The position numbers and the translations under genes are program-made. The notes beneath the pieces are model-generated. The model saw nothing but the letters and a program-made list of their open reading frames with translations. It had not been told where the DNA came from and made no database searches. This document shows, piece by piece, positions 1 through 64,000 of a stretch of 64,000 nucleotides of DNA. The DNA is from Methylomonas fluvii (GTDB lineage: Bacteria > Pseudomonadota > Gammaproteobacteria > Methylococcales > Methylomonadaceae). Numbering within the stretch: the stretch's first letter is position 1; every line of letters begins with the position of its first letter. Location of the stretch: positions 682,001 through 746,000 of the forward strand of contig NZ_JACXST010000001.1 of assembly GCF_014850975.1 (NCBI RefSeq). Direction: 5' to 3'.

Positions 1-245
1 TTCAGCCCGGCGATATTCAAAGCCAATTCCTGGGTCCAATAATCCAGGCAATACCATTCCAATTTGCCTTCCATCGCTTTGAAACGCGGTGCCAACTGCT
101 GTTTGGCGTCCTCTAGCGTCAGGCTATGCAGTTCGGCAAAGCGCAAGGGCACAAACTCCTGCCAAAAATGATTATCGAAATTCAAATCCAGTAAAGTGCC
201 GTCCATGTCCAGTAGTACGGTATCGATTTGTTTCCAGTCGAGCAT
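1..245 (-). CDS. yrfG: GMP/IMP nucleotidase YrfG, HAD family (3' end outside window)
   Basis: The ATG is at 245 and reading continues leftwards off the window edge, so only the N-terminal ~81 residues are present. The protein begins MLDWKQIDTVLLDMDGTLLD, which contains HAD motif I (DMDGT) with the nucleophile and acid/base aspartates. The following NFDNHFWQEFVP and WYCLDYW stretches match the E. coli YrfG type closely. YrfG dephosphorylates purine nucleotides in the cytosol. In enterobacteria yrfG sits near nudE, which is also close by here (2018-2569), supporting the call. The C-terminal catalytic motifs cannot be checked. Confidence 0.85.
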   Translation of the reverse strand, partial: MLDWKQIDTVLLDMDGTLLDLNFDNHFWQEFVPLRFAELHSLTLEDAKQQLAPRFKAMEGKLEWYCLDYWTQELALNIAGL

Positions 246-422
246 TTCAGTTTATCCCTATCATTTAATAGCTCTTGTCATTCCCACACACAGCCTAAAT
301 TAGTTTTTTATTCTAACCGGAAAATCCCTAAGTTCAGCTAGGCTTGATGTCTATAAGAAAAAGGATTAAAAGCTTTTATATCTGTTCTGTCACGGCATCG
401 GCCGTCGAAAGGAGTTAAATTC

Positions 423-1934
423 ATGAGCACCATGAAAGTGCGAACCCGTTTAGGCTTGGGTTTTAGCGGAGTCTTGCTGCTACTGGCCATGATTGCCGGC
501 ATCAGCATCAACAGCATGAACGACTTGTTGTCCAACATCGACAACATGGTCAACGATAAATTTCCGAAAACAGTCTGGGCCAATAACGTCATCGGCAACA
601 TCAACGTTATTGCCCGCTCGATGCGCAATACCCTGATTATCAAAGACCGAGCCACCATCGATAAAGAACTGGCCCGCATTCAAGACGCACGGCGAGCTAT
701 CAAGGAAAATCTGGATAAACTTGACGAGACTATTAGCAGCGCGGAAGGTAAAGCCGTACTCAAAAAAGTGTTGGATGCCCGGACACCTTACGTGAATGCC
801 CAGGATCAGTTCATCAAATTAGCCGGCGAGGGCAAGCAAGCGGAAGCGGCGGATTTTCTGCTGTCCCAAGTCAGGAAGTTGCAAACCGAGTATATCGATT
901 CGGTAGCCGCGCTAATTGATTTTCAAACCAAGCTAATGAAACAATCCGGAGTAGAAGCCAAGGAAACGGTCAATCACAGCGTGAATTTGATTACCACACT
1001 GGCGCTAGTTTCCGTACTGATTGGTGGCGTTGCCGGCTATCTGATCACTAAAAGCTTAATGACGCAGCTTGGCGGAGAACCCGGCTATGCTGCCGAAGCG
1101 GTCAATACCATGGCCGCCGGCGATCTTTCCGTAGCGATAGAACTGCGGGAAGGCGACACCAGCAGTTTGTTGTACGATTTAAAAGGCATGCGCGACCAGC
1201 TTAGTAACGTCGTCCAGCAAGTTTTGGGTAATGCCGACGTGTTAAGTTCGGCGTCCAAGGAAGTTAGCGCTACCGCGCAATCGATCAGCCAAGCCACCAC
1301 CGAGCAGGCGGCCAGTGTCGAAGAAACCACCAGCTCCATCGAACAACTCAGCGCCTCGGTGCAACAAAATACCGAGAATGCCCACGTCACCGAACAGATG
1401 GCCGGTAAATCCGCCAGCGAGGCCAAACAAGGCGGCGAAGCGGTAATCGAAACCGTCAATGCCATGAAACATATCGCCAAAAAAATCGGGCTGATCGAAG
1501 ACATTGCCTACAAAACCAATTTATTGTCCTTAAACGCGGCAATCGAGGCCGCCTCGGCCGGCGAACACGGTAAAGGCTTTGCCGTGGTGGCGGCGGAAGT
1601 CCGTAAATTGGCGGAAAGCAGCCGCACCACGGCGGCGGAAATCAACGAATTGGCATCCAACAGCGTCTCGATTGCCGAAAAAGCCGGGGTGCTCATCGGC
1701 CATGTGCTGCCGGACATTGTGAAAACAGCGGACCTGGTCCAAGAGATCAATGCCGCGTCAGCAGAACAAGCCAGCGGCATCAAACAAATCAGCGAGGCCA
1801 TGCGGCAGTTGGACAGAGTCACGCAACAAAACGCGGCCGCCTCGGAAGAAATGGCCGCAACCGCCGAGGAATTGAACGGCCAAGCCGAACAACTGCAAAG
1901 CGTGGTTGGTTTTTTCAAGTTAGCGAACAGTTAA
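423..1934 (+). CDS. Methyl-accepting chemotaxis protein, 4HB sensor
   Basis: A transmembrane chemoreceptor of 503 aa. A ribosome site (GGAG at 411-414) precedes the ATG. TM1 lies at about residues 10-30 and a periplasmic four-helix-bundle-type sensor at about 33-187. TM2 (about 188-208, [20 protein letters not shown]) leads into a HAMP linker ([20 protein letters not shown]). A long coiled-coil signalling domain follows, with the conserved hairpin tip ([17 protein letters not shown]...[16 protein letters not shown]) that contacts CheA/CheW. No CheR/CheB-tethering pentapeptide is seen at the C-terminus. The ligand cannot be inferred. It stands alone, with no che genes in the window. Confidence 0.93.
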
Positions 1935-2017
1935 AAGTGCTTTCACGCCGATCTTGGCATGGAAAGGAAACCCACGTCAGCAACCCAACCAGCGACCAAG
2001 CTGTAAACCCTGAGCCG

Positions 2018-2569
2018 ATGCCCAACAGACCAAAAATCCTGAAACAAACCGTCATCGCCCAAACCCGGCAATTCTGCATCGAAGCCCTGGACCTGGAGTT
2101 TAGTAACGGCGAGCGCCGCCAATACGAGCGTCTGGCTCGCAGCGCCTCGCACGGTGCGGTACTGGTGGTGCCGATGCTAGACCCCGATACTGTGCTGCTG
2201 GTTCGGGAATACGCCGCCGGCATCCATCGTTACGAGCTGGGTTTACCCAAAGGCAAGCTGGATGCCGGCGAGGATATGCTGGACGCCGCCAATCGCGAGT
2301 TGAAAGAAGAAATTGGTTATGGTGCGGCCAAATTACACCATTTGCACCGGGTATCGCTGGCGCCGGCCTATCTGGAACACACGATAGATATTATTCTCGC
2401 TGAAGACCTGTATCCGGAAAAACTGGTCGGCGATGAACCTGAAGAACTGCAAGTGGTGCCTTGGCCGTTAAATAGTATCGATACCTTGCTAGCCAGCGGC
2501 GAATGCAGCGAAGCCCGTTCGATTGCCGCCTTGTATATGGCGTTGGCGCATTTGAACGAGCGCGGTTGA
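2018..2569 (+). CDS. nudE: ADP compounds hydrolase NudE (Nudix)
   Basis: Nudix hydrolase acting on ADP-ribose, NADH and Ap3A-type ADP compounds. The Nudix box is intact (GKLDAGEDMLDAANRELKEE, fitting G-x5-E-x7-RE-x2-EE). Flanking sequence follows E. coli NudE, for example LEFSNGERRQYER near the N-terminus and EDLYPEKLVGDEPE after the box. An in-frame GTG at 1937 would add 27 unmatched residues. The ATG at 2018 gives 183 aa, close to the ~186 aa of the family, and starts where E. coli NudE starts, so it is preferred despite a weak ribosome site. It runs convergently into the BatD gene. Confidence 0.88.
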   Translation: MPNRPKILKQTVIAQTRQFCIEALDLEFSNGERRQYERLARSASHGAVLVVPMLDPDTVLLVREYAAGIHRYELGLPKGKLDAGEDMLDAANRELKEEIGYGAAKLHHLHRVSLAPAYLEHTIDIILAEDLYPEKLVGDEPEELQVVPWPLNSIDTLLASGECSEARSIAALYMALAHLNERG

Positions 2570-2624
2570 GCTGTCGATCACTACGGTAAAGACGCAGGAG
2601 TTTGCACCTCTACAGCTTTGAACT

Positions 2625-4325
2625 TTAAATTTTGAATAGGGGCTCCAAACCGTCGTCGCTTTTCCCTTTGCCGCTGACCGCTGCGGGTTTAGTGGAAAAC
2701 ACCTGCCAAAGATTCTGGCCTTGCCAATCTTGATTCTGCCCGGAATATAACAAGCGATTCAGCGCCAAAATCTCTTCACGGAGCCCATCGGCACAATGGG
2801 CCGCAATCGCCCCCAAACTCTCCGCGCCGAACTCGGCCTTACCCCATTGCAGCAAAGCCTCCTTGGCGGCCTGCGGGTTATTTTCCCAACAAGCACGTTT
2901 CAGCGTCTTTTCCATAGCGGTTTCCTGCACCCGCTCAACAGGCTTGTCCGTTGGCGCTTTGCCGGAAGGGCGGCGATAAAACACAACAATAGTCAGTAGC
3001 CAGCCCAGCGCCAACGTCGCCGATACCACTTGCCAAAAGCGGGTGTCGCTGCTGTTGGTCACGGTAATTGGCGTCGTGGTCATCGGGCTCGCTACCGGCT
3101 CTTGCGGTGCACTCGATGCAGCGGGCGAAGCGGGATTTTGGGCATCCATGCTGCCGGCTAAGGCCGTGAGCTTGACGCTAGGCAGGTGCGCTGTTTCCAT
3201 TTTCTGGGTTTTGGTGTTGAACCAAACGATGTCCAGCGCCGGCAAGGTATATTCGCCAGGCTTGGAAGGGATGAAGGCAATTTTTTCTTCGCGTAGCGCC
3301 GTTAAACCGTCGCTGCCTTTGTCTTCCTTTAGCAGCGGTTGGTCGGGATAGGTTTTGATGCCATCGATAGCGGTTTTATCAAGCAGTTCCGGCAACTGGC
3401 CGACCGTGGCGCCTTTCGCGCTCAGTGTCAGCGTGCGGGTCAAAGGCTCTCCAACTTTGGTTTGCAAGCTGGTAGCCGACCAGGTTTCGCTGAGTTTTAA
3501 AGATTCGGCGCTCAACCAATTCGGGCCTTTAAAGCTGGCCGGCACCGCTTGTACGTTCAACGTGATGGCTTTGGAAGCCACCCGCCGAGATTCCGTATCC
3601 GGCCGATTGAAGAAACCGTTGAAACGCGGCTGGCGTTGATTGCTCAGGTATTCGGCATTCAGTATCAACGGCGCGATGGTAAATACGCCGCTTTGCTGCG
3701 GAAAAATCGCATATTTCCGTTCCGTCACCCAATAATCCACGCCCTTGACTTGGGTGGCGTAGGTGCTGTCCTCGCCCAGTTTTTCGACTAAGGCATCCTT
3801 AATCTCCGGTTCGCTAAGACTGGCCTGGGTAATCTGTACCTTGCGGAATAACTTCAGCGTGTACAACACCTGCGACTGCACGTAGGGCTGCTCGGGCGTG
3901 GCGGTCACGTCCAGAAATATGTCGTCGTTACCTTGCGGAGCAGCGGTATTTTCATTCACAACCAGTTTCAACGGCTTGCTGCTATCGGCACCGAAGGCAA
4001 TCGACGGGATGAACAACTCGCCGGCTTGTTTGGCCATCGCCCGAACTATCCATTGTTCGGTCCGGCTACTTTTGCCGTTGATCCACGAGGAATTGCTGCT
4101 GCGCTGCTGACTGAGAATGTCGAAATTCTCCTGCAAGGGCGCAAAATCCGGATTGCCGTCCGGCTCTGCGCTGGCGGTAAAGGTAATTTGAAACGATTCA
4201 GTAAGGCCGACCGGGTTGCGGTCAACCGCCACTTGAATCTCCGCCGCCTGTATCGCGGCGCTAATCAGCATTAACAGGCCATACAGCAGCCACGAGTAAC
4301 TATGTCTATGCATACAATGGATCAT
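2625..4325 (-). CDS. batD: BatD family protein (oxygen-tolerance/aerotolerance type)
   Basis: A secreted, membrane-anchored protein of 566 aa. It has an N-terminal signal peptide (WLLYGLLMLISAAIQA), a long beta-rich periplasmic region, one TM helix near residues 437-457 (FWQVVSATLALGWLLTIVVF) and a cytoplasmic tail. This is the usual BatD build. BatD belongs to the MoxR/BatA/BatB set, thought to act in envelope stress or protein maturation; the exact molecular role is unknown. Its ATG directly follows the stop of the upstream RND pump gene (TAAATG). The rest of its Bat partners lie 5.8 kb upstream at 10153-19477, an unusual separation. Confidence 0.85.
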   Translation of the reverse strand: MIHCMHRHSYSWLLYGLLMLISAAIQAAEIQVAVDRNPVGLTESFQITFTASAEPDGNPDFAPLQENFDILSQQRSSNSSWINGKSSRTEQWIVRAMAKQAGELFIPSIAFGADSSKPLKLVVNENTAAPQGNDDIFLDVTATPEQPYVQSQVLYTLKLFRKVQITQASLSEPEIKDALVEKLGEDSTYATQVKGVDYWVTERKYAIFPQQSGVFTIAPLILNAEYLSNQRQPRFNGFFNRPDTESRRVASKAITLNVQAVPASFKGPNWLSAESLKLSETWSATSLQTKVGEPLTRTLTLSAKGATVGQLPELLDKTAIDGIKTYPDQPLLKEDKGSDGLTALREEKIAFIPSKPGEYTLPALDIVWFNTKTQKMETAHLPSVKLTALAGSMDAQNPASPAASSAPQEPVASPMTTTPITVTNSSDTRFWQVVSATLALGWLLTIVVFYRRPSGKAPTDKPVERVQETAMEKTLKRACWENNPQAAKEALLQWGKAEFGAESLGAIAAHCADGLREEILALNRLLYSGQNQDWQGQNLWQVFSTKPAAVSGKGKSDDGLEPLFKI

Positions 4326-7300
4326 TTACTTCATTGAAAAAGGTTTATGAACATCAGGGCGGTCATCGAACCAGCCGTATAACACTGGCAATACCACCAA
4401 GGTCAGCAGCGTGGAACTAATCAAGCCGCCTATCACCACGATAGCCAGGGGCTTTTGCACTTCCGAACCAGGGCCGATGGCGAATAAAAACGGCACCAGA
4501 CCCAGCAAGGCCACCGTGGCGGTCATCATCACCGGCCGAAAGCGTTGTTCGCAGCCGCGGCGTATCGCATACTCCAGACTCAGACCGCTTTCGCGCTGGG
4601 AGCGGATATACGATACCAACACCACCCCATTCAGCACCGCTATGCCCCATAAGGCGATGAATCCCACCGAAGCCGGGACCGATAGGTACTCGCCGCTGAT
4701 AAACAGCGTGATGATGCCGCCTATCGACGCAAACGGCAGTACCAGAATAATCAACGCGGCAAAGCGCAGCGATTTAAACAACATAAACAACAAAAAGAAA
4801 ATCGCCGCGATAGTAACCGGAATGATCATTTGCAAATGCCCCAAGGCCCGCTCCATATTCTGGAATTGACCGCCCCATTGCAGATAATAGCCTTCCGGCA
4901 ATTGCACTTTGTCGGCCACGGCTTTTTGCAGCTCGGCGACGAAACCGCCCAAATCCCGGTCGCGCACGTTAATCCCCACGACAATCCGGCGCTTACCCAT
5001 TTCCCGGCTGATCAAGGCCGGACCATCGTTTAAGGTGATATTGCAGACATCGCCCAGGGGCACGCGCGCGCCGTTCGCTGACGTCAGCATCAACGCATCT
5101 ATGGCACCGATATTGTTCCGAAATCGCTCCGGCAAGCGCACCGCCGCCGAAAAGCGCCGTTCGCCTTGATAAATCTCGGTAGCCACTTTGCCGGCTATCG
5201 CGGTTTCTATGACATCGTGTATGTCCGATGCGTTTAAACCGTGGCGAGCGATGGCTTGCCTATCAACGGTGATATTCAAATATTGCTGACCGGTCAAACG
5301 CTCAACCCGTATATCGCGGGCACCGTTAACATCGTTCGCCACCCCGGCAATGGCGTCCGCCAGGCGTTTCAATTCAGCCAGATCGTCGCCGAAGACTTTC
5401 ACCGCCACGTCGGAACGCACGCCGGTGACCATTTCATCCACCCGGTCGGAAATCGGCTGGGCCATCACCACCTGCATGCCGGGCAGGTTTTCGGTGAGTT
5501 TCGCGCTCATCGCATCGGCGATGTCGTCCTGAGTCCAGCCTTTCGGCCATTCTTCCCGCGGTTTCAATGTAACGATAGGCGTGGACTCGTTTTGCGCTTG
5601 CGGATCGGCGGGGCTTTCGCCGCGGCCCACGCCGCTGACTACGGTTTTTACGCCGGGGATTTCCATCACCATTTTCATCGCCTGCATTTCCACATTGATG
5701 CTTTCCTCAAGCGAAATGTTCGGCATCCGGTTAATGCCCGGCACGATGGAGCCTTCCTTCATTTCCGGAATGAACGATGTGCCCAGCAAGGGCAGTAAGG
5801 CCAAGGTCGCGGCGAACACGCCGACCGCACCCCCCACCACCTTCAGCCGATTGGCCATCGCCCAATCCAGCATCCGTAAATAAATCCGCTTGATGAAAGC
5901 GATCAGCCGGGTGTCGTGCTCGCCGTCGTGGCCTTCCAGTAAAAAGGCGCAGAGTACCGGCGACAAGGTCAGCGACACGAGCAGCGAAATCAGCAAAGCA
6001 ATAGCAATGGTATAAGCCAGCGGCGCGAACATCTTGCCCTCCATGCCTTGCAGCGTCATCAGCGGCAAAAATACCAGCACGATGATGCCGACACCGAACA
6101 ACACCGGCGTCGCCACTTCCTGGGCGGCGGTCTGCACCACGCGCACCCGGCTGGTTGCCCGGCCTTTTCGTTCGCCGAGCAGCCGAAACGCGTTTTCCAC
6201 CACGACTACCGAACCGTCTACCATTAAGCCAATGGCAATCGCCAAGCCGCCCAGCGACATCAGATTAGCGGACAGACCCAACTGATTCATTGCGATAAAC
6301 GTCACCAAAGGCGTGACGATCAAGGTACTGACCACGATCAGACTGGAGCGCACATCGCCCAGAAACAGGAACAACACGATCACCACCAGCACTATGCCTT
6401 CCAGCAGCACTTTGGTCACGGTATGCAAAGCCGCATCGACCAAATCGCTACGGTCGTAATAGGAGACAATTTTCAGGTCATGCGGCAGCATGCCTTTCGC
6501 GTTGATTTCCGCCACTCGCGCCTTGATGCGGCTGACCACTTCCTTGGCGTTGCCGCCGCGCAGCATCATGACAATGCCGCCCACGGATTCGGTGTAGCCG
6601 TCCTTGAGCACTGCACCCGCCCGGACTTCATGGCCGATTTTGACTTCGGCGACATCATGCATATGCACCGGTACCGAGTCTTCTTCCTTCAAGACGATAT
6701 TGCCGATGTCTTTGACGTCGTTAATCAAGCCGACGCCGCGAATCAGATATTGTTCGGCATAATGCGGCAGTACGCCACCGCCGCTATTGGCGTTATTTCT
6801 AGCCAGCGCCTCGAATACTTCGGTCAATGAAATCCGGTAATGATGCAAGCGGTTGGGGTCAACCAACACCTGGTATTGTTTGACATAGCCGCCCTGGGAA
6901 TTGATTTCCGCCACGCCGGGAATCCCGCGCAGCAACGGCCGCACCACCCAGTCCTGCGCTTCGCGGCGCTGTTGCAATTCCTCTTGGGTCAAGGCCCGTT
7001 TGCCATCATCGTCGCGCTCCAAGGTGTATTGATACACCTCGCCCAAACCGGTGGAAACCGGCCCCAGCACCGGATTGATGCCTTCCGGCATCTGCTGCTT
7101 CACCTCTATCAGCCGTTCCATTACCAACTGCCGGGCGAAGTAAACCTCGGTCTTATCGGTAAAAATTAACGTAATCAAGGACAAGCCGTTCTTATTCATC
7201 GAACGCATTTCTTCCAGGCCGGGCAAGCCGGCCATCGCTATTTCCAAGGGCACGGTGACCAATCGTTCGACTTCGTCCGGCGATTTACCGGTCGCTTCGG

Positions 7301-7451
7301 TGGCGATTTGTACCTGGATATTGGTGACATCCGGAAATGCATCCACCGACAGCTGCTGCACGGCGCGCGCACCGAACAGCGTGACCGCCACTGCCAGCAC
7401 CGCCACCAGAACACGCTGATGCAGAGCGGCTGCTATAAGGCTGTTAATCAT
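4326..7451 (-). CDS. Heavy-metal efflux RND permease, CusA/CzcA family
   Basis: Inner-membrane RND pump subunit of 1041 aa, typical of HME-RND proteins that export metal ions through a tripartite complex. It starts INSLIAAALHQRVLVAVLAVAVT (TM1). It carries the family phrases GLPGLEEMRSMNKNGLSLITL, YQYTLE and WVVRPLLRGIPGVAEINSQGG. The TM4 segment reads GLAIAIGLMVDGSVVVVEN. The Asp and Glu of the proton relay are present, but the first acidic residue of the CzcA-type DFG motif is Ala here, so zinc/cobalt specificity should not be assumed. It is preceded by its adaptor gene (3-nt gap). No outer-membrane TolC-type partner is in the window. Confidence 0.92.
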   Translation of the reverse strand: MINSLIAAALHQRVLVAVLAVAVTLFGARAVQQLSVDAFPDVTNIQVQIATEATGKSPDEVERLVTVPLEIAMAGLPGLEEMRSMNKNGLSLITLIFTDKTEVYFARQLVMERLIEVKQQMPEGINPVLGPVSTGLGEVYQYTLERDDDGKRALTQEELQQRREAQDWVVRPLLRGIPGVAEINSQGGYVKQYQVLVDPNRLHHYRISLTEVFEALARNNANSGGGVLPHYAEQYLIRGVGLINDVKDIGNIVLKEEDSVPVHMHDVAEVKIGHEVRAGAVLKDGYTESVGGIVMMLRGGNAKEVVSRIKARVAEINAKGMLPHDLKIVSYYDRSDLVDAALHTVTKVLLEGIVLVVIVLFLFLGDVRSSLIVVSTLIVTPLVTFIAMNQLGLSANLMSLGGLAIAIGLMVDGSVVVVENAFRLLGERKGRATSRVRVVQTAAQEVATPVLFGVGIIVLVFLPLMTLQGMEGKMFAPLAYTIAIALLISLLVSLTLSPVLCAFLLEGHDGEHDTRLIAFIKRIYLRMLDWAMANRLKVVGGAVGVFAATLALLPLLGTSFIPEMKEGSIVPGINRMPNISLEESINVEMQAMKMVMEIPGVKTVVSGVGRGESPADPQAQNESTPIVTLKPREEWPKGWTQDDIADAMSAKLTENLPGMQVVMAQPISDRVDEMVTGVRSDVAVKVFGDDLAELKRLADAIAGVANDVNGARDIRVERLTGQQYLNITVDRQAIARHGLNASDIHDVIETAIAGKVATEIYQGERRFSAAVRLPERFRNNIGAIDALMLTSANGARVPLGDVCNITLNDGPALISREMGKRRIVVGINVRDRDLGGFVAELQKAVADKVQLPEGYYLQWGGQFQNMERALGHLQMIIPVTIAAIFFLLFMLFKSLRFAALIILVLPFASIGGIITLFISGEYLSVPASVGFIALWGIAVLNGVVLVSYIRSQRESGLSLEYAIRRGCEQRFRPVMMTATVALLGLVPFLFAIGPGSEVQKPLAIVVIGGLISSTLLTLVVLPVLYGWFDDRPDVHKPFSMK

Positions 7452-7454
7452 GCT

Positions 7455-8591
7455 CTACTCCAAGGTGCTGCGCAGGCGTTCGTTATTCAAATGAAACGCG
7501 CCACCCACGACAATTTTTTCACCCGCTTTCAAGCCTTCCAGTAAGGGCCGTTTCTGAGCTTCTTCGCGGCCCAGCCGCACCGGACGTAACTCAAAACGTG
7601 CGGCAGCGGTTTCCACGAACACAAAATCCTTATCATTTTCCCTGACCACCGCCTGGCTGGGCACGATCAAGGTCTGTGAGCCGGGCTTGCTGATTTTTAA
7701 GGTGGCCAACATTTGCGGCTTGAACAAACGCTGTGGATTGGCTAGGGCCATCCGCACTGTCACCGTGCGGGTGTCGGAATCGACCATATCGGCGACATAA
7801 ATCAGTTTGCCGCTAACTTCCTGTCCAGGTAGTGCCGGTACTTCGGCGAAGGCTTGGTCGCCTTGCCGCGCCCAGTGCGCTTGTTGCTCGGGAATTTCCG
7901 CAACTAGCCACAGTTGCGACAAGTCCGCGACGGTATACAAAGCGTCTGCCGGCTGTACCACCTGGCCGATGGCGACGTTCCGTTCGATGACGACGCCGTC
8001 TATGCTGGCCGTAACCGGCGAAAAGGAGTGAATGCTGCGCTGTTTGTCTATGCGTTTCAAATCCGCGTCACTCATGCCCATTACCCGCAACTGGTCCGCG
8101 GCGGCGCGTAAATCCACATCGGCTTCAGTCAACACGCTCTGCCGCTCCTGAAACTCGGCTTCCGAGATCACGCCGCTTTCCAGCAGGCGCTCGGCGCGCT
8201 TGACGGTAATCCGCCGCAAATTGACTTGCGACGCGGCTTTTAAATAGTCGGACTGTGCTTTACCCAGCTCGGTGCTATTCAGTAGCGCCAGACGTTCGCC
8301 CTTTTTTACCACTTGGCCGAGCATGGCATCGATTTCGGTAATCCGCCCGGTAACCGAGGCGCCGATGCGCGCGACCCGGTGTTGATCCAATTCCACCCGG
8401 GCCGAAAGATTCAGCGACTCGGCGACTTCGCCGGGTTTGACCTCGGCGATGTTCAACAGCTTTAGCAAGGCAGGCGAGGCTTCCAGGACCGGTTTCAAAT
8501 CGGCGCTAAAGGCGGGTAAGGCAAAACTCAGCAAAAATAGCGCTGCCATAAGCGGCGAAGAGCGGAATGGCGTCTGGAGCTTGGCTTTCAT
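7455..8591 (-). CDS. RND efflux periplasmic adaptor (membrane fusion protein)
   Basis: Periplasmic adaptor that joins the RND pump to an outer-membrane channel. The ATG at 8591 has a GGAA ribosome site five bases upstream; a TTG at 8609 is less likely. A signal peptide (SSPLMAALFLLSFALPAFSA) is followed by lipoyl/barrel-sandwich halves (VARIGASVTGRITEIDAMLGQVVKKGERLALLNSTELGKAQSDYL and IDGVVIERNVAIGQVVQPADALYTVADLS; each shown only as context, split by a helical hairpin at about 100-160), then a beta-barrel and membrane-proximal domain ending LRSTLE. The adaptor-pump gene order and the short gap support a two-gene unit. Confidence 0.9.
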   Translation of the reverse strand: MKAKLQTPFRSSPLMAALFLLSFALPAFSADLKPVLEASPALLKLLNIAEVKPGEVAESLNLSARVELDQHRVARIGASVTGRITEIDAMLGQVVKKGERLALLNSTELGKAQSDYLKAASQVNLRRITVKRAERLLESGVISEAEFQERQSVLTEADVDLRAAADQLRVMGMSDADLKRIDKQRSIHSFSPVTASIDGVVIERNVAIGQVVQPADALYTVADLSQLWLVAEIPEQQAHWARQGDQAFAEVPALPGQEVSGKLIYVADMVDSDTRTVTVRMALANPQRLFKPQMLATLKISKPGSQTLIVPSQAVVRENDKDFVFVETAAARFELRPVRLGREEAQKRPLLEGLKAGEKIVVGGAFHLNNERLRSTLE

Positions 8592-8782
8592 GGTATTTCC
8601 TTTAAGCAAAAAATCTTTTCAAACAATTTACAAATCACGGACTACTTCTACGTTGTCAGATTATTTTCTAGGTCATCTTGTCATCTAACGACGTAAAGCT
8701 AAGGCCGATGCAAGCAATGTTGGCGTATAACTCAGGTGTCGCCAATTGCGCTTTAGGCCGACAAACTCAACTTAGCGAATGG

Positions 8783-10081
8783 CTAAATTGCCGCCTCGGA
8801 TGGTTTGGCGCTGACCAACACCTTATCGATACGCGTACCGTCGATGTCGACGATCTCGAAACGCCACTGCCGAAATTCGAAGTTGTCCGTTACTTGGGGA
8901 ATTTTTTCCAGGTAAAACAAAATAAAGCCGCCGACGGTGTGATAGGCGCTGTCGGCTTCGCCGGGCAAATTGCCGTCTATACCGATCACCGTCTTCAAAC
9001 GCTGGATCGATAAACCGCCATCCACCAACCACGAACCATCGCTACGTTGCACCACATCGACGTCCAGATTGGTGCGGCTGGGTAGATGGCCGACGATGGC
9101 TTTTAGGACATCGCTGAGCGTGACCAAGCCTTCAATATCGCCATATTCGTTTACCACCAGCGCCAAATCGGCACGCTTTTCCTGGAAAAACTCCAGTAAT
9201 TGCCTTAGTGTCATGGCTTCAGGCACATACAACGGTGCATGCAGGATCGGCGCTATATCCAAGGTCTTGTCGGCCATCGCCAGCTTTAGCAGATCGCTTC
9301 TCTGCAAGATTCCGACCACATTTTCCAAGCCGTCTTGGCAAACTACCGCTCTGGCGTAGGGGCAGTCGGCGATTTCGGCATGTACTGTCGCTTCCGGATC
9401 GCTTAAATCGATAGCGTATATCTGCTGCCTCGGCGTCATGGCCGCGCCGAGCATTTGTTCATCCAGTTGCAAGACGTTGCCAACCAAATGGCTTTCGCTG
9501 GCGTGAAATACACCGGATTCCGCACCGATTTCCATCAGCAGTTTGATTTCTTCGTTGGTGACACTGGTCTGCGGCGGCCGATGTGCGCCAAATAGCCGCA
9601 ATATCAGCGTGCTGGATGAGGACAGCAGCCAGACGATAGGGCTGGCAACCAGCGACAGCGTATGCATGGGCCGGGCGATAAACACCGCAATCCGCTCCGG
9701 ATGCAGTAGGGCCAGTCGCTTGGGCACCAGTTCGCCGATCACTACCGAACAATAAGTAATCAGAAATACCGTGGCGATTAATGCAATGCTCTGGGCATAG
9801 GGCGCCAGCAGAGGAATGTTCAGCAGTTGCCGATACAAGGGACGGGTTAAGGCATCCTCGCCCAAGGCGCCACTGAGAATGCCGACCGAGGTTATGCCGA
9901 CCTGCACGGTAGACAAAAATCGGGACGGATCCTGGTGCAATTTCAGCGCGGTGCGCGCACCCGCGCGTTTTTCGCCGGCCAATTTCTGCAAGCGCGCCAG
10001 CCCGGAAGAGACCAGCGACATTTCCGACATTGCAAACACGCCGTTGATCAGGATTAAAATCAGTATCAGGCCAATATCCAT
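8783..10081 (-). CDS. CNNM/CorC-HlyC family membrane protein (DUF21-CBS-CorC_HlyC)
   Basis: Predicted membrane protein of 432 aa. A DUF21 transmembrane part covers about residues 1-190 (opening MDIGLILILILINGVFAMSE, then GELVPKRLAL). Two CBS repeats follow at about 205-330 (MTPRQQIYAIDLSDPEA; VPEAMTLRQLLEFFQEKRAD). A C-terminal CorC_HlyC domain ends the protein. Relatives are annotated as hemolysins or Mg/Co efflux proteins; ion transport or tolerance is the more likely role. It sits between the VWA/TPR gene and the metal efflux pair, splitting batD from its usual partners. A metal-homeostasis link with the adjacent RND pump is inference from position only. Confidence 0.88.
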   Translation of the reverse strand: MDIGLILILILINGVFAMSEMSLVSSGLARLQKLAGEKRAGARTALKLHQDPSRFLSTVQVGITSVGILSGALGEDALTRPLYRQLLNIPLLAPYAQSIALIATVFLITYCSVVIGELVPKRLALLHPERIAVFIARPMHTLSLVASPIVWLLSSSSTLILRLFGAHRPPQTSVTNEEIKLLMEIGAESGVFHASESHLVGNVLQLDEQMLGAAMTPRQQIYAIDLSDPEATVHAEIADCPYARAVVCQDGLENVVGILQRSDLLKLAMADKTLDIAPILHAPLYVPEAMTLRQLLEFFQEKRADLALVVNEYGDIEGLVTLSDVLKAIVGHLPSRTNLDVDVVQRSDGSWLVDGGLSIQRLKTVIGIDGNLPGEADSAYHTVGGFILFYLEKIPQVTDNFEFRQWRFEIVDIDGTRIDKVLVSAKPSEAAI

Positions 10082-10152
10082 GGGTTTATAGCATCCAAAA
10101 GTAATAAGTGTCGGTAGTACGCCAATTGGTTCCCGGTTCTCGATCCGTCAAT

Positions 10153-11940
10153 TTACCAGGCCGGACCGGTCGGGTTAGCTCGATTGCGCTGCCCATATTG
10201 ATATTTGAATTTACGCTTTAACAAGCCGGTCGGCTCGTCGGGTATGCGCTTTAGCCAAGCATCGTCGGATTGCTTGTCCTCATCGAGTTTAGGCTGAACC
10301 ATTTGAGCGGCACTTTCTTTATTTGGCGGCATCTGTTCTGAATCAGGTTGGAACTCTTTAGGATTACGCGATTTTTTTGTATCTGAGTCGGGTTTTGGGG
10401 ATTCAGAATCATCGGTACCTTTAGAAGAATTTTGGTCGCTGCTTTTATCGTTTGGTGATGGTGTTTTTTGTTTATCTTCGCCATCATCAGAAGGCTTATT
10501 TTGCTGAGAAGACGTGCAGTCAGGATTTTGTTGCTGCGTTTCATCGCACGTTTCCCGGTTTTCTTGCTTTTCTTGTTTTTGTTGCTCTTCTAAAGCTTTT
10601 TTAGTTACCTCGAGATTATCTTTAGCATCCTGATTATTCGGATTGAGTTTTAAAGATTTCTCATACTCCATCAGCGCTTCCTGCAACTGGCCGGCCTGAG
10701 CCAAGGCATTGCCGCGGTTGTAATGGCCTTCCGCGCTTTGGGTGTTTTTCAAGGTCTCGGCGGCTTCTTGGAATTTACCGGCCTTGTATTGAGCGGCGGC
10801 ACGCCAATCCGGGTTATCGAACTGCTCGGCGGCTTGTTGGTATTGCTGTTGCTCAAACGCCTGCTTGGCGCGTTGATCGGGCGTTTGCCACAGGCTCTGC
10901 CAATCCAGGGCATAGCTGTTCTTCGGCAGCGGCAACAGGCACAGCAAGGCCAATAACAAACCTTTTCTAAATTGCAAAGCCGCCCACGGTAGCACCAGCA
11001 ATAGCAGCCAGGGTCCCTTTTCATCCCATTGTTGCAGCAACAGATTGTTATCCAAATTTTCGTTACCGGTTTCGGCGCTATTGAACAAACGCCCCAAATT
11101 CTCTACATCCGCATCGTTTGCGGTCACCGGCTGGTAAATGCCGCGACCATGTTGCGCCAGCGTACTCAGGGCCGCTTCGTCCAACTTGGCGACCACGATG
11201 GATCCGTTACTATCTTTTACAAACCCAGCGCCTTTAAGTTGGATAGGCGCCCCTTCCGGCGTGCCCATCGCCAGTACCGAGAGCCGATAATCGCCCAGCC
11301 AATGTTCGGCCTGCTCAGCCACGTCGGCATCGACGCCATCGGTGACCAGCAGGATATGTCCCTTGACCAAGCCGGCTTGGCGCAGCAATGCCACCGCAGC
11401 ATTCAATGCGTCACTGGTGTTGCTGCCCGGACTGGGCATGATGTCGGTGGTCAGTGCGCTTAGCTGGCTATCGATGGTAGCGGTATCGTTGGTCAACGGA
11501 GTGACGGTAAAAGCGTCGCCGCCGTAGACCAGCAGCGCGGTTTGACCATCCTTGCGTTGCTTCAGTAAATCGGCGATTTTGTAACGGGCCTTACCGATGC
11601 GGCTGGGTTTGATGTCGGCGGCATCCATGGATTTGGACAAATCCAGCGCAATCACCAGCGCAGCATCGTTTCTAAAGGCTGGGCCGGGCAAGCGCTGCCA
11701 GGTCGGACCGGCCAAGGCGATGATGGTCAGCAACGCGGCAAAGCCGGCGCCGAACAAAGGGCCACGCGAGGCTTGCAGCGGTTTGTCTTGCAAAATAAAG
11801 GGCAGCAACTCGGCATCGCAAACCTCGCTCCAGTTACCGCGCCCTTGCCGATGCCGCACCAACAAGATCAAAAACAGCACGGTCGGCAGTAATGCCAGCA
11901 ACCACCAGGGCCGCAGGAAATGAAAATCAGCAAAATTCAT
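10153..11940 (-). CDS. batB: VWA and TPR protein, BatB/BatC-type fusion
   Basis: Inner-membrane protein of 595 aa. The ATG at 11940 overlaps the stop of the upstream VWA gene as ATGA, so the longer in-frame extension is rejected. Domains in order are two N-terminal TM helices, a von Willebrand A domain with an intact MIDAS motif (DLSKS, then a TD pair), and another TM region (LLLVLPWAALQF; LLLALLCLLPL). TPR repeats follow (GHYNRGNALAQAGQLQEALMEY). The C-terminal tail is long, charged, rich in Gln/Lys/Asp/Ser and probably disordered. This merges BatB and BatC features, as is common in gammaproteobacteria. Confidence 0.9.
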   Translation of the reverse strand: MNFADFHFLRPWWLLALLPTVLFLILLVRHRQGRGNWSEVCDAELLPFILQDKPLQASRGPLFGAGFAALLTIIALAGPTWQRLPGPAFRNDAALVIALDLSKSMDAADIKPSRIGKARYKIADLLKQRKDGQTALLVYGGDAFTVTPLTNDTATIDSQLSALTTDIMPSPGSNTSDALNAAVALLRQAGLVKGHILLVTDGVDADVAEQAEHWLGDYRLSVLAMGTPEGAPIQLKGAGFVKDSNGSIVVAKLDEAALSTLAQHGRGIYQPVTANDADVENLGRLFNSAETGNENLDNNLLLQQWDEKGPWLLLLVLPWAALQFRKGLLLALLCLLPLPKNSYALDWQSLWQTPDQRAKQAFEQQQYQQAAEQFDNPDWRAAAQYKAGKFQEAAETLKNTQSAEGHYNRGNALAQAGQLQEALMEYEKSLKLNPNNQDAKDNLEVTKKALEEQQKQEKQENRETCDETQQQNPDCTSSQQNKPSDDGEDKQKTPSPNDKSSDQNSSKGTDDSESPKPDSDTKKSRNPKEFQPDSEQMPPNKESAAQMVQPKLDEDKQSDDAWLKRIPDEPTGLLKRKFKYQYGQRNRANPTGPAW

Positions 11941-12923
11941 GACCACCTCAAGCGGGCCAAGGTTAAGCATCCCGTCAATAACAAGGCCAGGCCCAGCGGC
12001 CAATAAAACAGCTCGCTACGCGGCCGGAAGTATTGTTTGTCTTTTTCAACTGGTTCCAACTGATCCAACATCAGGTAGATTTTTTCCAGCTCTTCGGTGT
12101 TTCGAGCGCGGAAATAGTGGCCACCGGTGGCGTCGGCAATCGCAGTCAGAGTTTTTTCGTCAAGATCGGCCGAGGGATTGACTCGGCGAGTACCGAACAG
12201 GCTGCGCACCAACACTTCGTCGGCGCCTATGCCTATCGTGTAGATTTTCAGGTGATGTTCCGCCGCCAGTTCGGCAGCTTTTAACGGCGTTAATTCGCCG
12301 GCGGTATTGGCGCCGTCGGTCAATAAAATCAACACTCGGCTGGCATCTTGCTGTTGTTGCAGACGCTTGATCGCCAAGCCGATGGCGTCACCTATCGAAG
12401 TTTTCGGATCGTCCTCGGTGATGCCGATAAACGCCTCGTGCAACAAGGTTTGCACGGTCTTGCGATCAAAGGTTAACGGCACGTGCAAATAGGCTTGCGT
12501 ACCGAACAGGATCAAACCCAAGCGGTCACCCACCCGGCGCTGAATAAAATCGCCGGCCACATGTTTGATGGCGGTTAAGCGGTCCACACGCTGCTTGCCA
12601 ATGATGAAGTCCTCTTCCTGCATACTGCCGGATACATCCACTGCCAGCATCAAGTCACGGCCGCTGACCGCTTGCTCTATGGGTTCGCCCAGCCATTGCG
12701 GACGCGTGGCGGCTAACAGTAAACAGGCCCAGGCAAAAGCTGCCAGCCATAGAGGCCAGCGCCGTTCGCTGCTGACCACCCTCGTTTCGCTGGGGCCAAG
12801 ATCGTCCAGAAACGGCACTTTCAAGGCCGCCTGTTGGGCGACGGCGCGCGCCGGTAACAGCCAACGCAATATCAGCGGTAGTGGCAATAGAGATAGCAAC
12901 CAGGGCCAGTACAATTCGATCAT
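11937..12923 (-). CDS. batA: VWA domain protein BatA
   Basis: Membrane-anchored VWA protein of 328 aa. The chosen ATG (12923) overlaps the stop of the DUF4381 gene as ATGA. It opens with TM helices (IELYWPWLLSLLPLPLILRWL; ERRWPLWLAAFAWACLLLAA). The VWA domain has MIDAS residues DVSGS and LTDGANT, and a closing TM sits near residues 308-325. The family forms envelope complexes with BatB, probably regulated by the MoxR ATPase. ATGA overlaps on both sides argue for coupled translation with its neighbours. Confidence 0.92.
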   Translation of the reverse strand: MIELYWPWLLSLLPLPLILRWLLPARAVAQQAALKVPFLDDLGPSETRVVSSERRWPLWLAAFAWACLLLAATRPQWLGEPIEQAVSGRDLMLAVDVSGSMQEEDFIIGKQRVDRLTAIKHVAGDFIQRRVGDRLGLILFGTQAYLHVPLTFDRKTVQTLLHEAFIGITEDDPKTSIGDAIGLAIKRLQQQQDASRVLILLTDGANTAGELTPLKAAELAAEHHLKIYTIGIGADEVLVRSLFGTRRVNPSADLDEKTLTAIADATGGHYFRARNTEELEKIYLMLDQLEPVEKDKQYFRPRSELFYWPLGLALLLTGCLTLARLRWS

Positions 12924-13387
12924 CGTTTTTTCGCCTGTTGTTTCAACCAGCGTTCGCACAATTCAAACAAGGCCTCCAGCTCGGTATCGGCGGGCGGCGT
13001 TTGCCGATAATGGCCGTCGGCCAGACAACGGCCGGGACCTTGGCTAAACGGCGCATCCGGCAGGGATTGATCCAGGTAGCTAAGCCAGGCTTCGCCGCGC
13101 AAGCTGGCGGCATCGCTGCGCGGCGCCGTACTAATGGCTACGCGCCGCAACAACGCAGACAAAGCCACCAAGGTCTGTCTGGCGTCGGCACCGCCATCAC
13201 GGCGAATCGCGGATAACAATTTGCCGGCGGTTTTCACCGCTGTCTGCCGGCGGATGCGTTTATAAAGATACCGGCACAAAAAAATCAACAGCGGCAGCAA
13301 TACCGCTAACAACCACCAACCCGGCGCCGGCGGCCAAAAAGCCACCGAAGCGGGTAAATGAATATCTTTTAAGGGCAATGGTTCCAT
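12920..13387 (-). CDS. DUF4381 domain protein of the Bat/MoxR cluster
   Basis: A 155 aa protein with one N-terminal TM helix (FWPPAPGWWLLAVLLPLLIF) followed by a cytoplasmic helical domain (GELLWLSYLD-like stretch, CRWLADGHYR-type basic patch). This matches the DUF4381 proteins that stand between DUF58 and BatA genes. Function is unknown; by context it is a membrane component of the MoxR-VWA system. Its stop overlaps the batA ATG, and a 9-nt gap separates it from the large c-di-GMP gene upstream. Confidence 0.85.
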   Translation of the reverse strand: MEPLPLKDIHLPASVAFWPPAPGWWLLAVLLPLLIFLCRYLYKRIRRQTAVKTAGKLLSAIRRDGGADARQTLVALSALLRRVAISTAPRSDAASLRGEAWLSYLDQSLPDAPFSQGPGRCLADGHYRQTPPADTELEALFELCERWLKQQAKKR

Positions 13388-13396
13388 ATTGAATAT

Positions 13397-16300
13397 CTAC
13401 ATCGCTTCCAAATTGGGGAGTGGGGTATACAAAATCAACATGTCGTCGATTTGCTGCTGAATAGCCCGCAGATCGTTAAAACCAGCCCGAGCGGCATCGT
13501 GCTGGCCGGTCTCGTAGCGTTTCAACAAACTTTCGGCCAGCACATGCAATTGCTGCTGTAATTGTTCGATATGCTCCAGCCAATCCTGGGCATACTGTCG
13601 GTCGTGTTGTACTTGCTTCAACCAGCGGCCCAGATGGGTACGACGTGGATCCATGATGGGCCTGCTTTTTACGACAGCTTGCGGCTCCGTGAACAGGCAG
13701 GCGTGGACCCGTTGCAACCACTGCCGGGTGTCGAATCGGCGAATCGCTATGGCGATCTGTTCCGCCGACAACTCGGCATCCGCATAAATTTGCCAGTCGT
13801 TGAAAGGCCGGTAAGCAATCACCCAGTCGGCAATCGCCGCAGCCGGCATCGGCCGGGCAATCGCATAGCCTTGCAGTAAATGGCAACCCAACAACAACAG
13901 CACGATGCCTTGCTCCTGGCTTTCCACGCCTTCCGCGACCACTTCCCGGTTAAAAGCCTGGCTGAGCGCAATCACGCTTTCGATGATGGCGTAGTCGTCG
14001 GGATCGTCGAGCATGTCGCGAACAAAGGTCTGATCGATTTTCACGGTATCCACCGACAAATGCCGCAAATGCGTCAACGAGGAGTAGCCGGTGCCGAAGT
14101 CGTCCAGGGCCACGCTGATCCCCAGTTGCTCCCGGCAGCTGGTGATAATCCGGTTCACAGCTGACAAATCATCCAATGCGGTACTTTCCAGAATTTCCAA
14201 TTGCAGATACCGGGCATCCAGTTCCGGATGAAGGCGCAAAGTGTCTTCGATATAAGCGCCAATGCCGGACCACAGCAAATGATAAGAGGAGATATTGACG
14301 CTGACCTCCAGTTGCAAACCGCGCGCATGCCAGCCCGCCAACTGCTCGCAGGCTTGCGCAATGACCCAATTGCCGATGCGGATCTCCAGATCGGTGGAGG
14401 CAATCACCGGCAGAAACTCCAGCGGTGGCACCATGCCGCGCTGCGGATGTTGCCAACGGATCAAGGCTTCCACACCTTTAACCTGGCCGGATTTAATATC
14501 CACCTTGGGCTGGTAATACATGCACAACTCGTTGTTTAAAAACGCCGCTTCGATGTCGCGTAGTTGTTGGTGGCGATGCATGATCTGTTGGTCGTGGCTG
14601 GCATCGAACAACTGGCAACGGTTTTTGCCTGCCAATTTAGCCTGATACATGGCGTAGTCGGCATGCCGCAATAAGGCGTCGGCGTCGGCGTCATCCAGCG
14701 GATATACGGTAAAACCGCTACTGGCGCCGACCGAAATCGGCTGATCGTCGATGACATACGGCTGGGCAATCGCCCGGTGAATCCGCATGATGGTTTGTTC
14801 GCATTGTTCAATCGAGTCTATATCGCCTAGCAATAGCGCGAATTCGTCGCCGCCGTGGCGGGATACGCTGTCTTCCTCGCGAATCGCGTTTTTGATTCTG
14901 TCGGCCACTTCAACCAGCACTCGATCGCCGGTGTCGTGGCCGAATTGGTCGTTGACCGGCTTGAAGCCGTCCAGGTCCAGAAAGCAAATCGCCAGCAAGC
15001 TGTTTTCCCGCTTGCTGTGGGCGATGGCCTGATTCAAGCGATCAGCGAATAAAATCCGATTCGGCAGGCGGGTGAGCGGATCGTAATGGGCAAATAATTC
15101 CAGCATCTGTTGCTGCTGCTTGGCCTGGGTGACATCGGAAAATAGCCCGATATAGTGAGTGACCTTGCCGTCTGCATCACACAAGGCGGAAACCGTCAGC
15201 CACTCAGCATACAACTCGCCGTTTTTTTTACGGTTCCACAATTCGCCTTGCCAGTGCTGCGCTTCATGCAAGGCTTGCCACATATCCCGGTAAAAATCCG
15301 CACCGTATTTGCCGGATTTCAAGATACTGGGGTTGCGGCCTATCACTTCGGCGCGGCTATAGCCGGTAATCTCGGAAAAAGTCGGATTCACATCGACGAT
15401 GATCCCGGCGGGATCGGTAATTAAAATGCCTTCGTGCGCCTCGCTGAATACCCGCGCGGCCAGTTTCAGATGTTCCTCGGCCTGCTTGCGTTCGGTAATG
15501 TCGCGGGTCAAACCCAACAGGGCTACGATATTGCCTTCCGCATCGCGCATCGGCACAGCGTGGGTGTCGAGCCAGCGCTGCCGGCCTTTCAGGCCGACGA
15601 TTTCAAATTCTAGTGTGCCTGATGCGCCGGCAAACACCCGCCGAGTCAACTTTTTAAAGGCTGCCCGGTACCTAGGCAATACCAAATCTTCCATGCGTCC
15701 ATGTTGGGCTTGTTCCAGCGTGTCGGCTTCTATCATGTCCAGACCGGCGCGGTTCATTTGCAATAAGCTGCCGTCCCGCGCCAGCAGTTTCACGCACTCC
15801 GGTTCGGAATCGACGATAGTGCGCAGCTTTAATTCCGATTCCTTGGCGATATTGGCGGTGGTTTCCAATTCCGCAACCGCATTGGCCAGCGCCTGGGTGC
15901 GTGCGTCCACCAAAGCTTGCACGGAGGCAGTTCTGCCGCTGATTATCAGCAATAAAATACTCAGCAAACTGGTAAAACAGAGCCCGCCGATCAGCGTAAT
16001 CAAAGGTAGCGATGAACCTTGTTCGTTGACAAAATCGCTATCCGGAGTGACGGTGATTTGCCAATTACGATCCACAAACGCAAAACTACGCTGCCATTTT
16101 TTTAGGTCGTAGTTTAGCGACACCGGTTTGCGTACCGGTTTTACATACAAAGCCGTTTGTCCGGCGGGCGCGTTGAGGTCATCAATACTGATACCCAGCG
16201 TATCGGTGTTTAGTCCCCTGGTGACTGTTTCCACCATTTTGGTCGGCAGAACGATTGCCGAGACATAGCCGGCAATATCCAAGGCGTCGCCGCCGGCGCC

Positions 16301-17554
16301 ATGCCGGCGAACCGGAATGGACACCAAAATGCCGGGATCCGTATCGTCACGCTGCATCAGCGTCAGTTTTTGCGAGGCAGTGGGTTTACCGCTGGCGCGG
16401 GCTAGGCTTTTTGCTTGGCGGCTAAGAGGATTTGTCATGGAATCGAAGCCGATGGCTTTTTCGTTGCCAGCCATTGGTTCCACAAACATGATCGGAAAAT
16501 ATTCCGGTCTGGCGCTGGCTTTGACCAATTGACCGGTATTGTCCCGTTCGATAACCCGAAAATTGGGAAATCCTTCGGCGCGGACCGCTTGTTCGAAGGC
16601 AGACAAATCGGCTTGGACGATCAGCGGTAGCCATTCCAGGGCCAGAATTTCCGGATGGCGTTGCAGGATACCCTGGGAAAACACGCTAAATTCGGCTCTG
16701 CTTACGTGCCCGGATGCCAAAAATACATCTCTTAGCGCCAGCGTACTGTCGATTACATCGATTGCATATTCCGCCAACAGCCGGTCTATCTCGGCGGCCC
16801 GACTGTCGAAAGCTTGTTGAATGCGTGCGCGTTCCGCTTGAAAGGCTTGCAAAAATACCAGCACCAATGCCAGCAGTGTGCCCAATAACGGCAGCGCGAC
16901 ACTCAAGCGCCGCGCCTGCCAAAGCGCACGGGGGCGTCCGAAATAACAAAACAATAGCGGCGTCACAATCATCACGCCCAAACTGTCGCCAACCCACCAG
17001 TTTCGCCAGGACGACCAGAGTTGCGCCTGGCTCATCAAATCCAATGAATAAAGTACAGCTCCGCCTACGCTGGGTGCGATCAGACACGCTACCGGCCCGG
17101 CCAGGACAAAAAACTTGAGGATGGCGGCAGGACTATCCAATTTGGGCAAACCTAGCGCCACGTAGGCTTTGGATAAGGCCAGGGCCGCCAACGCTTGCAA
17201 GGCGCTGCCGCCGCCAATGGCAAAGGAAGACATTGCGGTTTGAGCGGTCAGTTGGCCGGAAAACTCAATAGTCACCAGGAAATTGCTGAGTGCTGCGCCT
17301 AGCCAGATTCCGGGCCAAAGCTTGCGGCCGCCGATAAACAGCGCCGCCAACGCGATCCCGGCTGGCGGCCATAGCGGACTGGCATAGCCCGGCGGAATGA
17401 TCATTTTGACGCCCAGCCAGCCGCCGGTAAACATCACCAAACTCAGTACGCCGATTTGTATCAGCAATACCATGGGGTTGACGAGTGCTACGCTTTGGTC
17501 CTTGGGCTCCGGCGCCGGAAAATCTGTTGAATGAGACAAATTGGGGATGCGCAT
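13397..17554 (-). CDS. MASE1-CHASE-PAS-PAS-GGDEF-EAL c-di-GMP enzyme
   Basis: Large integral-membrane signalling protein of 1385 aa. It has an N-terminal MASE1 membrane sensor (residues ~28-310; SPLWPPAGIALAALFIGGRK) and a periplasmic CHASE-type domain (~300-520). One TM and a coiled coil lead to two PAS domains (~575-700 and ~705-825). The GGDEF domain has HGGDEF and an RxxD inhibitory site (REED) five residues upstream. The EAL domain has EALIRW, DDFGTGYSSL and AEGVES. Both catalytic motifs look intact, so it may make and break c-di-GMP. A C-terminal ~110-residue helical tail resembles a degenerate zinc-binding CZB domain (HLGRWL). It lies 18 nt after DUF58 and 9 nt before DUF4381, inside the Bat run. 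Confidence 0.92.
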   Translation of the reverse strand: MRIPNLSHSTDFPAPEPKDQSVALVNPMVLLIQIGVLSLVMFTGGWLGVKMIIPPGYASPLWPPAGIALAALFIGGRKLWPGIWLGAALSNFLVTIEFSGQLTAQTAMSSFAIGGGSALQALAALALSKAYVALGLPKLDSPAAILKFFVLAGPVACLIAPSVGGAVLYSLDLMSQAQLWSSWRNWWVGDSLGVMIVTPLLFCYFGRPRALWQARRLSVALPLLGTLLALVLVFLQAFQAERARIQQAFDSRAAEIDRLLAEYAIDVIDSTLALRDVFLASGHVSRAEFSVFSQGILQRHPEILALEWLPLIVQADLSAFEQAVRAEGFPNFRVIERDNTGQLVKASARPEYFPIMFVEPMAGNEKAIGFDSMTNPLSRQAKSLARASGKPTASQKLTLMQRDDTDPGILVSIPVRRHGAGGDALDIAGYVSAIVLPTKMVETVTRGLNTDTLGISIDDLNAPAGQTALYVKPVRKPVSLNYDLKKWQRSFAFVDRNWQITVTPDSDFVNEQGSSLPLITLIGGLCFTSLLSILLLIISGRTASVQALVDARTQALANAVAELETTANIAKESELKLRTIVDSEPECVKLLARDGSLLQMNRAGLDMIEADTLEQAQHGRMEDLVLPRYRAAFKKLTRRVFAGASGTLEFEIVGLKGRQRWLDTHAVPMRDAEGNIVALLGLTRDITERKQAEEHLKLAARVFSEAHEGILITDPAGIIVDVNPTFSEITGYSRAEVIGRNPSILKSGKYGADFYRDMWQALHEAQHWQGELWNRKKNGELYAEWLTVSALCDADGKVTHYIGLFSDVTQAKQQQQMLELFAHYDPLTRLPNRILFADRLNQAIAHSKRENSLLAICFLDLDGFKPVNDQFGHDTGDRVLVEVADRIKNAIREEDSVSRHGGDEFALLLGDIDSIEQCEQTIMRIHRAIAQPYVIDDQPISVGASSGFTVYPLDDADADALLRHADYAMYQAKLAGKNRCQLFDASHDQQIMHRHQQLRDIEAAFLNNELCMYYQPKVDIKSGQVKGVEALIRWQHPQRGMVPPLEFLPVIASTDLEIRIGNWVIAQACEQLAGWHARGLQLEVSVNISSYHLLWSGIGAYIEDTLRLHPELDARYLQLEILESTALDDLSAVNRIITSCREQLGISVALDDFGTGYSSLTHLRHLSVDTVKIDQTFVRDMLDDPDDYAIIESVIALSQAFNREVVAEGVESQEQGIVLLLLGCHLLQGYAIARPMPAAAIADWVIAYRPFNDWQIYADAELSAEQIAIAIRRFDTRQWLQRVHACLFTEPQAVVKSRPIMDPRRTHLGRWLKQVQHDRQYAQDWLEHIEQLQQQLHVLAESLLKRYETGQHDAARAGFNDLRAIQQQIDDMLILYTPLPNLEAM

Positions 17555-17572
17555 GGCCTGATCGAGAACGTC

Positions 17573-18490
17573 TTAGGCCGCGGGACGCGCGCGGGTACCG
17601 TTCAATGCGTCCAAAGGCGCTTGCTGGGTCGTGCAGGGGATCAAGGTCAGACGCAGTTTATTGGCCAGCTTTTGCAGATAAGCCCGCCGGTCCTGAAAAC
17701 GTTGCCGATAGGCTTGCAAGCGCTGTTTGTCGCCGCTATCGAACAGCACTTCGCGCCAGCCGTCGGTAAAACGGTAGCGGCCTTGGGAGGGTAAACTGCT
17801 TTCCAGCGGATCGGCGATATGCACCAACACCACTTCGCAATGCCGGGCCAGATTGGCCAGATGATTTTCGGCCGCGCTATTCATCCCGCGAAAATCGCTG
17901 AGAATATACACCCGGCTGCCGGGCCGGGCATGATGCAGCAATCTGAACAGAGGTTGCGCCAGATTGACCACAGCCGCACCGTTGTAGTTCGGATTGACCA
18001 GGGCGTTCAAAAACCGTAACAGCGCCGGCTTGCCGGTTTGCGGTTTCACTTCCTGGCAACCGTCATCGCTGAAAATCTGCCCGCCGATGCGGTCGCCTTG
18101 CTTCAGTGCCGCCCAAGCCAGTAAACCGGCCAAGCGGGCAGCCTGCACGGATTTGAACACGCCGCGCGTCGCAAATGCCATGGTCGCGCGGTAATCCACC
18201 GCGATGAACATGGGCCTTTCCCGTTCTTCCTTGAAAATCTTGCTGTGGGGCTTATCGGTGCGGGCCGTGACGCGCCAGTCGATGCGGCGCACATCATCGC
18301 CCGGTTGATAAAGGCGGGTTTCGTCGAAAGCCATGCCGCGCCCTTTCAGATGAGACAGATAATTACCGCTTTGCGCGGCGCGGATATTGGCGTGCCCCAG
18401 ACTGAGCATGCCGGCCGGCTTGGCCAGGTCCACCAAGGCTTTTAAAGTGACCGTCACCCGGGGGTTGTCGGTCGCTGGCGATTTATTCAT
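17573..18490 (-). CDS. DUF58 domain protein of the MoxR/Bat cluster
   Basis: A 305 aa cytoplasmic protein with the DUF58 signature (YQPGDDVRRIDWRVTARTD, followed by KIFKEERERPMFIAVD) and a VWA-like fold towards the C-terminus (YILSDFRGM). DUF58 proteins are near-constant partners of MoxR ATPases; their biochemical role is unresolved. The ATG abuts the MoxR stop (TAAATG), giving a tight two-gene start to the cluster. Confidence 0.9.
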   Translation of the reverse strand: MNKSPATDNPRVTVTLKALVDLAKPAGMLSLGHANIRAAQSGNYLSHLKGRGMAFDETRLYQPGDDVRRIDWRVTARTDKPHSKIFKEERERPMFIAVDYRATMAFATRGVFKSVQAARLAGLLAWAALKQGDRIGGQIFSDDGCQEVKPQTGKPALLRFLNALVNPNYNGAAVVNLAQPLFRLLHHARPGSRVYILSDFRGMNSAAENHLANLARHCEVVLVHIADPLESSLPSQGRYRFTDGWREVLFDSGDKQRLQAYRQRFQDRRAYLQKLANKLRLTLIPCTTQQAPLDALNGTRARPAA

Positions 18491-19477
18491 TTAGGGTACG
18501 GCAATTCTGGCTATCAATTCTTTGATCACATAATCACTGCTAATGCCTTCGGCTTCAGCCTCGTAAGACAGAATCAGACGGTGGCGCAGCACATCGTAAG
18601 CCATATCTTGGATGTCGCCGGGATCGACGAAATCGCGCTGTTGCAGCCAGGCCTTGGCGCGCGCGCAGCGGTCCAAGGCAATGCTGGCGCGCGGGCTGGC
18701 GCCGTATTGAATCCAGCCGGCCAAATCTTGACCATAAGCGCCGGGATTGCGGGTCGCCAGCACGATTTGCAGCAGATATTGCTCCAAGCTGTCGGCCAGA
18801 TATAAATCCAACACTTCGCCGCGTGCGGCAAATAGGGCTTGCTGACTCACTTTAGGCTGTGCGCTGCCCTGGTTTTGCAGAGCGCCCTTGGCCTCGGCAC
18901 GGGCCAGATGCAGGATGGCTTGCTCGTGTTCGGCATTGGGATAATCGATTTCTACATGCAGTAAAAATCTATCCAGTTGCGCTTCCGGTAAAGGATAAGT
19001 GCCTTCCTGCTCAATAGGATTTTGCGTCGCCATCACCATAAATAAAGGCGGTAGCGGATACGTGGCTTTGCCGACCGTGATCTGCCGTTCCGCCATGGCT
19101 TCCAGCAACGCGGCCTGGACTTTAGCCGGTGCACGGTTGATTTCGTCGGCCAGGATTAAGTTATGAAACAGTGGGCCTTTCTGAAACTCGAAGCTGCCTT
19201 GCTGCGGCCGGTAAATTTCGGTACCGGTCAAATCGGCCGGTAACAAGTCCGGGGTAAATTGCACGCGGTGAAAATCGGCTTCTATGCCTTGGCTCAGTAC
19301 GTTGATGGCGCGGGTTTTCGCCAAACCCGGCGCGCCCTCCACTAACAAATGGCCATCGGCCAGCAGGGCGATCAGCATCCTCTCAACCAGTACTTCCTGG
19401 CCGATGATTTGGGTATTGATGTGGGTTTTGAGATTTTGTAAGGCGGCTTGGCTGGGGCTGAGACTTGTCGCAGTCAT
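18491..19477 (-). CDS. MoxR family AAA+ ATPase
   Basis: AAA+ ATPase of the MoxR (AAA_3) family, 328 aa. It shows Walker A (GAPGLAKT at ~40), Walker B (LILADEINRAP), sensor-type MATQNPIEQEGTYPLPEAQ and the arginine-finger region (QLDRFLLHV), followed by the AAA lid domain. In other bacteria such ATPases act as chaperones for VWA proteins or in the maturation of enzyme complexes. In methylotrophs MoxR was named from the methanol dehydrogenase cluster, but no mxa/xox gene is in this window. It is the first gene of the minus-strand Bat run. Confidence 0.93.
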   Translation of the reverse strand: MTATSLSPSQAALQNLKTHINTQIIGQEVLVERMLIALLADGHLLVEGAPGLAKTRAINVLSQGIEADFHRVQFTPDLLPADLTGTEIYRPQQGSFEFQKGPLFHNLILADEINRAPAKVQAALLEAMAERQITVGKATYPLPPLFMVMATQNPIEQEGTYPLPEAQLDRFLLHVEIDYPNAEHEQAILHLARAEAKGALQNQGSAQPKVSQQALFAARGEVLDLYLADSLEQYLLQIVLATRNPGAYGQDLAGWIQYGASPRASIALDRCARAKAWLQQRDFVDPGDIQDMAYDVLRHRLILSYEAEAEGISSDYVIKELIARIAVP

Positions 19478-19543
19478 GTGTATAAAAAATCCTTATGTTT
19501 AACAAAAATGTGACCGAGTTGAGTCCTGAAAGTTGCGCGGTGC

Positions 19544-20248
19544 TTAATTTTTGCGCTGCAAATCTTTCCACTCGCGATGGGCAATCATAATATCAACCAC
19601 TTGTTGCGGATCGTCGGTAACGGTAATCAGCTTTAAATCGTCCGCGGAAATGGTGCCGTATTCCATCATCTTGGCTTTCATCCAATCCATCAGGCCGCTC
19701 CAGAAATCGCTGCCGAACAATACCAATGGAATCGGATAGATCTTGTGGGTTTGCATCAAGGTCAACGCTTCGAAAAACTCATCCAGCGTGCCGAAACCGC
19801 CCGGCATACAAACGTAACCGATCGAATAGCGCACGAACATCACCTTGCGCACGAAAAAATAGCGGAAATTCAGCGAAATATTTTGGTAAGGATTCGGCGT
19901 TTGCTCCATCGGCAATTCGATGTTCAAGCCGATAGACGGCTGATCGTGCAAAATCGCGCCTTTGTTGGCGGCTTCCATCACGCCGGGCCCGCCGCCGCTG
20001 ATCACCGCAAAGCCTTCCTTGCTGAGCATTTCCGCCAATTCCACGGTTTTTTGATAATAAAAATGCTCGGGTGGCAGTCGGGCGGAACCGAAAATCGAAA
20101 TCGCATCGCACAAACCGGACAGTTCGTCGAAACCTTCGGTAAATTCGCTGATGATGCGAAAAATACGCCAGGATTGATCGCCTTTCAGGTCGTCGATGAT
20201 ACTGGAGGACGTCGAGCCGTCGGTGCGGCGATTTTTGATGCAACTCAT
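19544..20248 (-). CDS. LOG family (TIGR00730) Rossmann-fold protein
   Basis: A 234 aa cytosolic protein of the lysine-decarboxylase-like/LOG family. It has SGGGPGVMEAANKG and PGGFGTLDEFFEALT, the signature of nucleoside 5'-monophosphate phosphoribohydrolases (cytokinin-activating LOG, PpnN-like). A likely activity is release of a base from a nucleotide monophosphate; the substrate cannot be read from sequence. The start at 20248 has an AAGGAA ribosome site. It stands next to the pyrimidine genes, but a functional link is only suggestive. Confidence 0.88.
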   Translation of the reverse strand: MSCIKNRRTDGSTSSSIIDDLKGDQSWRIFRIISEFTEGFDELSGLCDAISIFGSARLPPEHFYYQKTVELAEMLSKEGFAVISGGGPGVMEAANKGAILHDQPSIGLNIELPMEQTPNPYQNISLNFRYFFVRKVMFVRYSIGYVCMPGGFGTLDEFFEALTLMQTHKIYPIPLVLFGSDFWSGLMDWMKAKMMEYGTISADDLKLITVTDDPQQVVDIMIAHREWKDLQRKN

Positions 20249-20303
20249 GATTTATTCCTTAATGAGCACGCTGTGCTCCTGGCAATGGGACGAAAGAACC
20301 TGT

Positions 20304-21593
20304 TCACGGCAGCTCAGCCAAGCCATACACCACCTTACCGGCCAGCAAGGTATGGGTCACGCGCCCAGTCAAGGTCTGCTGCCAATAAGGCGTATTGCAC
20401 CCGGCGCTAAGCCAGTTGTCGCGGTTAACCTGCCAACTGGCTTGCGGATCGAAAATGCACACATCGGCCGCAGAACCCGGCTTTAATGTGCCGCTAGCCA
20501 GACCCAAAATTTGTGCAGGTTTGCAGGTTAGACTGGCGATGGCTTGCAATAGACCGATGCGATGTTGTTGGGTCAGTGCCAGCGTCAATGGCAACAGGGT
20601 TTCCAGTGCAGCCACGCCCGCTTCGGTTTCCGGAAAGGCGCCGAGTTTGGCATCCAGGTCGTGCGGTTGGTGGTCGGAGCAAATCGCGTCGATGGTGCCG
20701 TTTACCAAGCCCTCGCGCAGATATTGGCGGTCGATGGCGCTGCGCAGCGGCGGCAACACGTGGTAGTTGCTGTCGAATGGGGTGATATTGTCTTCGGTCA
20801 GATGCAGTTGGTGAATTGCCACGTCGGCCGTGACGTTGAGGCCGTATTTCTTGGCCTGCTGCAATTTGATTACCGATTGTTTGCAGCTGATTTGGCTGAT
20901 ATGTACCCGGCAGCCGGTCAACTCCGCCAACTCCAGACATTGCGCCAAGGCAATGGATTCGGCGGCTTCCGGGATACCCGGCAAACCGTAGCGGCTGGCT
21001 ACCGCGCCTTCGTGCGCGCAGCCCTTGCCGGACAGAGCGGGTTCATTGGCGCGATACATCAATAATAAATCGTGGGTGGCGGCATATTCCATCGCACGCC
21101 GTAATATCAATAAATTGCCGAGCGGCTCGCTGGCGTTGCTGACAGCAATGCAGCCGGCCTGTTTCAACGCGAACATGGCACTCAGTTCGCTGCCGCCTAA
21201 GCGCTGCGTCAATGCGCCGATACTGTATAAATTGGGGTAATCGGCTTTTTCGGCCTTGTCCTTGATGAACTCGACCACCGCCGGACTATCGATGCAGGGT
21301 TTGGTATCCGGCGGCAAGCACAATGAGGTGACGCCTGCGCTAAGCGCGGCGCGGGTTTCGCTGAGGATGTTGCCTTTCTGGGTATGGCCGGGTTCGCGCA
21401 AGCGTACGCTGAAATCGACGAAGCCGGGGCAGACGATTTGACCGTTGGCGTCGATTGTCTGCTCGGCTGTGAAATCGGCGGCTTGCTCCAACACGGAGAC
21501 AATCTTGCCACCAGCAATACAAACAGAACCGATGGCATCGATATTGTTGGCCGGATCGATGACGCGGCCGTTTTTAATCAAAATCTTATTCAT
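20304..21593 (-). CDS. pyrC: Dihydroorotase-like PyrC', probably non-catalytic
   Basis: Amidohydrolase-fold protein of 429 aa, third gene of a pyrR-pyrB-pyrC' unit with a 4-nt ATGA overlap with pyrB. The position that holds the metal-binding HxH in active type I dihydroorotases (PGFVDLHVHLREPG in the family) reads [14 protein letters not shown] here, with Ser62 and Arg64. The usual MPNT is LPPDT. A later Asp-His (ICSDHQPHD) is kept. This fits the pseudo-dihydroorotases known from Pseudomonas, where PyrC' is an inactive partner needed for assembly of the aspartate carbamoyltransferase. A separate active dihydroorotase would then be needed elsewhere in the genome. Confidence 0.88.
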
Positions 21594-22555
21594 GCCACAC
21601 CTCCCTGGCTGTGCATGGCCATCGACATAATCGCCATCCTCACCGCCACGCCATTGCTGACTTGTTGCAAGATCACCGATTGCGGGCCGTCGGCGACGCT
21701 GGAGGCAATTTCCACTCCTCGGTTGATTGGCCCGGGATGCATCACGATGGCATCGGCTTTGGCGCGTTTAAGCTTGGCTTCGGTCAAACCAAAGCAGCGG
21801 AAAAATTCGCTTTCGCTGGGCAAAAACGCCGAGTTCATGCGTTCTTTCTGCAAACGCAGCATGATGACCACATCCACATCGTCCAGGCCTTCGTCCATAT
21901 CGTGCATGGGTATCACGCCCATGGTTTTGACTTGCGCCGGCAGCAAAGTCTTCGGTGCAATTACCCGCACTTCTGATACCCCTAAGGTATTCAAAGCCAG
22001 AATCTGCGAGCGCGCCACCCGCGAATGCAAAATATCGCCGACGATGGCGACCTTCAGGCCTACGAATTGTTTCTTGTGTTGGCGGATCGTGAACATGTCC
22101 AGCATCGCCTGGGTGGGATGGGCGTGCTGGCCGTCGCCGGCATTGATCACGCTGATATGCGGTGCGGTGTGTTGGGCGATGAAATGCGCGGCCCCGCTCA
22201 GCGCGTGACGGACAACGAACATGTCCACATGCATCGCTTCCAAGTTGTGAATGGTGTCCAGCAGGCTTTCGCCCTTGGAGGTCGCGGACGTGGCGATATT
22301 CATGCTCAGCACGTCCGCCGACAGCCGGGTGGCGGCTAGTTCGAAGGTGGTGCGGGTGCGAGTGCTGTTTTCGAAAAACAGGTTGACGATGGTTTTGCCG
22401 CGCAGCAATGGCACTTTTTTGACTTGATGTTCCGACATGCCGGCAAACGACTCGGCGGTATCCAGAATTTCGGTCAGCAGTTCCTTGTCCAGTCCTTCGA
22501 TCGTCAGAAAATGCTTGAGCTTACCCTGTTCGGTCAGCTGAATATGTCGCGTCAT
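21590..22555 (-). CDS. pyrB: Aspartate carbamoyltransferase catalytic subunit
   Basis: A 321 aa enzyme catalysing the first committed step of pyrimidine synthesis, carbamoyl phosphate plus aspartate to carbamoyl aspartate. The carbamoyl-phosphate loop [16 protein letters not shown], the [16 protein letters not shown] motif and the [10 protein letters not shown] motif are intact. It overlaps pyrR upstream and pyrC' downstream by ATGA. No pyrI regulatory-subunit gene is adjacent. This fits the class that forms a dodecamer with a (pseudo)dihydroorotase rather than with PyrI. Confidence 0.96.
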
Positions 22556-23073
22556 GCCGCCACCACTTGCGGGGATTGAATCTCGATGCCCAATGGGTCG
22601 GGGCCGGTCAGTTTGATACGTTGATCGCCCGCCAGATCGATACGGATACCGTAACAGTCCGGTTGCAAGGGAATCTGCCGGCCGTTACGTTCAATTAAGA
22701 CTGCCAGCACCACTTGATTGGGGCGGCCGTAATCGAAAATCTCGTTCAGCGCAGCGCGGATGGTACGGCCGGTATAAAACACATCGTCGATCAGAATGAT
22801 GTCGCGGCCTTCCAGATGCGGCGGCAATTGGCTGGTTTTGACCTTGGGATGCATGCCGATTTGGGAAAAATCGTCGCGATAAAAGGTGATGTCCAGCATG
22901 CCCAAAGGTTCGCTCAAACCCAAACGCTGATGTATCTGCCGCGCGATCCAAGCTCCACCGCTATGAATGCCGATCAGCAAGGGATTCTGCAGATTACGCT
23001 CGCTAATCTGCCGGCGAATCGCGGCTTCCAGAGTGTCGAGCAGGTTGTCGATATTCAGAGTGGTGATGGGCAT
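22552..23073 (-). CDS. pyrR: PyrR pyrimidine regulator / uracil phosphoribosyltransferase
   Basis: A 173 aa phosphoribosyltransferase-fold protein. The PRPP-binding loop is clear ([20 protein letters not shown]). In Gram-positives PyrR binds pyr mRNA and has UPRTase activity. In proteobacteria it is found ahead of pyrB, as here, and its regulatory mode is less certain. I do not see an obvious PyrR-binding attenuator in the ~100 nt leader. The stop overlaps the pyrB ATG. Confidence 0.93.
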
Positions 23074-23174
23074 GGCGGTTACAGGGGGAATCTTGTTATT
23101 GTTATAAAATTCGGGAAAAGGCCGAAAGCGAGAAGATAAAAAGGCTGTGTGGCAGTAAAACCCTTGTCGTCTTT

Positions 23175-23621
23175 TTACTGATCAAACCAGCTTTGCAGAA
23201 TGATCTGAGCGGCCAGCTGATCTTGCACTGCCCATAGTTTAGCAGCGCTAACCTTGAGGTCGTCGAACAGCATTTGCTTGGCAGCGAACGTGGTCAGTGT
23301 TTCGTCGATTTGGTGTACCGGCAGATTGTAACGACCATTCAATTGCCGACAGAATTTTTGCATGCGCGGCGTAATCACATTATCCGAACCATCATTCTGC
23401 CTGGAAATGCCGACCACCAAACCTATGGGCCGCCATTCGGCGATCAGTTGACCGATTTTATGCCAGTCCGGAACTTGATTAAGCGATTGGATGGTTTGCA
23501 GCGGACTGGCAATGCCGGTATCCGCATGCCCCACCGCGACCCCAATTTTTTTGTTGCCGAAATCAAACCCCAGATACGCGTCGCTGCTGAATTTTGCCAC
23601 CAGCGGATCGAGCTTAACCAT
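23175..23621 (-). CDS. ruvX: Holliday junction resolvase-like RuvX (YqgF)
   Basis: A 148 aa RNase H-fold protein of the YqgF/RuvX family. It starts with FDFGNKKIGVAVG carrying the first catalytic Asp, then VVGISRQNDGS, then QIDETLTTFAAKQ with the conserved Glu. The family is implicated in 16S rRNA 5'-end processing and in junction resolution. It overlaps yqgE by 8 nt, the same gene order as E. coli yqgE-yqgF. Confidence 0.93.
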   Translation of the reverse strand: MVKLDPLVAKFSSDAYLGFDFGNKKIGVAVGHADTGIASPLQTIQSLNQVPDWHKIGQLIAEWRPIGLVVGISRQNDGSDNVITPRMQKFCRQLNGRYNLPVHQIDETLTTFAAKQMLFDDLKVSAAKLWAVQDQLAAQIILQSWFDQ

Positions 23622-24180
23622 GACCTGCCGGTGTGGTCAGACGATTAATATCGATACCCAACTGGCCCGCCGCCGCATTCCAGCGCTGGCTGATCGGTGT
23701 TTCGTAGAGTATCTCTTCACCGCATGGCGTGTTCAGCCAGGCGTTTTCGACCATTTCTTTCTCTAGTTGGCCGCTACCCCAGCCGGCGTAACCTAACGCG
23801 ATCAAATAATGGTTGGGACCTTTACCTTCGGCAATGGCCTCGAGAATGTCGCGAGAGCTGGTCAGGGTAATGTTCTCGGCGGTACTGATACTGGAATCCC
23901 AGCGTTGTTCGCAGGCATCGTGAATGACAAAGCCGCGTTCCTGCTGTACCGGACCGCCGGCGAACACCGGGGTCTCCAATACATTTTCCAGCTCGGTTTT
24001 GATCCCCATTTGCTCGAAAATGTCGCGCAATTTCATGCCGGTCGGTCGGTTGATGACGATGCCGAGCGCGCCTTCTTCATTGTGCTGGCACAGGTAGGTC
24101 ACCGTGTGAAAAAAATGCGGGTCGGCTAAGCCGGGCATCGCAATCAAAAACTGGTTATTTAAATAAGTAACGTCTGTCAT
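23614..24180 (-). CDS. yqgE: YqgE/AlgH family protein
   Basis: A 188 aa cytosolic protein of the UPF0301 family. It has the typical N-terminus (YLNNQFLIAMPGLADPHF), GALGIVINRPTGM, and GYAGWGSGQLEKEM near the C-terminus. No enzymatic activity is established; AlgH has been linked to alginate regulation in Pseudomonas. It lies between tonB and ruvX, an arrangement common in gammaproteobacteria. Confidence 0.93.
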   Translation of the reverse strand: MTDVTYLNNQFLIAMPGLADPHFFHTVTYLCQHNEEGALGIVINRPTGMKLRDIFEQMGIKTELENVLETPVFAGGPVQQERGFVIHDACEQRWDSSISTAENITLTSSRDILEAIAEGKGPNHYLIALGYAGWGSGQLEKEMVENAWLNTPCGEEILYETPISQRWNAAAGQLGIDINRLTTPAGHG

Positions 24181-24196
24181 TGGAGTGCTGTATGGG

Positions 24197-25090
24197 CTAG
24201 CGGGCAGTCATGCCGGTTTCGTCTGAGAATTTCCAGACCCTGGTAATCACCAAAACGTTCACTTCTCTCAACAAATCATCGGGTAAAGCGGCAAACGGGG
24301 CACTCATCTTCACAATCCGTTTCGCGGCGTCATCCAGCGCGGAATTGCCGGACGATCTGACGACGCGCATGCTGTAAATACTGCCGTCGGCATTGATCCC
24401 CACATCCATGGTCAAGGATTGCGAAACGCCTTTTTTGCGCGCGGCCTCAGGATAATTCAGATTGCCGGTGCGCTCAACCTTGTCCTCCCAATCTTTGACA
24501 TATTGCGCCGCGAGATACTTGTGCGTGCTAACCGCGTTGACGAATTTAATCTTAGTATCTTGCGCGCTTTGTTGGGTATTTCTGATGCGCTCGCCGAGTT
24601 GGGCGATTTGTTGCTGAAGCGCTTCCGGGGATAATTTTGGGGCGGACTCCAGAACTTCAACAGCTTCCGGTAATTCTACCGGTTGCTCGGGTTCCGTCAC
24701 CACCTTAACCGGTGCTTTGGCTTGGGTAAGCAGCTTCTCGGCGACCGGTTTGACTTGCGGAACCACCGGATGCGGCAAGACTTTCTTTGCCGGAGGACTG
24801 ATCGATTGTTCCTGAGTAGCTATTTTCTGCTGCGGCGGCTCGGGTTTGTGGGTTTCCTCTCCGGCACCTATTTGATGCTCCGTTGCCAGATGTTTCGCAT
24901 CCTTGGGAGCCTTTTTCACCGGAGCATGGGCGACGGTGATTTCAATCGAGCGGTTGATCTTAGGTGGCTGCGGTGCGGTGAAATTAACGCCCAACAACAC
25001 AATGACATGCAGTATCGCTGCCACAAACAAAGCCGTCAGCAGCGAATCACCTTGCGACAACGGCGTGGGAGTCAATTCCGGCGCGTGCAT
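24197..25090 (-). CDS. tonB: TonB-type energy transducer
   Basis: A 297 aa inner-membrane protein. It has one N-terminal TM helix (~18-38, LLTALFVAAILHVIVLLGV), a Pro/Lys/Glu/Gln-rich periplasmic spacer, a short coiled-coil stretch, and a C-terminal TonB domain (YPEAARKKGVSQSLTMDVGI ... VRSSGNSALDDAAKRIVKM). It transmits proton motive force to outer-membrane receptors. No exbB/exbD is adjacent. The gshB-tonB-yqgE-ruvX order is a recurring gammaproteobacterial block. Confidence 0.9.
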   Translation of the reverse strand: MHAPELTPTPLSQGDSLLTALFVAAILHVIVLLGVNFTAPQPPKINRSIEITVAHAPVKKAPKDAKHLATEHQIGAGEETHKPEPPQQKIATQEQSISPPAKKVLPHPVVPQVKPVAEKLLTQAKAPVKVVTEPEQPVELPEAVEVLESAPKLSPEALQQQIAQLGERIRNTQQSAQDTKIKFVNAVSTHKYLAAQYVKDWEDKVERTGNLNYPEAARKKGVSQSLTMDVGINADGSIYSMRVVRSSGNSALDDAAKRIVKMSAPFAALPDDLLREVNVLVITRVWKFSDETGMTAR

Positions 25091-25091
25091 A

Positions 25092-26042
25092 TCAGGCCTG
25101 GCATTGGGCGGCGATGTGGTCCATCAATTGAGCGCTGATATTGATACCGAACTGTTTATCCAGCTCCTGCACGCAGGTCGGACTGGTGACGTTGACTTCG
25201 GTCAGATAGTCGCCGATGACATCCAGGCCGACAAATATCAGGCCTTTTTCGCGTAAGGTTGGCCCGACCTGTTCGGCAATCCAGCGATCGCGATCACTCA
25301 ATGGCCGGCCTTCGCCGCGTCCGCCGGCAGCCAGATTGCCCCGGCTTTCGCCGCTGGCCGGAATCCGCGCCAGACAATATGGCACCGGGTCGCCGTTGAC
25401 CACCAGGATCCGCTTGTCGCCGTCTTTCACGGCAGGCAGGTATTTTTGCGCCATGATGTAACTGCTGCCGTGCTGGGTCATAGTTTCCAGAATCACGCTG
25501 AGATTGGGGTCGTGTTCTTTGACGTAAAATATCGAGGCGCCGCCCATGCCATCCAAGGGTTTCAGGATGATTTCCTGTTGCTCTTTTAAGAAGTCGCGGA
25601 TTTTTTGCGGGTCTCGGGCTACCAAAGTGTCGGTGCAGCATTGCGGAAACCAGGCTGTGAACATTTTTTCGTTGGCGTCGCGCAGCGATTGCGGTTTGTT
25701 GACCACGTAAACACCCTGGCGCTCCGCCTGTTCCAGCATATAAGTGGCGTAGATATATTCCTGGTTAAAGGGCGGGTCCTTGCGCATGATGATCGCGTCC
25801 AATTCGGACAAAGCAATTTGCTGTTCACCGAGAAACCTATGCCACTGCTTGTCGTCGCGTTCGACTTCCAGCACGCGGGAACGGGCATAAGCGTTACCGT
25901 TGCGCATGTACAGGTCGGACAGTTCCATGTAATGCAGCTCCCAACCACGCGCCTGCGCTTCCAGCAACATAGCGAAACTGGTGTCCTTCTTGATATTGAT
26001 TTGGCCGATGGGGTCCATGACCATGCCGAGTTTAATAGCCAT
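25092..26042 (-). CDS. gshB: Glutathione synthetase
   Basis: ATP-grasp enzyme joining gamma-glutamylcysteine and glycine, 316 aa. The ATG at 26042 (protein MAIKLGMVMDPIGQINIKKD) matches the family start and has an AGGAC ribosome site. The 27-codon upstream extension is rejected. Conserved phrases include MRKDPPFNQEYIYATYMLE, KPLDGMGGASIF, ESRGNLAAGGRGE and FVGLDVIGDYLTEVNVTSPT. It is the first gene of a gshB-tonB-yqgE-ruvX minus-strand run. Confidence 0.96.
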   Translation of the reverse strand: MAIKLGMVMDPIGQINIKKDTSFAMLLEAQARGWELHYMELSDLYMRNGNAYARSRVLEVERDDKQWHRFLGEQQIALSELDAIIMRKDPPFNQEYIYATYMLEQAERQGVYVVNKPQSLRDANEKMFTAWFPQCCTDTLVARDPQKIRDFLKEQQEIILKPLDGMGGASIFYVKEHDPNLSVILETMTQHGSSYIMAQKYLPAVKDGDKRILVVNGDPVPYCLARIPASGESRGNLAAGGRGEGRPLSDRDRWIAEQVGPTLREKGLIFVGLDVIGDYLTEVNVTSPTCVQELDKQFGINISAQLMDHIAAQCQA

Positions 26043-26112
26043 TAAAGTCCTGTAAATTCCGAAGCAAGGGGAAATAAAACCAATTTTATCAAATTTATTT
26101 TGCAGGCTGTTG

Positions 26113-26141
26113 TTTACCAACAAAAGTTTTTTTGTTATAAA
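26113..26141 (+). promoter_or_regulatory. Candidate sigma-70 promoter for rpmBG
   Basis: TTTACC (26113-26118) and TATAAA (26136-26141) are separated by 17 nt in an AT-rich leader, 40 nt ahead of the rpmB start. The match is good but unproven. Confidence 0.4.
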
Positions 26142-26181
26142 GCGCGGCTATTTTGAATTAAAAGCTCGCATTGAGGTAGTC

Positions 26182-26418
26182 ATGTCCAGAGTATGCCAAG
26201 TAACAGGTAAACGCCCAGTAACAGGGCACAACGTTTCACACGCGATGAACAGAACCAAAAGACGTTTTACGCCTAATCTGCACCACCACAGATTCTGGGT
26301 TGAAAGCGAAAACCGTTGGGTTCGTTTGAGAGTATCTTCCAAAGCTATGCGTATCATCGACAAAAACGGCATCGATGCTGTTCTGGCCGATATGCGTAAA
26401 CGCGGCGAACAATATTAA
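26182..26418 (+). CDS. rpmB: 50S ribosomal protein L28
   Basis: A 78 aa ribosomal protein starting [20 protein letters not shown], matching E. coli L28 in length and throughout its sequence. The ATG at 26182 agrees with the family start; an upstream in-frame extension is not used. It is followed after 11 nt by rpmG, the classical rpmBG operon. Confidence 0.98.
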
Positions 26419-26429
26419 GGAGACTGACA

Positions 26430-26585
26430 ATGCGCGACAAAATCAAATTGGTATCTAGCGAAGGCACCGGCCATTTCTACACCACCACTAAAAACAAAAA
26501 AACCATGCCTGAAAAAATGGAGATCAAAAAATTTGATCCCGTGGTTCGTAAGCATGTGATGTACAAAGAAGCGAAGATCAAATAA
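26430..26585 (+). CDS. rpmG: 50S ribosomal protein L33
   Basis: A 51 aa ORF starting [20 protein letters not shown] and ending MYKEAKIK. It has the length and sequence of gammaproteobacterial L33 without the zinc-binding Cys pairs. An AAGGAGA ribosome site lies just upstream. It pairs with rpmB. Confidence 0.97.
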
Positions 26586-26616
26586 ACAGCGTTTTATTGA
26601 TCCGCATTCAGGCGTT

Positions 26617-26656
26617 GGCGGGCTAGTAGCAAGGTTTTTTCCGACTAGCCACCGCC
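26617..26656. terminator. Possible bidirectional terminator after rpmG
   Basis: GGCTAGT (26621-26627) pairs with ACTAGCC (26644-26650), with a weaker outer GGCG/CGCC extension. A T-run lies in the 16-nt loop. It sits between two convergent genes and covers the stop of the minus-strand gene. The loop placement of the T-run makes this a weak call. Confidence 0.3.
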
Positions 26657-27976
26657 ACCGGCTTTCTTCATCGCTTCCAGCTCGGCTTTTAGCGATTCCG
26701 TAAATTTGGCAAGTGCCAAATATTTCATCTCCAAAGCTTTTTTCTCGGCTTCCAAAATATTGTATTTGGTTTTAAGCTGCTGCAGAAAACGCCGCAAACG
26801 CTCCATATCATCTTGTATTGAGGATTGTTCTGTGAACGAGTGACTCGTTTCGCTCTCGCCGCCAGCCCCTCTAAAATTACTGGTCTCAATACCGTCGTCG
26901 ATGGGAAACGATGAAGGTGCTTTCAGTTCGTCCGGGTTAATGCTGTCGATACCGCCGCTTAAAATCAGCGCATTGAATTTATGTCGCATCAGGATGAAAG
27001 CCGCCGTTTCGCTAATCTTGCCGTTCTGGCAAACCACGACGATGGGATGCTGCCGATTTAAGGTTTTTAGCTGCATGCGCAAGGAAAAAAACGGCAGATT
27101 GATGCTGAACGGCAAATGCTTTGGCTTGTATTCATCGGGCTCGCGCACATCGATCAAATCGGCACCCTTGGTCACCAAGTCTTGGGCGTCTTTATAGCTG
27201 ATATATTTAAGCGTCGGCTGCTTGATCAAGTTCAGAAACTGCTCCTTACCCAATCGCAACAGGCAAACATCCGTCAGCGCGCTAACGGAAACATTGCGAG
27301 GCTCACCCGAAATCAACGCATCCTCTCCGAAAGTATCCTGATCGCTGAGTTGCGCCAGCTTAATTTCCTTGGCGTTGGGAGCCGGTTTCCTACTTACCAG
27401 GCATTGCCCTCTTTTAATGATGTAGTAAAAATCGCCCTGCTCACCTTGATTGACAATGACAGTGCCTGCATTCACGCGCACTTCCTCCATGCCCATCAAA
27501 ATTTTTTGCAAATTAGCCGGAGGCAACGCCCGAAATACCGGCGACTTCAACAAGGTCGTCATCCAGTCGTCATTGTCCTCCACCTCTTCAACTACCATAA
27601 AACTCTCTGCTTCTTCATACGGGACATCTTGAACCGATTTCATCATATCAGCATTCAATCGCAAAAAACGAATTCGGCTATTGGCAACGGCATGCACTTT
27701 CCTGGGGATTTGATGTGCCAGCGCAAAGCGCGCCGAAGGACTATCCGACTTGATTGTTTCGATCTTCAAGAGATCGGTCTGTAAGGTCACGCTACCATCG
27801 ATCAAATACACCAGATCGTTACGCTCATCCCCGCATTTGAATAAAAATTGGCCTTCTTCCGCATCCTCGATCTTGATTTGTGCGCACAGCGCCTCAAATT
27901 TACTGAAGGGCAAGGTGGATAGCGGAATTAGTTGCCGAATCACACGGCCTTCAGCGGAATGGATGTCGACAGCCAC
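26645..27976 (-). CDS. Cyclic nucleotide-binding and rhodanese fusion protein
   Basis: Cytosolic protein of about 443 aa. An N-terminal cNMP-like region is followed by a clear second cNMP-binding fold (VNAGTVIVNQGEQGDFYYII; GEDALISGEPRNVSV). A rhodanese domain comes next (LIDVREPDEYKPKHLPFSIN; active-site loop VVVCQNGKIS with its Cys). The C-terminus is a coiled coil (MERLRRFLQQLKTKYNILEA). The start is uncertain: a GTG at 27976 is chosen because the upstream frame runs into the divergent protease promoter region and has no good ATG. A redox or sulfur-relay regulator gated by a nucleotide is possible; no substrate is known. Confidence 0.82.
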   Translation of the reverse strand: MAVDIHSAEGRVIRQLIPLSTLPFSKFEALCAQIKIEDAEEGQFLFKCGDERNDLVYLIDGSVTLQTDLLKIETIKSDSPSARFALAHQIPRKVHAVANSRIRFLRLNADMMKSVQDVPYEEAESFMVVEEVEDNDDWMTTLLKSPVFRALPPANLQKILMGMEEVRVNAGTVIVNQGEQGDFYYIIKRGQCLVSRKPAPNAKEIKLAQLSDQDTFGEDALISGEPRNVSVSALTDVCLLRLGKEQFLNLIKQPTLKYISYKDAQDLVTKGADLIDVREPDEYKPKHLPFSINLPFFSLRMQLKTLNRQHPIVVVCQNGKISETAAFILMRHKFNALILSGGIDSINPDELKAPSSFPIDDGIETSNFRGAGGESETSHSFTEQSSIQDDMERLRRFLQQLKTKYNILEAEKKALEMKYLALAKFTESLKAELEAMKKAGGGG

Positions 27977-28119
27977 GTACTCGTCGCGAATAAAAAGTGA
28001 AGGGAAACCAACAAGAAAACTTAATCTATGATAGTCGATTATTAAGTAAACTCTCAGTGAAACATTTTCCCGCCCAGCGAGTCCATGCTGGCAACTTAAC
28101 TGCCTGGAATGCAAAAACC

Positions 28120-29469
28120 ATGACGAACATGAACAAACTATTCCTGATTATCTTGTTTGGCCTGAGCAGCTGGCGAGCCAATGCGTTCTTACCCGGACAA
28201 GTCGACGGTGCACCTTTGCCGTCCCTGGCGCCGATGCTGGAGCAAAGTATGCCGGCCGTCGTCAATATCTCCACGTCGACCAATGTGCGGGTACAGGAAA
28301 ATCCGTTGATGAACGATCCGATGTTTCGGCGTTTTTTCAACATTCCCAAAAACCAGCGGCAACAGCAAAAAAACAGCTTGGGTTCCGGCGTCATTATCGA
28401 TAAGGATCAGGGTTATGTGTTGACCAATAATCACGTCATCGACAAAGCGGACAAAATTACCGTCACGCTTAGCGACGGCCGGCAGCTCAACGCCAAACTG
28501 CTGGGCACCGACCCGGAAGCCGACGTCGCGGTGATCCAAATTCCCGCCGACAACCTCAGTGCATTGAAGATCGCCGATTCCAGCCAACTGAAAGTTGGCG
28601 ACTTCGTGGTCGCCATCGGCAACCCGTTCGGCTTGGGCCAAACCGTCACCTCCGGCATTGTCAGTGCCCTGGGTCGTTCCAATTTGGGCATCGAAGGTTA
28701 CGAAGACTTTATTCAGACCGATGCCTCGATTAACCCCGGCAACTCCGGCGGTGCCTTGGTGAATTTACGCGGCGAGTTTGTCGGCATGAACACCGCAATA
28801 TTGGCACCCAGCGGCGGCAACGTCGGTATCGGTTTTGCAATCCCGTCAAATATGGCGGTTCGCTTGATGGAATCGCTGGTGCAACACGGCGAAGTGCGGC
28901 GCGGTTTGTTGGGTGTGACCACGCAAGATCTGACGCCGGAACTGGTAAAAGCCTTTGCTTTGAAAAGCCAGCACGGCGCGGTCGTCAGCCGAGTGGAGGC
29001 CGGATCGCCCGCCGAAAAAGCCGGCCTGGAGCCTGGGGATATTATTCTGGTCATTAACGGCCAGGACGTAAAAGGCGGTAGCGCGCAAATTCGCAATGCG
29101 GTGGGCTTGCTGCAAATCGGCGACACCGCCAACCTGGAGGTCATGCGCGGCGAGGAACGCAAATCGTTGCAAGCCACCATCGGCAAACCGAAGCGGCCGG
29201 AGCTGGATGGCAATAAACTGCATCCGACTTTAAGCGGCGCGGTGCTGGGAGTGACGCCCAAGGATCAAGTGGAAGGGGTGATGATAGAAAAAGTCGAACA
29301 AAACTCCAAAGCCTGGAAAACCGGCTTGCGGCCCGGCGACATCATCGTCACCGCCAACCGTTACCGGGTCAGAAACCTGGATGAAATCAAGCAGGTGGTT
29401 AATCCGAATGCGCCGCTGTTAGTCAATCTGCAACGCGGCGGCGAAGGCTTTTTCGTAGTGCTGCAATAA
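28120..29469 (+). CDS. degQ: Periplasmic Do/Deg serine endoprotease with two PDZ domains
   Basis: Trypsin-fold HtrA-family protease of 449 aa. The ATG at 28120 begins a signal peptide (MNKLFLIILFGLSSWRANAF) and is preferred over the 41-codon extension. The catalytic triad is visible as His105 (NNHVID), Asp135 (EADVAV) and Ser209 (PGNSGG). Two PDZ domains follow (~265-355 and ~370-445). The short LA loop (QRQQQKN) is more DegQ-like than DegP-like. The role is periplasmic protein quality control. It is transcribed divergently from the cNMP/rhodanese gene, and its stop is 2 nt from the end of rep. Confidence 0.93.
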   Translation: MTNMNKLFLIILFGLSSWRANAFLPGQVDGAPLPSLAPMLEQSMPAVVNISTSTNVRVQENPLMNDPMFRRFFNIPKNQRQQQKNSLGSGVIIDKDQGYVLTNNHVIDKADKITVTLSDGRQLNAKLLGTDPEADVAVIQIPADNLSALKIADSSQLKVGDFVVAIGNPFGLGQTVTSGIVSALGRSNLGIEGYEDFIQTDASINPGNSGGALVNLRGEFVGMNTAILAPSGGNVGIGFAIPSNMAVRLMESLVQHGEVRRGLLGVTTQDLTPELVKAFALKSQHGAVVSRVEAGSPAEKAGLEPGDIILVINGQDVKGGSAQIRNAVGLLQIGDTANLEVMRGEERKSLQATIGKPKRPELDGNKLHPTLSGAVLGVTPKDQVEGVMIEKVEQNSKAWKTGLRPGDIIVTANRYRVRNLDEIKQVVNPNAPLLVNLQRGGEGFFVVLQ

Positions 29470-29471
29470 GC

Positions 29472-31478
29472 TCAATTCAGCATCGTTTTCAGCGCGGCAA
29501 GACTAGCCTTGCCGCGCTGTTTAATTTCTTCCGGCGGCAACTGTTTTTTGTTAGCCCATTCCAAATCCTCTTCCGGCAACTCGTTTAAAAACCGGCTGGG
29601 TTCGCACTCGGTCAAGTCACCAAAACGCTTGCGGTGCGTGCAATAACTAAAGGTCAAGGTCTGCTGAGCCCTAGTGATACCCACGTACGCCAAGCGCCGC
29701 TCCTCCTCGATATTATCGGTTTCGATGCTGTTTTGATGCGGCAGCAGGTTTTCTTCCATGCCGATCAAAAACACGTGCGGAAACTCCAGGCCTTTGGCGG
29801 CATGCAAGGTCATCAAACTGACCTGGTCGCCGGCCTCGTCTTCCTGATTGCGGTCCAGAATATCCAGCAGCATCACCTTGGCGATAACATCGGCCAGCGA
29901 TTGCTCAACGCCTTGTTCCTTGGTAGCAATCCGCTGCAGCCACTCGACCAACTCATATACATTTTTCAATTTGCGCTCGGCCGAGGCCGGGGTTTTGCTG
30001 TTTTCCTGCAGCCAGGCCGAATAGTTGATTTCGTCGATCATCCGGTTGATTGTGACAAAGGTGTCCTCGCGCTCGATCTTGATCGCCGTGTCTTTCAACC
30101 AATCGCAAAACTTGCTCAAACGCTGTACCGATTTTTCCGGCAGCCGTTGTTGCAGGCCTAACTCGTTGCAGGCTGCAAACAGACTGATATGCCGTTCGTT
30201 GGCATAAGCGCCGAGCTTTTCCAGCGTGGTCGGCCCAATCTCGCGGCGCGGCGTGTTGATCACCCGCAAAAACGCCGCGTCATCATCGCGATTGACCAGC
30301 AAACGCAGGTAGGCCAACACATCCTTGATTTCCGCATACGAAAAAAACGAGGCGCTGCCACTGATAAAGTAGGGCACGTTGTTCTCGCGTAATTCCTTTT
30401 CGAATAGGCGCGACTGGTGATTACCTCGGTACAGAATCGCGTAGTCGCCGTAAGAACCGCCGGTCTTGAAGCGATGATGCACAATCTCGGCCGTCACCTG
30501 CTTGGCTTCGGCCACGTCGTTTTTATGGCTTAGTACCCGCAACGGGTCGCCGTAACCCAGCTCGCTCCAGAGTTTTTTCTCGAAGGCATGCGGATTATTG
30601 GCGATCAACTGATTGGCTACTTTCAAAATCCGCCCGGCGGAACGGTAATTCTGTTCCAGCTTGATGACTTGCAAGCGACTGTAATCTTTTTGCAGTTGGC
30701 TAAGGTTTTCCGGCTGAGCGCCGCGCCAGGCGTAAATCGATTGGTCGTCGTCACCCACCACGGTAAAGCGGCCGAGATTGCCGGCCAATAGCTTGACCAA
30801 TTGGTATTGGGTGATGTTGGTGTCCTGGTATTCGTCCACCAGCAGATAGCGAATCTTGTTCTGCCATTTTTCCAATACTTCGGGATGTTGCTGGAACAGC
30901 AGCACAGGCAACAAAATCAAATCGTCGAAATCGGTGGCGTTATAAGCCTTGAGACTACGGGTGAAGGCCTCATACAGCAGCGCCGCAGGCAAGCTGATGG
31001 CATCGGCTTGGCTCAAAGCCTGGATGGGCGTCACAAAGGCATTTTTCCACTGGCCGATTTGCCAGTTGTACTGCTCCACATTATCAATGTCGCAGCCGCC
31101 GACGCCATGGCTGATCAGATTGCGTAGCAAGGTCAGCCGGTCCTGTTCGTCGAACAAGGTAATCGCCGCCTTGTAGCCCAGGGCTTTGTGTTCCTTGCGC
31201 AGAATATCCAAGCCCAGGGAATGAAAAGTCGATACCCGCAAGCCGCGACTGGCTTTGTCATCAATCAGCCTGCCGACCCGGCTTTTCATTTCCCGCGCCG
31301 CCTTGTTGGTAAAAGTCACCGCCGCGATATGCCGCGCCGACGTGCCTTGTTGCACCAAATACGCGATCTTCTCGGTAATCACTCGCGTCTTGCCACTACC
31401 GGCACCTGCCAGTACCAACAAGGGATGATCGATGGTTTTAACGGCAGCGAGTTGTTGGGGGTTGAGTTTGGGGGCCAC
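29472..31478 (-). CDS. rep: ATP-dependent DNA helicase Rep
   Basis: UvrD/Rep superfamily 1A 3'-5' helicase of 668 aa, close to E. coli Rep (673 aa) along its length. It shows the Q-motif [10 protein letters not shown], Walker A AGAGSGKTR, motif II DEYQDTN, motif III GDDDQSIYAWRGA, motif IV LEQNYRS and motif V MTLHAAKGLEF. It helps replication forks past obstacles. The gene is convergent with degQ. Confidence 0.96.
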   Translation of the reverse strand: MAPKLNPQQLAAVKTIDHPLLVLAGAGSGKTRVITEKIAYLVQQGTSARHIAAVTFTNKAAREMKSRVGRLIDDKASRGLRVSTFHSLGLDILRKEHKALGYKAAITLFDEQDRLTLLRNLISHGVGGCDIDNVEQYNWQIGQWKNAFVTPIQALSQADAISLPAALLYEAFTRSLKAYNATDFDDLILLPVLLFQQHPEVLEKWQNKIRYLLVDEYQDTNITQYQLVKLLAGNLGRFTVVGDDDQSIYAWRGAQPENLSQLQKDYSRLQVIKLEQNYRSAGRILKVANQLIANNPHAFEKKLWSELGYGDPLRVLSHKNDVAEAKQVTAEIVHHRFKTGGSYGDYAILYRGNHQSRLFEKELRENNVPYFISGSASFFSYAEIKDVLAYLRLLVNRDDDAAFLRVINTPRREIGPTTLEKLGAYANERHISLFAACNELGLQQRLPEKSVQRLSKFCDWLKDTAIKIEREDTFVTINRMIDEINYSAWLQENSKTPASAERKLKNVYELVEWLQRIATKEQGVEQSLADVIAKVMLLDILDRNQEDEAGDQVSLMTLHAAKGLEFPHVFLIGMEENLLPHQNSIETDNIEEERRLAYVGITRAQQTLTFSYCTHRKRFGDLTECEPSRFLNELPEEDLEWANKKQLPPEEIKQRGKASLAALKTMLN

Positions 31479-31831
31479 GAAAACAAAGGGGTTATTGACA
31501 GGCCGGCCATTATCGCAGGGCTAGCTGAAATTGTGTGAACTTGGGCGAATGGGAGTGGGCTTGATGGGATTCGTGTAGCCTCGATGCAGCGTCAGCGAAA
31601 TCGAGGACGTCGGCTTGCCGACTACCAAACCCAAATCAGCAAATGAGAGAAGTTGGCCTTCGAAATCTCGATTTCATTGAGGCTACTTGCTTGCTTTCGT
31701 CGCTGGAGTATTGCAGCATGGGGTCTAACCATTCCGTCGAGAGGGACTGCTCGCAAGCTGCGCTTGTAGGTGCCCTTAAAGGCTTCGCCGCTAAGGCGGT
31801 CCATCACTTCAAGCATTAGTTGGTAATTCCG
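31479..31831. repeat. Intergenic stretch with REP-like inverted repeats
   Basis: No convincing gene is present. CCTCGAT (31579-31585) and ATCGAGG (31600-31606) form a hairpin within a GTAGCCTCGAT... unit at about 31575. A second, shortened and inverted copy ends GAGGCTAC at about 31686, so the two face each other across ~110 bp. The layout resembles the dispersed GTAGCC-type REP elements of gammaproteobacteria. The remainder up to the next gene has no readable feature. Confidence 0.55.
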
Positions 31832-32248
31832 ATGAAACTTCACAAGTCAGAGGTGGCTCGTCGCCAACTTGAGATAGCCGCAAAGTTGTTGGTGTCCGGT
31901 GGAGAGCCTTTGGCCGTCGTGACACTCGCCAGCGCGGCAGAGGAAATATTCGGCAATCTGTTGCGGCGATCAGACCGTCTAGCGATGATTGACAAAATCA
32001 TTGACCTTGATCGTCGGATCACAGGAGGAAGAGACTTCAAGGTCGTAAATGAAGAAGCAAATGGTCTACGCAATGCGCTCAAGCACGCAAAGGAACCTAC
32101 AGACGATGAAATTGAAGTCAGCGAGCACGCTCCGCACGCGATGCTCGCTCGCGCACTAGTCAACTACACCCTGTGGGGCGGTGAGTTGTCGGCGGCAATG
32201 CGTCAAGCCTATGAAGCGATTAGTGCTGAGTTCCCGGATGCCTGCTAA
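31832..32248 (+). CDS. Hypothetical protein, possible HEPN-like fold
   Basis: A 138 aa all-helical, cytosolic-looking protein; the family is not recognised. The N-terminal half (RRQLEIAAKLLVSGGEPLAV, then LASAAEEIFGNLLRR) looks like a HEPN-type helical pair. The RNALKH element fits the R-x4-6-H motif of HEPN ribonucleases. The ATG at 31832 is preferred over a TTG at 31820. It lies between two REP-like repeats and has no visible nucleotidyltransferase partner, so a toxin role is only a possibility. Confidence 0.6.
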   Translation: MKLHKSEVARRQLEIAAKLLVSGGEPLAVVTLASAAEEIFGNLLRRSDRLAMIDKIIDLDRRITGGRDFKVVNEEANGLRNALKHAKEPTDDEIEVSEHAPHAMLARALVNYTLWGGELSAAMRQAYEAISAEFPDAC

Positions 32249-32272
32249 CCTAGCCGCCAAAAAGGATCGTAA

Positions 32273-32299
32273 GGCGCATTAGCGATAGCGTAATGCGCC
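32273..32299. repeat. REP-like hairpin
   Basis: A perfect 9-bp inverted repeat, GGCGCATTA (32273-32281) and TAATGCGCC (32291-32299), around a GCGATAGCG loop that is itself nearly palindromic. Placed just after the hypothetical gene, it may act as a dispersed repeat or a transcript-end structure. No T-run follows. Confidence 0.55.
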
Positions 32300-32334
32300 G
32301 AATGAATGTAACGACTCTCCTCCTCTTGGTTCGT

Positions 32335-33768
32335 TTAGGGTTGCGTTAGTTTGTTCGCAGTCATGCTACTTCCGTGATTTAAAAACCCTGCGTTTACCTG
32401 GCGCGAACTGCTACCCGCACACACGCTGATGCCGCCTTCTGCGGTAAAGCAAGGGTGGGTGCCAGCGGGCACATCCCCGATTATGACGGGTACGAACTGC
32501 TGCACTTGTCCCTCAATAGTTGTCGAAACCCCATATAGTATCGGTGAAACGATAGGAAATAGAACCACTGCTAAATCAAAGCTATCGGCATCGATGTTTT
32601 CGATAGACAGTTTTGTAACAGTATTGCCATTGGTATCGACCGACGGTGATAAAACCAGGTCAAAATGCACGGTACTATCCACATCACCCAAGATACTGGC
32701 ATCATGGACGATAATCGGAACACTCATCGCAAGCTTGCTTTCGCTCACAAAACGCGACGTCGTCGAGCTGCCATTTCTTAATTCCCCTTTGCCGTGCAAA
32801 CTGTGGCCAAAGGTTGCTTCAATTCGGGAGCGTAACCAGTCGCCATCAATACCTACGAAAAAAGGCAGGTCCAAATTAGCCCATGCGGGAGAGGAGCGAG
32901 TTTCACTTCTAAAAGCAGTCAGTTGATTATTGCCATTTAGCCACTGGCATGAGGTTTGTCCATCGCTAAAGCTTTTTTGGAAGGCCGATTGGCCATCAAT
33001 TAACAGCTCAAATTCCGCGACACACACACTATCGTTGCCCGGTTTTCGGAGTGAAATTAATGTGATATCCGAAGCCTGCGATATATTGTTCAGCATCAAA
33101 TCATAGGTTTTATTTGTACCACGCTCCAGGTCGTCATCTGTGGAGTCCAGCCAGGTATGGTTACCGCGCGGATACCAGTTGGTTACCGTTGTCACCAATC
33201 CGGTCGGAGTCTGCAACAGTACCTCCACACCATTATCCGTTCCGGCATCGTTGATATTAGGGACGCGAATGCGCAGTTGCAGCCGGTGCACGACCAACTC
33301 GTCTCTACCATCTCGAGTAACGTAGCAACGCTGTGGTGAGGTGATGCTCGCCCCAGTGTTGGCCTCGTCGGACACAATAATGGCGTAGCAATTTTCTGAA
33401 TCTGCTGCTGCGTTTTCATCCAGAAATGATGCATATTTATTTTCAGGGAGTGCAGCGAAAGTCTGGATGGTTTGCCAGGCGCCGCCGTTTATACTTCGAA
33501 TCACTTGCGTTTGCGGCGCTCGTTTGTTGTACCAACCTAATCCAACCGAGGTGGGGCTCGGAGAACTTAGGGTGAAATCTTGGACTGGATACACACCAGG
33601 ATCAATCGTCGGTTCAACCCACCCAAATTGGCCCATAGTGTTTGTATTAAAAATGGTCGCTTTCTGCAGAGCGGCTGCATTCTCAACGGCTAACAGACCA
33701 ACAATTAACAAAATCGCTTTAGAATTGAAAGCACCGGAATTTATGAATTTTTTTGAGATAGTAGTCAT
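32335..33768 (-). CDS. Secreted protein of unknown function
   Basis: A 477 aa exported protein of unrecognised family. The ATG at 33768 has a strong AAGGAG ribosome site; the upstream TTG is rejected. A signal sequence (KAILLIVGLLAVENAAA) is followed by a fibronectin-like stretch around residues 40-130 (SPSPTSVGLGWYNKRAPQT). A beta-rich region follows with Cys pairs (CYAIIVSDE, CYVTRD; CVAEFELLID, CQWL). Near the C-terminus is a HPCFTAEGGISVCAGS loop. Codon and base use are more AT-rich than in the core genes. It may be a surface or extracellular protein. Confidence 0.72.
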   Translation of the reverse strand: MTTISKKFINSGAFNSKAILLIVGLLAVENAAALQKATIFNTNTMGQFGWVEPTIDPGVYPVQDFTLSSPSPTSVGLGWYNKRAPQTQVIRSINGGAWQTIQTFAALPENKYASFLDENAAADSENCYAIIVSDEANTGASITSPQRCYVTRDGRDELVVHRLQLRIRVPNINDAGTDNGVEVLLQTPTGLVTTVTNWYPRGNHTWLDSTDDDLERGTNKTYDLMLNNISQASDITLISLRKPGNDSVCVAEFELLIDGQSAFQKSFSDGQTSCQWLNGNNQLTAFRSETRSSPAWANLDLPFFVGIDGDWLRSRIEATFGHSLHGKGELRNGSSTTSRFVSESKLAMSVPIIVHDASILGDVDSTVHFDLVLSPSVDTNGNTVTKLSIENIDADSFDLAVVLFPIVSPILYGVSTTIEGQVQQFVPVIIGDVPAGTHPCFTAEGGISVCAGSSSRQVNAGFLNHGSSMTANKLTQP

Positions 33769-34032
33769 GGATCGCTCCTTATTTTGATTGGTGCGATCCA
33801 AGATAAAGCCAAAAACTAACCTTGGGCTATGAAGTAACTAACGTAAAACTTGTGATTAAATCACGTTGGCTAAAAGATTCATTGCCGCGGAACAGCTATT
33901 GCATATATTTTGGTATTACTCTAATTTGAAGTTGAAAATGAGCTTGTCGGCGTTAGAGGCTCACTATTATCCGACAAGCTCAAAACCCATAATAAACAAA
34001 GTTAAACAACACTGATGGAGTAAATTAAAGCA

Positions 34033-34449
34033 CTACTTATCAGCGCGCTGACAAAACAATATCGCGTCTCGCCAATCCAAACCTTTTCCCGTGGCATTTT
34101 GGAAGCACTCTACGGTGTTTTTGGCATTATTGGTGCCAGCACATAGATTAATAATATTTTGCCAATCCCAACTGATACCCTTGCCCCAGTTCACTCGGCC
34201 GTCGAGTACGCTTAGAAAACATGCGCCAGGTTCTGCGGGTTTAGTGGTTCCAGCACAAAGCTGCTTGACGTTTTTTGGCTCCCAATTCATATTCTTGTCA
34301 TCATTCCAAGGAATTTTGCCTTGGACCGAATTAAAACATTCCGATTCGTGATCGGATGCATGAGCCGGCAAAGGATTGAAGAAAAAAGCTATTGAGCCAA
34401 TCGCAACCGTGAGCTTAATAACTCGGTAAATGGTAGTTGACATTTTCAT
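34033..34449 (-). CDS. Small secreted protein with three Cys/Trp repeats
   Basis: A 138 aa exported protein with an AAGGGG ribosome site and a signal peptide (LTVAIGSIAFFFNPLPAHA). The mature part is built from three ~38-residue repeats of the form ECF-x-G-x-W-x-W-x-N-x2-LCAGT. They begin ECFNSVQG, ACFLSVLDG and ECFQNATG and end QLCAGT, NLCAGT and LFCQRA. Two Cys per repeat suggest one disulfide each. I do not recognise the family. It follows the other secreted gene on the same strand, in an AT-rich accessory patch. Confidence 0.72.
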   Translation of the reverse strand: MKMSTTIYRVIKLTVAIGSIAFFFNPLPAHASDHESECFNSVQGKIPWNDDKNMNWEPKNVKQLCAGTTKPAEPGACFLSVLDGRVNWGKGISWDWQNIINLCAGTNNAKNTVECFQNATGKGLDWRDAILFCQRADK

Positions 34450-34813
34450 AGATAACCCCTTACATTTTTTAATTTTGACAATGAATATAATTTAACATTT
34501 ATAAAATTATAATTCTTGGCAAGCCAATGATTATCTCGAATTATTGAGCATTTGGTCACTGACTAACGCAATATCACTATTCCATGAAAAAAATGTTTGT
34601 CTAATCCTTATAAATTCATAACTAATTTAATACGAGCATCAATAAAATAGTTGGGACAATTAAAACTATAGGATTAAATCCTCGACTAATAATAACTGGC
34701 GTTTACAAAACTTTCTGATTTAATACATATATCTACCAATATTCAAACTCGTGGTCTAATAAATCTCTCTGATTTCGCCGGAATTCATCATTCGGCTGAA
34801 TAAGACAGTAATA
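34450..34813. other. AT-rich intergenic stretch without a gene
   Basis: A markedly AT-rich 364-nt stretch with no ORF of note and no clear terminator. It probably holds the promoter of the small Cys-repeat gene near its left end. Its base composition contrasts with the flanking core genes and is compatible with acquired DNA. Confidence 0.5.
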
Positions 34814-35494
34814 TCAAATCCTGATAGCCGAAATTCCCCCATCGACATGCATGACTTGCCCGGTAATCCAGGCGGCATTTTCGGACAGTAAAAACCAAGC
34901 CATCTGGGCAATATCCTCCGCTTCACCCAAACGTTTCAGCGGGTGCCGCGCCGCCGCAGCCTGTTTTTTACTGTCTTCGCGCAGCAAACTTTCCGCTAAT
35001 GGCGTGTCGGTCAATGACGGCGCGATGGCGTTTACCCGGATTTTTGGCGCCCATTCCGCCGCCAAGGCACGGGTCAAACCCTCTATCCCACCCTTGGATG
35101 CAGAGACCGTGGCATGGAAAGGAAACCCGGTTTGCACTGCCACCGTGCTGAACAGCACGACCGAAGCACCCTTCGCCGCTTGCAGATTGCCCTGATAGTG
35201 CTGCAAGCACCGCACGGCACCGATCAAGTTAAGTTGAAAATCCGCGACAAACTCCTCGGGTTTGATCCTGGCAAACGGCTTTAAATTGATACTGCCGGGG
35301 CAATACACCAAACCTTGCAAGGGTTCATCGATGGCCGGCAATGCGTCGTTTGATACATCGCAACTAAAATGCTTGAACACGTTCGGCGCCGCAGCAGAAC
35401 GGCTTAAGGAGTAAACTTGGCAGTTCGGCTGAGCCAAACCGGCAAGCGCGGCCCCAATCCCGCTACTGGCTCCTACAATCAAAACATTACGCAT
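34814..35494 (-). CDS. SDR family protein lacking the usual catalytic Tyr
   Basis: A 226 aa Rossmann-fold short-chain dehydrogenase/reductase. It has the NAD(P) motif VGASSGIGAA, the core NLIGAVRCL and the C-terminal ITGQVMHVDGGISAIRI. Where classical SDRs have YxxxK the sequence reads HATVSASKGGIEGLTRALA, so Val stands four residues before the Lys. The Lys is kept. Some SDR subfamilies share this change. It may use another residue or be non-catalytic. The substrate is unknown. Confidence 0.85.
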   Translation of the reverse strand: MRNVLIVGASSGIGAALAGLAQPNCQVYSLSRSAAAPNVFKHFSCDVSNDALPAIDEPLQGLVYCPGSINLKPFARIKPEEFVADFQLNLIGAVRCLQHYQGNLQAAKGASVVLFSTVAVQTGFPFHATVSASKGGIEGLTRALAAEWAPKIRVNAIAPSLTDTPLAESLLREDSKKQAAAARHPLKRLGEAEDIAQMAWFLLSENAAWITGQVMHVDGGISAIRI

Positions 35495-35709
35495 CTGGTG
35501 CCTCTGTCAGCCGATCAATCCAAACAAAATCTGTCGTTTGCGGTGGGGGTGCTAATGATTTCTTCTTGTATGCGCCGTAACAGACTGAGTTTTGCACCAC
35601 TAGCCCCCCGTGGTCTGAAGGCTACCTTGCGGATGCAGTTAGTCAATGCACTACGCACGGCTAAGCTGGGCGGGATAAACTAGTGTTTTTTACGTGACGA
35701 GATTTGCGG

Positions 35710-36336
35710 ATGAATCCTGGCCGATTTGGCATCTTTAGCGGTATCGCGGCTCCGGTCATATGGCTATCGTTGATAGGTTTGGCGGGTGCCATGCGCCCGG
35801 AGTTCAGCCACAGCTATCAGTACATCAGCGAGTTGGGCGAACGCGGCAGTAGTACGGAAATACCGATGCGCTATATCGGCTTCGGGTTCGCCGGCTTTTT
35901 GTATGTGTGCTTTGCATTAGCCGTGCCGGCAGCGTTGCGCGGAGGTTGGCGTTCGGCGCTGCTTGCCACACTGATTGGTCTGGATGGAATTGGGCGGATT
36001 GGGGCCGGCGTATTCGCCTGCGACCCTGGCTGCGATGGCTTGTCGTCCAGCCAGGAATTACATCGGCTGTTTGCGATGACCGGGTTTTCCGCGGCTATTC
36101 TGGCAACACTTGTTTGCGGTGTGGTGTTCCGGCGCCATGCGTGGCTGGGCATGCTTAGCGTTTACTCGATTGGCAGCGGCTTGCTGGCGACGATTTTACT
36201 ACTGCTGATGACTTGGGAGGCCAATCCCATCCAAACACCCGGCCTGTTTGAACACTTGGCAACCGGCGTACTTTCCATCTGGACATTGGTGCTTGCGGTG
36301 CGTTTACAGCAAACGTCGGCTGTGACGGATGAATAA
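35710..36336 (+). CDS. DUF998 membrane protein
   Basis: A 208 aa integral membrane protein with about six TM helices. It matches DUF998 (N-terminal GIFSGIAAPVIWLSLIGLAG; YQYISELGERGS; GVFACDPGCD with two Cys; a final TM). The function of DUF998 proteins is unknown. The ATG at 35710 is chosen; a TTG two codons earlier is possible. The gene is divergent from the SDR. Confidence 0.8.
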   Translation: MNPGRFGIFSGIAAPVIWLSLIGLAGAMRPEFSHSYQYISELGERGSSTEIPMRYIGFGFAGFLYVCFALAVPAALRGGWRSALLATLIGLDGIGRIGAGVFACDPGCDGLSSSQELHRLFAMTGFSAAILATLVCGVVFRRHAWLGMLSVYSIGSGLLATILLLLMTWEANPIQTPGLFEHLATGVLSIWTLVLAVRLQQTSAVTDE

Positions 36337-36503
36337 TGTTCTTGCTGCCAACTTTAGTTATTGCCCGGCCCTTAATAACGACAATCCGACACAGGCGATT
36401 GTCCAGCTAGCAGTGGAGTGAAATTTAAGGGCCCGCTTGATGGCAGGAACTTTCCAGGATTTCAACTACCGAAATTTCAACAGCAAAACCGCGGGAGAAG
36501 ATT

Positions 36504-36890
36504 GTGATCAGTGCCATATATGCCGCGTTGGCGGCCTTATTGATAGTCTGGTTGTCACAGAGAGTTATCAAGCTGCGCCGGACGAAAAAAGTGATTTTCG
36601 GCGATGGCGGCGAAACCGATCTGCAAATCGCCATCCGCGCCCAAGGCAACGCCACGGAATACATACCGATATTGTTGATTTTATTGGCGCTGCTGGAATT
36701 AAGCGGCGGACACGCCGCGCTGCTGCATATCGGCGGCTTTGCGATCATCCTGGGTCGAATAGTCCACGCCCTGGGCTTGCTGCGCGCGAATCTGGATCAA
36801 CGAGTGCTTGGTATGCAAATCACTATTTTCACCCTAATTGGCCTGGCTGTCGCCAATTTGGGCTACGCCGCTTATGCCGCATTCGGTTAG
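36504..36890 (+). CDS. MAPEG family membrane protein
   Basis: A 128 aa protein with four TM helices and the bacterial MAPEG (YecN-like) signature (AIRAQGNATEYIPILLILLA; GRIVHALGL). MAPEG proteins include glutathione S-transferases and peroxidases of membranes; the function of this bacterial branch is not established. The start is a GTG at 36504 behind GGGAGAAG. It stands alone. Confidence 0.85.
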   Translation: MISAIYAALAALLIVWLSQRVIKLRRTKKVIFGDGGETDLQIAIRAQGNATEYIPILLILLALLELSGGHAALLHIGGFAIILGRIVHALGLLRANLDQRVLGMQITIFTLIGLAVANLGYAAYAAFG

Positions 36891-36929
36891 CTGACGCTTT
36901 GGCAATAATCTGCGGAATGGCTGGATAGC

Positions 36930-37061
36930 TTAAGGCCGTTTGAGCAGGGCTAAAATGCCCGTGGTCAAGATGATTTCTCTAAGAAAACACAAAAGACCCG
37001 CTATCAGCGCCAGCATCGACGCCACAAACAAAAAAGAGACGGCATCCAAGAGATCGATGGA
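36930..37061 (-). pseudogene. Fragment of a DUF2721-type membrane protein
   Basis: On the minus strand, between two plus-strand genes, a frame reads LLDAVSFLFVASMLALIAGL, continues LCFLREI and ends LLKRP-stop at 36930. This looks like the last TM helix and tail of DUF2721 proteins. No start codon or N-terminal helices are found upstream in frame, so it is read as a remnant. The family match is by eye and could be fortuitous. Confidence 0.35.
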
Positions 37062-37181
37062 CAAGTTAAACTCGCACCTTGCCCACTGTCGAAAAATTTT
37101 ACAATCAGTGTTGCATTTAATGCGTGTCCGGTTAAAGTGACCGATCAGATAAATTCGACCGCCAACCTCACGGAGTAACGT

Positions 37182-38255
37182 GTGTTTCCCGTTAAGTCAT
37201 GCAAATTCGCCCTGCTCGGGCTTATCGTCAGCCAGCTGCTTTGCGCGCCAACATTCGCCGCCCCTGTCTCGCCTATGTACCGGCCTTCTTCGGCGCTAAC
37301 CGGTCAAGATCTGGCGGTCGTTGTCAATGACGCCGACCCCTTGAGCGTGCAAATCGCCGCTTATTACCAAAAGCGGCGGCAAATTCCGGCGGAACAGATG
37401 ATACATGTGCGTTTTGTGCCGAAACAGGCGGTAATGTCCAAACGCCAATTCGAGCACGTGAAGCAGGAAGTCGATCAAAAAACGCCGGCGCATGTGCAAG
37501 CCTTTGCCTTGACCTGGTTACAACCGTTTCGGGTCGAATGCATGTCCATCACCACGGCCTTCGCGGCCGGTTTTAGCGAATCATTTTGCGCGAAAGGCTG
37601 CGTACAAACCCATAGCAGTCCTTATTTCACCTCCGAAACCGATAAGCCGTTTAAAACCCACGGCTGGCGGCCCACCATGGCCGTGGCCGGCAAGACCTTC
37701 GCGGAAGCGAAAAAACTGATCGATACCGGTGTCGCCTCGGATTATTCGCATCCGCAAGGCTCGGCATATTTGTTGAAAACTTCGGACAAGGCGCGCAGCT
37801 CCCGAGCGGTAATGTTCCCGAAAGTGGCCGAATCGCTGACCAGCTTTTGGCCTGTGCATTATCTGGAGCAAGAGTACATTGAGGGTCGGCAGGATGTGAT
37901 GTTTTATTTCACTGGACTGACCAAGGTGCCCCATCTGGCGGATAACCGCTATTTACCGGGCGCTGTTGCCGACCATCTCACCTCTTCGGGTGGCGTGATG
38001 TCGGGCAGCGACCAGATGAATATCATCGAATGGCTGCGTGCCGGCGCTACCGCCAGCTATGGCGCGGTGGTGGAGCCCTGTAATTTCCCGGCCAAGTTTC
38101 CCAATCCGGGCGTATTGATGTATTTCTACCTGCGCGGCAGCAGCGTGATCGAAGCCTACTGGAAAAGCGTCGCCCAACCCGGCCAAGGTATTTTCGTCGG
38201 CGAACCGCTGGCTAAACCGTTTGCTTATCAGCCGCACCAAGCGCCAGCTCCTTAG
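37182..38255 (+). CDS. TIGR03790 family protein
   Basis: An exported protein of 357 aa. The start is a GTG at 37182 with a CGGAGT ribosome site, followed by a signal peptide (FALLGLIVSQLLCAPTFAAP). The body (LAVVVNDADPLSVQIAAYYQ; RQIPAEQMIHVRF; GGVMSGSDQMNIIEWLRAG; VEPCNFPAKFPNPGVLMYF; each ≤20 residues) fits the TIGR03790 family, which is widespread and uncharacterised. A Cys-peptidase-like role has been guessed for relatives but is not shown. A strong hairpin follows the stop. Confidence 0.8.
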   Translation: MFPVKSCKFALLGLIVSQLLCAPTFAAPVSPMYRPSSALTGQDLAVVVNDADPLSVQIAAYYQKRRQIPAEQMIHVRFVPKQAVMSKRQFEHVKQEVDQKTPAHVQAFALTWLQPFRVECMSITTAFAAGFSESFCAKGCVQTHSSPYFTSETDKPFKTHGWRPTMAVAGKTFAEAKKLIDTGVASDYSHPQGSAYLLKTSDKARSSRAVMFPKVAESLTSFWPVHYLEQEYIEGRQDVMFYFTGLTKVPHLADNRYLPGAVADHLTSSGGVMSGSDQMNIIEWLRAGATASYGAVVEPCNFPAKFPNPGVLMYFYLRGSSVIEAYWKSVAQPGQGIFVGEPLAKPFAYQPHQAPAP

Positions 38256-38264
38256 TAGGCATCC

Positions 38265-38301
38265 CTAAAATCCCTTCTCCCCTGCTGCGAAGGGATTTTA
38301 G
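38265..38301. terminator. Bidirectional hairpin between convergent genes
   Basis: A perfect 13-bp stem, CTAAAATCCCTTC (38265-38277) with GAAGGGATTTTAG (38289-38301). The A- and T-tracts lie in the stem ends, so it can serve transcripts from both sides. It sits exactly between the TIGR03790 stop and the diguanylate cyclase stop. Confidence 0.75.
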
Positions 38302-38304
38302 AGG

Positions 38305-39696
38305 TTACCCCACATCAGCTTCTTCATCCGCGACGACAAGCCGATTGCGGCCGGCTTCCTTGGCGACGTAAAGGGCTTGGTCTGCGCGAGTTAACAGATC
38401 GAGCCGATTGCCGCCATGCACCGGATAAATCGCCACACCTATCGATACAGTCACCTGCGGCAACTGATGATTACCAAACTTCAGCGATAGGCTTTCGATA
38501 GCCACGCGCAAAGCTTCCAGACGTTGCAGGATTTTGTCCGGCTGGATTTCAGTAGTGACCACCACGAATTCTTCGCCGCCGAAACGGCAAACCATATCGC
38601 TGCCTTCCCGAAAACCGTTCATTAATTGCGCGGTTTTTTTCAAAACTTCGTCACCGGCGTCGTGGCCGTAGTTATCGTTAAAAATTTTAAAATGATCGAT
38701 GTCTAGCATCGCTACAGCCAGCATTTTGCCGCAGCGGCTCATCCGCAATAATTCCCGATCCAACACTTCTTCCAGAAAACGCCGATTGAACAAACCGGTG
38801 AGCGGATCGCGTATCGATAACTCGTGCAATTCCTCGCGCAAGCTCAAGTTCGCCAAGGCCAGCCTGGCGCTATCGGCGGCGGCTTCGGCTATCGACAGCT
38901 CGCGTTGAATATCTTCCGGGTGGTCACTGGTCAGCCTGTGTTCGATGTAAATCAAACCCAAAGCGCGCGAATGCGCTAACAGCGGAATGCACAGATAAGG
39001 GCTGGTCCCCGGTTTTACGTGGCTGCAAACCGGATTGATACTCTGACCAACGCGCGCCATATGAATACAGCCGCGCCGCATGCCCCAGCATTCGTTGGGG
39101 GTAAACACGGCTTCCAGTTCGCTTTCGCCGCTTCCCCAAGCATCGGCCAGCACCAGCGAATTACCGGCGGCGTCCAGCATATAAAGACCACCGACGGAAT
39201 CGGCAAACAAACGTACGAATGCCGCTTTGATAATCGGATAGGCCTCGTCCACTTTTTGGCAGCTCTGTAAAAGATCAGTCATCTCGCGGATTAATTGCAT
39301 ATGCAAAATCGCGGCTTCCAATTCGGTTTGGGCTTTTTTTAAAGCGGTGACGTCCCGCGCCGCAGCAAAAATCCCGGCGACGTCACCTTTGTCATCCCGA
39401 TAAACCGAGGCGTTGTACATCACCTCGGTGATCTGGCCGGAGGTATGACAGATAGCCAGTGGATAATCCGTGACTTTGCCTTGCGAAAACGCCAGGCGAT
39501 AACCGTCGCGGGCTTTTTGCGGGTCGGTAAAGTAAGTGGAAAAATCGCTGCCGATCAATTGTTGGCGCGGTACGCCGGTGACTTTTTCGGTAGCGCTGTT
39601 CACGTCCATGATCTTACCTTCCGCGCTGATAGTCACCAGCGGATCGAGACTGGCCTCGATCAGGCTGCGCGCATAGGAGGTTTTAATATTTTTCAT
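38305..39696 (-). CDS. PAS-GAF-GGDEF diguanylate cyclase
   Basis: A soluble 463 aa c-di-GMP synthase. A PAS domain covers ~12-120 (EASLDPLVTISAEGKIMDVN) with a PAC tail (IFAAARDVTALKKAQ). A GAF domain lies at ~140-285 and contains several Cys/His (GMRRGCIHMARVGQSINPVC). The GGDEF domain (~295-455) has an intact GGEEF signature and the DPLTGLFNRRFLEE start. No TM segment is seen. The Cys-rich GAF region might sense a ligand or redox state, which is speculative. Confidence 0.93.
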   Translation of the reverse strand: MKNIKTSYARSLIEASLDPLVTISAEGKIMDVNSATEKVTGVPRQQLIGSDFSTYFTDPQKARDGYRLAFSQGKVTDYPLAICHTSGQITEVMYNASVYRDDKGDVAGIFAAARDVTALKKAQTELEAAILHMQLIREMTDLLQSCQKVDEAYPIIKAAFVRLFADSVGGLYMLDAAGNSLVLADAWGSGESELEAVFTPNECWGMRRGCIHMARVGQSINPVCSHVKPGTSPYLCIPLLAHSRALGLIYIEHRLTSDHPEDIQRELSIAEAAADSARLALANLSLREELHELSIRDPLTGLFNRRFLEEVLDRELLRMSRCGKMLAVAMLDIDHFKIFNDNYGHDAGDEVLKKTAQLMNGFREGSDMVCRFGGEEFVVVTTEIQPDKILQRLEALRVAIESLSLKFGNHQLPQVTVSIGVAIYPVHGGNRLDLLTRADQALYVAKEAGRNRLVVADEEADVG

Positions 39697-39740
39697 TCGC
39701 GCGACTCAATACAACCGCAGTTCATCATTATCAGCGGCGC

Positions 39741-40343
39741 TTATTTAAATGCCTCGCCCCATTGCCCGAGATAAAACCGTTGCTCCAGGGCCGCACGGCT
39801 GCGTTCCGCCTGCTCGCCGGCTTGAAACTCTTCGGCTAGATTATTGGCTTCGGCTTGATAGCCCAATGCCAACATCGCCATTGGCGTACAGTCATCCGGT
39901 AACTTTAGCACTTGCCGGGCTTTATCGGCATCGAAACCGCCCATTTGATGGGTGATCAAGCCTAAGGCGTTGGCTTGCAAGCATAAGCTCAGCGTGGCAG
40001 CACCAGTGTCGTAAGCGGCAAAGCGGTTGGCTTTGCCGTTGTGATTGAAATTCTGCATCGCCACCGTCAAGATGAACACCGGGGCGTTTTTGGCCCAGAG
40101 CTGATTTTTTTCGACAATCACCGATAGCGCGGTTTCCCAGGCTGCCAGATTGCTGGATTTGTCGCAAACCACAAAGCGCCAAGGCTGGTCGTTAAAACAA
40201 GACGGCGCCCAGCGCGCCGCTTCCAGACACGCGGTCAAATCCGGGTGGCTCACCGCTTTATCCGCAGCAAAAGCCCGCGGGCTCCAACGGCTAGCGATCA
40301 AGTCGTGAATCTGAGCCTGGGTGGTGGCGCGTTTATGTTGCAT
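39741..40343 (-). CDS. Nitroreductase family protein
   Basis: FMN-dependent nitroreductase-fold enzyme of 200 aa. Signatures are SRWSPRAFAADKAVS, EAARWAPSCFNDQPWRFVV, DTGAATLSLCLQANALGL and HQMGGFD. It resembles the NfnB/DrgA-type proteins reducing nitro compounds or quinones with NAD(P)H. The physiological substrate is unknown. No operon partner. Confidence 0.9.
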   Translation of the reverse strand: MQHKRATTQAQIHDLIASRWSPRAFAADKAVSHPDLTACLEAARWAPSCFNDQPWRFVVCDKSSNLAAWETALSVIVEKNQLWAKNAPVFILTVAMQNFNHNGKANRFAAYDTGAATLSLCLQANALGLITHQMGGFDADKARQVLKLPDDCTPMAMLALGYQAEANNLAEEFQAGEQAERSRAALEQRFYLGQWGEAFK

Positions 40344-40668
40344 GGTTGAGCCTCTTCTGTGTGCTTAAGTGATTTTTAGTGCGTGCCGGACCAGTTATTG
40401 CCGACCCAGTGCCACGCATAAACCCGCCGGTAAATTTCCTAAATCAGCAAACCGGATACGCTGGCCGATGGTAACTCGCCGACGCCGTCCCGTCTATTTT
40501 TAGCACGGTTCACCGCCCAGCGCCGAGTAGGCTTTATGCCACTTGGCACTTGGTGCTAAAATCGCGCGTTTACTATCATCCTTAGACTCATTCGGCTAAT
40601 CGGCGCAACCGTTATTTTCAGCGGCCTAAGTCCGCAACCCAGCCGCTGGAATGCAACGCAGACAACAC
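40344..40668. other. Intergenic leader of ileS
   Basis: A 325-nt stretch with no gene. A TAAAAT at 40557-40562 could be a -10 element for ileS, but the matching -35 is poor. ribF or murJ, the common neighbours of ileS, are not present in this stretch. Confidence 0.35.
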
Positions 40669-43500
40669 ATGACCATGGATTACAAACAAACCCTGAACCT
40701 CCCCAAGACCGAGTTTGCGATGAAAGCCAATCTGGCGCAACGCGAGCCGGAGATGCTGAAAAAATGGAACGAAAACCAGCTCTATCAAAAAATTCGCGAG
40801 GTCTGCGCCGGCCGGCCTAAATTTGTATTGCACGACGGCCCTCCTTACGCCAACGGCGCGATTCATATCGGCCACGCGGTCAATAAGGTGTTGAAGGACA
40901 TCATCGTCAAATCCAAAACCCTCAGCGGTTTCGATGCGCCTTACGTGCCTGGCTGGGATTGCCACGGTTTGCCGATCGAATTGATGGTAGAAAAGTCGGT
41001 CGGCAAGGCCGGCGTCAAAGTGTCGCCTGCCGAATTCCGTAAAGAATGCCGCGCCTACGCCAAGAAGCAAGTCAATATCCAGAAAGAAGAATTCATTCGT
41101 CTGGGTGTGTTGGGCGATTGGGACAATCCGTATTTGACCATGGATTTTGCCTTTGAAGCCGACATCGTCCGCGCCTTGGGCAAAATCGCCGCCAACGGCC
41201 ACCTCAGCAAAGGCGCCAAGCCGGTGCATTGGTGTACCGATTGCGGCTCGGCGCTCGCCGAGGCGGAAGTGGAATATGAAGACAAACACTCGCCGGCTAT
41301 CGACGTGCGCTTCTCCGTGGTAGACGAACATGCGTTCATGGCCAAGTGCCACCACGCCGGCGATCGCGAAGGCAAAGGCCCGCTGTCGGTGGTGATCTGG
41401 ACCACCACGCCGTGGACGCTGCCGGCCAACCAGGCCGTCGCGCTGAACCCGGATCTGGAATACGCGGTCGTGCAATGCGACATCGACGGCCAAACCGAGC
41501 GCCTGGTCATCGCCGAAGCCTTGTTGAAAGACGCCGTTTTACGTTATGGCATCGGCGAACATCACATCGTTGGCTACTGCAAAGGCGCGACCCTGGAAAA
41601 TCAACTGCTGCAACACCCGTTTTACGACCGGCAAGTGCCCGTCATATTGGGCGATCATGTGACCACCGATGCCGGTACCGGCGCGGTACACACCGCCCCC
41701 GGCCACGGCCAGGAAGACTATGTCGTCGGTATGAAATACGGCCTGCCGGTAGACAACCCGGTCGGCAGCAATGGCGTATTTTTGCCAAGTACAGAACTGT
41801 TCGCTGGCCTACATGTGTTTACCGCCAACGATAAGGTGCTGGAAGTGTTGCGCGAACGCGGCAAGTTATTGCATCACCATGCCTTGCTGCATAGCTACCC
41901 GCATTGCTGGCGCCACAAAACCCCGATTATTTTCCGCGCGACCCCGCAATGGTTCATCTCCATGGAGAAAAACCGCCTGCGCGACACTGCCTTGAACGAA
42001 GTGAAGCGGGTGGACTGGATTCCCGATTGGGGTCAAGCTCGCATCGAAGCCATGCTGAATAACCGGCCGGACTGGTGTATCTCCCGCCAGCGTACCTGGG
42101 GTGTGCCGATTGCCTTTTTCGTGCATAAAGAATCAGGCGAATTGCATCCGCGTACCGGCGAATTGATTGAGCAAGTAGCCAAACGTATCGAACAACAAGG
42201 CATAGACGCCTGGTTTGAACTGGACGCCGCGGAATTGATTGGTGCCGATGCCGAGCATTACCAAAAAATGACCGACACGCTGGATGTCTGGTTTGATTCC
42301 GGCGTGACCCATGCCGCGGTTTTGGAGCGCCGCGAGCAACTGCGTTTTCCGGCCGACCTGTATTTGGAAGGCTCGGATCAGCATCGCGGCTGGTTCCAGT
42401 CATCCTTGTTGGCGTCGGTAGCGATGAACGACGTCGCGCCGTATAAACAAGTCTTGACCCACGGCTTTACCGTCGATGCCGAGGGCAAGAAAATGTCCAA
42501 ATCCAAAGGCAACGTGGTGTTGCCGCAAACCGTGATGAAATCGCTGGGCGCGGACGTATTGCGTTTATGGGTGGCCGGCACCGATTACCGCGGCGAAATG
42601 TCGGTGTCCGACGAGATTTTGAAACGCACCTCCGACGGCTACCGTCGCCTGCGTAACACCGCGCGCTTCCTGCTTTCCAATCTGGACGGTTTCGATCCGG
42701 CGCAACATCTGGTCGCCAAAGACGATTTGCTGGCGTTGGACCGTTGGGCCGTCGATAAAGCTTGGCAGTTGCAGGAAGAGATCAAAACGGCGTACCACAC
42801 CTATCAGTTCCAAAGCATCTACCAAAAAGTGCTGACCTTCTGCAGCATCGACTTGGGCGGTTTTTATCTGGACATCATCAAGGACAGACAATACACCGCC
42901 AAGGAAGATTGCCTGGCCCGACGCTCCGCACAAACCGCGATGTACCATGTCATCGAAGCCTTGACCCGCTGGTTGGCCCCCATCACCAGCTACACCGCCG
43001 ACGAATTATGGCAATTCATTCCCGGTCAACGCGGCGAATCGGTATTTCTGGAAACCTGGTACGAAGGCTTGTTCCCGCTAGACGCCAACGCGACGATCAG
43101 CCGCGACACCTGGGACAAAGTGATGGCGGTACGCACCGTGGTGTCCAAAGAGTTGGAGCAACTGCGCGGCAAGGGGGCGATTGGCGCTTCGCTAAATGCC
43201 GAAGTTGAATTGTATTGCGACGAAACTTATGGTGCGGAGCTAAACAAACTGGCCAGCGAACTGCATTTTGTCTTTATCACTTCCAACGCCGGCGTCGCCG
43301 ACATGCAATTCTGCCCGGACGATGCGGTAGCGACCGAATTGGACGGCGTAAAACTAAAAGTGACGGTATCCGAGCATCCAAAATGCGTGCGCTGCTGGCA
43401 CCAACGCTACGACATCGGCGAAAACCCTGAGCATCCGGAACTATGCGGACGCTGCGTGGAAAACGTCGCCGGCAATGGCGAGACCCGTCGTTATGCTTAA
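40669..43500 (+). CDS. ileS: Isoleucyl-tRNA synthetase
   Basis: Class I aminoacyl-tRNA synthetase that charges tRNA-Ile, about 943 aa. HIGH is read in [11 protein letters not shown] and KMSKS in [10 protein letters not shown]. The editing domain has [13 protein letters not shown]. The C-terminus carries the zinc site with two CxxC pairs ([16 protein letters not shown]). E. coli IleS begins MSDYKSTLNL, so [11 protein letters not shown] at 40669 (or the ATG at 40675) is preferred over the ATG at 40651. It overlaps lspA by 8 nt, the conserved ileS-lspA pair. Confidence 0.97.
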
Positions 43501-43972
43501 GTGGTTGTGGATTTCCGCGGTCACACTGATCCTTGATCAGGCCAGTAAGCTGGCGGTGGACGGTAACATGCAGCTGTTTGAATCGATTCCGCTGCTGCCG
43601 TATTTCAACCTGACCTACGTGCATAACACCGGCGCGGCCTTCAGCTTCCTGGCTCAGGCCGGCGGCTGGCAGCGCTGGCTATTCGCCGGCTTGGCGGTGG
43701 TGATGAGCAGCATCATTGCCGTCTGGTTGCATCGTTTAAAAAAACACGAGACCTTGATGGCCGTGGCTTTGTCCTTGGTTTTGGGTGGCGCCATCGGCAA
43801 TCTGATTGATCGGGTGGCTTATGGCTATGTGATCGATTTTCTGGATGTTTATTACCAAAACTGGCACTGGCCGGCATTCAATATCGCGGATTCGGCGATT
43901 TGTGTTGGCGTGGGTTTGATGTTGTTGGAGAGTTTTGGGGTTGGGCGGAAAGTTGTCGACGTTTTGGAATAG
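43493..43972 (+). CDS. lspA: Lipoprotein signal peptidase (signal peptidase II)
   Basis: Inner-membrane aspartyl protease that removes signal peptides from prolipoproteins, 159 aa with four TM helices. The two catalytic Asp motifs are intact (IGNLIDRV and FNIADSAI), as is the N-terminal Asp-Lys element (LDQASKLAV). The ATG at 43493 overlaps the ileS stop; an ATG at 43475 would add MARPVV. Confidence 0.96.
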
Positions 43973-44031
43973 GCTTTTTCGAATTACTTTTTGATCAAAC
44001 GTTAGCCAAAAACTGTGAATTCTGCTTATTT

Positions 44032-44052
44032 CCCCTCTTTGGAAAAGAGGGG
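44032..44052. terminator. Hairpin downstream of lspA
   Basis: CCCCTCTTT (44032-44040) pairs with AAAGAGGGG (44044-44052), a 9-bp stem with a 3-nt loop, 60 nt after the lspA stop. It may end the ileS-lspA transcript. The sequence also resembles a common dispersed repeat and has no clean T-run after it. Confidence 0.5.
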
Positions 44053-44073
44053 CTAGGGGAGATTTTCCAATAA

Positions 44074-44328
44074 GGTGTCGCTAACGCGACGGCTGATTTT
44101 AATGTCGGGTCTCGGCCCGACAGCCGAGATACTTTCTTTTGCTTGGCCAAAAGAAAGTATCCAAAGAAAAGGCCACCCGGACGCCGCTTTTCCCCTGCGC
44201 TCCTCGCTTTTGAACGGGGTTGCCGAAAGGGGCTTCCTGCCCCTTCGGCAACGCGATGCATCCCTGCATCGCCCCTGCGGGCTGTTCCGTTCAAAAGCTC
44301 CGGTGCTCGGCGCGGCATACGGGAGAAA
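44074..44328 (+). repeat. Long structured repeat, left copy (inverted relative to right copy)
   Basis: About 255 bp that reappears in inverted orientation at 45998-46253 with high identity. Shared blocks include GTCGGGTCTCGGCCCGACAG, TGCGCTCCTCGCTTTTGAAC and GCTCGGCGCGGCAT-type ends. Internal hairpins are strong: GTTGCCGAA...TTCGGCAAC at 44219-44252 with GGGGC/GCCCC inside, and a GCGATGCA/TGCATCGC-type pair just after. It has no transposase. Apparent ORFs in it are repeat translations, not genes. The two copies flank the nuclease/peptidase fusion gene. Confidence 0.85.
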
Positions 44329-44521
44329 AACAATCCCATGATTTTAAAAGTGTTTGGCATTGGAAAATCCAAGCTGCAATAGCACCAATGTATTGCTCCA
44401 ATTTAAAGACTAATATTCCTTGTAATAAAGCGAATTCCTAGTACCCCCTATAATCTCTCTTTATAGGACTGGATTTCACTTTAGCTAACCCAATCACTCT
44501 CGAAAATCTATAAGAATTGCC

Positions 44522-45856
44522 GTGGATACGACAGTAAAAGGAAACCAATTAGAAGACCAAGTTTATGCTTTGTTTTCTAAAATGATCTCAGAAGGCCAAT
44601 TCCCTGCCCGGAGCGAGCATTGCCAGATTTACAAAAAGAAGGGCTATTACTCGAAAGATCGAGAAAATGAAATTATCTTTGATATTTCCATAGAGATACG
44701 GTTTCCTGGGCAAAGCACCCTTTTTATGTTGGTTCTCATTGAATGCAAGAATTATAACCACCGTGTACCTGTTGACGATGTAGAAGAGTTCTTTGCGAAA
44801 GTGGAGCAAGTATCTCCTTCGAACACCAAATCAATAGTTGTTTCAACGAACGCGTTTCAAGAAGGCACATTCAAATTTGCCAAATCTAAAGGAATGGCGC
44901 TTCTGCGTTATTTTGATCCAGAAGAGCATGACTGGGTACTCACACGCTCCCCATCAATTACTGCTCCTTGGAACATTGCTAATTCAAGTTTTTCCAACAC
45001 ATATAAGGGCCTGCATTTACAAGATTACGTAAGTAGATATTTTGACTTCTATGGATTTATCGGTGGCACTTACATGAACTCGCTGAATCAGTTTTTTAAT
45101 GAAATTGTTCAGTTAGACTCCGACCGAAAGGTAGCAGAGTTACTCGAAGGACTAAGGTGCGAAACTCAGTCCAATACTTACTTGGTTTCTTACAGAGAAA
45201 CCGAGGAAATAGAGTCTCTCTCCCAAGATATCTTGAAAAAAGTTAATTATGTTGATGGCGCCGCACCGCTAGATGAGATTTGCGAGTCCCTAGCCATAGG
45301 TTTAGGACTAGAAGTAAGGAGAACAGCTAATTTGGCAAAGGGAGTACTTGGTACCATTTCGTTTAATCCACCGATAATACAAATTGACGACGTTCAGGCA
45401 GGTGGAGAGCCAAGAATAAGATTTACTGTCGCTCACGAATTGGGGCACTTTATCCTTGGACATCAAAGGTATATGACGAAAGAAAAATGCCATAAACAAG
45501 ACATTGAGCCCGAAAGTGCTGAAGATATTTGCATCAAAGACATTGCACGTATGGAGTGGCAGGCAAACTATTTTGCCTCGTGCTTGCTACTTCCCAGCGA
45601 ACAATTACTAATGTCATTCCGATCAGAGCTTACGAAGCGGGCAGTTGTTGATCGAGGGTACGGACTGCTATACCTAGATGACCAGCCATGCAATGTAGAC
45701 GCTTATTATGCGGTCACCACACCGATAATGAACAAATTCAATGTCTCTCGAAGTGCAATTAAAATAAGACTTAAACACCTTGGCCTATTGAGTGAAAATA
45801 CATCTCTGAGGCGGCTAAAAACTACAAGTACGTTTTGGAGTGTCGGTGATTCATAG
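44522..45856 (+). CDS. Restriction-endonuclease-like / ImmA-IrrE-type metallopeptidase fusion
   Basis: A 444 aa cytosolic protein starting at a GTG. The N-terminal ~150 residues look like a PD-(D/E)xK (Mrr-like) nuclease. Glu11 is in GNQLEDQVY, Asp54 follows IIF, and Glu74-Cys-Lys76 lies in LVLIECKNYNHRVP. The middle (~150-270) is unassigned. The C-terminal part is an ImmA/IrrE zinc peptidase with His305-Glu-Leu-Gly-His309 and a third-ligand Glu345 in MEWQANYFASCLLLP. Such peptidases cleave repressors in phage or stress circuits. The gene is AT-richer than its neighbours and is enclosed by two long inverted repeats, consistent with transfer. No XRE partner is adjacent. Confidence 0.82.
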   Translation: MDTTVKGNQLEDQVYALFSKMISEGQFPARSEHCQIYKKKGYYSKDRENEIIFDISIEIRFPGQSTLFMLVLIECKNYNHRVPVDDVEEFFAKVEQVSPSNTKSIVVSTNAFQEGTFKFAKSKGMALLRYFDPEEHDWVLTRSPSITAPWNIANSSFSNTYKGLHLQDYVSRYFDFYGFIGGTYMNSLNQFFNEIVQLDSDRKVAELLEGLRCETQSNTYLVSYRETEEIESLSQDILKKVNYVDGAAPLDEICESLAIGLGLEVRRTANLAKGVLGTISFNPPIIQIDDVQAGGEPRIRFTVAHELGHFILGHQRYMTKEKCHKQDIEPESAEDICIKDIARMEWQANYFASCLLLPSEQLLMSFRSELTKRAVVDRGYGLLYLDDQPCNVDAYYAVTTPIMNKFNVSRSAIKIRLKHLGLLSENTSLRRLKTTSTFWSVGDS

Positions 45857-45997
45857 CCTAGATTAAGCTCGTATGTGCTGAACAGTTAGGAGCGCTTCGT
45901 TCGCGACCGTTGCGCCTCGCCGCAGGCTCGGCACAACCTATGGATGCGCAACTTTTTACGTTGATCGTACCAGATTGAATTTCAAATCTGCGGCGGG

Positions 45998-46253
45998 TTT
46001 CTCCCTTATGCCGCGCCGAGTACCGGAGCTTTTGGACGGATTAGCCCGTTAGGGGCGATGCATGGATGCATCGCGTTGCCGAAGGGGCAGGAAGCCCCTT
46101 TCGGCAACCCCGTTCAAAAGCGAGGAGCGCAGGGAATAAGCGGCATTCGGGTGGCGTTTCTTTTGGTGACTTTTCTTTGGCCAAACAAAGAAAAGTTACT
46201 CGGCTGTCGGGCCGAGACCCGACATTAAAACCAGCCGTCGCGCTAGCGACACC
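45998..46253 (-). repeat. Long structured repeat, right copy (inverted)
   Basis: Reverse-complement copy of the element at 44074-44328, differing by scattered substitutions and small indels, including in the block around 46120-46205. The conserved hairpin arms GTTGCCGAA and TTCGGCAAC are present in inverted order at 46075-46108. It begins 141 nt after the stop of the fusion gene. Confidence 0.85.
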
Positions 46254-46632
46254 TAAAACACCAACCGCATTGGCGTTATCGCCGAAATCTCAAATCCCGC
46301 CCACAGAACCGTTACGCGGAAAAATTATCCTTGTCCGTTGATAACCTAATCAGCTGGCAATCTTGAGCTTCGGCAAATTCGGAACACAACCCCAGCCACG
46401 CTAAGGTCAAAAATCCCACGTCAAACAAACCGCTAACCCTTCCTGCCACTCACACAATTCCGCGAATTTGAATGACGGTAGCTATTTTGCGCTACAGATT
46501 ACAAAAGTTCCGGGTAATTTGTTTCCATAAAGGAAACAAATAATGAATTAAATGCCTGATTGTAAATAATTTTGGCAGGTATATAGTGAAGTCGTACTTA
46601 CAAAACGACTAAACATAGTCAAGGTGGACCCC
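46254..46632. other. Intergenic leader with a 9-bp palindrome
   Basis: No gene is seen. TTTGTTTCC (46518-46526) and GGAAACAAA (46532-46540) form a perfect inverted repeat with a 5-nt spacer, about 93 nt ahead of the small membrane ORF. It could be an operator or a hairpin. A TATATAG motif lies at about 46579-46585. No regulator can be named. Confidence 0.45.
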
Positions 46633-46794
46633 ATGAATATTTCAAAAAACATATATAGAGACGTAATGATTGGCTTGTTTTTTGTCACCGGCGTGCTCAG
46701 CTTCGTCTCCGGTCAATTTATCCTATCCACACTTTTATTTGGTTCCGCATCATTGGCCAGTAACTTGAATCAAGCAACGCCAGCGCGGGTTTAA
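46633..46794 (+). CDS. Small hydrophobic protein, 53 aa
   Basis: A 53 aa ORF with an AAGGTGGA ribosome site. It begins MNISKNIYRDVMIGLFFVTG and has one long or two short hydrophobic segments (MIGLFFVTGVLSFVSG; FILSTLLFGSASLA). It is not recognised. A good ribosome site and plausible membrane build favour a real gene; the start and stop are clear. Confidence 0.5.
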   Translation: MNISKNIYRDVMIGLFFVTGVLSFVSGQFILSTLLFGSASLASNLNQATPARV

Positions 46795-46960
46795 GAGTGT
46801 AGGTCGACCGCTAGGCAACGTGTGGCGCAGACTCAAATGCGGGCATTGCTAATCATTGGCGGAACCTTATTGGAAGTTTTATAACCAAAGCTAACTCGTC
46901 GACACATTAAAGATCCTTACAGTCATTCACTGCCAAGCATAAAGCCATAGGAGAAATACC

Positions 46961-47182
46961 ATGAATTTACGTTACGCAAATATGAAAAGTGCGCTTGAAT
47001 TTTTATATGCGCCTCCCGTCACGCTGGCGATTATCGAATCATGGAGCGATGACGAGTTTGATGATGTATTGAACTGGATTGAACAAATGACTCGCCGCAA
47101 TTGGCATCGAATACTGCAGCGACCAGAAGTGTTCGTGCAACAAAGGCCGGATGTTTTGAATGTATTGGATGTTGAAATGTAA
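46961..47182 (+). CDS. Small hypothetical protein, 73 aa
   Basis: A 73 aa ORF behind a strong AGGAGA ribosome site. It is acidic, helical and Trp-rich (ESWSDDEFDDVLNWIEQMTR), with no membrane segment. The family is not recognised. It is on the same strand as the preceding small membrane ORF and 166 nt after it. Confidence 0.55.
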   Translation: MNLRYANMKSALEFLYAPPVTLAIIESWSDDEFDDVLNWIEQMTRRNWHRILQRPEVFVQQRPDVLNVLDVEM

Positions 47183-47224
47183 TGGAGAGATTCAAATACG
47201 GCGTTTTTCTGGGAGTTGTTATTG

Positions 47225-47350
47225 ATTAACCCGGCCCCTAAATACCGTTCGCCTTGAGTCTATCGAAGGGGGCCCAGCCTGGGCTGCGACGGGCTCAGCC
47301 CGAGCGGCACCCGTGTCACTTGTTCCGCTCTAACCAGGGCTTGATTTAGA
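47225..47350. repeat. Degenerate copy of the 52623-52742 repeat
   Basis: It starts with the same 12-mer ATTAACCCGGCC (47225-47236), followed by CTAAATACCGTTCG and a CTTGAG...TATCGAAGG block that tracks the copy at 52623 in the same orientation. The right end is decayed and the closing GGCCGGGTTAAT is not found. The rest of the gap (to 47540) holds no gene. Confidence 0.6.
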
Positions 47351-47540
47351 TTCTCCCGCAATTTGGCGCTGCGGCTATCGAGGACTAAAAGCCTTCACTT
47401 CGCTGCCGCTGCGTTTCCAAAATTGAATACACAAATCATCATCAATGTACTGAATGGTTCGTGATGAATGGATGTCATTTAACAGGGGTTTAACGATCCA
47501 GTATGGTGTTGCCTAACCCAACAACTTACTGGAGATGATA

Positions 47541-48635
47541 ATGAACCGTGGAATCCTATTTTGCACCGCCATGGTGTTTACGGCCTTTGAGGCTTTGGCG
47601 GATGGCAATTCAAATTTTGATGTATTCGCCAACCTCGATAACGGCCCAGGCAATGTCACGGCCACGGCCAACGGCCGGATCATCATGAGCCAACATCAGT
47701 TTTATCAACCGCAATACACCGTGGTGGAATACAAGGATCAAACCTTGCTGCCTTTTCCTAATAAGGAGCTGTCCGCGGCCGACTCGACTGCGCCGATCAA
47801 ACTCGACTCGGTGCTGGGTATCCGCTCCGATAGCAACGGTGTCGTCTGGATGCTGGACAACGGCATGCGCAGCGGCGTGACGCCCAAGCTGGTTGGCTGG
47901 AATACCAAAACCAACAAACTCCAGCGGCTAATTTACCTGCCGGCCCCGATTGCCCCGAAAGATGCGTTCGTCAACGACTTTGCGTTGGACACCCACCACA
48001 ATCATGCCTTCATCAGTGATCCGGCCGGCGGTGCCAATGCCGGCTTGATCGTGGTCAACTTGTCCACCGGCGCGGCGCGGCGGGTGCTGGAAGGCCATAA
48101 AAGTGTGATACCGGAGAACGTCGATTTGGTCATCGATAATGTGCCGATTCAGGTCAAGACTCCGACGGGCGAATTGGTGAAGCCGCATATTGGCGTGAAT
48201 CCGATTACCGAAGATTTGGCCAACGAATGGGTCTATTTCGGCCCGATGCACGGCCTCAGTCTTTACCGGATTAAAGCGGCGGACTTGATCAACGAGTCGT
48301 TAACGCCTGAAGAACTCGCGAAGCAGGTGGAACGCTACAGCGACAAACCGATTTCGGACGGCATCAGCATTGATGAAAACAACAATATTTATCTGGGGGA
48401 CTTGGCGAATAATGCGATTGGCGTGATCGCGCCTAACCGCCAATACCGGCAATTGGCCCAGTGTCCAAGATTGTCATGGGTGGACTCGTTTAGTTTTGGT
48501 GCCAACGGACAACTCTATGCAGTGGTGAATCGCTTACATCGTTCGGCCACACTGAACGGCGGCGACAACCAATCCAAACCGCCTTACTTTCTGTTGAAGG
48601 TCAAAGCCTTGGCTGGCGGATTGCCGGGACGTTAA
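47541..48635 (+). CDS. Secreted SMP-30/Yellow (major royal jelly)-type beta-propeller protein
   Basis: A 364 aa exported protein. The ATG at 47541 has a GGAG site and starts a signal peptide (MNRGILFCTAMVFTAFEALA). The body has beta-propeller blades typical of the SMP-30/MRJP group (LGIRSDSNGVVWMLDNGMRS; FVNDFALDTHHNHAFISDPA; ISDGISIDENNNIYLGDLAN). A catalytic lactonase role is not proven. Its stop overlaps the LysR stop by 4 nt in convergent orientation. It is the outermost gene of the pxm block. Confidence 0.8.
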   Translation: MNRGILFCTAMVFTAFEALADGNSNFDVFANLDNGPGNVTATANGRIIMSQHQFYQPQYTVVEYKDQTLLPFPNKELSAADSTAPIKLDSVLGIRSDSNGVVWMLDNGMRSGVTPKLVGWNTKTNKLQRLIYLPAPIAPKDAFVNDFALDTHHNHAFISDPAGGANAGLIVVNLSTGAARRVLEGHKSVIPENVDLVIDNVPIQVKTPTGELVKPHIGVNPITEDLANEWVYFGPMHGLSLYRIKAADLINESLTPEELAKQVERYSDKPISDGISIDENNNIYLGDLANNAIGVIAPNRQYRQLAQCPRLSWVDSFSFGANGQLYAVVNRLHRSATLNGGDNQSKPPYFLLKVKALAGGLPGR

Positions 48636-49567
48636 AGATTGATTTGAGATGCGCTTATTTTCCGGCCTATGCTGTTGATTTGCTCACGCAACCAACCGTG
48701 GGCCGGGTCTTTTTCCCATAGCGGATGCCAAATCATCGCCAAATCGTAGTCCGGCAAACTCACCGGCACCGGTAATACTTGCAGCGGCACCAGTTTCTGA
48801 AAAGCGATGGCCAAGCGATAAGGCAAAGACAAAATCATATGGGTCTGGGCCACGATCAAGGGTGCCGATAGAAAATGCGGCACGATGAAATTGATACGCC
48901 GCTCCAGACCAAGCTCGGTCAATTTCTCGTCTATCACCCCCAACTTATCGCCGGTTCGGGAAATCAGCATGTGCGTCCCCGCCAAATAGTCCTCCAACGA
49001 CGGCGCGGCTTGGATGCAGGGATGATCCTGCCTAACCACGCAAGCCATGCGATCCATGAATAAATGTTCGCAGTGCAAATGCGCCGGCGGATTTAGTACC
49101 GAAGCAAAGCCCAACACCACATCCAGACTGCCGTTTTCCAACTGCGCCAACGGAAAAGCAGATTCCGTGCGTTTGACATGAATATCCACGCCCGGCGCCG
49201 TTTGCTCAATCAATTGCGACAACTCGGGCAAGATCAAAAACTCCATGTAATCGGTCGCGGCGATGGTGAAACGGCGCTGACTGGATGCTGGATCGAAGGC
49301 TTGCGGAGCCTCAAGCAAGCGTTCCATTTCCTGTAACAGACTGCGTACCGGTTCCACCAAGGCCAGCGCCAGTGCGGTCGGCTGCATGCCAGCGGGCGAT
49401 TTAACCAAGACCGGATCGTTCAACTGCTGGCGCAAGCGGTGCAAGGTATGGCTCATCGCCGACTGCGTGACGAACATGCATTCCGCCGCGCGGGTGACAT
49501 TGCGCTCCCGCATCAAAACATCGAAAGCCAGCAACAGGTTTAAGTCGAAAGTGCGTAGGTTGGCCAT
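48632..49567 (-). CDS. LysR family regulator divergent from pxmABC
   Basis: A 311 aa transcription factor. It has an N-terminal winged helix-turn-helix (FDLNLLLAFDVLMRERNVTR, then SAMSHTLHRLRQQLNDPVLV) and a periplasmic-binding-like effector domain (~90-300). The sequence falls near the NodD/NahR-like branch (AATDYMEFLILPELSQLIEQ). It is transcribed away from pxmA across a 251-nt gap, the classical layout in which a LysR protein controls its neighbour; this is inference. Confidence 0.88.
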   Translation of the reverse strand: MANLRTFDLNLLLAFDVLMRERNVTRAAECMFVTQSAMSHTLHRLRQQLNDPVLVKSPAGMQPTALALALVEPVRSLLQEMERLLEAPQAFDPASSQRRFTIAATDYMEFLILPELSQLIEQTAPGVDIHVKRTESAFPLAQLENGSLDVVLGFASVLNPPAHLHCEHLFMDRMACVVRQDHPCIQAAPSLEDYLAGTHMLISRTGDKLGVIDEKLTELGLERRINFIVPHFLSAPLIVAQTHMILSLPYRLAIAFQKLVPLQVLPVPVSLPDYDLAMIWHPLWEKDPAHGWLREQINSIGRKISASQINL

Positions 49568-49818
49568 CCTGAGTTCCTCAAAAAATTCGGCTGCATACTA
49601 AACAAAATCGCTGCTGGCCGGTATGAACAGTCTTGATGGTAGCGGATGAAATTTCACCATTTCACAGCTAGGCCGTTTCTCCCTACCTTATACCCCGAGC
49701 GCGTCGTCCAAGCCTAGAAGGTTTAACTCCCCCCAAGGGTAGCTTTTCGGTTGGCGGCGCGCCCAAATACTCAATGGCGACTGCCATTCACTAAAGCATA
49801 TTACGGGGGATTCTTACT
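49568..49818. promoter_or_regulatory. Divergent LysR/pxmA promoter region
   Basis: A 251-nt gap between the two divergent starts. It contains a perfect 10-bp palindrome TGAAATTTCA (49647-49656), a candidate LysR-type site. A GGGGGA ribosome site sits about 7 nt ahead of the pxmA ATG. I see no convincing -35/-10 pair. Confidence 0.45.
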
Positions 49819-50571
49819 ATGTCTGCACAAATTCCAATTTCAACATTCAAACCTTATCGGGGCGAAAAAGCCAGGTTAGCCAGAGCTTACGATTATCTGA
49901 TCCTGGTGCTGGCCCTATTCTTATTCATCGGCTCGTTCCATCTGCATTTTGCCCTGACCGTCGGCGACTGGGACTTCTGGGTGGATTGGAAAGATCGGCA
50001 ATGGTGGCCTTTGGTCACACCGCTGATCGGCATCACCTTTCCAGCGGCTGTTCAAGCTGTGTTATGGGATAAGTTCCGGCTACCTTTGGGCGCCACGCTC
50101 TGCGTCGCGGCCTTATTGCTCGGCACCTGGGTCACTCGCGTGTTTGCCTATCACTACTGGAATTTCTTCCCCATCAACATGGTGCTGCCAGCGACCATGG
50201 TGCCGGGTGCCTTGGTATTGGATACCTTGTTGATGCTCACCAACAGCTTGACCATCACCTCGATTTTCGGCGGCGGCGCGTTTGCCTTGTTGTTCTACCC
50301 CACCAACTGGCCGATTTTCGGCATGTTCCACCAAGCGGTCGATTACCACAATAGCCAGCTTTCGGTGGCCGATGTGTTCGGTTTCCAATACATCCGCACC
50401 GGCATGCCCGAATACCTGCGCATCATCGAACGCGGTACCTTGCGTACCTATGGTCAGTACGCCACGCCATTGTCGGCATTTTGTTCAGCGTTGTTGTGTT
50501 CATTGATGTATCCGCTGTGGTGGAAAATCGGCAAGTTGTTCGCTGACACCCGTTATCTGAAAAGAATCTAA
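49819..50571 (+). CDS. pxmA: Pxm monooxygenase subunit PxmA (PmoA/AmoA family)
   Basis: An integral membrane protein of 250 aa from the PmoA/AmoA family. It has about seven TM helices and family blocks GDWDFWVDWKDRQWWPLVTP, PTNWPIFGMFHQAVDYH and TYGQYATPLSAFCSA. It is distinct from canonical PmoA (for example FHLHFALTVGDWDFW), as expected for the divergent pxm lineage of Methylomonas/Methylobacter-type methanotrophs. The gene leads an A-B-C ordered operon, opposite to the C-A-B order of pmo. The physiological substrate of Pxm is unsettled; hypoxia or nitrite-linked expression has been reported in related strains. Confidence 0.93.
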   Translation: MSAQIPISTFKPYRGEKARLARAYDYLILVLALFLFIGSFHLHFALTVGDWDFWVDWKDRQWWPLVTPLIGITFPAAVQAVLWDKFRLPLGATLCVAALLLGTWVTRVFAYHYWNFFPINMVLPATMVPGALVLDTLLMLTNSLTITSIFGGGAFALLFYPTNWPIFGMFHQAVDYHNSQLSVADVFGFQYIRTGMPEYLRIIERGTLRTYGQYATPLSAFCSALLCSLMYPLWWKIGKLFADTRYLKRI

Positions 50572-50582
50572 GGAGCACAGTC

Positions 50583-51821
50583 ATGAAATCACTTTTTAAA
50601 CCTTGGCTGATGGCAGTGCTTTGCATCAACGTATTGTCGATATTTGCCGTACCCTCCGCGCAGGCCCATGGCGAAAAAGCCCTGGAGCCGTTCATCAGGA
50701 TGCGCACCATCCAGTGGTACGACGTGCAATGGTCCACGCAAAAATTCAACGTCAACGATGAAGTCAGTGTCAGCGGCAAGTTTCATGTTGCCGAAGACTG
50801 GCCGATCAGTGTGCCGAAACCGGAAGCCAGCTTCTTGAATATCTCCACCCCAGGACCGGTGCTGATCCGTACCGAGCGCTACCTGAACGGTAAACCCTGG
50901 ACCAACTCGGTGTCGCTGGAGCCGGGTGGCGACTACGAGTTCAAGGTGGTCATGAAAGGCCGTTTGCCTGGTCATTATCACATCCATCCGTTTTTTAATT
51001 TAAAAGACGCCGGTCAGGTGATGGGGCCTGGGGTGTGGCTGGACATTGGCGGCGATCCCGCGGACTTTAGCAATACCATTCAAACCATCAACGGTGAAAT
51101 GATCGACATGGAAAGCTTCGGCTTTGCCAATGGCGTGTTCTGGCATCTGTTCTGGGGATTATTGGCGGCTGCCTGGCTGTTATGGTGGGTGCGCCGGCCC
51201 TTGTTCATCAGCCGCTACCGCATGCTGGATGCCGGTTTGGAGCATGAGTTGATCACCGATCAGGACAAAACCATCGCCAAGGCGGTGTTAGTCGGCGTGC
51301 CGGTATTGGTGTTGGCGCTGAATGCCGTCACCGCCAACCAGTACCCGGACGCCATCCCGTTACAAGCGGGCTTGGATAGGATTTTGCCTCTGCCGGCGCA
51401 AGTCAATGCCGGACTGGTCAATGTCGATACGCTCAAAGCGGAATACAACGTGGCGCAACGCGCGATGCTGTTGCAGTTTAGTATCGACAATCGCAGCCAA
51501 GGCGCGGTCAGGATCGGCCAATTTTCCACTTCCAACGTGCATTTCATGAACGCTGACTTAGCCAGTGTGAACAGCAAACCCGGCAAGGATGATGTCAGTA
51601 ATAACGGTCTGAGCCTGAGTGACAATACACCTATCGCCCCCGGCGAACAACGCACCGTCACCGTAGAAGTGCGCGATGCGGCCTGGGAATCGGAAAAGCT
51701 GGATGGGCTGATCAAAGATGCGGACAGCCGGCTGGGTGGCCTGCTGTTTCTTTACGACGATGTGATGGGAAAACGCTATATCTCCAGCATTTCCGCCGCC
51801 GTCATTCCCAAATTCAATTAA
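50583..51821 (+). CDS. pxmB: Pxm monooxygenase subunit PxmB (PmoB family)
   Basis: A 412 aa PmoB-family subunit with a signal peptide (AVLCINVLSIFAVPSAQA). Cleavage would leave His29 as the new N-terminal residue of the mature protein (HGEK). Together with His133 and His135 (GHYHIHPFF) these match the three His ligands of the PmoB copper site. Two TM helices separate the periplasmic cupredoxin domains (FWHLFWGLLAAAWLLWWVRR; KAVLVGVPVLVLALNAV). The gap to pxmA is 11 nt with an AAGGAG site. Confidence 0.93.
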   Translation: MKSLFKPWLMAVLCINVLSIFAVPSAQAHGEKALEPFIRMRTIQWYDVQWSTQKFNVNDEVSVSGKFHVAEDWPISVPKPEASFLNISTPGPVLIRTERYLNGKPWTNSVSLEPGGDYEFKVVMKGRLPGHYHIHPFFNLKDAGQVMGPGVWLDIGGDPADFSNTIQTINGEMIDMESFGFANGVFWHLFWGLLAAAWLLWWVRRPLFISRYRMLDAGLEHELITDQDKTIAKAVLVGVPVLVLALNAVTANQYPDAIPLQAGLDRILPLPAQVNAGLVNVDTLKAEYNVAQRAMLLQFSIDNRSQGAVRIGQFSTSNVHFMNADLASVNSKPGKDDVSNNGLSLSDNTPIAPGEQRTVTVEVRDAAWESEKLDGLIKDADSRLGGLLFLYDDVMGKRYISSISAAVIPKFN

Positions 51822-51837
51822 TTCAGGAGCACACATC

Positions 51838-52611
51838 ATGGCTACCACGACAGAACACGTGAGCTTAAGCACCGAAAAACCCAAATCATTGCCTTGGTAT
51901 TTGCTTGACTTACCTAAATACCTAAAAGGTTTTGGTCTATTAGCTGTTATCTACATCAGTTTACGCCTGTATCAGGGCGCTTTTGCCATCGAGCACGGCT
52001 TGGATTCCTCGGAACCGGCGTTCGAACAATACTGGATGCGGCTGTTTTATATCGAACTGGCGGTTCTCGCCGCCGTCGTCAGCGGCTTTTGGGGTTACTT
52101 ATGGACCACGCGCGACCGCAATCTGGATCAACTGGCACCCAAGGAAGAAATTCGCCGTTATTTCACCTTGACGATGTGGATCAGCATTTACACCTTTGCC
52201 GTGTACTGGGCAGGCAGTTATTTTGCCGAACAGGACAACTCCTGGCATCAGGTGGCGATCCGCGATACGCCGTTTACCGCCAATCACATCATCGAGTTTT
52301 ATTTCAACTTCCCGTTGTACGTGATCCTGGGCGGCTGCGCCTGGCTATACGCCAGAACCCGCTTGCCCTTGTATGCCAAAGGCATATCGCTGCCTTTGAC
52401 CTTGGCGGTGTTTGGCCCCTTCATGATTTTGGTCAGCGTCGGCTTCAACGAATGGGGACATACCTTCTGGTTTAGAGAGGAATTCTTCGCCGCGCCGATT
52501 CATTGGGGCTTTGTGATTGGGGTTTGGTTTGCGTTGGGCGTCGGCGGCATTCTGCTGCAAGGCGTGACGCGGCTGATCGAACTCATGGAAAAAATCGAAG
52601 ACGCCGAATAG
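51838..52611 (+). CDS. pxmC: Pxm monooxygenase subunit PxmC (PmoC family)
   Basis: A 257 aa PmoC-family membrane subunit. The conserved metal site is complete as Asp133, His137 and His150 (EQDNSWHQVAIRDT, then TANHIIEFYF), matching Asp156/His160/His173 of the Methylococcus enzyme. About five to six TM helices. An AGGAGC ribosome site lies in the 16-nt gap after pxmB. With A and B this makes a full three-subunit set in one operon. The end is followed by a 120-bp palindromic-ended repeat. Confidence 0.93.
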   Translation: MATTTEHVSLSTEKPKSLPWYLLDLPKYLKGFGLLAVIYISLRLYQGAFAIEHGLDSSEPAFEQYWMRLFYIELAVLAAVVSGFWGYLWTTRDRNLDQLAPKEEIRRYFTLTMWISIYTFAVYWAGSYFAEQDNSWHQVAIRDTPFTANHIIEFYFNFPLYVILGGCAWLYARTRLPLYAKGISLPLTLAVFGPFMILVSVGFNEWGHTFWFREEFFAAPIHWGFVIGVWFALGVGGILLQGVTRLIELMEKIEDAE

Positions 52612-52622
52612 GTCTGCTTACT

Positions 52623-52742
52623 ATTAACCCGGCCCTATTTAATACTGGTACACCGTTCGGGCTGAGCCTGTCGAAGCCTGATCTGGCGCGTTGAGCGCAG
52701 CCAAAGGGCTCAGGACGAACGGTATTTAAAGGCCGGGTTAAT
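52623..52742. repeat. 120-bp repeat with perfect 12-bp terminal inverted repeats
   Basis: ATTAACCCGGCC (52623-52634) and GGCCGGGTTAAT (52731-52742) are perfect inverted ends. Inside, ACCGTTCG near the left and CGAACGGT near the right pair, as do GAGCC and GGCTC. The core CTGAGCCTGTCGAAG is a commonly dispersed bacterial repeat. It follows the pxmC stop by 11 nt and may double as a terminator. A decayed copy lies at 47225. Confidence 0.75.
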
Positions 52743-52758
52743 AATCAATAATCTCTTC

Positions 52759-52815
52759 CCGTTTAAGTTGGGACTTTTTTTAAGGTTAAGCCTTTAGGTG
52801 TCCCGCTTTAAACGG
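52759..52815. other. Hairpin-forming leader ahead of the MFS gene
   Basis: CCGTTTAAGTTGGGAC (52759-52774) can pair with GTCCCGCTTTAAACGG (52800-52815), with a small internal mismatch, around a T-rich loop. It ends 28 nt before the MFS ATG. It could be a terminator for upstream transcription, a leader structure, or the trace of a repeat. Confidence 0.5.
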
Positions 52816-52843
52816 AAAACCTGACTATTAAACCCACACGACC

Positions 52844-54106
52844 ATGTTTCAATCCAAGTCTGATGTCGCCATGCCAAAGAGTCACATTGATTCGGTTCAC
52901 TATGCCTGGGTCGTACTCGCGGTCACGTTTCTTTGCTTGTTTATGGCATCGGCACTGCGCTCCGTTCCAGGGATCATCATGCTGTCCCTGGAACAGGAGT
53001 TTGCCTGGAACCGGGAAACCATTAGCGGCGCCATTTCACTCAACCTGCTGTTATTTGGCCTTGCCGGGCCATTTTTAGGCCGATTGATGGATGTCTACGG
53101 CGCAAAACGGATCAGCCTTATCACCCTGATATTGTCGGTGGTGGGCGCTGGTGGCAGCGTTTTTATGCAGGCGTCCTGGCAACTGTATTTACTTTGGGGA
53201 TTGCTGATTGGCGCAGGTTCGGGCGGCACTTCCATGATTATGGGGTCGGCGTTGATTAATCGCTGGTTTCATAAACACCGGGGGCTGGCGTTAGGCATAT
53301 TGGGCGCTGCTTTCTCCTCCGGCCAGTTAGTGTTCACCCCGGTCCTCATGCAGATCAATGTGTATGAAGGCTGGCGCGCGGCGACGCTGTTTATCTCCGT
53401 GGGTTTGGGCCTGGTGGCTTTACCGTTGGTGCTAAAATTTTTAAGAGACGATCCCGAATCAAAAGGTCTGTCGGCCTATGGCGACCATGGCGTTCATCGA
53501 ACAATGCTTAAGCCTGATCAAAATCCCATGCGCTCGGCCATGCGCAGTCCGCAATTCTGGTTGTTGGCCTTGAGTTTTGGCATTTGCGGTTTAACTACCT
53601 CCGGCTTGTTCCAGACCCATTTGATTCCGCACGGCATCGAACACGGCTTCACCGAAATGACCATGGCCATGTCCTTAGGCGTCATGGGCGCGGCCGATGT
53701 GTTCGGCACCATTTTATCCGGATGGTTATGCGACCGGTACGGGAAGCGCTGGCCGCTGGCGTTTTATTACCTCGTCAGAGGCGCAACGCTAATCGTTCTG
53801 CCCAGCATCGATAGCACCGGGCAATTAATGCTGTTCTCGATTATTTACGGCATGAATTGGTTGTCCACCATTCCCGCCACTTCAGCCTTGACCGCCGATT
53901 TGTTCGGGAAACAAAACGTTGGCGTGGTATTCGGCTGGATTTGTTTCGCGCATCAAATCGGAGCGGCCATTGCCGCCTACAGTGCCGGGTATGTTCATAG
54001 TCTGATGGGTGACTATCACCTGGCTTTTGTGGCCTCGGGCCTATTCGCTTTTGTCGCAACCGGCATCGTTCTTTTTATCAGAGAGCCGCAAACTGTTCGT
54101 TTTTAA
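52844..54106 (+). CDS. MFS transporter (oxalate/formate antiporter-like)
   Basis: A 420 aa protein with 12 predicted TM helices. The MFS A-motif-like loop GRLMDVYGAKRISL between TM2 and TM3 is clear, and a related GWLCDRYGKRWPLA lies in the second half. It resembles the OFA/monocarboxylate branch (SALRSVPGIIMLSLEQEFAW). The transported compound is unknown. No good ribosome site precedes the ATG at 52844; M10 (52871) is an alternative start. A tautomerase gene follows 20 nt later and may be cotranscribed. Confidence 0.88.
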   Translation: MFQSKSDVAMPKSHIDSVHYAWVVLAVTFLCLFMASALRSVPGIIMLSLEQEFAWNRETISGAISLNLLLFGLAGPFLGRLMDVYGAKRISLITLILSVVGAGGSVFMQASWQLYLLWGLLIGAGSGGTSMIMGSALINRWFHKHRGLALGILGAAFSSGQLVFTPVLMQINVYEGWRAATLFISVGLGLVALPLVLKFLRDDPESKGLSAYGDHGVHRTMLKPDQNPMRSAMRSPQFWLLALSFGICGLTTSGLFQTHLIPHGIEHGFTEMTMAMSLGVMGAADVFGTILSGWLCDRYGKRWPLAFYYLVRGATLIVLPSIDSTGQLMLFSIIYGMNWLSTIPATSALTADLFGKQNVGVVFGWICFAHQIGAAIAAYSAGYVHSLMGDYHLAFVASGLFAFVATGIVLFIREPQTVRF

Positions 54107-54126
54107 TTTAATTTTGGAGGAATAAC

Positions 54127-54507
54127 ATGCCCCTAGTTCGAATATCGTTAATGAAGCAAGAAAATAAAGAGTTCGGGAGAAAGATTGGCAAAATCGTTCA
54201 CCAAGAAATGGTGCACACAATCAGCGTACCCGAAAAAGATCGTTTTCAGGTTATTACCGAGCATGATAATAATTCTTTAATTTACGATTCCAATTATCTT
54301 GGCATACATCGTAGCGACGGTATTATTTTTATACAAATAACCTTGAATGAAGGCAGGGATGTCGGCTTAAAGAAGTCGCTTTATAAAAATATAGCCGATA
54401 GCCTGCATAATCAGCTAGATATACGCAGAGAAGATGTCTTAATAAGTCTCGTTGAAGTCAAAAAGGAAAATTGGTCGTTCGGGAATGGCATTGCGCAGTA
54501 TGCTTAA
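54127..54507 (+). CDS. Tautomerase family protein (4-OT/MSAD-like)
   Basis: A 126 aa protein. The N-terminal PLVRISL leaves Pro as residue 1 after Met removal, the catalytic base of the 4-oxalocrotonate tautomerase superfamily. The double-length core (IIFIQITLNEGRDVGLKKSL; RREDVLISLVEVKKENWSFG) fits the MSAD/cis-CaaD-like (Tautomerase_2) group. The substrate is unknown. A TTGGAGG ribosome site precedes it, and its position just after the MFS gene suggests joint expression. Confidence 0.85.
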   Translation: MPLVRISLMKQENKEFGRKIGKIVHQEMVHTISVPEKDRFQVITEHDNNSLIYDSNYLGIHRSDGIIFIQITLNEGRDVGLKKSLYKNIADSLHNQLDIRREDVLISLVEVKKENWSFGNGIAQYA

Positions 54508-54574
54508 TAAGTGGTCAACTCTCCAGTATTTCACCAAGCTGATTAAATATTTTTAACAAAATAAGGAGGCTATT

Positions 54575-55081
54575 ATGTCAATCGATATGTATCAATCGTC
54601 AATACCAGTTTTTATCAAAATGCTGGGCAATTTATCGAAAATACTTGATAAAGCCGCAATCCATGCCGAAGCGAAAAAAATTGATCCATCGGTCTTAATA
54701 AATTGCCGTTTGGCCCCCGATATGTTTCCGCTCAGCAAACAAGTTCAAATTGCAACGGATATGGCCAAAGGCTGTGCGGCCCGCCTGGCGGGATTAGAGG
54801 TCCCATGCTATGAAGACAATGAAACCACATTTGCCGATTTGCAGGCTCGTATATCCAAAACCATCGCTTTTATCCAAGATGTAACCCCGGAACAAATAAA
54901 TGGCAAAGAAAACCTTGATATTAGTTTCAAGATTGGCGGCGCCGAGAAAAACTTTGTCGGTCTTCCATACTTGCTAGATTTTGTCCTGCCAAATTTTTAT
55001 TTCCACATCGCGATGACTTACGCAATCCTTAGGCACAATGGGATTGAATTGGGGAAATTGGACTTTTTGGGGGGTGATTAA
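54575..55081 (+). CDS. DUF1993 family protein
   Basis: A 168 aa protein, probably a four-helix bundle, matching DUF1993 (SSIPVFIKMLGNLSKILDKA; APDMFPLSKQVQIATDMAKG; LPNFYFHIAMTYAILRHNGI). Relatives are of unknown function and belong to a DinB-like superfamily. It has a strong AAGGAGG ribosome site. It is 67 nt after the tautomerase gene on the same strand. Confidence 0.87.
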   Translation: MSIDMYQSSIPVFIKMLGNLSKILDKAAIHAEAKKIDPSVLINCRLAPDMFPLSKQVQIATDMAKGCAARLAGLEVPCYEDNETTFADLQARISKTIAFIQDVTPEQINGKENLDISFKIGGAEKNFVGLPYLLDFVLPNFYFHIAMTYAILRHNGIELGKLDFLGGD

Positions 55082-55235
55082 TTCCGCGATTGAATTATCC
55101 ATGTCTTTTGTTTTCCATAGGTAAAATGGATCGTTTTGCCTATGGTGATTCTATTCCTTGACCTGGAATACGCAGAGTCTTGATCACGACTTGGATTTCA
55201 AGTTATGGCTGATTCGTGGCAAGGCAATCCAGTTC

Positions 55236-55305
55236 GTAGGATGCGGTGAACAATGTGAACCACATCAATCGCGAACGATGCAGTTCGTGCCTAACCGCAT
55301 CCTAC
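55236..55305. repeat. Palindromic repeat (70 bp)
   Basis: GTAGGATGCGGT (55236-55247) is the exact inverse of ACCGCATCCTAC (55294-55305), with a 46-nt centre that contains a further GTTCG/CGAAC pair. This is typical of dispersed REP/MITE-like elements. Confidence 0.75.
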
Positions 55306-55369
55306 TGTCCTTTCTGTATGCCTGGTTTGGAGCCTATAACCCTCGACAAAGGCTAATTGCATAATAGAT

Positions 55370-55444
55370 GTAGGGTACGCACCGCGTACCATCGGAGCCA
55401 TCATGGATGAGCAAAAGTCAGAAGGTACGCGGTGCGTACCCTAC
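55370..55444. repeat. Palindromic repeat with 21-bp perfect arms
   Basis: The 21-bp arm at 55370-55390 (starting GTAGGGTACGC) is perfectly inverted at 55424-55444 (ending GCGTACCCTAC), around a 33-nt centre. It lies 65 bp from the previous palindromic repeat and shares the GTAGG start, so both may be one family. The bases to 55578 hold no recognisable gene. Confidence 0.8.
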
Positions 55445-55578
55445 CGGGCTCCAATCGCTGGAAAGCCATCAAGATACGTTTCGTACAGGCGATTCCCGCT
55501 ACCGAGCGCCGTTCGACGGTGCGGATGGCACGCGGCGAAGTCTGTAAGGCGGAACCGGTTTACCGGTTTATTTATGGG

Positions 55579-56172
55579 TTAGAGAGTATTCTTTATAAGA
55601 ACGGAGAAGGATGTAACTTCTTTAAGATCAGGAAATTCATCCCCCATTCTTCCCCACCAACTTTTAATATCAAAATATAGCAATCCAAGATACATATGGT
55701 TTTTCTCATAAAAATCAGATAAATTTAAATCTGATCTATGGTGGCTAACATGTGCACTAACTTTATTTCTAGCCTGTCGGAAATCTTCAGCAAACGCCTC
55801 CGGTATTTTTTCTGGATAGTAACTAATATGATTCTCCCAATTCGGGGCTGTACCATTCATAATTGCTTGTCGTCTATTCGTTAAGATGCGTTGTGTATGA
55901 CTGGAAACATATTTATCCGCCATTTCAAAAGATAGTTTTTCAGTATTATTACGCTCTCTTGAAATTGCCCCTAACATAAACTCATAGAGATGGTGAATAA
56001 ATCTAGCGTAGGCATTATATGTTTTGTATGCAATACGCCGATTTTCGCCTGTCATAATCATGGTTTTTGCAGACTCTGCAAAATCATTGAAAGAATCATC
56101 GCAACGTAAAAACTCATGTTTCAATGCAATACATAATGCAATATCTGTGGAATCACCAGTTTTGAATTTCAT
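55579..56172 (-). CDS. Hypothetical protein, possible HEPN-like motif
   Basis: A 197 aa, mostly helical, AT-rich gene of unrecognised family. The segment FRQARNKVSAHVSHHRSD holds RN-x4-H, fitting the R-x4-6-H motif of HEPN ribonuclease toxins, in a C-terminal helical context. The N-terminal half includes TYNAYARFIHHLYEFMLGAI. There is no antitoxin-like ORF next to it. It sits beside palindromic repeats in a patch that differs in composition from core genes. Confidence 0.6.
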   Translation of the reverse strand: MKFKTGDSTDIALCIALKHEFLRCDDSFNDFAESAKTMIMTGENRRIAYKTYNAYARFIHHLYEFMLGAISRERNNTEKLSFEMADKYVSSHTQRILTNRRQAIMNGTAPNWENHISYYPEKIPEAFAEDFRQARNKVSAHVSHHRSDLNLSDFYEKNHMYLGLLYFDIKSWWGRMGDEFPDLKEVTSFSVLIKNTL

Positions 56173-56533
56173 ATCACTCTACCCATTATTTTTGCTAACC
56201 TAACATCGGCTTAGGGTTTTTTTGCTGTCATTGGAAAAACTATTGTGATTGTCGCTTTTGGGTCGTAACAAGATGATCAAGCTCTACCCAACCACGCCAT
56301 GAGGTATCAGAAAATCAAATTCCAAGCACTTGATCGAGTTCAATGATAAAGGCTGTCGGTCATCATTCCAACCTCATTCTGCCAATAGCCTTTTTATTTC
56401 CACATCACGACGACCTACATCACTGTGGCGCTCATCATCAGAGCGCCAACCAGTCCCGCGCCCTTCCAGTTCCGATTTATAGCGGCAGGCGGAGTTATCA
56501 AAAAATGGCTCGCGCTATTCACATGGAAAACAA
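56173..56533. pseudogene. Intergenic stretch with a possible DUF1993 remnant
   Basis: No intact gene is present. At about 56374-56422 the plus strand reads NLILPIAF then, after a frame change, YFHITTTYIT. This is close in DNA and protein to the LPNFYFHIAMTYAI region of the DUF1993 gene at 54575 (shared TTTTTATTTCCACATC). It may be a decayed duplicate tail. The rest shows nothing clear. Confidence 0.35.
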
Positions 56534-57331
56534 TCAGGCTGGCGTAGCCAGACGTGGCGCGGACTGGCCGGTTTGCGTCGCCGCGAAGAGTTCGGACCGG
56601 TGAGCGTCGTATCGGTCCCAATGCCCGGCGTCAGCCAGGGAGGGCCAGGTGACCAATTCACCTTGGTCGAACCCTGCCAGCGCGGCATCGACAAGATGCT
56701 TGGTAGTCATCACTGCTTCTTCTGGAAACGCGGTCAGTGGCATCCCGGCGGTATCCCAAAGTTCGGTGGCTGTGGCGGCAGGCAACACCACTTGAACCCT
56801 AATCCCCGTATTTGCCAGTTCTTGCTGTAGACCGCGACTGAAATTGAGCACGAACGCTTTCGTGCCGCTGTATACCGAGCTCACCGGAAACGTATGAACA
56901 GCCAATACCGAGGCGATATTGATAATGACACCTTCGTTGCGTGCCTTGAACCCAGGTAACACGGCATGCGTCAATCGCGTCAGCGCCGTGATATTCAACG
57001 CGATCTGCGACAAGGAGTCTTTCACTGGCGCTTCAGTCACAGGGCTGAGTCTGGCAATGCCGGCATTGTTGACCAGTAAACTGATAGCGGGATTGGCAGC
57101 GAGAACGGCTTCAAGACCCGCTAGATCTGTTTCGTTCTCAAGATCGGCCACCCGCGTTTCGGCCTTGATGCCGTAAGCCTGCTCAAGTTTGGCGGCGAGA
57201 TTTTGCAAGCGGTCGCCGCGCCGGGCGACCAGCAAAAGGTCGTATCCGCGTTGAGCTAGACGATCGGCGTAGATGGATCCGATGCCGGAAGAAGCACCTG
57301 TTACAACAGCGATTTTTTTAGATGAAGTCAT
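56534..57331 (-). CDS. SDR family oxidoreductase
   Basis: Classical SDR of 265 aa. It has TGASSGIG near the N-terminus, the NNAG motif (LLVNNAGIARLSP), the catalytic Ser (IASVLAVHTFPVSS) and Tyr-x3-Lys (YSGTKAFVLNF). The C-terminal ~15 residues after SELFAATQTG differ from usual ends. The substrate is unknown. It runs in the same direction as the MDR gene just upstream (57386-58405) with a 54-nt gap, so the two may be cotranscribed. Confidence 0.88.
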   Translation of the reverse strand: MTSSKKIAVVTGASSGIGSIYADRLAQRGYDLLLVARRGDRLQNLAAKLEQAYGIKAETRVADLENETDLAGLEAVLAANPAISLLVNNAGIARLSPVTEAPVKDSLSQIALNITALTRLTHAVLPGFKARNEGVIINIASVLAVHTFPVSSVYSGTKAFVLNFSRGLQQELANTGIRVQVVLPAATATELWDTAGMPLTAFPEEAVMTTKHLVDAALAGFDQGELVTWPSLADAGHWDRYDAHRSELFAATQTGQSAPRLATPA

Positions 57332-57385
57332 GTTTTTTTACCTTTGGAAGTGTTTGAAAAATGTGGAGCTTGGGTTGTCTTCTGT

Positions 57386-58405
57386 TCACAGCAACTTGAC
57401 GACGACTTTCCCCTTCGAACGTCCCTGGGCGAGGTAGGCAAGCGCATCTTTTGCTTCCTCGAACGGAAACACCTTGTCGATCACAGGCTTGATACGCTCG
57501 GCTTCGAGGAGTTTGCCGATTTCGCTGAGCTGAGCGCCATCGGGACGCACGAACAGAAATGAATAAGTGACAGCCCGTTTTCTGGCAAGCCGCATGATCT
57601 TGCGGCTCATCAGCCCGAATACGAACCTGAGGAAGAAATTCAAGCGCTTGGCATCCGCGAACGCCGCATCCAGAGGCCCGATCAGAGAGACGATCTTGCC
57701 CCCCGGCTTGAGGATGCCGACGGTTCTCTCGAGCTCGGCCCCCTTGAGCGTGCCAAGCACCACGTCGTAGCCGCCTAGCACTTTCTCGAAATCCTGCTTC
57801 TTGTAGTCGACGACTTCGTCCGCTCCCAGGCTGCGCACCAATTCAACGTTGCCCGTGCTGGTGGTGGTTGCCACCGTGGCGCCAAGGTGCTTTGCCAACT
57901 GGATTGCAAAGGTGCCAATGCCGCCGGACCCTGCCGGGATGAACACCTTCTGACCGGCCCGAAGATTGGCGCGTTCCTTCAGCGCTTGCCAGGAAGTAAG
58001 CCCGACCATCGGAATGGATGCGGCCTGCACGAAATCCAGATTGGCCGGCTTCGGCGCGGCGGCGCTCTCCGGCACCACCGCGAATTCGGCCAGCGACCCT
58101 TTGCCAAGATCGAAGATGCTGGCGAAGACGGCATCGCCGGGTTTGAAGCGAGTCACGCGGCTGCCGACTTCAATCACCACACCCGCCAGATCGCTGCCCA
58201 GCGTGGCCAGCAACTGGAAATGCAGGACCGGCTTGAACATCCCGGTTGGAATCATGTTGTCGATCGGGTTCAGGCCCGCTGCGTGGACTTTTACCAGTAG
58301 TTCGTCAGCCTTCGGTGTGGGACGAGAAATGTCGGAAAAACCGATCTCGGGCGACTTGCCGTAGCGTTTGAAGGTGAGGGCTTTCATGGTTAAGGTGCTG
58401 TTCAC
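57386..58405 (-). CDS. NADP-dependent MDR oxidoreductase (quinone reductase-like)
   Basis: Medium-chain dehydrogenase/reductase of 339 aa. It has the N-terminal GroES-like fold (VHAAGLNPIDNMIPTG) and a Rossmann domain (VFIPAGSGGIGTFAIQLAKH). No structural or catalytic zinc Cys set is visible, so it is the zinc-independent type. The start is a GTG at 58405 with AAGGA eight bases upstream; an ATG at 58387 is the alternative. Likely detoxifies enones or quinones; unproven. Confidence 0.88.
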   Translation of the reverse strand: MNSTLTMKALTFKRYGKSPEIGFSDISRPTPKADELLVKVHAAGLNPIDNMIPTGMFKPVLHFQLLATLGSDLAGVVIEVGSRVTRFKPGDAVFASIFDLGKGSLAEFAVVPESAAAPKPANLDFVQAASIPMVGLTSWQALKERANLRAGQKVFIPAGSGGIGTFAIQLAKHLGATVATTTSTGNVELVRSLGADEVVDYKKQDFEKVLGGYDVVLGTLKGAELERTVGILKPGGKIVSLIGPLDAAFADAKRLNFFLRFVFGLMSRKIMRLARKRAVTYSFLFVRPDGAQLSEIGKLLEAERIKPVIDKVFPFEEAKDALAYLAQGRSKGKVVVKLL

Positions 58406-58600
58406 AAAAAATTCCTTGTTGCTAAGTTCAGACTAAATCGTTGTTGATTCGCATAAAGCGGAAGCAGTCGTGGCGCAGGCTAGGGGACGTTCGCCGACGG
58501 CATGCACCTGGACCAATACTTCGATATTGACCGGTTTGGGCTTGGGTATTTCGGTTATTTGCCATGCCTTTCTTTCCATAACGATGGACGACAAACGCCT

Positions 58601-59446
58601 TCATGACATTTGTGGTTTTTTTATTGCGTCTAGCCGCAGATCTTTTCGAAGCCCCGCGTCCAATACGCGAGCAGGCGCGAATCTGCGTAGCAAGCTCAAG
58701 CGCCTAGCGAGACCACCCGCTGTATATCGGAGCTTCGGACGAGCCGCTCTGGCTGCTTTCAACACAACATCGGCCACGACTTCCGGCTCGTCGGCAATAG
58801 CCATCACTTCCCCCAGCACCTTGTCCAAGACCGTGCGGGTTTCGTGATACTCTTCAAGCTGCGAATCGGCAGCCAGAAGGTTCGCGTCAAACTTCGTTTT
58901 TGTGTATGCGGGCTCGATGACGGAGACTCGGATGCCTCTGGTACGCAACTCGTGGTCGAGCGATTCCGAATAGCCTTCGATCGCGTGCTTGCTCGCGGCA
59001 TAAATCGCCATATACGGCATCGGCAATACGCCAAGCACGGAGCCAATATTGATGATGCGACCGCTGCCTTGGTGCCGCATATGGGGTGTAACGGCACGAG
59101 TCATGCGGACGATACCGAAGAAGTTCGTATCAAAAACCGACTGGGACTGTTCGATCGAACTCTCTTCCGCGCCAGCAGGCGCAACCCCGAAACCAGCGTT
59201 GTTCACAAGCAGGTCAATGCGTCCTTCCCGTTGCATCACCTCGCTAACGGCGGCTTCGACGGAGACATCGCTAGTCACGTCGAGAGGCAGCATCTCAAAA
59301 GAACGTTGACCCGTTTGGACGGCACCCCGTCTGCTGGTTCCATAAACCTTGTAGCCTGCCGCCGTCAGCCGCAGAGCGGTTGCTTCGCCGATGCCCGAGG
59401 ATGCGCCGGTAACCAGCGCGACACTAATATTTTGTTTAATACTCAT
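58601..59446 (-). CDS. SDR family oxidoreductase, divergent from the HxlR gene
   Basis: Classical SDR of 281 aa with VTGASSGIG, LLVNNAGFGV and the catalytic YAASKHAIEGYSESL (Tyr-x3-Lys intact). The C-terminal tail is basic and resembles oxidoreductases of the retinol-dehydrogenase-like kind. An AAGGAG site precedes the ATG. It shares a 104-nt promoter gap with the HxlR regulator, which carries two operator-like sites, so it is the best candidate target of that regulator. Confidence 0.88.
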   Translation of the reverse strand: MSIKQNISVALVTGASSGIGEATALRLTAAGYKVYGTSRRGAVQTGQRSFEMLPLDVTSDVSVEAAVSEVMQREGRIDLLVNNAGFGVAPAGAEESSIEQSQSVFDTNFFGIVRMTRAVTPHMRHQGSGRIINIGSVLGVLPMPYMAIYAASKHAIEGYSESLDHELRTRGIRVSVIEPAYTKTKFDANLLAADSQLEEYHETRTVLDKVLGEVMAIADEPEVVADVVLKAARAARPKLRYTAGGLARRLSLLRRFAPARVLDAGLRKDLRLDAIKKPQMS

Positions 59447-59489
59447 AACTCAAATCTCCTTGCGGGGTGGATTGTCTATCATCTAAGTG

Positions 59490-59533
59490 TTACTATCATT
59501 TCGGAAGTAATGTTACTATCAATTTGAAAGTAA
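59490..59533. promoter_or_regulatory. Two tandem 21-bp near-palindromic operators
   Basis: Sites at 59490-59510 and 59513-59533 both run TTACTATCA...AAGTAA with an inverted core, spaced 23 bp apart. The second is palindromic except for one mismatched pair. They lie in the gap between the SDR and HxlR genes and fit autoregulation plus control of the SDR. Confidence 0.7.
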
Positions 59534-59550
59534 GTCACTACCAAAATTGT

Positions 59551-59994
59551 ATGAACGATAAAAATATTTGTGATGACCCTTGTCCAATCGCGCGCTGCTT
59601 GGCTTTCCTTGGCGACGCATGGAGTCTTTTGATCCTGCGGGACGCCCATTTCGGCCTCACCCGCTTTGACCAGTTTCGGAAAAACCTGGGAATAGGACCC
59701 GCGATCCTGACCCGAAGATTGGCGACTCTGACAGCGGAAGGATTATTGGAAAAAAGGCTTTATTCGGAGCGCCCGCCGCGCGAGGAGTATGTGTTGACTG
59801 CCGCCGGCCGCGATTTTCTGCCGGTGCTGTTCACGATTGGTGCCTGGGGACGTAAATATCGCGGCGAGGGCCGGCTGGTGCGCATCTTGGATGCCGAAAC
59901 GGGTGCAGAAATCAGACCGGTGCTTGTGGACGAGGTCACCGGGATAAAGATCGGGGATCGCCCAATATGCATTGCCGAACCGGATGGCGACTAG
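59551..59994 (+). CDS. HxlR family transcriptional regulator
   Basis: A 147 aa winged-helix regulator with the HxlR signature (CPIARCLAFLGDAWSLLILR; FDQFRKNLGIGPAILTRRLA) and a Cys near the N-terminus (DPCP) that is often redox- or electrophile-sensing in this family. The ATG at 59551 is chosen because the family starts close to this Cys; the 28-codon upstream extension covers the operators. Divergent from the SDR. Confidence 0.9.
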   Translation: MNDKNICDDPCPIARCLAFLGDAWSLLILRDAHFGLTRFDQFRKNLGIGPAILTRRLATLTAEGLLEKRLYSERPPREEYVLTAAGRDFLPVLFTIGAWGRKYRGEGRLVRILDAETGAEIRPVLVDEVTGIKIGDRPICIAEPDGD

Positions 59995-60290
59995 GGGTTG
60001 TTGCCGTTTTGGAATGCTAGCCTTGAAATCGAACTGATTGGCCCAATGGCTTGAATTTTTGAATCAAAAGATAATCCAGCGCTGTCACGACAATTGTTCA
60101 CGGACGAATACTGGAATAAATTCAAAGCCATCAGTTGAGCCTGGTGGTTTACGACCAGCATTCGCTCCGGCAAACGATTCAAGGACTGCAAAGAAGCGCC
60201 GAAATGCGTAGCCAAAAAGAACGGGGTTTATGCAAAAATCCGCTGTCGGAAATGGCGTATATTTCAGCCATCGGCTGCAACGGTTGATCG
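59995..60290. other. Intergenic stretch between hxlR and cobQ
   Basis: A 296-nt gap between two convergent gene ends. No ORF, repeat or clear terminator is seen. Confidence 0.4.
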
Positions 60291-61775
60291 TCAGCAAGCT
60301 CGACCGGTAGATGTCGCCAGCGCTTCCAGCAAGGCGAAATTGCAATGCGTTGCCAGACAATCGGCCAGACGCTCGATACCGGCTTCGCGCACGGCGTTGA
60401 AATCCAGGGCTTGCGCTTGCCGATAGCCTGCCCAATGCAACAGCGCATCGCAGGCGGCGGGCAAATCGAATAAACCGTGCAGATAGCTACCCGCTACTTG
60501 CCCGTCTGCCGAAACGGCGCCATCGTTACCATCCGCTAGCGAAAATAAGGGTTGTGCCAGTGCCGGACCACTGCTGACGCCCATATGAATCTCGTAGCCC
60601 GCCACCTGCGTAGCTTGCCCATAAAACGTGCCGGTGGTTTGTTTCAAGCATTTTTCCGCTTGCAAAACCGTCTGCATATCCAATAAATCCAGGCCGGCAG
60701 CACTACCGGCCGGACCTTCCAGTCCGAGCGGGTCGTCTATGCTTTTGCCCAACATCTGAAAGCCGCCGCAAATCCCCAGCAGCTTGCCGCCGTAACGCAA
60801 ATGGCGAGCAATAAATTTGTCCCAGCCTTGCTCCCTAAGCCTAGCTAAATCGCTACGCACCGACTTGCTGCCGGGCAGGACAATCAAGTCTGCACCGGCT
60901 ACCTGGTCCGGGCTTTTCGCAAAACTGACCTGAACGCCGGGGTGCAATTGCAATGGATCGAAGTCGGTATGATTGCTGAAGCTGGGCAGATGCGGCACGA
61001 CGATATGAAAAGCTCCGGTTTGGCCCTGTTGGGCATGCCGAGTGGATAAAGCATCTTCGGCTTCCAGATAAAGATCGTGCAGATATGGCAGCACGGCCAA
61101 TACCGGCTTGCCGGTTCGCTGTTCCAGCCAGTCCAAGCCGGGGTTTAGCAGCGCAATATCGCCCCGGAAGCGGTTGATGACAAAACCGATCACGCGCTGT
61201 TGTTCGCTTGCCGACAGCAATTCCAGCGTGCCGACCAAGTGCGCAAACACGCCGCCACGATCAATGTCGGCGATCAAAATTACCGGACAATCCACTGCTT
61301 CGGCAAAGCCCATGTTGGCGATGTCGCCGGCGCGTAAATTGATCTCCGCCGGACTACCGGCGCCCTCGACGATCAGCATCTGGTATTGAGCGCCCAAGCG
61401 TTGCCACGATTCCAGAACCGCTTGCTTGGCGACTTTTTTATAATCGTGGTATTGGCTGGCCGATTGGTTTTGCAGGACTTTGCCGTGAATAATGACTTGC
61501 GCGGTGGTGTCGGTATTGGGCTTGAGCAGCACCGGATTCATATCGCTATGCGGTGGCAAACCGCAGGCTACGGCTTGCGCGGCTTGGGCGCGGCCGATCT
61601 CGCCGCCGTCTATCGTTACCGCGCTATTCAATGCCATGTTTTGCGGCTTGAACGGCGCGACGGCAATACCTTGACGCCGGTAATAACGACACAAGGCGGT
61701 TACCAAGGTGCTTTTGCCGGCATCGGAGGTGGTACCTTGCACCATTAGGGCTTGGAAAGGTGGCTTAGGATGCAT
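60291..61775 (-). CDS. cobQ: Cobyric acid synthase
   Basis: A 494 aa amidotransferase that aminates four side chains of adenosylcobyrinate diamide in cobalamin synthesis. The N-terminal P-loop ([20 protein letters not shown]) and the C-terminal glutaminase with its Cys ([11 protein letters not shown]) and His (SYLHGLFD) are intact. The ATG at 61775 overlaps the bluB stop by 11 nt and matches the family start; 39 extra upstream codons are rejected. Confidence 0.96.
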
Positions 61776-62478
61776 CGGGCCAGCCGTTTTCGTAGACAAA
61801 CGCCGATAAAGGTTGCGGCGATGCCCAGTTTTCCAGTTCCAACATCGGTTTGGGGTAAAACTCGGCGACATGGCCCAAGCAAAGCACCGCAATCGGCCGG
61901 CTACCGGTAGGCATTTTCAATAGTTGCGCCAACGCATCCGGATCGAATAGAGATACCCAGCCCAGCCCCAGGCCTTCCGCGCGGGCCGCCAGCCACAGGT
62001 TTTGAATCGCGCAGGCCGCCGAGGCCAAATCCATTTCCGGCAGCGTGCGCCGACCGAAAATGTGTTGTTCGCGCCGGTCCGGCAATGCGACGATCAGCAA
62101 TTCTCCGCAATCGAGTATGCCTTCCACTTTAAGCTTCATGAATTCATCGTGCCGTTCGGCGAGGGCTTCGGCGGTAAGTTTCCTTTCCTGTTCGACCAGC
62201 GCGTAAATATCGTTACGTAAACGGCGATCAGTGACGCGGATAAAGCGCCAAGGCTGCATCAAGCCGACGCTGCCGGCTTGATGCGCGGCTTGTAACAGAC
62301 GAGACAAGATCTCGGCATCCACCGGATCGGAAAGAAAATGCCGCATATCGCGGCGTTCGGCAATGGCACGATAGACGCCGGCGAGTTGGTGGTCGGGAAA
62401 ACGGTGCGCGGCAGAGGCGTCTTGCGGTGCTGATTTGTGCTCGGGAGTTGCCGGTGAACGCGGCGATTGCTGTGTCAT
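61765..62478 (-). CDS. bluB: 5,6-dimethylbenzimidazole synthase BluB
   Basis: Flavin-destructase of 237 aa that makes the lower ligand of B12 from FMNH2 with O2. It shows the nitroreductase-like fold signatures [55 protein letters not shown] (written here split: [13 protein letters not shown] and [10 protein letters not shown]) and [10 protein letters not shown]. The ATG at 62478 overlaps the cobS stop as ATGA. This oxygen-dependent route fits an aerobe. Confidence 0.93.
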
Positions 62479-63197
62479 TGCAGCATGGCAACCATTAGCA
62501 CGGCGGCTTCCGTTAGCTCGACCGCCGCACCGTAAACGTCGCCGGTTACCCCGCCCAAGCGCGAGACCGCGGTTTGCCGTACCCAAAATAATACAACACC
62601 GGTGAACAGTACAGCCGGTAAACCTAAAAACACCGTGGCAGTCAGGAGGCTAATCACCAATACCGCTTGGGCATGCGCTCTTGGCAATTGTTGCAATAGC
62701 GCCTCGGCCAGGCCTTGCGGGCGAATATAGTCGGTTGTCAGCATCAAACCCAGAATTGCGGCTCGCCCTAAAACGGGAGCCAGCAGCAAAGGGGCGAAGC
62801 GAGTTTGCTCGAACATGGCGGTCAGCGCGGCAAACTTCAGGACTAAAACCAGCACCAGCAAGCTAACCGCAATCGGCCCGGAAGCCGGATCTTTCATGAT
62901 CTGCAGGCTACGCTGTTTGTCGCCGTAGCCGCCGACCCAAGCATCGGCGCAATCGGCCAGACCGTCCAAATGCAGGCCGCCGGTTAGTAATACCCAGCCG
63001 GTCAATACGATAGCCGCCAACAGCATGGGCGAACTGCCGGCAAACAGTATCGGCGGCAAGCTTAGTAGCATGCCCAGCAGCAGGCCGACCGCCGGATAGT
63101 ACAAAACCGAACGCCCCAATAAGGGAGCGCCCGCTTCGTCACGACAACTAACGGGGATGCGGGTCAGAAATTGCAAGGCAAGCAGAAAAGCATCCAC
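62475..63197 (-). CDS. cobS: Adenosylcobinamide-GDP ribazoletransferase (cobalamin synthase)
   Basis: Integral membrane enzyme of 240 aa with about six TM helices. It joins alpha-ribazole to adenosylcobinamide-GDP. It opens LLALQFLTRIPV and has the conserved acidic HLDGLADCADAWVGG with the DGLAD...DAW metal-binding motif, followed by MKDPASGPIAV. It lies 2 nt after the TM2-protein gene and overlaps bluB. Confidence 0.95.
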   Translation of the reverse strand: MDAFLLALQFLTRIPVSCRDEAGAPLLGRSVLYYPAVGLLLGMLLSLPPILFAGSSPMLLAAIVLTGWVLLTGGLHLDGLADCADAWVGGYGDKQRSLQIMKDPASGPIAVSLLVLVLVLKFAALTAMFEQTRFAPLLLAPVLGRAAILGLMLTTDYIRPQGLAEALLQQLPRAHAQAVLVISLLTATVFLGLPAVLFTGVVLFWVRQTAVSRLGGVTGDVYGAAVELTEAAVLMVAMLQ

Positions 63198-63199
63198 GA

Positions 63200-63613
63200 T
63201 TATTTAAGATGACGTCCCTTGGCATCTTTGTAGATATGGCCGGTTGCAATCAACACGCCTTCGATGAATCCCCACATGACGCCAAAACCGCCGGTAACCA
63301 GCGTGACTACGGCTTGGGTGAAGCCGAGGAAATAAAAGCCCAGATAAATCCGGTGCAAGCCGATCGCGCCGAGCGCGATCCCTAGCAAAGCCGCGACCAA
63401 CTTGCTTTTGACTGGCTTGGCTTCCATCAGATAAGCGCCGACCAGGCTGACGTCAGTGACTTTATCTTCATCGTGATCGAAATCCACATCGTCGCCGACT
63501 TTGGGCGGCGCTTCCGATGTCCATTGATCCAGGTGGAATTCGTAGAATTGACCTTCGTATTTGATCACGCCGGTCTGGCATCTTTCATCGTAACTTTCTA
63601 TGTGTCCTAGCAT
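63200..63613 (-). CDS. TM2 domain protein with N-terminal cold-shock-like segment
   Basis: A 137 aa protein. The N-terminal part (LGHIESYDERCQTGVIKYEG, then FEFHLDQW-like residues) looks like an OB/cold-shock-type beta fold. The C-terminal part is a TM2 domain with two TM helices around GLHRIYLGFYFLGFTQAV and GGFGVMWGFIEG. Function is unknown. It sits between cobT and cobS, an unusual place. The ATG at 63613 is preferred over a TTG at 63625. Confidence 0.75.
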   Translation of the reverse strand: MLGHIESYDERCQTGVIKYEGQFYEFHLDQWTSEAPPKVGDDVDFDHDEDKVTDVSLVGAYLMEAKPVKSKLVAALLGIALGAIGLHRIYLGFYFLGFTQAVVTLVTGGFGVMWGFIEGVLIATGHIYKDAKGRHLK

Positions 63614-63789
63614 GTTGTTTACCAAATCAGTTGTATGTTTTTATTATTATGTGCAGCTGCCATTGGGGGACAACTGCCGGTCTCAAAGCAAGCTCGACGT
63701 CAGCGCAGCTTATTTTTCGCGGCTAATGATACGGGAAAGCCCAAGGCCCCGCCATTGCGCCTGAAGCAGATTGCCAAAGCAAGCCTATT

Positions 63790-64000
63790 TCAGGCGGTAG
63801 AGACTTGCGCCTGACTGAATGTGGCCATTTCATTGTGTAAACGACAGGCCATTTGCAGTAAGGGTACCGCCAACACCGCGCCGCTACCTTCGCCTAAGCG
63901 CATCTGTAGATTCAACAACGGCTGAGCGTTCAAGGCTTGCAGGACACGGGCATGGCCTTTTTCCGCGGAACAGTGGCCGTAAAAAAACCAGTCCACGCAG
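63790..64000 (-). CDS. cobT: Nicotinate-nucleotide-dimethylbenzimidazole phosphoribosyltransferase (5' end outside window)
   Basis: Only the C-terminal ~69 residues are inside the window; reading continues beyond 64000. The text HCSAEKGHARVLQALNAQPL then LNLQMRLGEGSGAVLAVPLL is the conserved CobT end, with the catalytic Glu (GEGSGA). The enzyme activates dimethylbenzimidazole to alpha-ribazole phosphate. It heads the cobT-TM2-cobS-bluB-cobQ run. Confidence 0.9.
   Translation of the reverse strand, partial: CVDWFFYGHCSAEKGHARVLQALNAQPLLNLQMRLGEGSGAVLAVPLLQMACRLHNEMATFSQAQVSTA

Follow-up and report, generated by a model that had tools for sequence, protein, structure and literature searches.

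Inverted multi-hairpin repeats bound chromosomal slots whose genes turn over between Methylomonas species

Introduction

Defence genes and other accessory genes enter and leave bacterial genomes rapidly, and the clean chromosomal entry of single genes without a mobility gene is poorly understood. Integron cassettes carry promiscuous cargo, mostly unknown genes and some defence-like ones, at a fold-bearing boundary. Neisserial intergenic mosaic elements are repeat arrays thought to aid the exchange of the genes that they flank, and REPs are short palindromes. Among peptidases, CapP and PprI/IrrE cleave a repressor when triggered by single-stranded DNA. In the minimal mobile elements of Neisseria, as outlined in PMC3082526, two conserved genes enclose different whole-gene cassettes in different strains by way of homologous recombination. 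REPINs, associated with RAYT transposases, are outlined in PMC3390384 as inverted pairs of a palindromic repeat present in many copies.

Here we analyse a locus within the window, the whole 64,000-nucleotide stretch of Methylomonas DNA under study, in which inverted repeats of ~257 bp enclose a cargo gene only (positions 44075-46254). This locus is probably one cassette in one of many fixed slots, all delimited by inverted pairs of one ~257-bp multi-hairpin repeat. Slot contents turn over from one Methylomonas species to the next, likely through homologous recombination in repeats and flanks. Searched by phrase, the titles and abstract openings of a limited open-access literature did not describe such slots, a result that concerns those texts and is not a claim of absence from print.

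Results

A nuclease-peptidase gene between two inverted repeats

The cargo protein of the window cassette (Table 1) presents the PD-(D/E)xK residues and the fold of an Mrr-type restriction endonuclease, together with an HExxH motif, a downstream Glu and the M78 fold. The earlier note, made from the letters of the DNA, had placed a nuclease and a peptidase fold in one gene between long inverted repeats; the Mrr_cat and Peptidase_M78 domains with their invariant catalytic residues confirm the former, and the ~90% identity of the two repeats the latter. Between the repeats, neither a CapH-type HTH regulator beside the M78 gene nor a mobility gene was found. By analogy with CapP, PprI/IrrE and Mrr nucleases, the cargo may be a single-protein sensor-effector, whose CapP/PprI-like domain would sense single-stranded DNA and unleash the Mrr-type nuclease on phage or damaged DNA.

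Table 1. Features of the window cassette and its neighbours (positions in the window)
Feature	Position	Strand	Remark
Left boundary repeat, outer to inner end	44075..44334	+	One of 52 copies in genome
Right boundary repeat, inverted copy, ~90% identical	45998..46254	-	
Structured core of left repeat, outward-reading strand	44176..44324	-	Model R1
Structured core of right repeat, outward-reading strand	46002..46151	+	Model R1
Cargo gene, 444 aa, Mrr-type PD-(D/E)xK nuclease fused to CapP/IrrE-like M78 peptidase	44522..45856	+	
Mrr_cat domain, aa 37-128	44630..44905	+	D54, E74, K76 invariant
Peptidase_M78 domain, aa 296-418	45407..45775	+	H305, E306, H309, E345 invariant
lspA, conserved left neighbour of slot	43475..43972	+	
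366-aa gene, conserved right neighbour of slot in G019, G020, G025	47535..48635	+	

The repeat occurs in many inward-facing pairs

A census by the inner-end motif (at most two mismatches) counted 52 copies in the window's own genome (G000; other Methylomonas genomes are numbered G0xx, and individual loci Lxxx), and 60, 59 and 62 in G020, G024 and G025, respectively; read backwards, the motif had no copy in the own genome. There, 32 of the 52 copies form 16 inward-facing pairs, mostly enclosing single genes, among them those of an FRG-domain protein, an HNH protein, a DUF1152 protein and membrane proteins. Adjacent copies less than 4 kb apart were inward-facing in 16 of 19 cases in G000 and in 19 of 26 in G020, against chance expectations of 0.47 and 0.63 and a maximum of 5 in 5000 simulations. 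GC content was lower inside the pair than in its flanks in all 15 own-genome pairs measured.

These counts bear on the proposal that the gene and its own repeats form a self-contained mobile defence module. The gene does adjoin the repeats with nothing else between them; however, the other pairs all surround other genes, the interval holds no mobility gene, and gene relatives elsewhere lack the repeat (0 matches of model R1 in 14 loci, some of them short; no inverted repeat of at least 25 bp in two family loci), so that this proposal retains hardly any credibility. What holds of it is that the contents are mobile and the cargo defence-like. The earlier note had named a fixed gene together with independently scattered repeats as telling against its own reading. 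Scattering of the repeats independently of the gene was found, whereas the gene does not keep a fixed place: it occurs in only 4 of 237 genomes of the family, own included (E <= 1e-60), and the orthologous site carries other genes in other species. A related-locus search on unspecific peptide patterns returned 80 loci and no Methylococcales relative.

Within the genus, the repeat was matched in 34 of 37 Methylomonas genomes. A covariance-model survey, in which at most 11 matches per genome were scored and the E-values of model R1 are rough, detected the element in 29 of the 274 gammaproteobacterial genomes and in 26 of 222 genera, the own one counted. The 28 loci taken from other genera extend at most ~1.5 kb per side, and 13 of them show a second copy in reach; the 14 adjacent pairs comprise 12 oriented as in Methylomonas, one opposite and one tandem, mostly with short spacers. 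Therefore, the paired element is wider than Methylomonas, and large turnover of cargo is demonstrated in Methylomonas only.

The repeat folds, as its mismatches indicate, on the strand that reads outward

Alignment of 50 repeat copies yielded a 53-pair multi-hairpin in which 98.2% of cells pair. On both sides, 25 of the 53 pairs vary, and the covariation score was unreached in 500 shuffles. Over 83 pairs, mismatches on the inward strand were 289 A-C versus 61 G-T (494 versus 331 when shuffled); this excess of A-C over G-T identifies the wobble-tolerant strand as the one reading outward from the cargo, as an indication and not a p-value, the sequences being related. An earlier fold with other settings gave a sparser structure and a strand count pointing the same way (97 A-C versus 26 G-T cells). 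The outward-reading fold may act as RNA, for example by ending transcripts that leave the cassette and thereby sparing the neighbours from the new gene.

Some repeats, at L054:4522-4892 and L057:2178-2573, contain extra hairpin-rich modules at defined points, common to several copies. We do not identify the repeat with sX7, as its Rfam matches in the window are sub-threshold (22.4 and 19.7 bits against a cut-off of 55), and sX7 was absent from 12 loci of other genera, which gave two sub-threshold matches to other Rfam families. One element copy of another genus includes a sub-threshold match to TwoAYGGAY RNA (L216:946-1010, minus strand; 40.6 bits, cut-off 43).

Repeats at the same site and the same end retain a site-specific hairpin type despite different cargo (columns 131-150 and 171-180; 89-90% versus 70-73% elsewhere), and in the outer third of the repeat the likeness between sites nearly equals that within sites. 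These patterns touch on the view that the repeats serve solely as structured RNA at gene ends (terminators or insulators), with variable genes gathering between them because the place is harmless and the repeats taking no part in exchange. The strong covariation, the outward-reading strand assigned by mismatch type and the outward-facing pairs in other genera agree with such a role, but same-slot repeats are conserved with identity dropping at their inner ends and, as described below, a switch between two slots lies inside a repeat, which makes this view very improbable.

Orthologous slots mostly hold different genes in different species

Slots were compared among the pairs of G000, G020, G024 and G025 plus one slot of a fifth genome, with 900 bp per side; the loci that supplied the pairs had been selected for their visible copies, which under-counts solo copies and wide pairs. 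The resulting 78 cassettes fall into 29 sites, 20 of them common to at least two genomes, with up to four species per orthologous site. Among 86 same-site comparisons, 57 involved unrelated cargo, 9 shared part of the nucleotides, 8 encoded the same protein (blastp over >80 residues, or >60 in one earlier comparison), 6 were empty on both sides and 6 opposed an empty to a filled slot. The median proportion of a cargo covered by that of the other species was 7% (74 comparisons), against 100% in the flank control (162 intervals, none under 30%). These results show that the slots are orthologous across species and that cargo differs while flanks are conserved.

In Methylomonas, paired repeats lie 69 bp to 3.7 kb apart. 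Edges of the same slot just inside the repeats stay somewhat alike (49-58% versus 26-47%) though the cargo differs. A Pfam scan of 40 cargo ORFs left 23 without a family at E <= 0.01 and placed 11 over the family cut-off; these 11 include a deaminase, restriction enzymes of Mrr type, and proteins with KAP, PIN and HNH matches.

The slot of the window illustrates this turnover. In G000, G019, G020 and G025, which are species and not strains, it is flanked by lspA and the 366-aa gene. The repeats are at the same place in G019, enclosing 235-aa and 477-aa proteins, in G025, enclosing an Mrr enzyme, and in G020, which contains a cytidine-deaminase protein and, in a second compartment, the 477-aa gene. 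In G024 the left repeat is followed by a 475-aa protein and then by IS110 and other genes. In G013, G010 and G001, lspA is followed by different genes, and the genes beyond it differ in G024 as well. The 539-aa deaminase protein of G020 (dCMP_cyt_deam_1; L055:1008-2627, plus strand) resembles by eye the AvcD anti-phage deaminases; labels given here without a Pfam match (AvcD-like, Dam-type, RAYT-like) were assigned by eye.

At tusA-argJ, 37 genomes display the slot in several states. The site is uninterrupted in 17 genomes, has ~110 bp between its halves in two and 1.2-4.2 kb in 15; in the remaining three it is split over two contigs, has halves far apart or is represented by one half only. 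All 15 occupied sites are bounded by an inward-facing pair and hold 13 cargo sets, G001, G025 and G029 being counted as one for their common genes; some different sets still have ~150-bp edges in common. The repeat was absent from the six of the 17 uninterrupted sites that were read and from both ~110-bp sites. As these six uninterrupted sites lack the repeat, the slots must once have been inserted. In G024, the cargo of this slot resembles by eye a type II restriction-modification pair, with a 275-aa protein and a 305-aa Dam-type methylase (L281:862-2606, plus strand).

Breakpoints lie in flanks, at repeat ends and inside a repeat

When the same cargo in the same slot was compared with its flanks, it was more alike than these in four of 10 comparisons (three of them one cargo), about equally alike in four and less alike in two; at tusA-argJ, the same cargo was more alike than its flanks in all three cases. 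The cargo common to G000 and G020 is 97.2% identical over 1795 bp between flanks of 80-85%, and that of G001 and G025 96.4% over 1289 bp with flanks of 89%. Between G025 and G024, an identical tract takes in the whole cassette, ~100 bp of flank on one side and, on the other, at least 460 bp of flank, as far as the scan reached; this pattern fits allelic recombination. The high-identity unit of G000 and G020 stops at both outer repeat ends, which recombination within the outer repeat portions could explain as well as movement of the whole unit could.

Content common to different slots is rare and partly consists of IS110. In G024, one 2283-bp content (a 272-aa gene plus an IS110 copy) lies in the two slots L186 and L195 with 99.87% identity. 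The L195 repeat beside the gene is identical to that of L186 from position 151 inward, and its outer ~150 bp are native to the site: over positions 50-149 it shares 90-100% with the site orthologs and 70-80% with its L186 counterpart. Since the site orthologs of L195 stay 90-100% alike to about position 250, the switch lies between ~150 and ~250. This single slot-to-slot event, the one dissected here, has the form expected after a crossover between two dock repeats. At its far side the tract stops where the IS110 copy does, and this element is present in both slots and at two further places among the examined loci of G024; that end was perhaps made by a crossover between IS110 copies or by the IS itself, and the exchange may thus have used the IS on that side. 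Near-identical IS110 copies also lie inside several cassettes of one genome (L186, L195 and L196; L149 and L150), so cassettes are landing places for insertion sequences as well.

Searches for a recombinase or transposase

No dedicated recombinase for the cassettes was found. An integron integrase was rejected as a general driver, exceeding the cut-off in G020 alone of the four genomes and not in the own genome. A RAYT/Y1 transposase was likewise rejected as the driver: every one of the four genomes has PF01797 (Y1_Tnp) matches, but 24 of the 27 lie outside cassettes. Target-site duplications of at least 6 bp were seen in none of the 69 testable cassettes (of 78), with a mean of 0.32 against 0.50 for shuffled partners.

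RAYT-like ORFs were noted in seven of the 78 cassettes, three by PF01797 and four by eye (one of these four without a Pfam family). Cargo of RAYT-like HUH transposase type lies at L149:4049-4795 (minus), L188:4258-4860 (plus) and L158:4793-5329 (minus; this last one assigned by eye alone). Short REP-like GTAGGGTGGGC hairpins were noted by eye near several cassettes, and one repeat copy adjoins a broken Y1_Tnp reading frame (G000:C3:558608-558803).

In the main rival explanation, the repeat pair is a large REPIN- or MITE-like transposable element that is non-autonomous: a transposase from elsewhere, for example HUH/RAYT, would move repeat, cargo and repeat as a whole. The G000/G020 unit ending at both outer repeat ends, the sites devoid of any repeat, the mostly short spacers of pairs in other genera, the Y1_Tnp matches in every one of the four genomes and the RAYT-like ORFs speak for it. 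Nevertheless, orthologous sites in up to four species hold different cargo, only three Y1_Tnp matches fall in cassettes, target-site duplications are lacking in the testable cassettes, and the G024 switch point is inside the repeat; we consider this explanation unlikely. Homologous recombination is favoured because there is neither target-site duplication in the testable cassettes, nor an integron integrase over the cut-off in the own genome, nor a cassette-linked majority of PF01797 matches. Several observations speak against it: the IS110 end of the G024 tract, the limits of the G000/G020 unit, the same-slot cargo that is no more alike than its flanks, the likeness of slot edges around different cargo, the rarity of content common to different slots, and the initial insertion that the slots require.

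Discussion

Exchange by homologous recombination would proceed as follows. After DNA uptake or other transfer, RecA-type recombination would exchange cassettes, with the repeats supplying homology between any two slots and the flanks supplying it between the same slot in different strains. A bolder, tentative and on balance doubtful extension is a distributed gene-cassette system with about twenty interchangeable docks in each genome, all marked by the folded repeat. The single-stranded form of the repeat (ssDNA or outward RNA) would be the recognised recombination signal, any captured gene could be moved between docks and strains, and many gammaproteobacterial genera would use the same paired element. 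The genomes of one genus permit the dock to be read in its empty, filled and absent states, as well as the switch point within a dock repeat, and the mechanism is therefore directly testable. Moreover, docks provide a search handle for unknown small genes.

Regarding the cargo, the window peptidase differs from CapP, of the CapH/CapP regulators of CBASS, and from PprI/IrrE in being fused to an Mrr-type nuclease and encoded by the sole gene between the repeats. Regarding the boundaries, the lack of target-site duplications in the testable cassettes separates the Methylomonas cassettes from a transposon with inverted ends. Like REPINs, the repeats form inverted pairs in many copies, but each is ~257 bp long with several hairpins instead of a short palindrome, the spacer in Methylomonas is not uniformly short, and PF01797 genes lie mostly elsewhere. 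The slots share promiscuous cargo and a fold-bearing boundary with integron cassettes, from which they differ in being dispersed and bounded by inverted pairs, with the integron integrase below the cut-off in three of four genomes. The likeness to minimal mobile elements consists in the same conserved neighbours (lspA and the 366-aa gene; tusA and argJ in 15 genomes) with different cassettes between them, and the Methylomonas breakpoint patterns, as far as sequence comparison goes, would fit the homologous recombination described there. Methylomonas differs in that the boundary is a folded repeat and not just flanking genes, and in that one repeat family bounds many slots, so that content can pass between slots.
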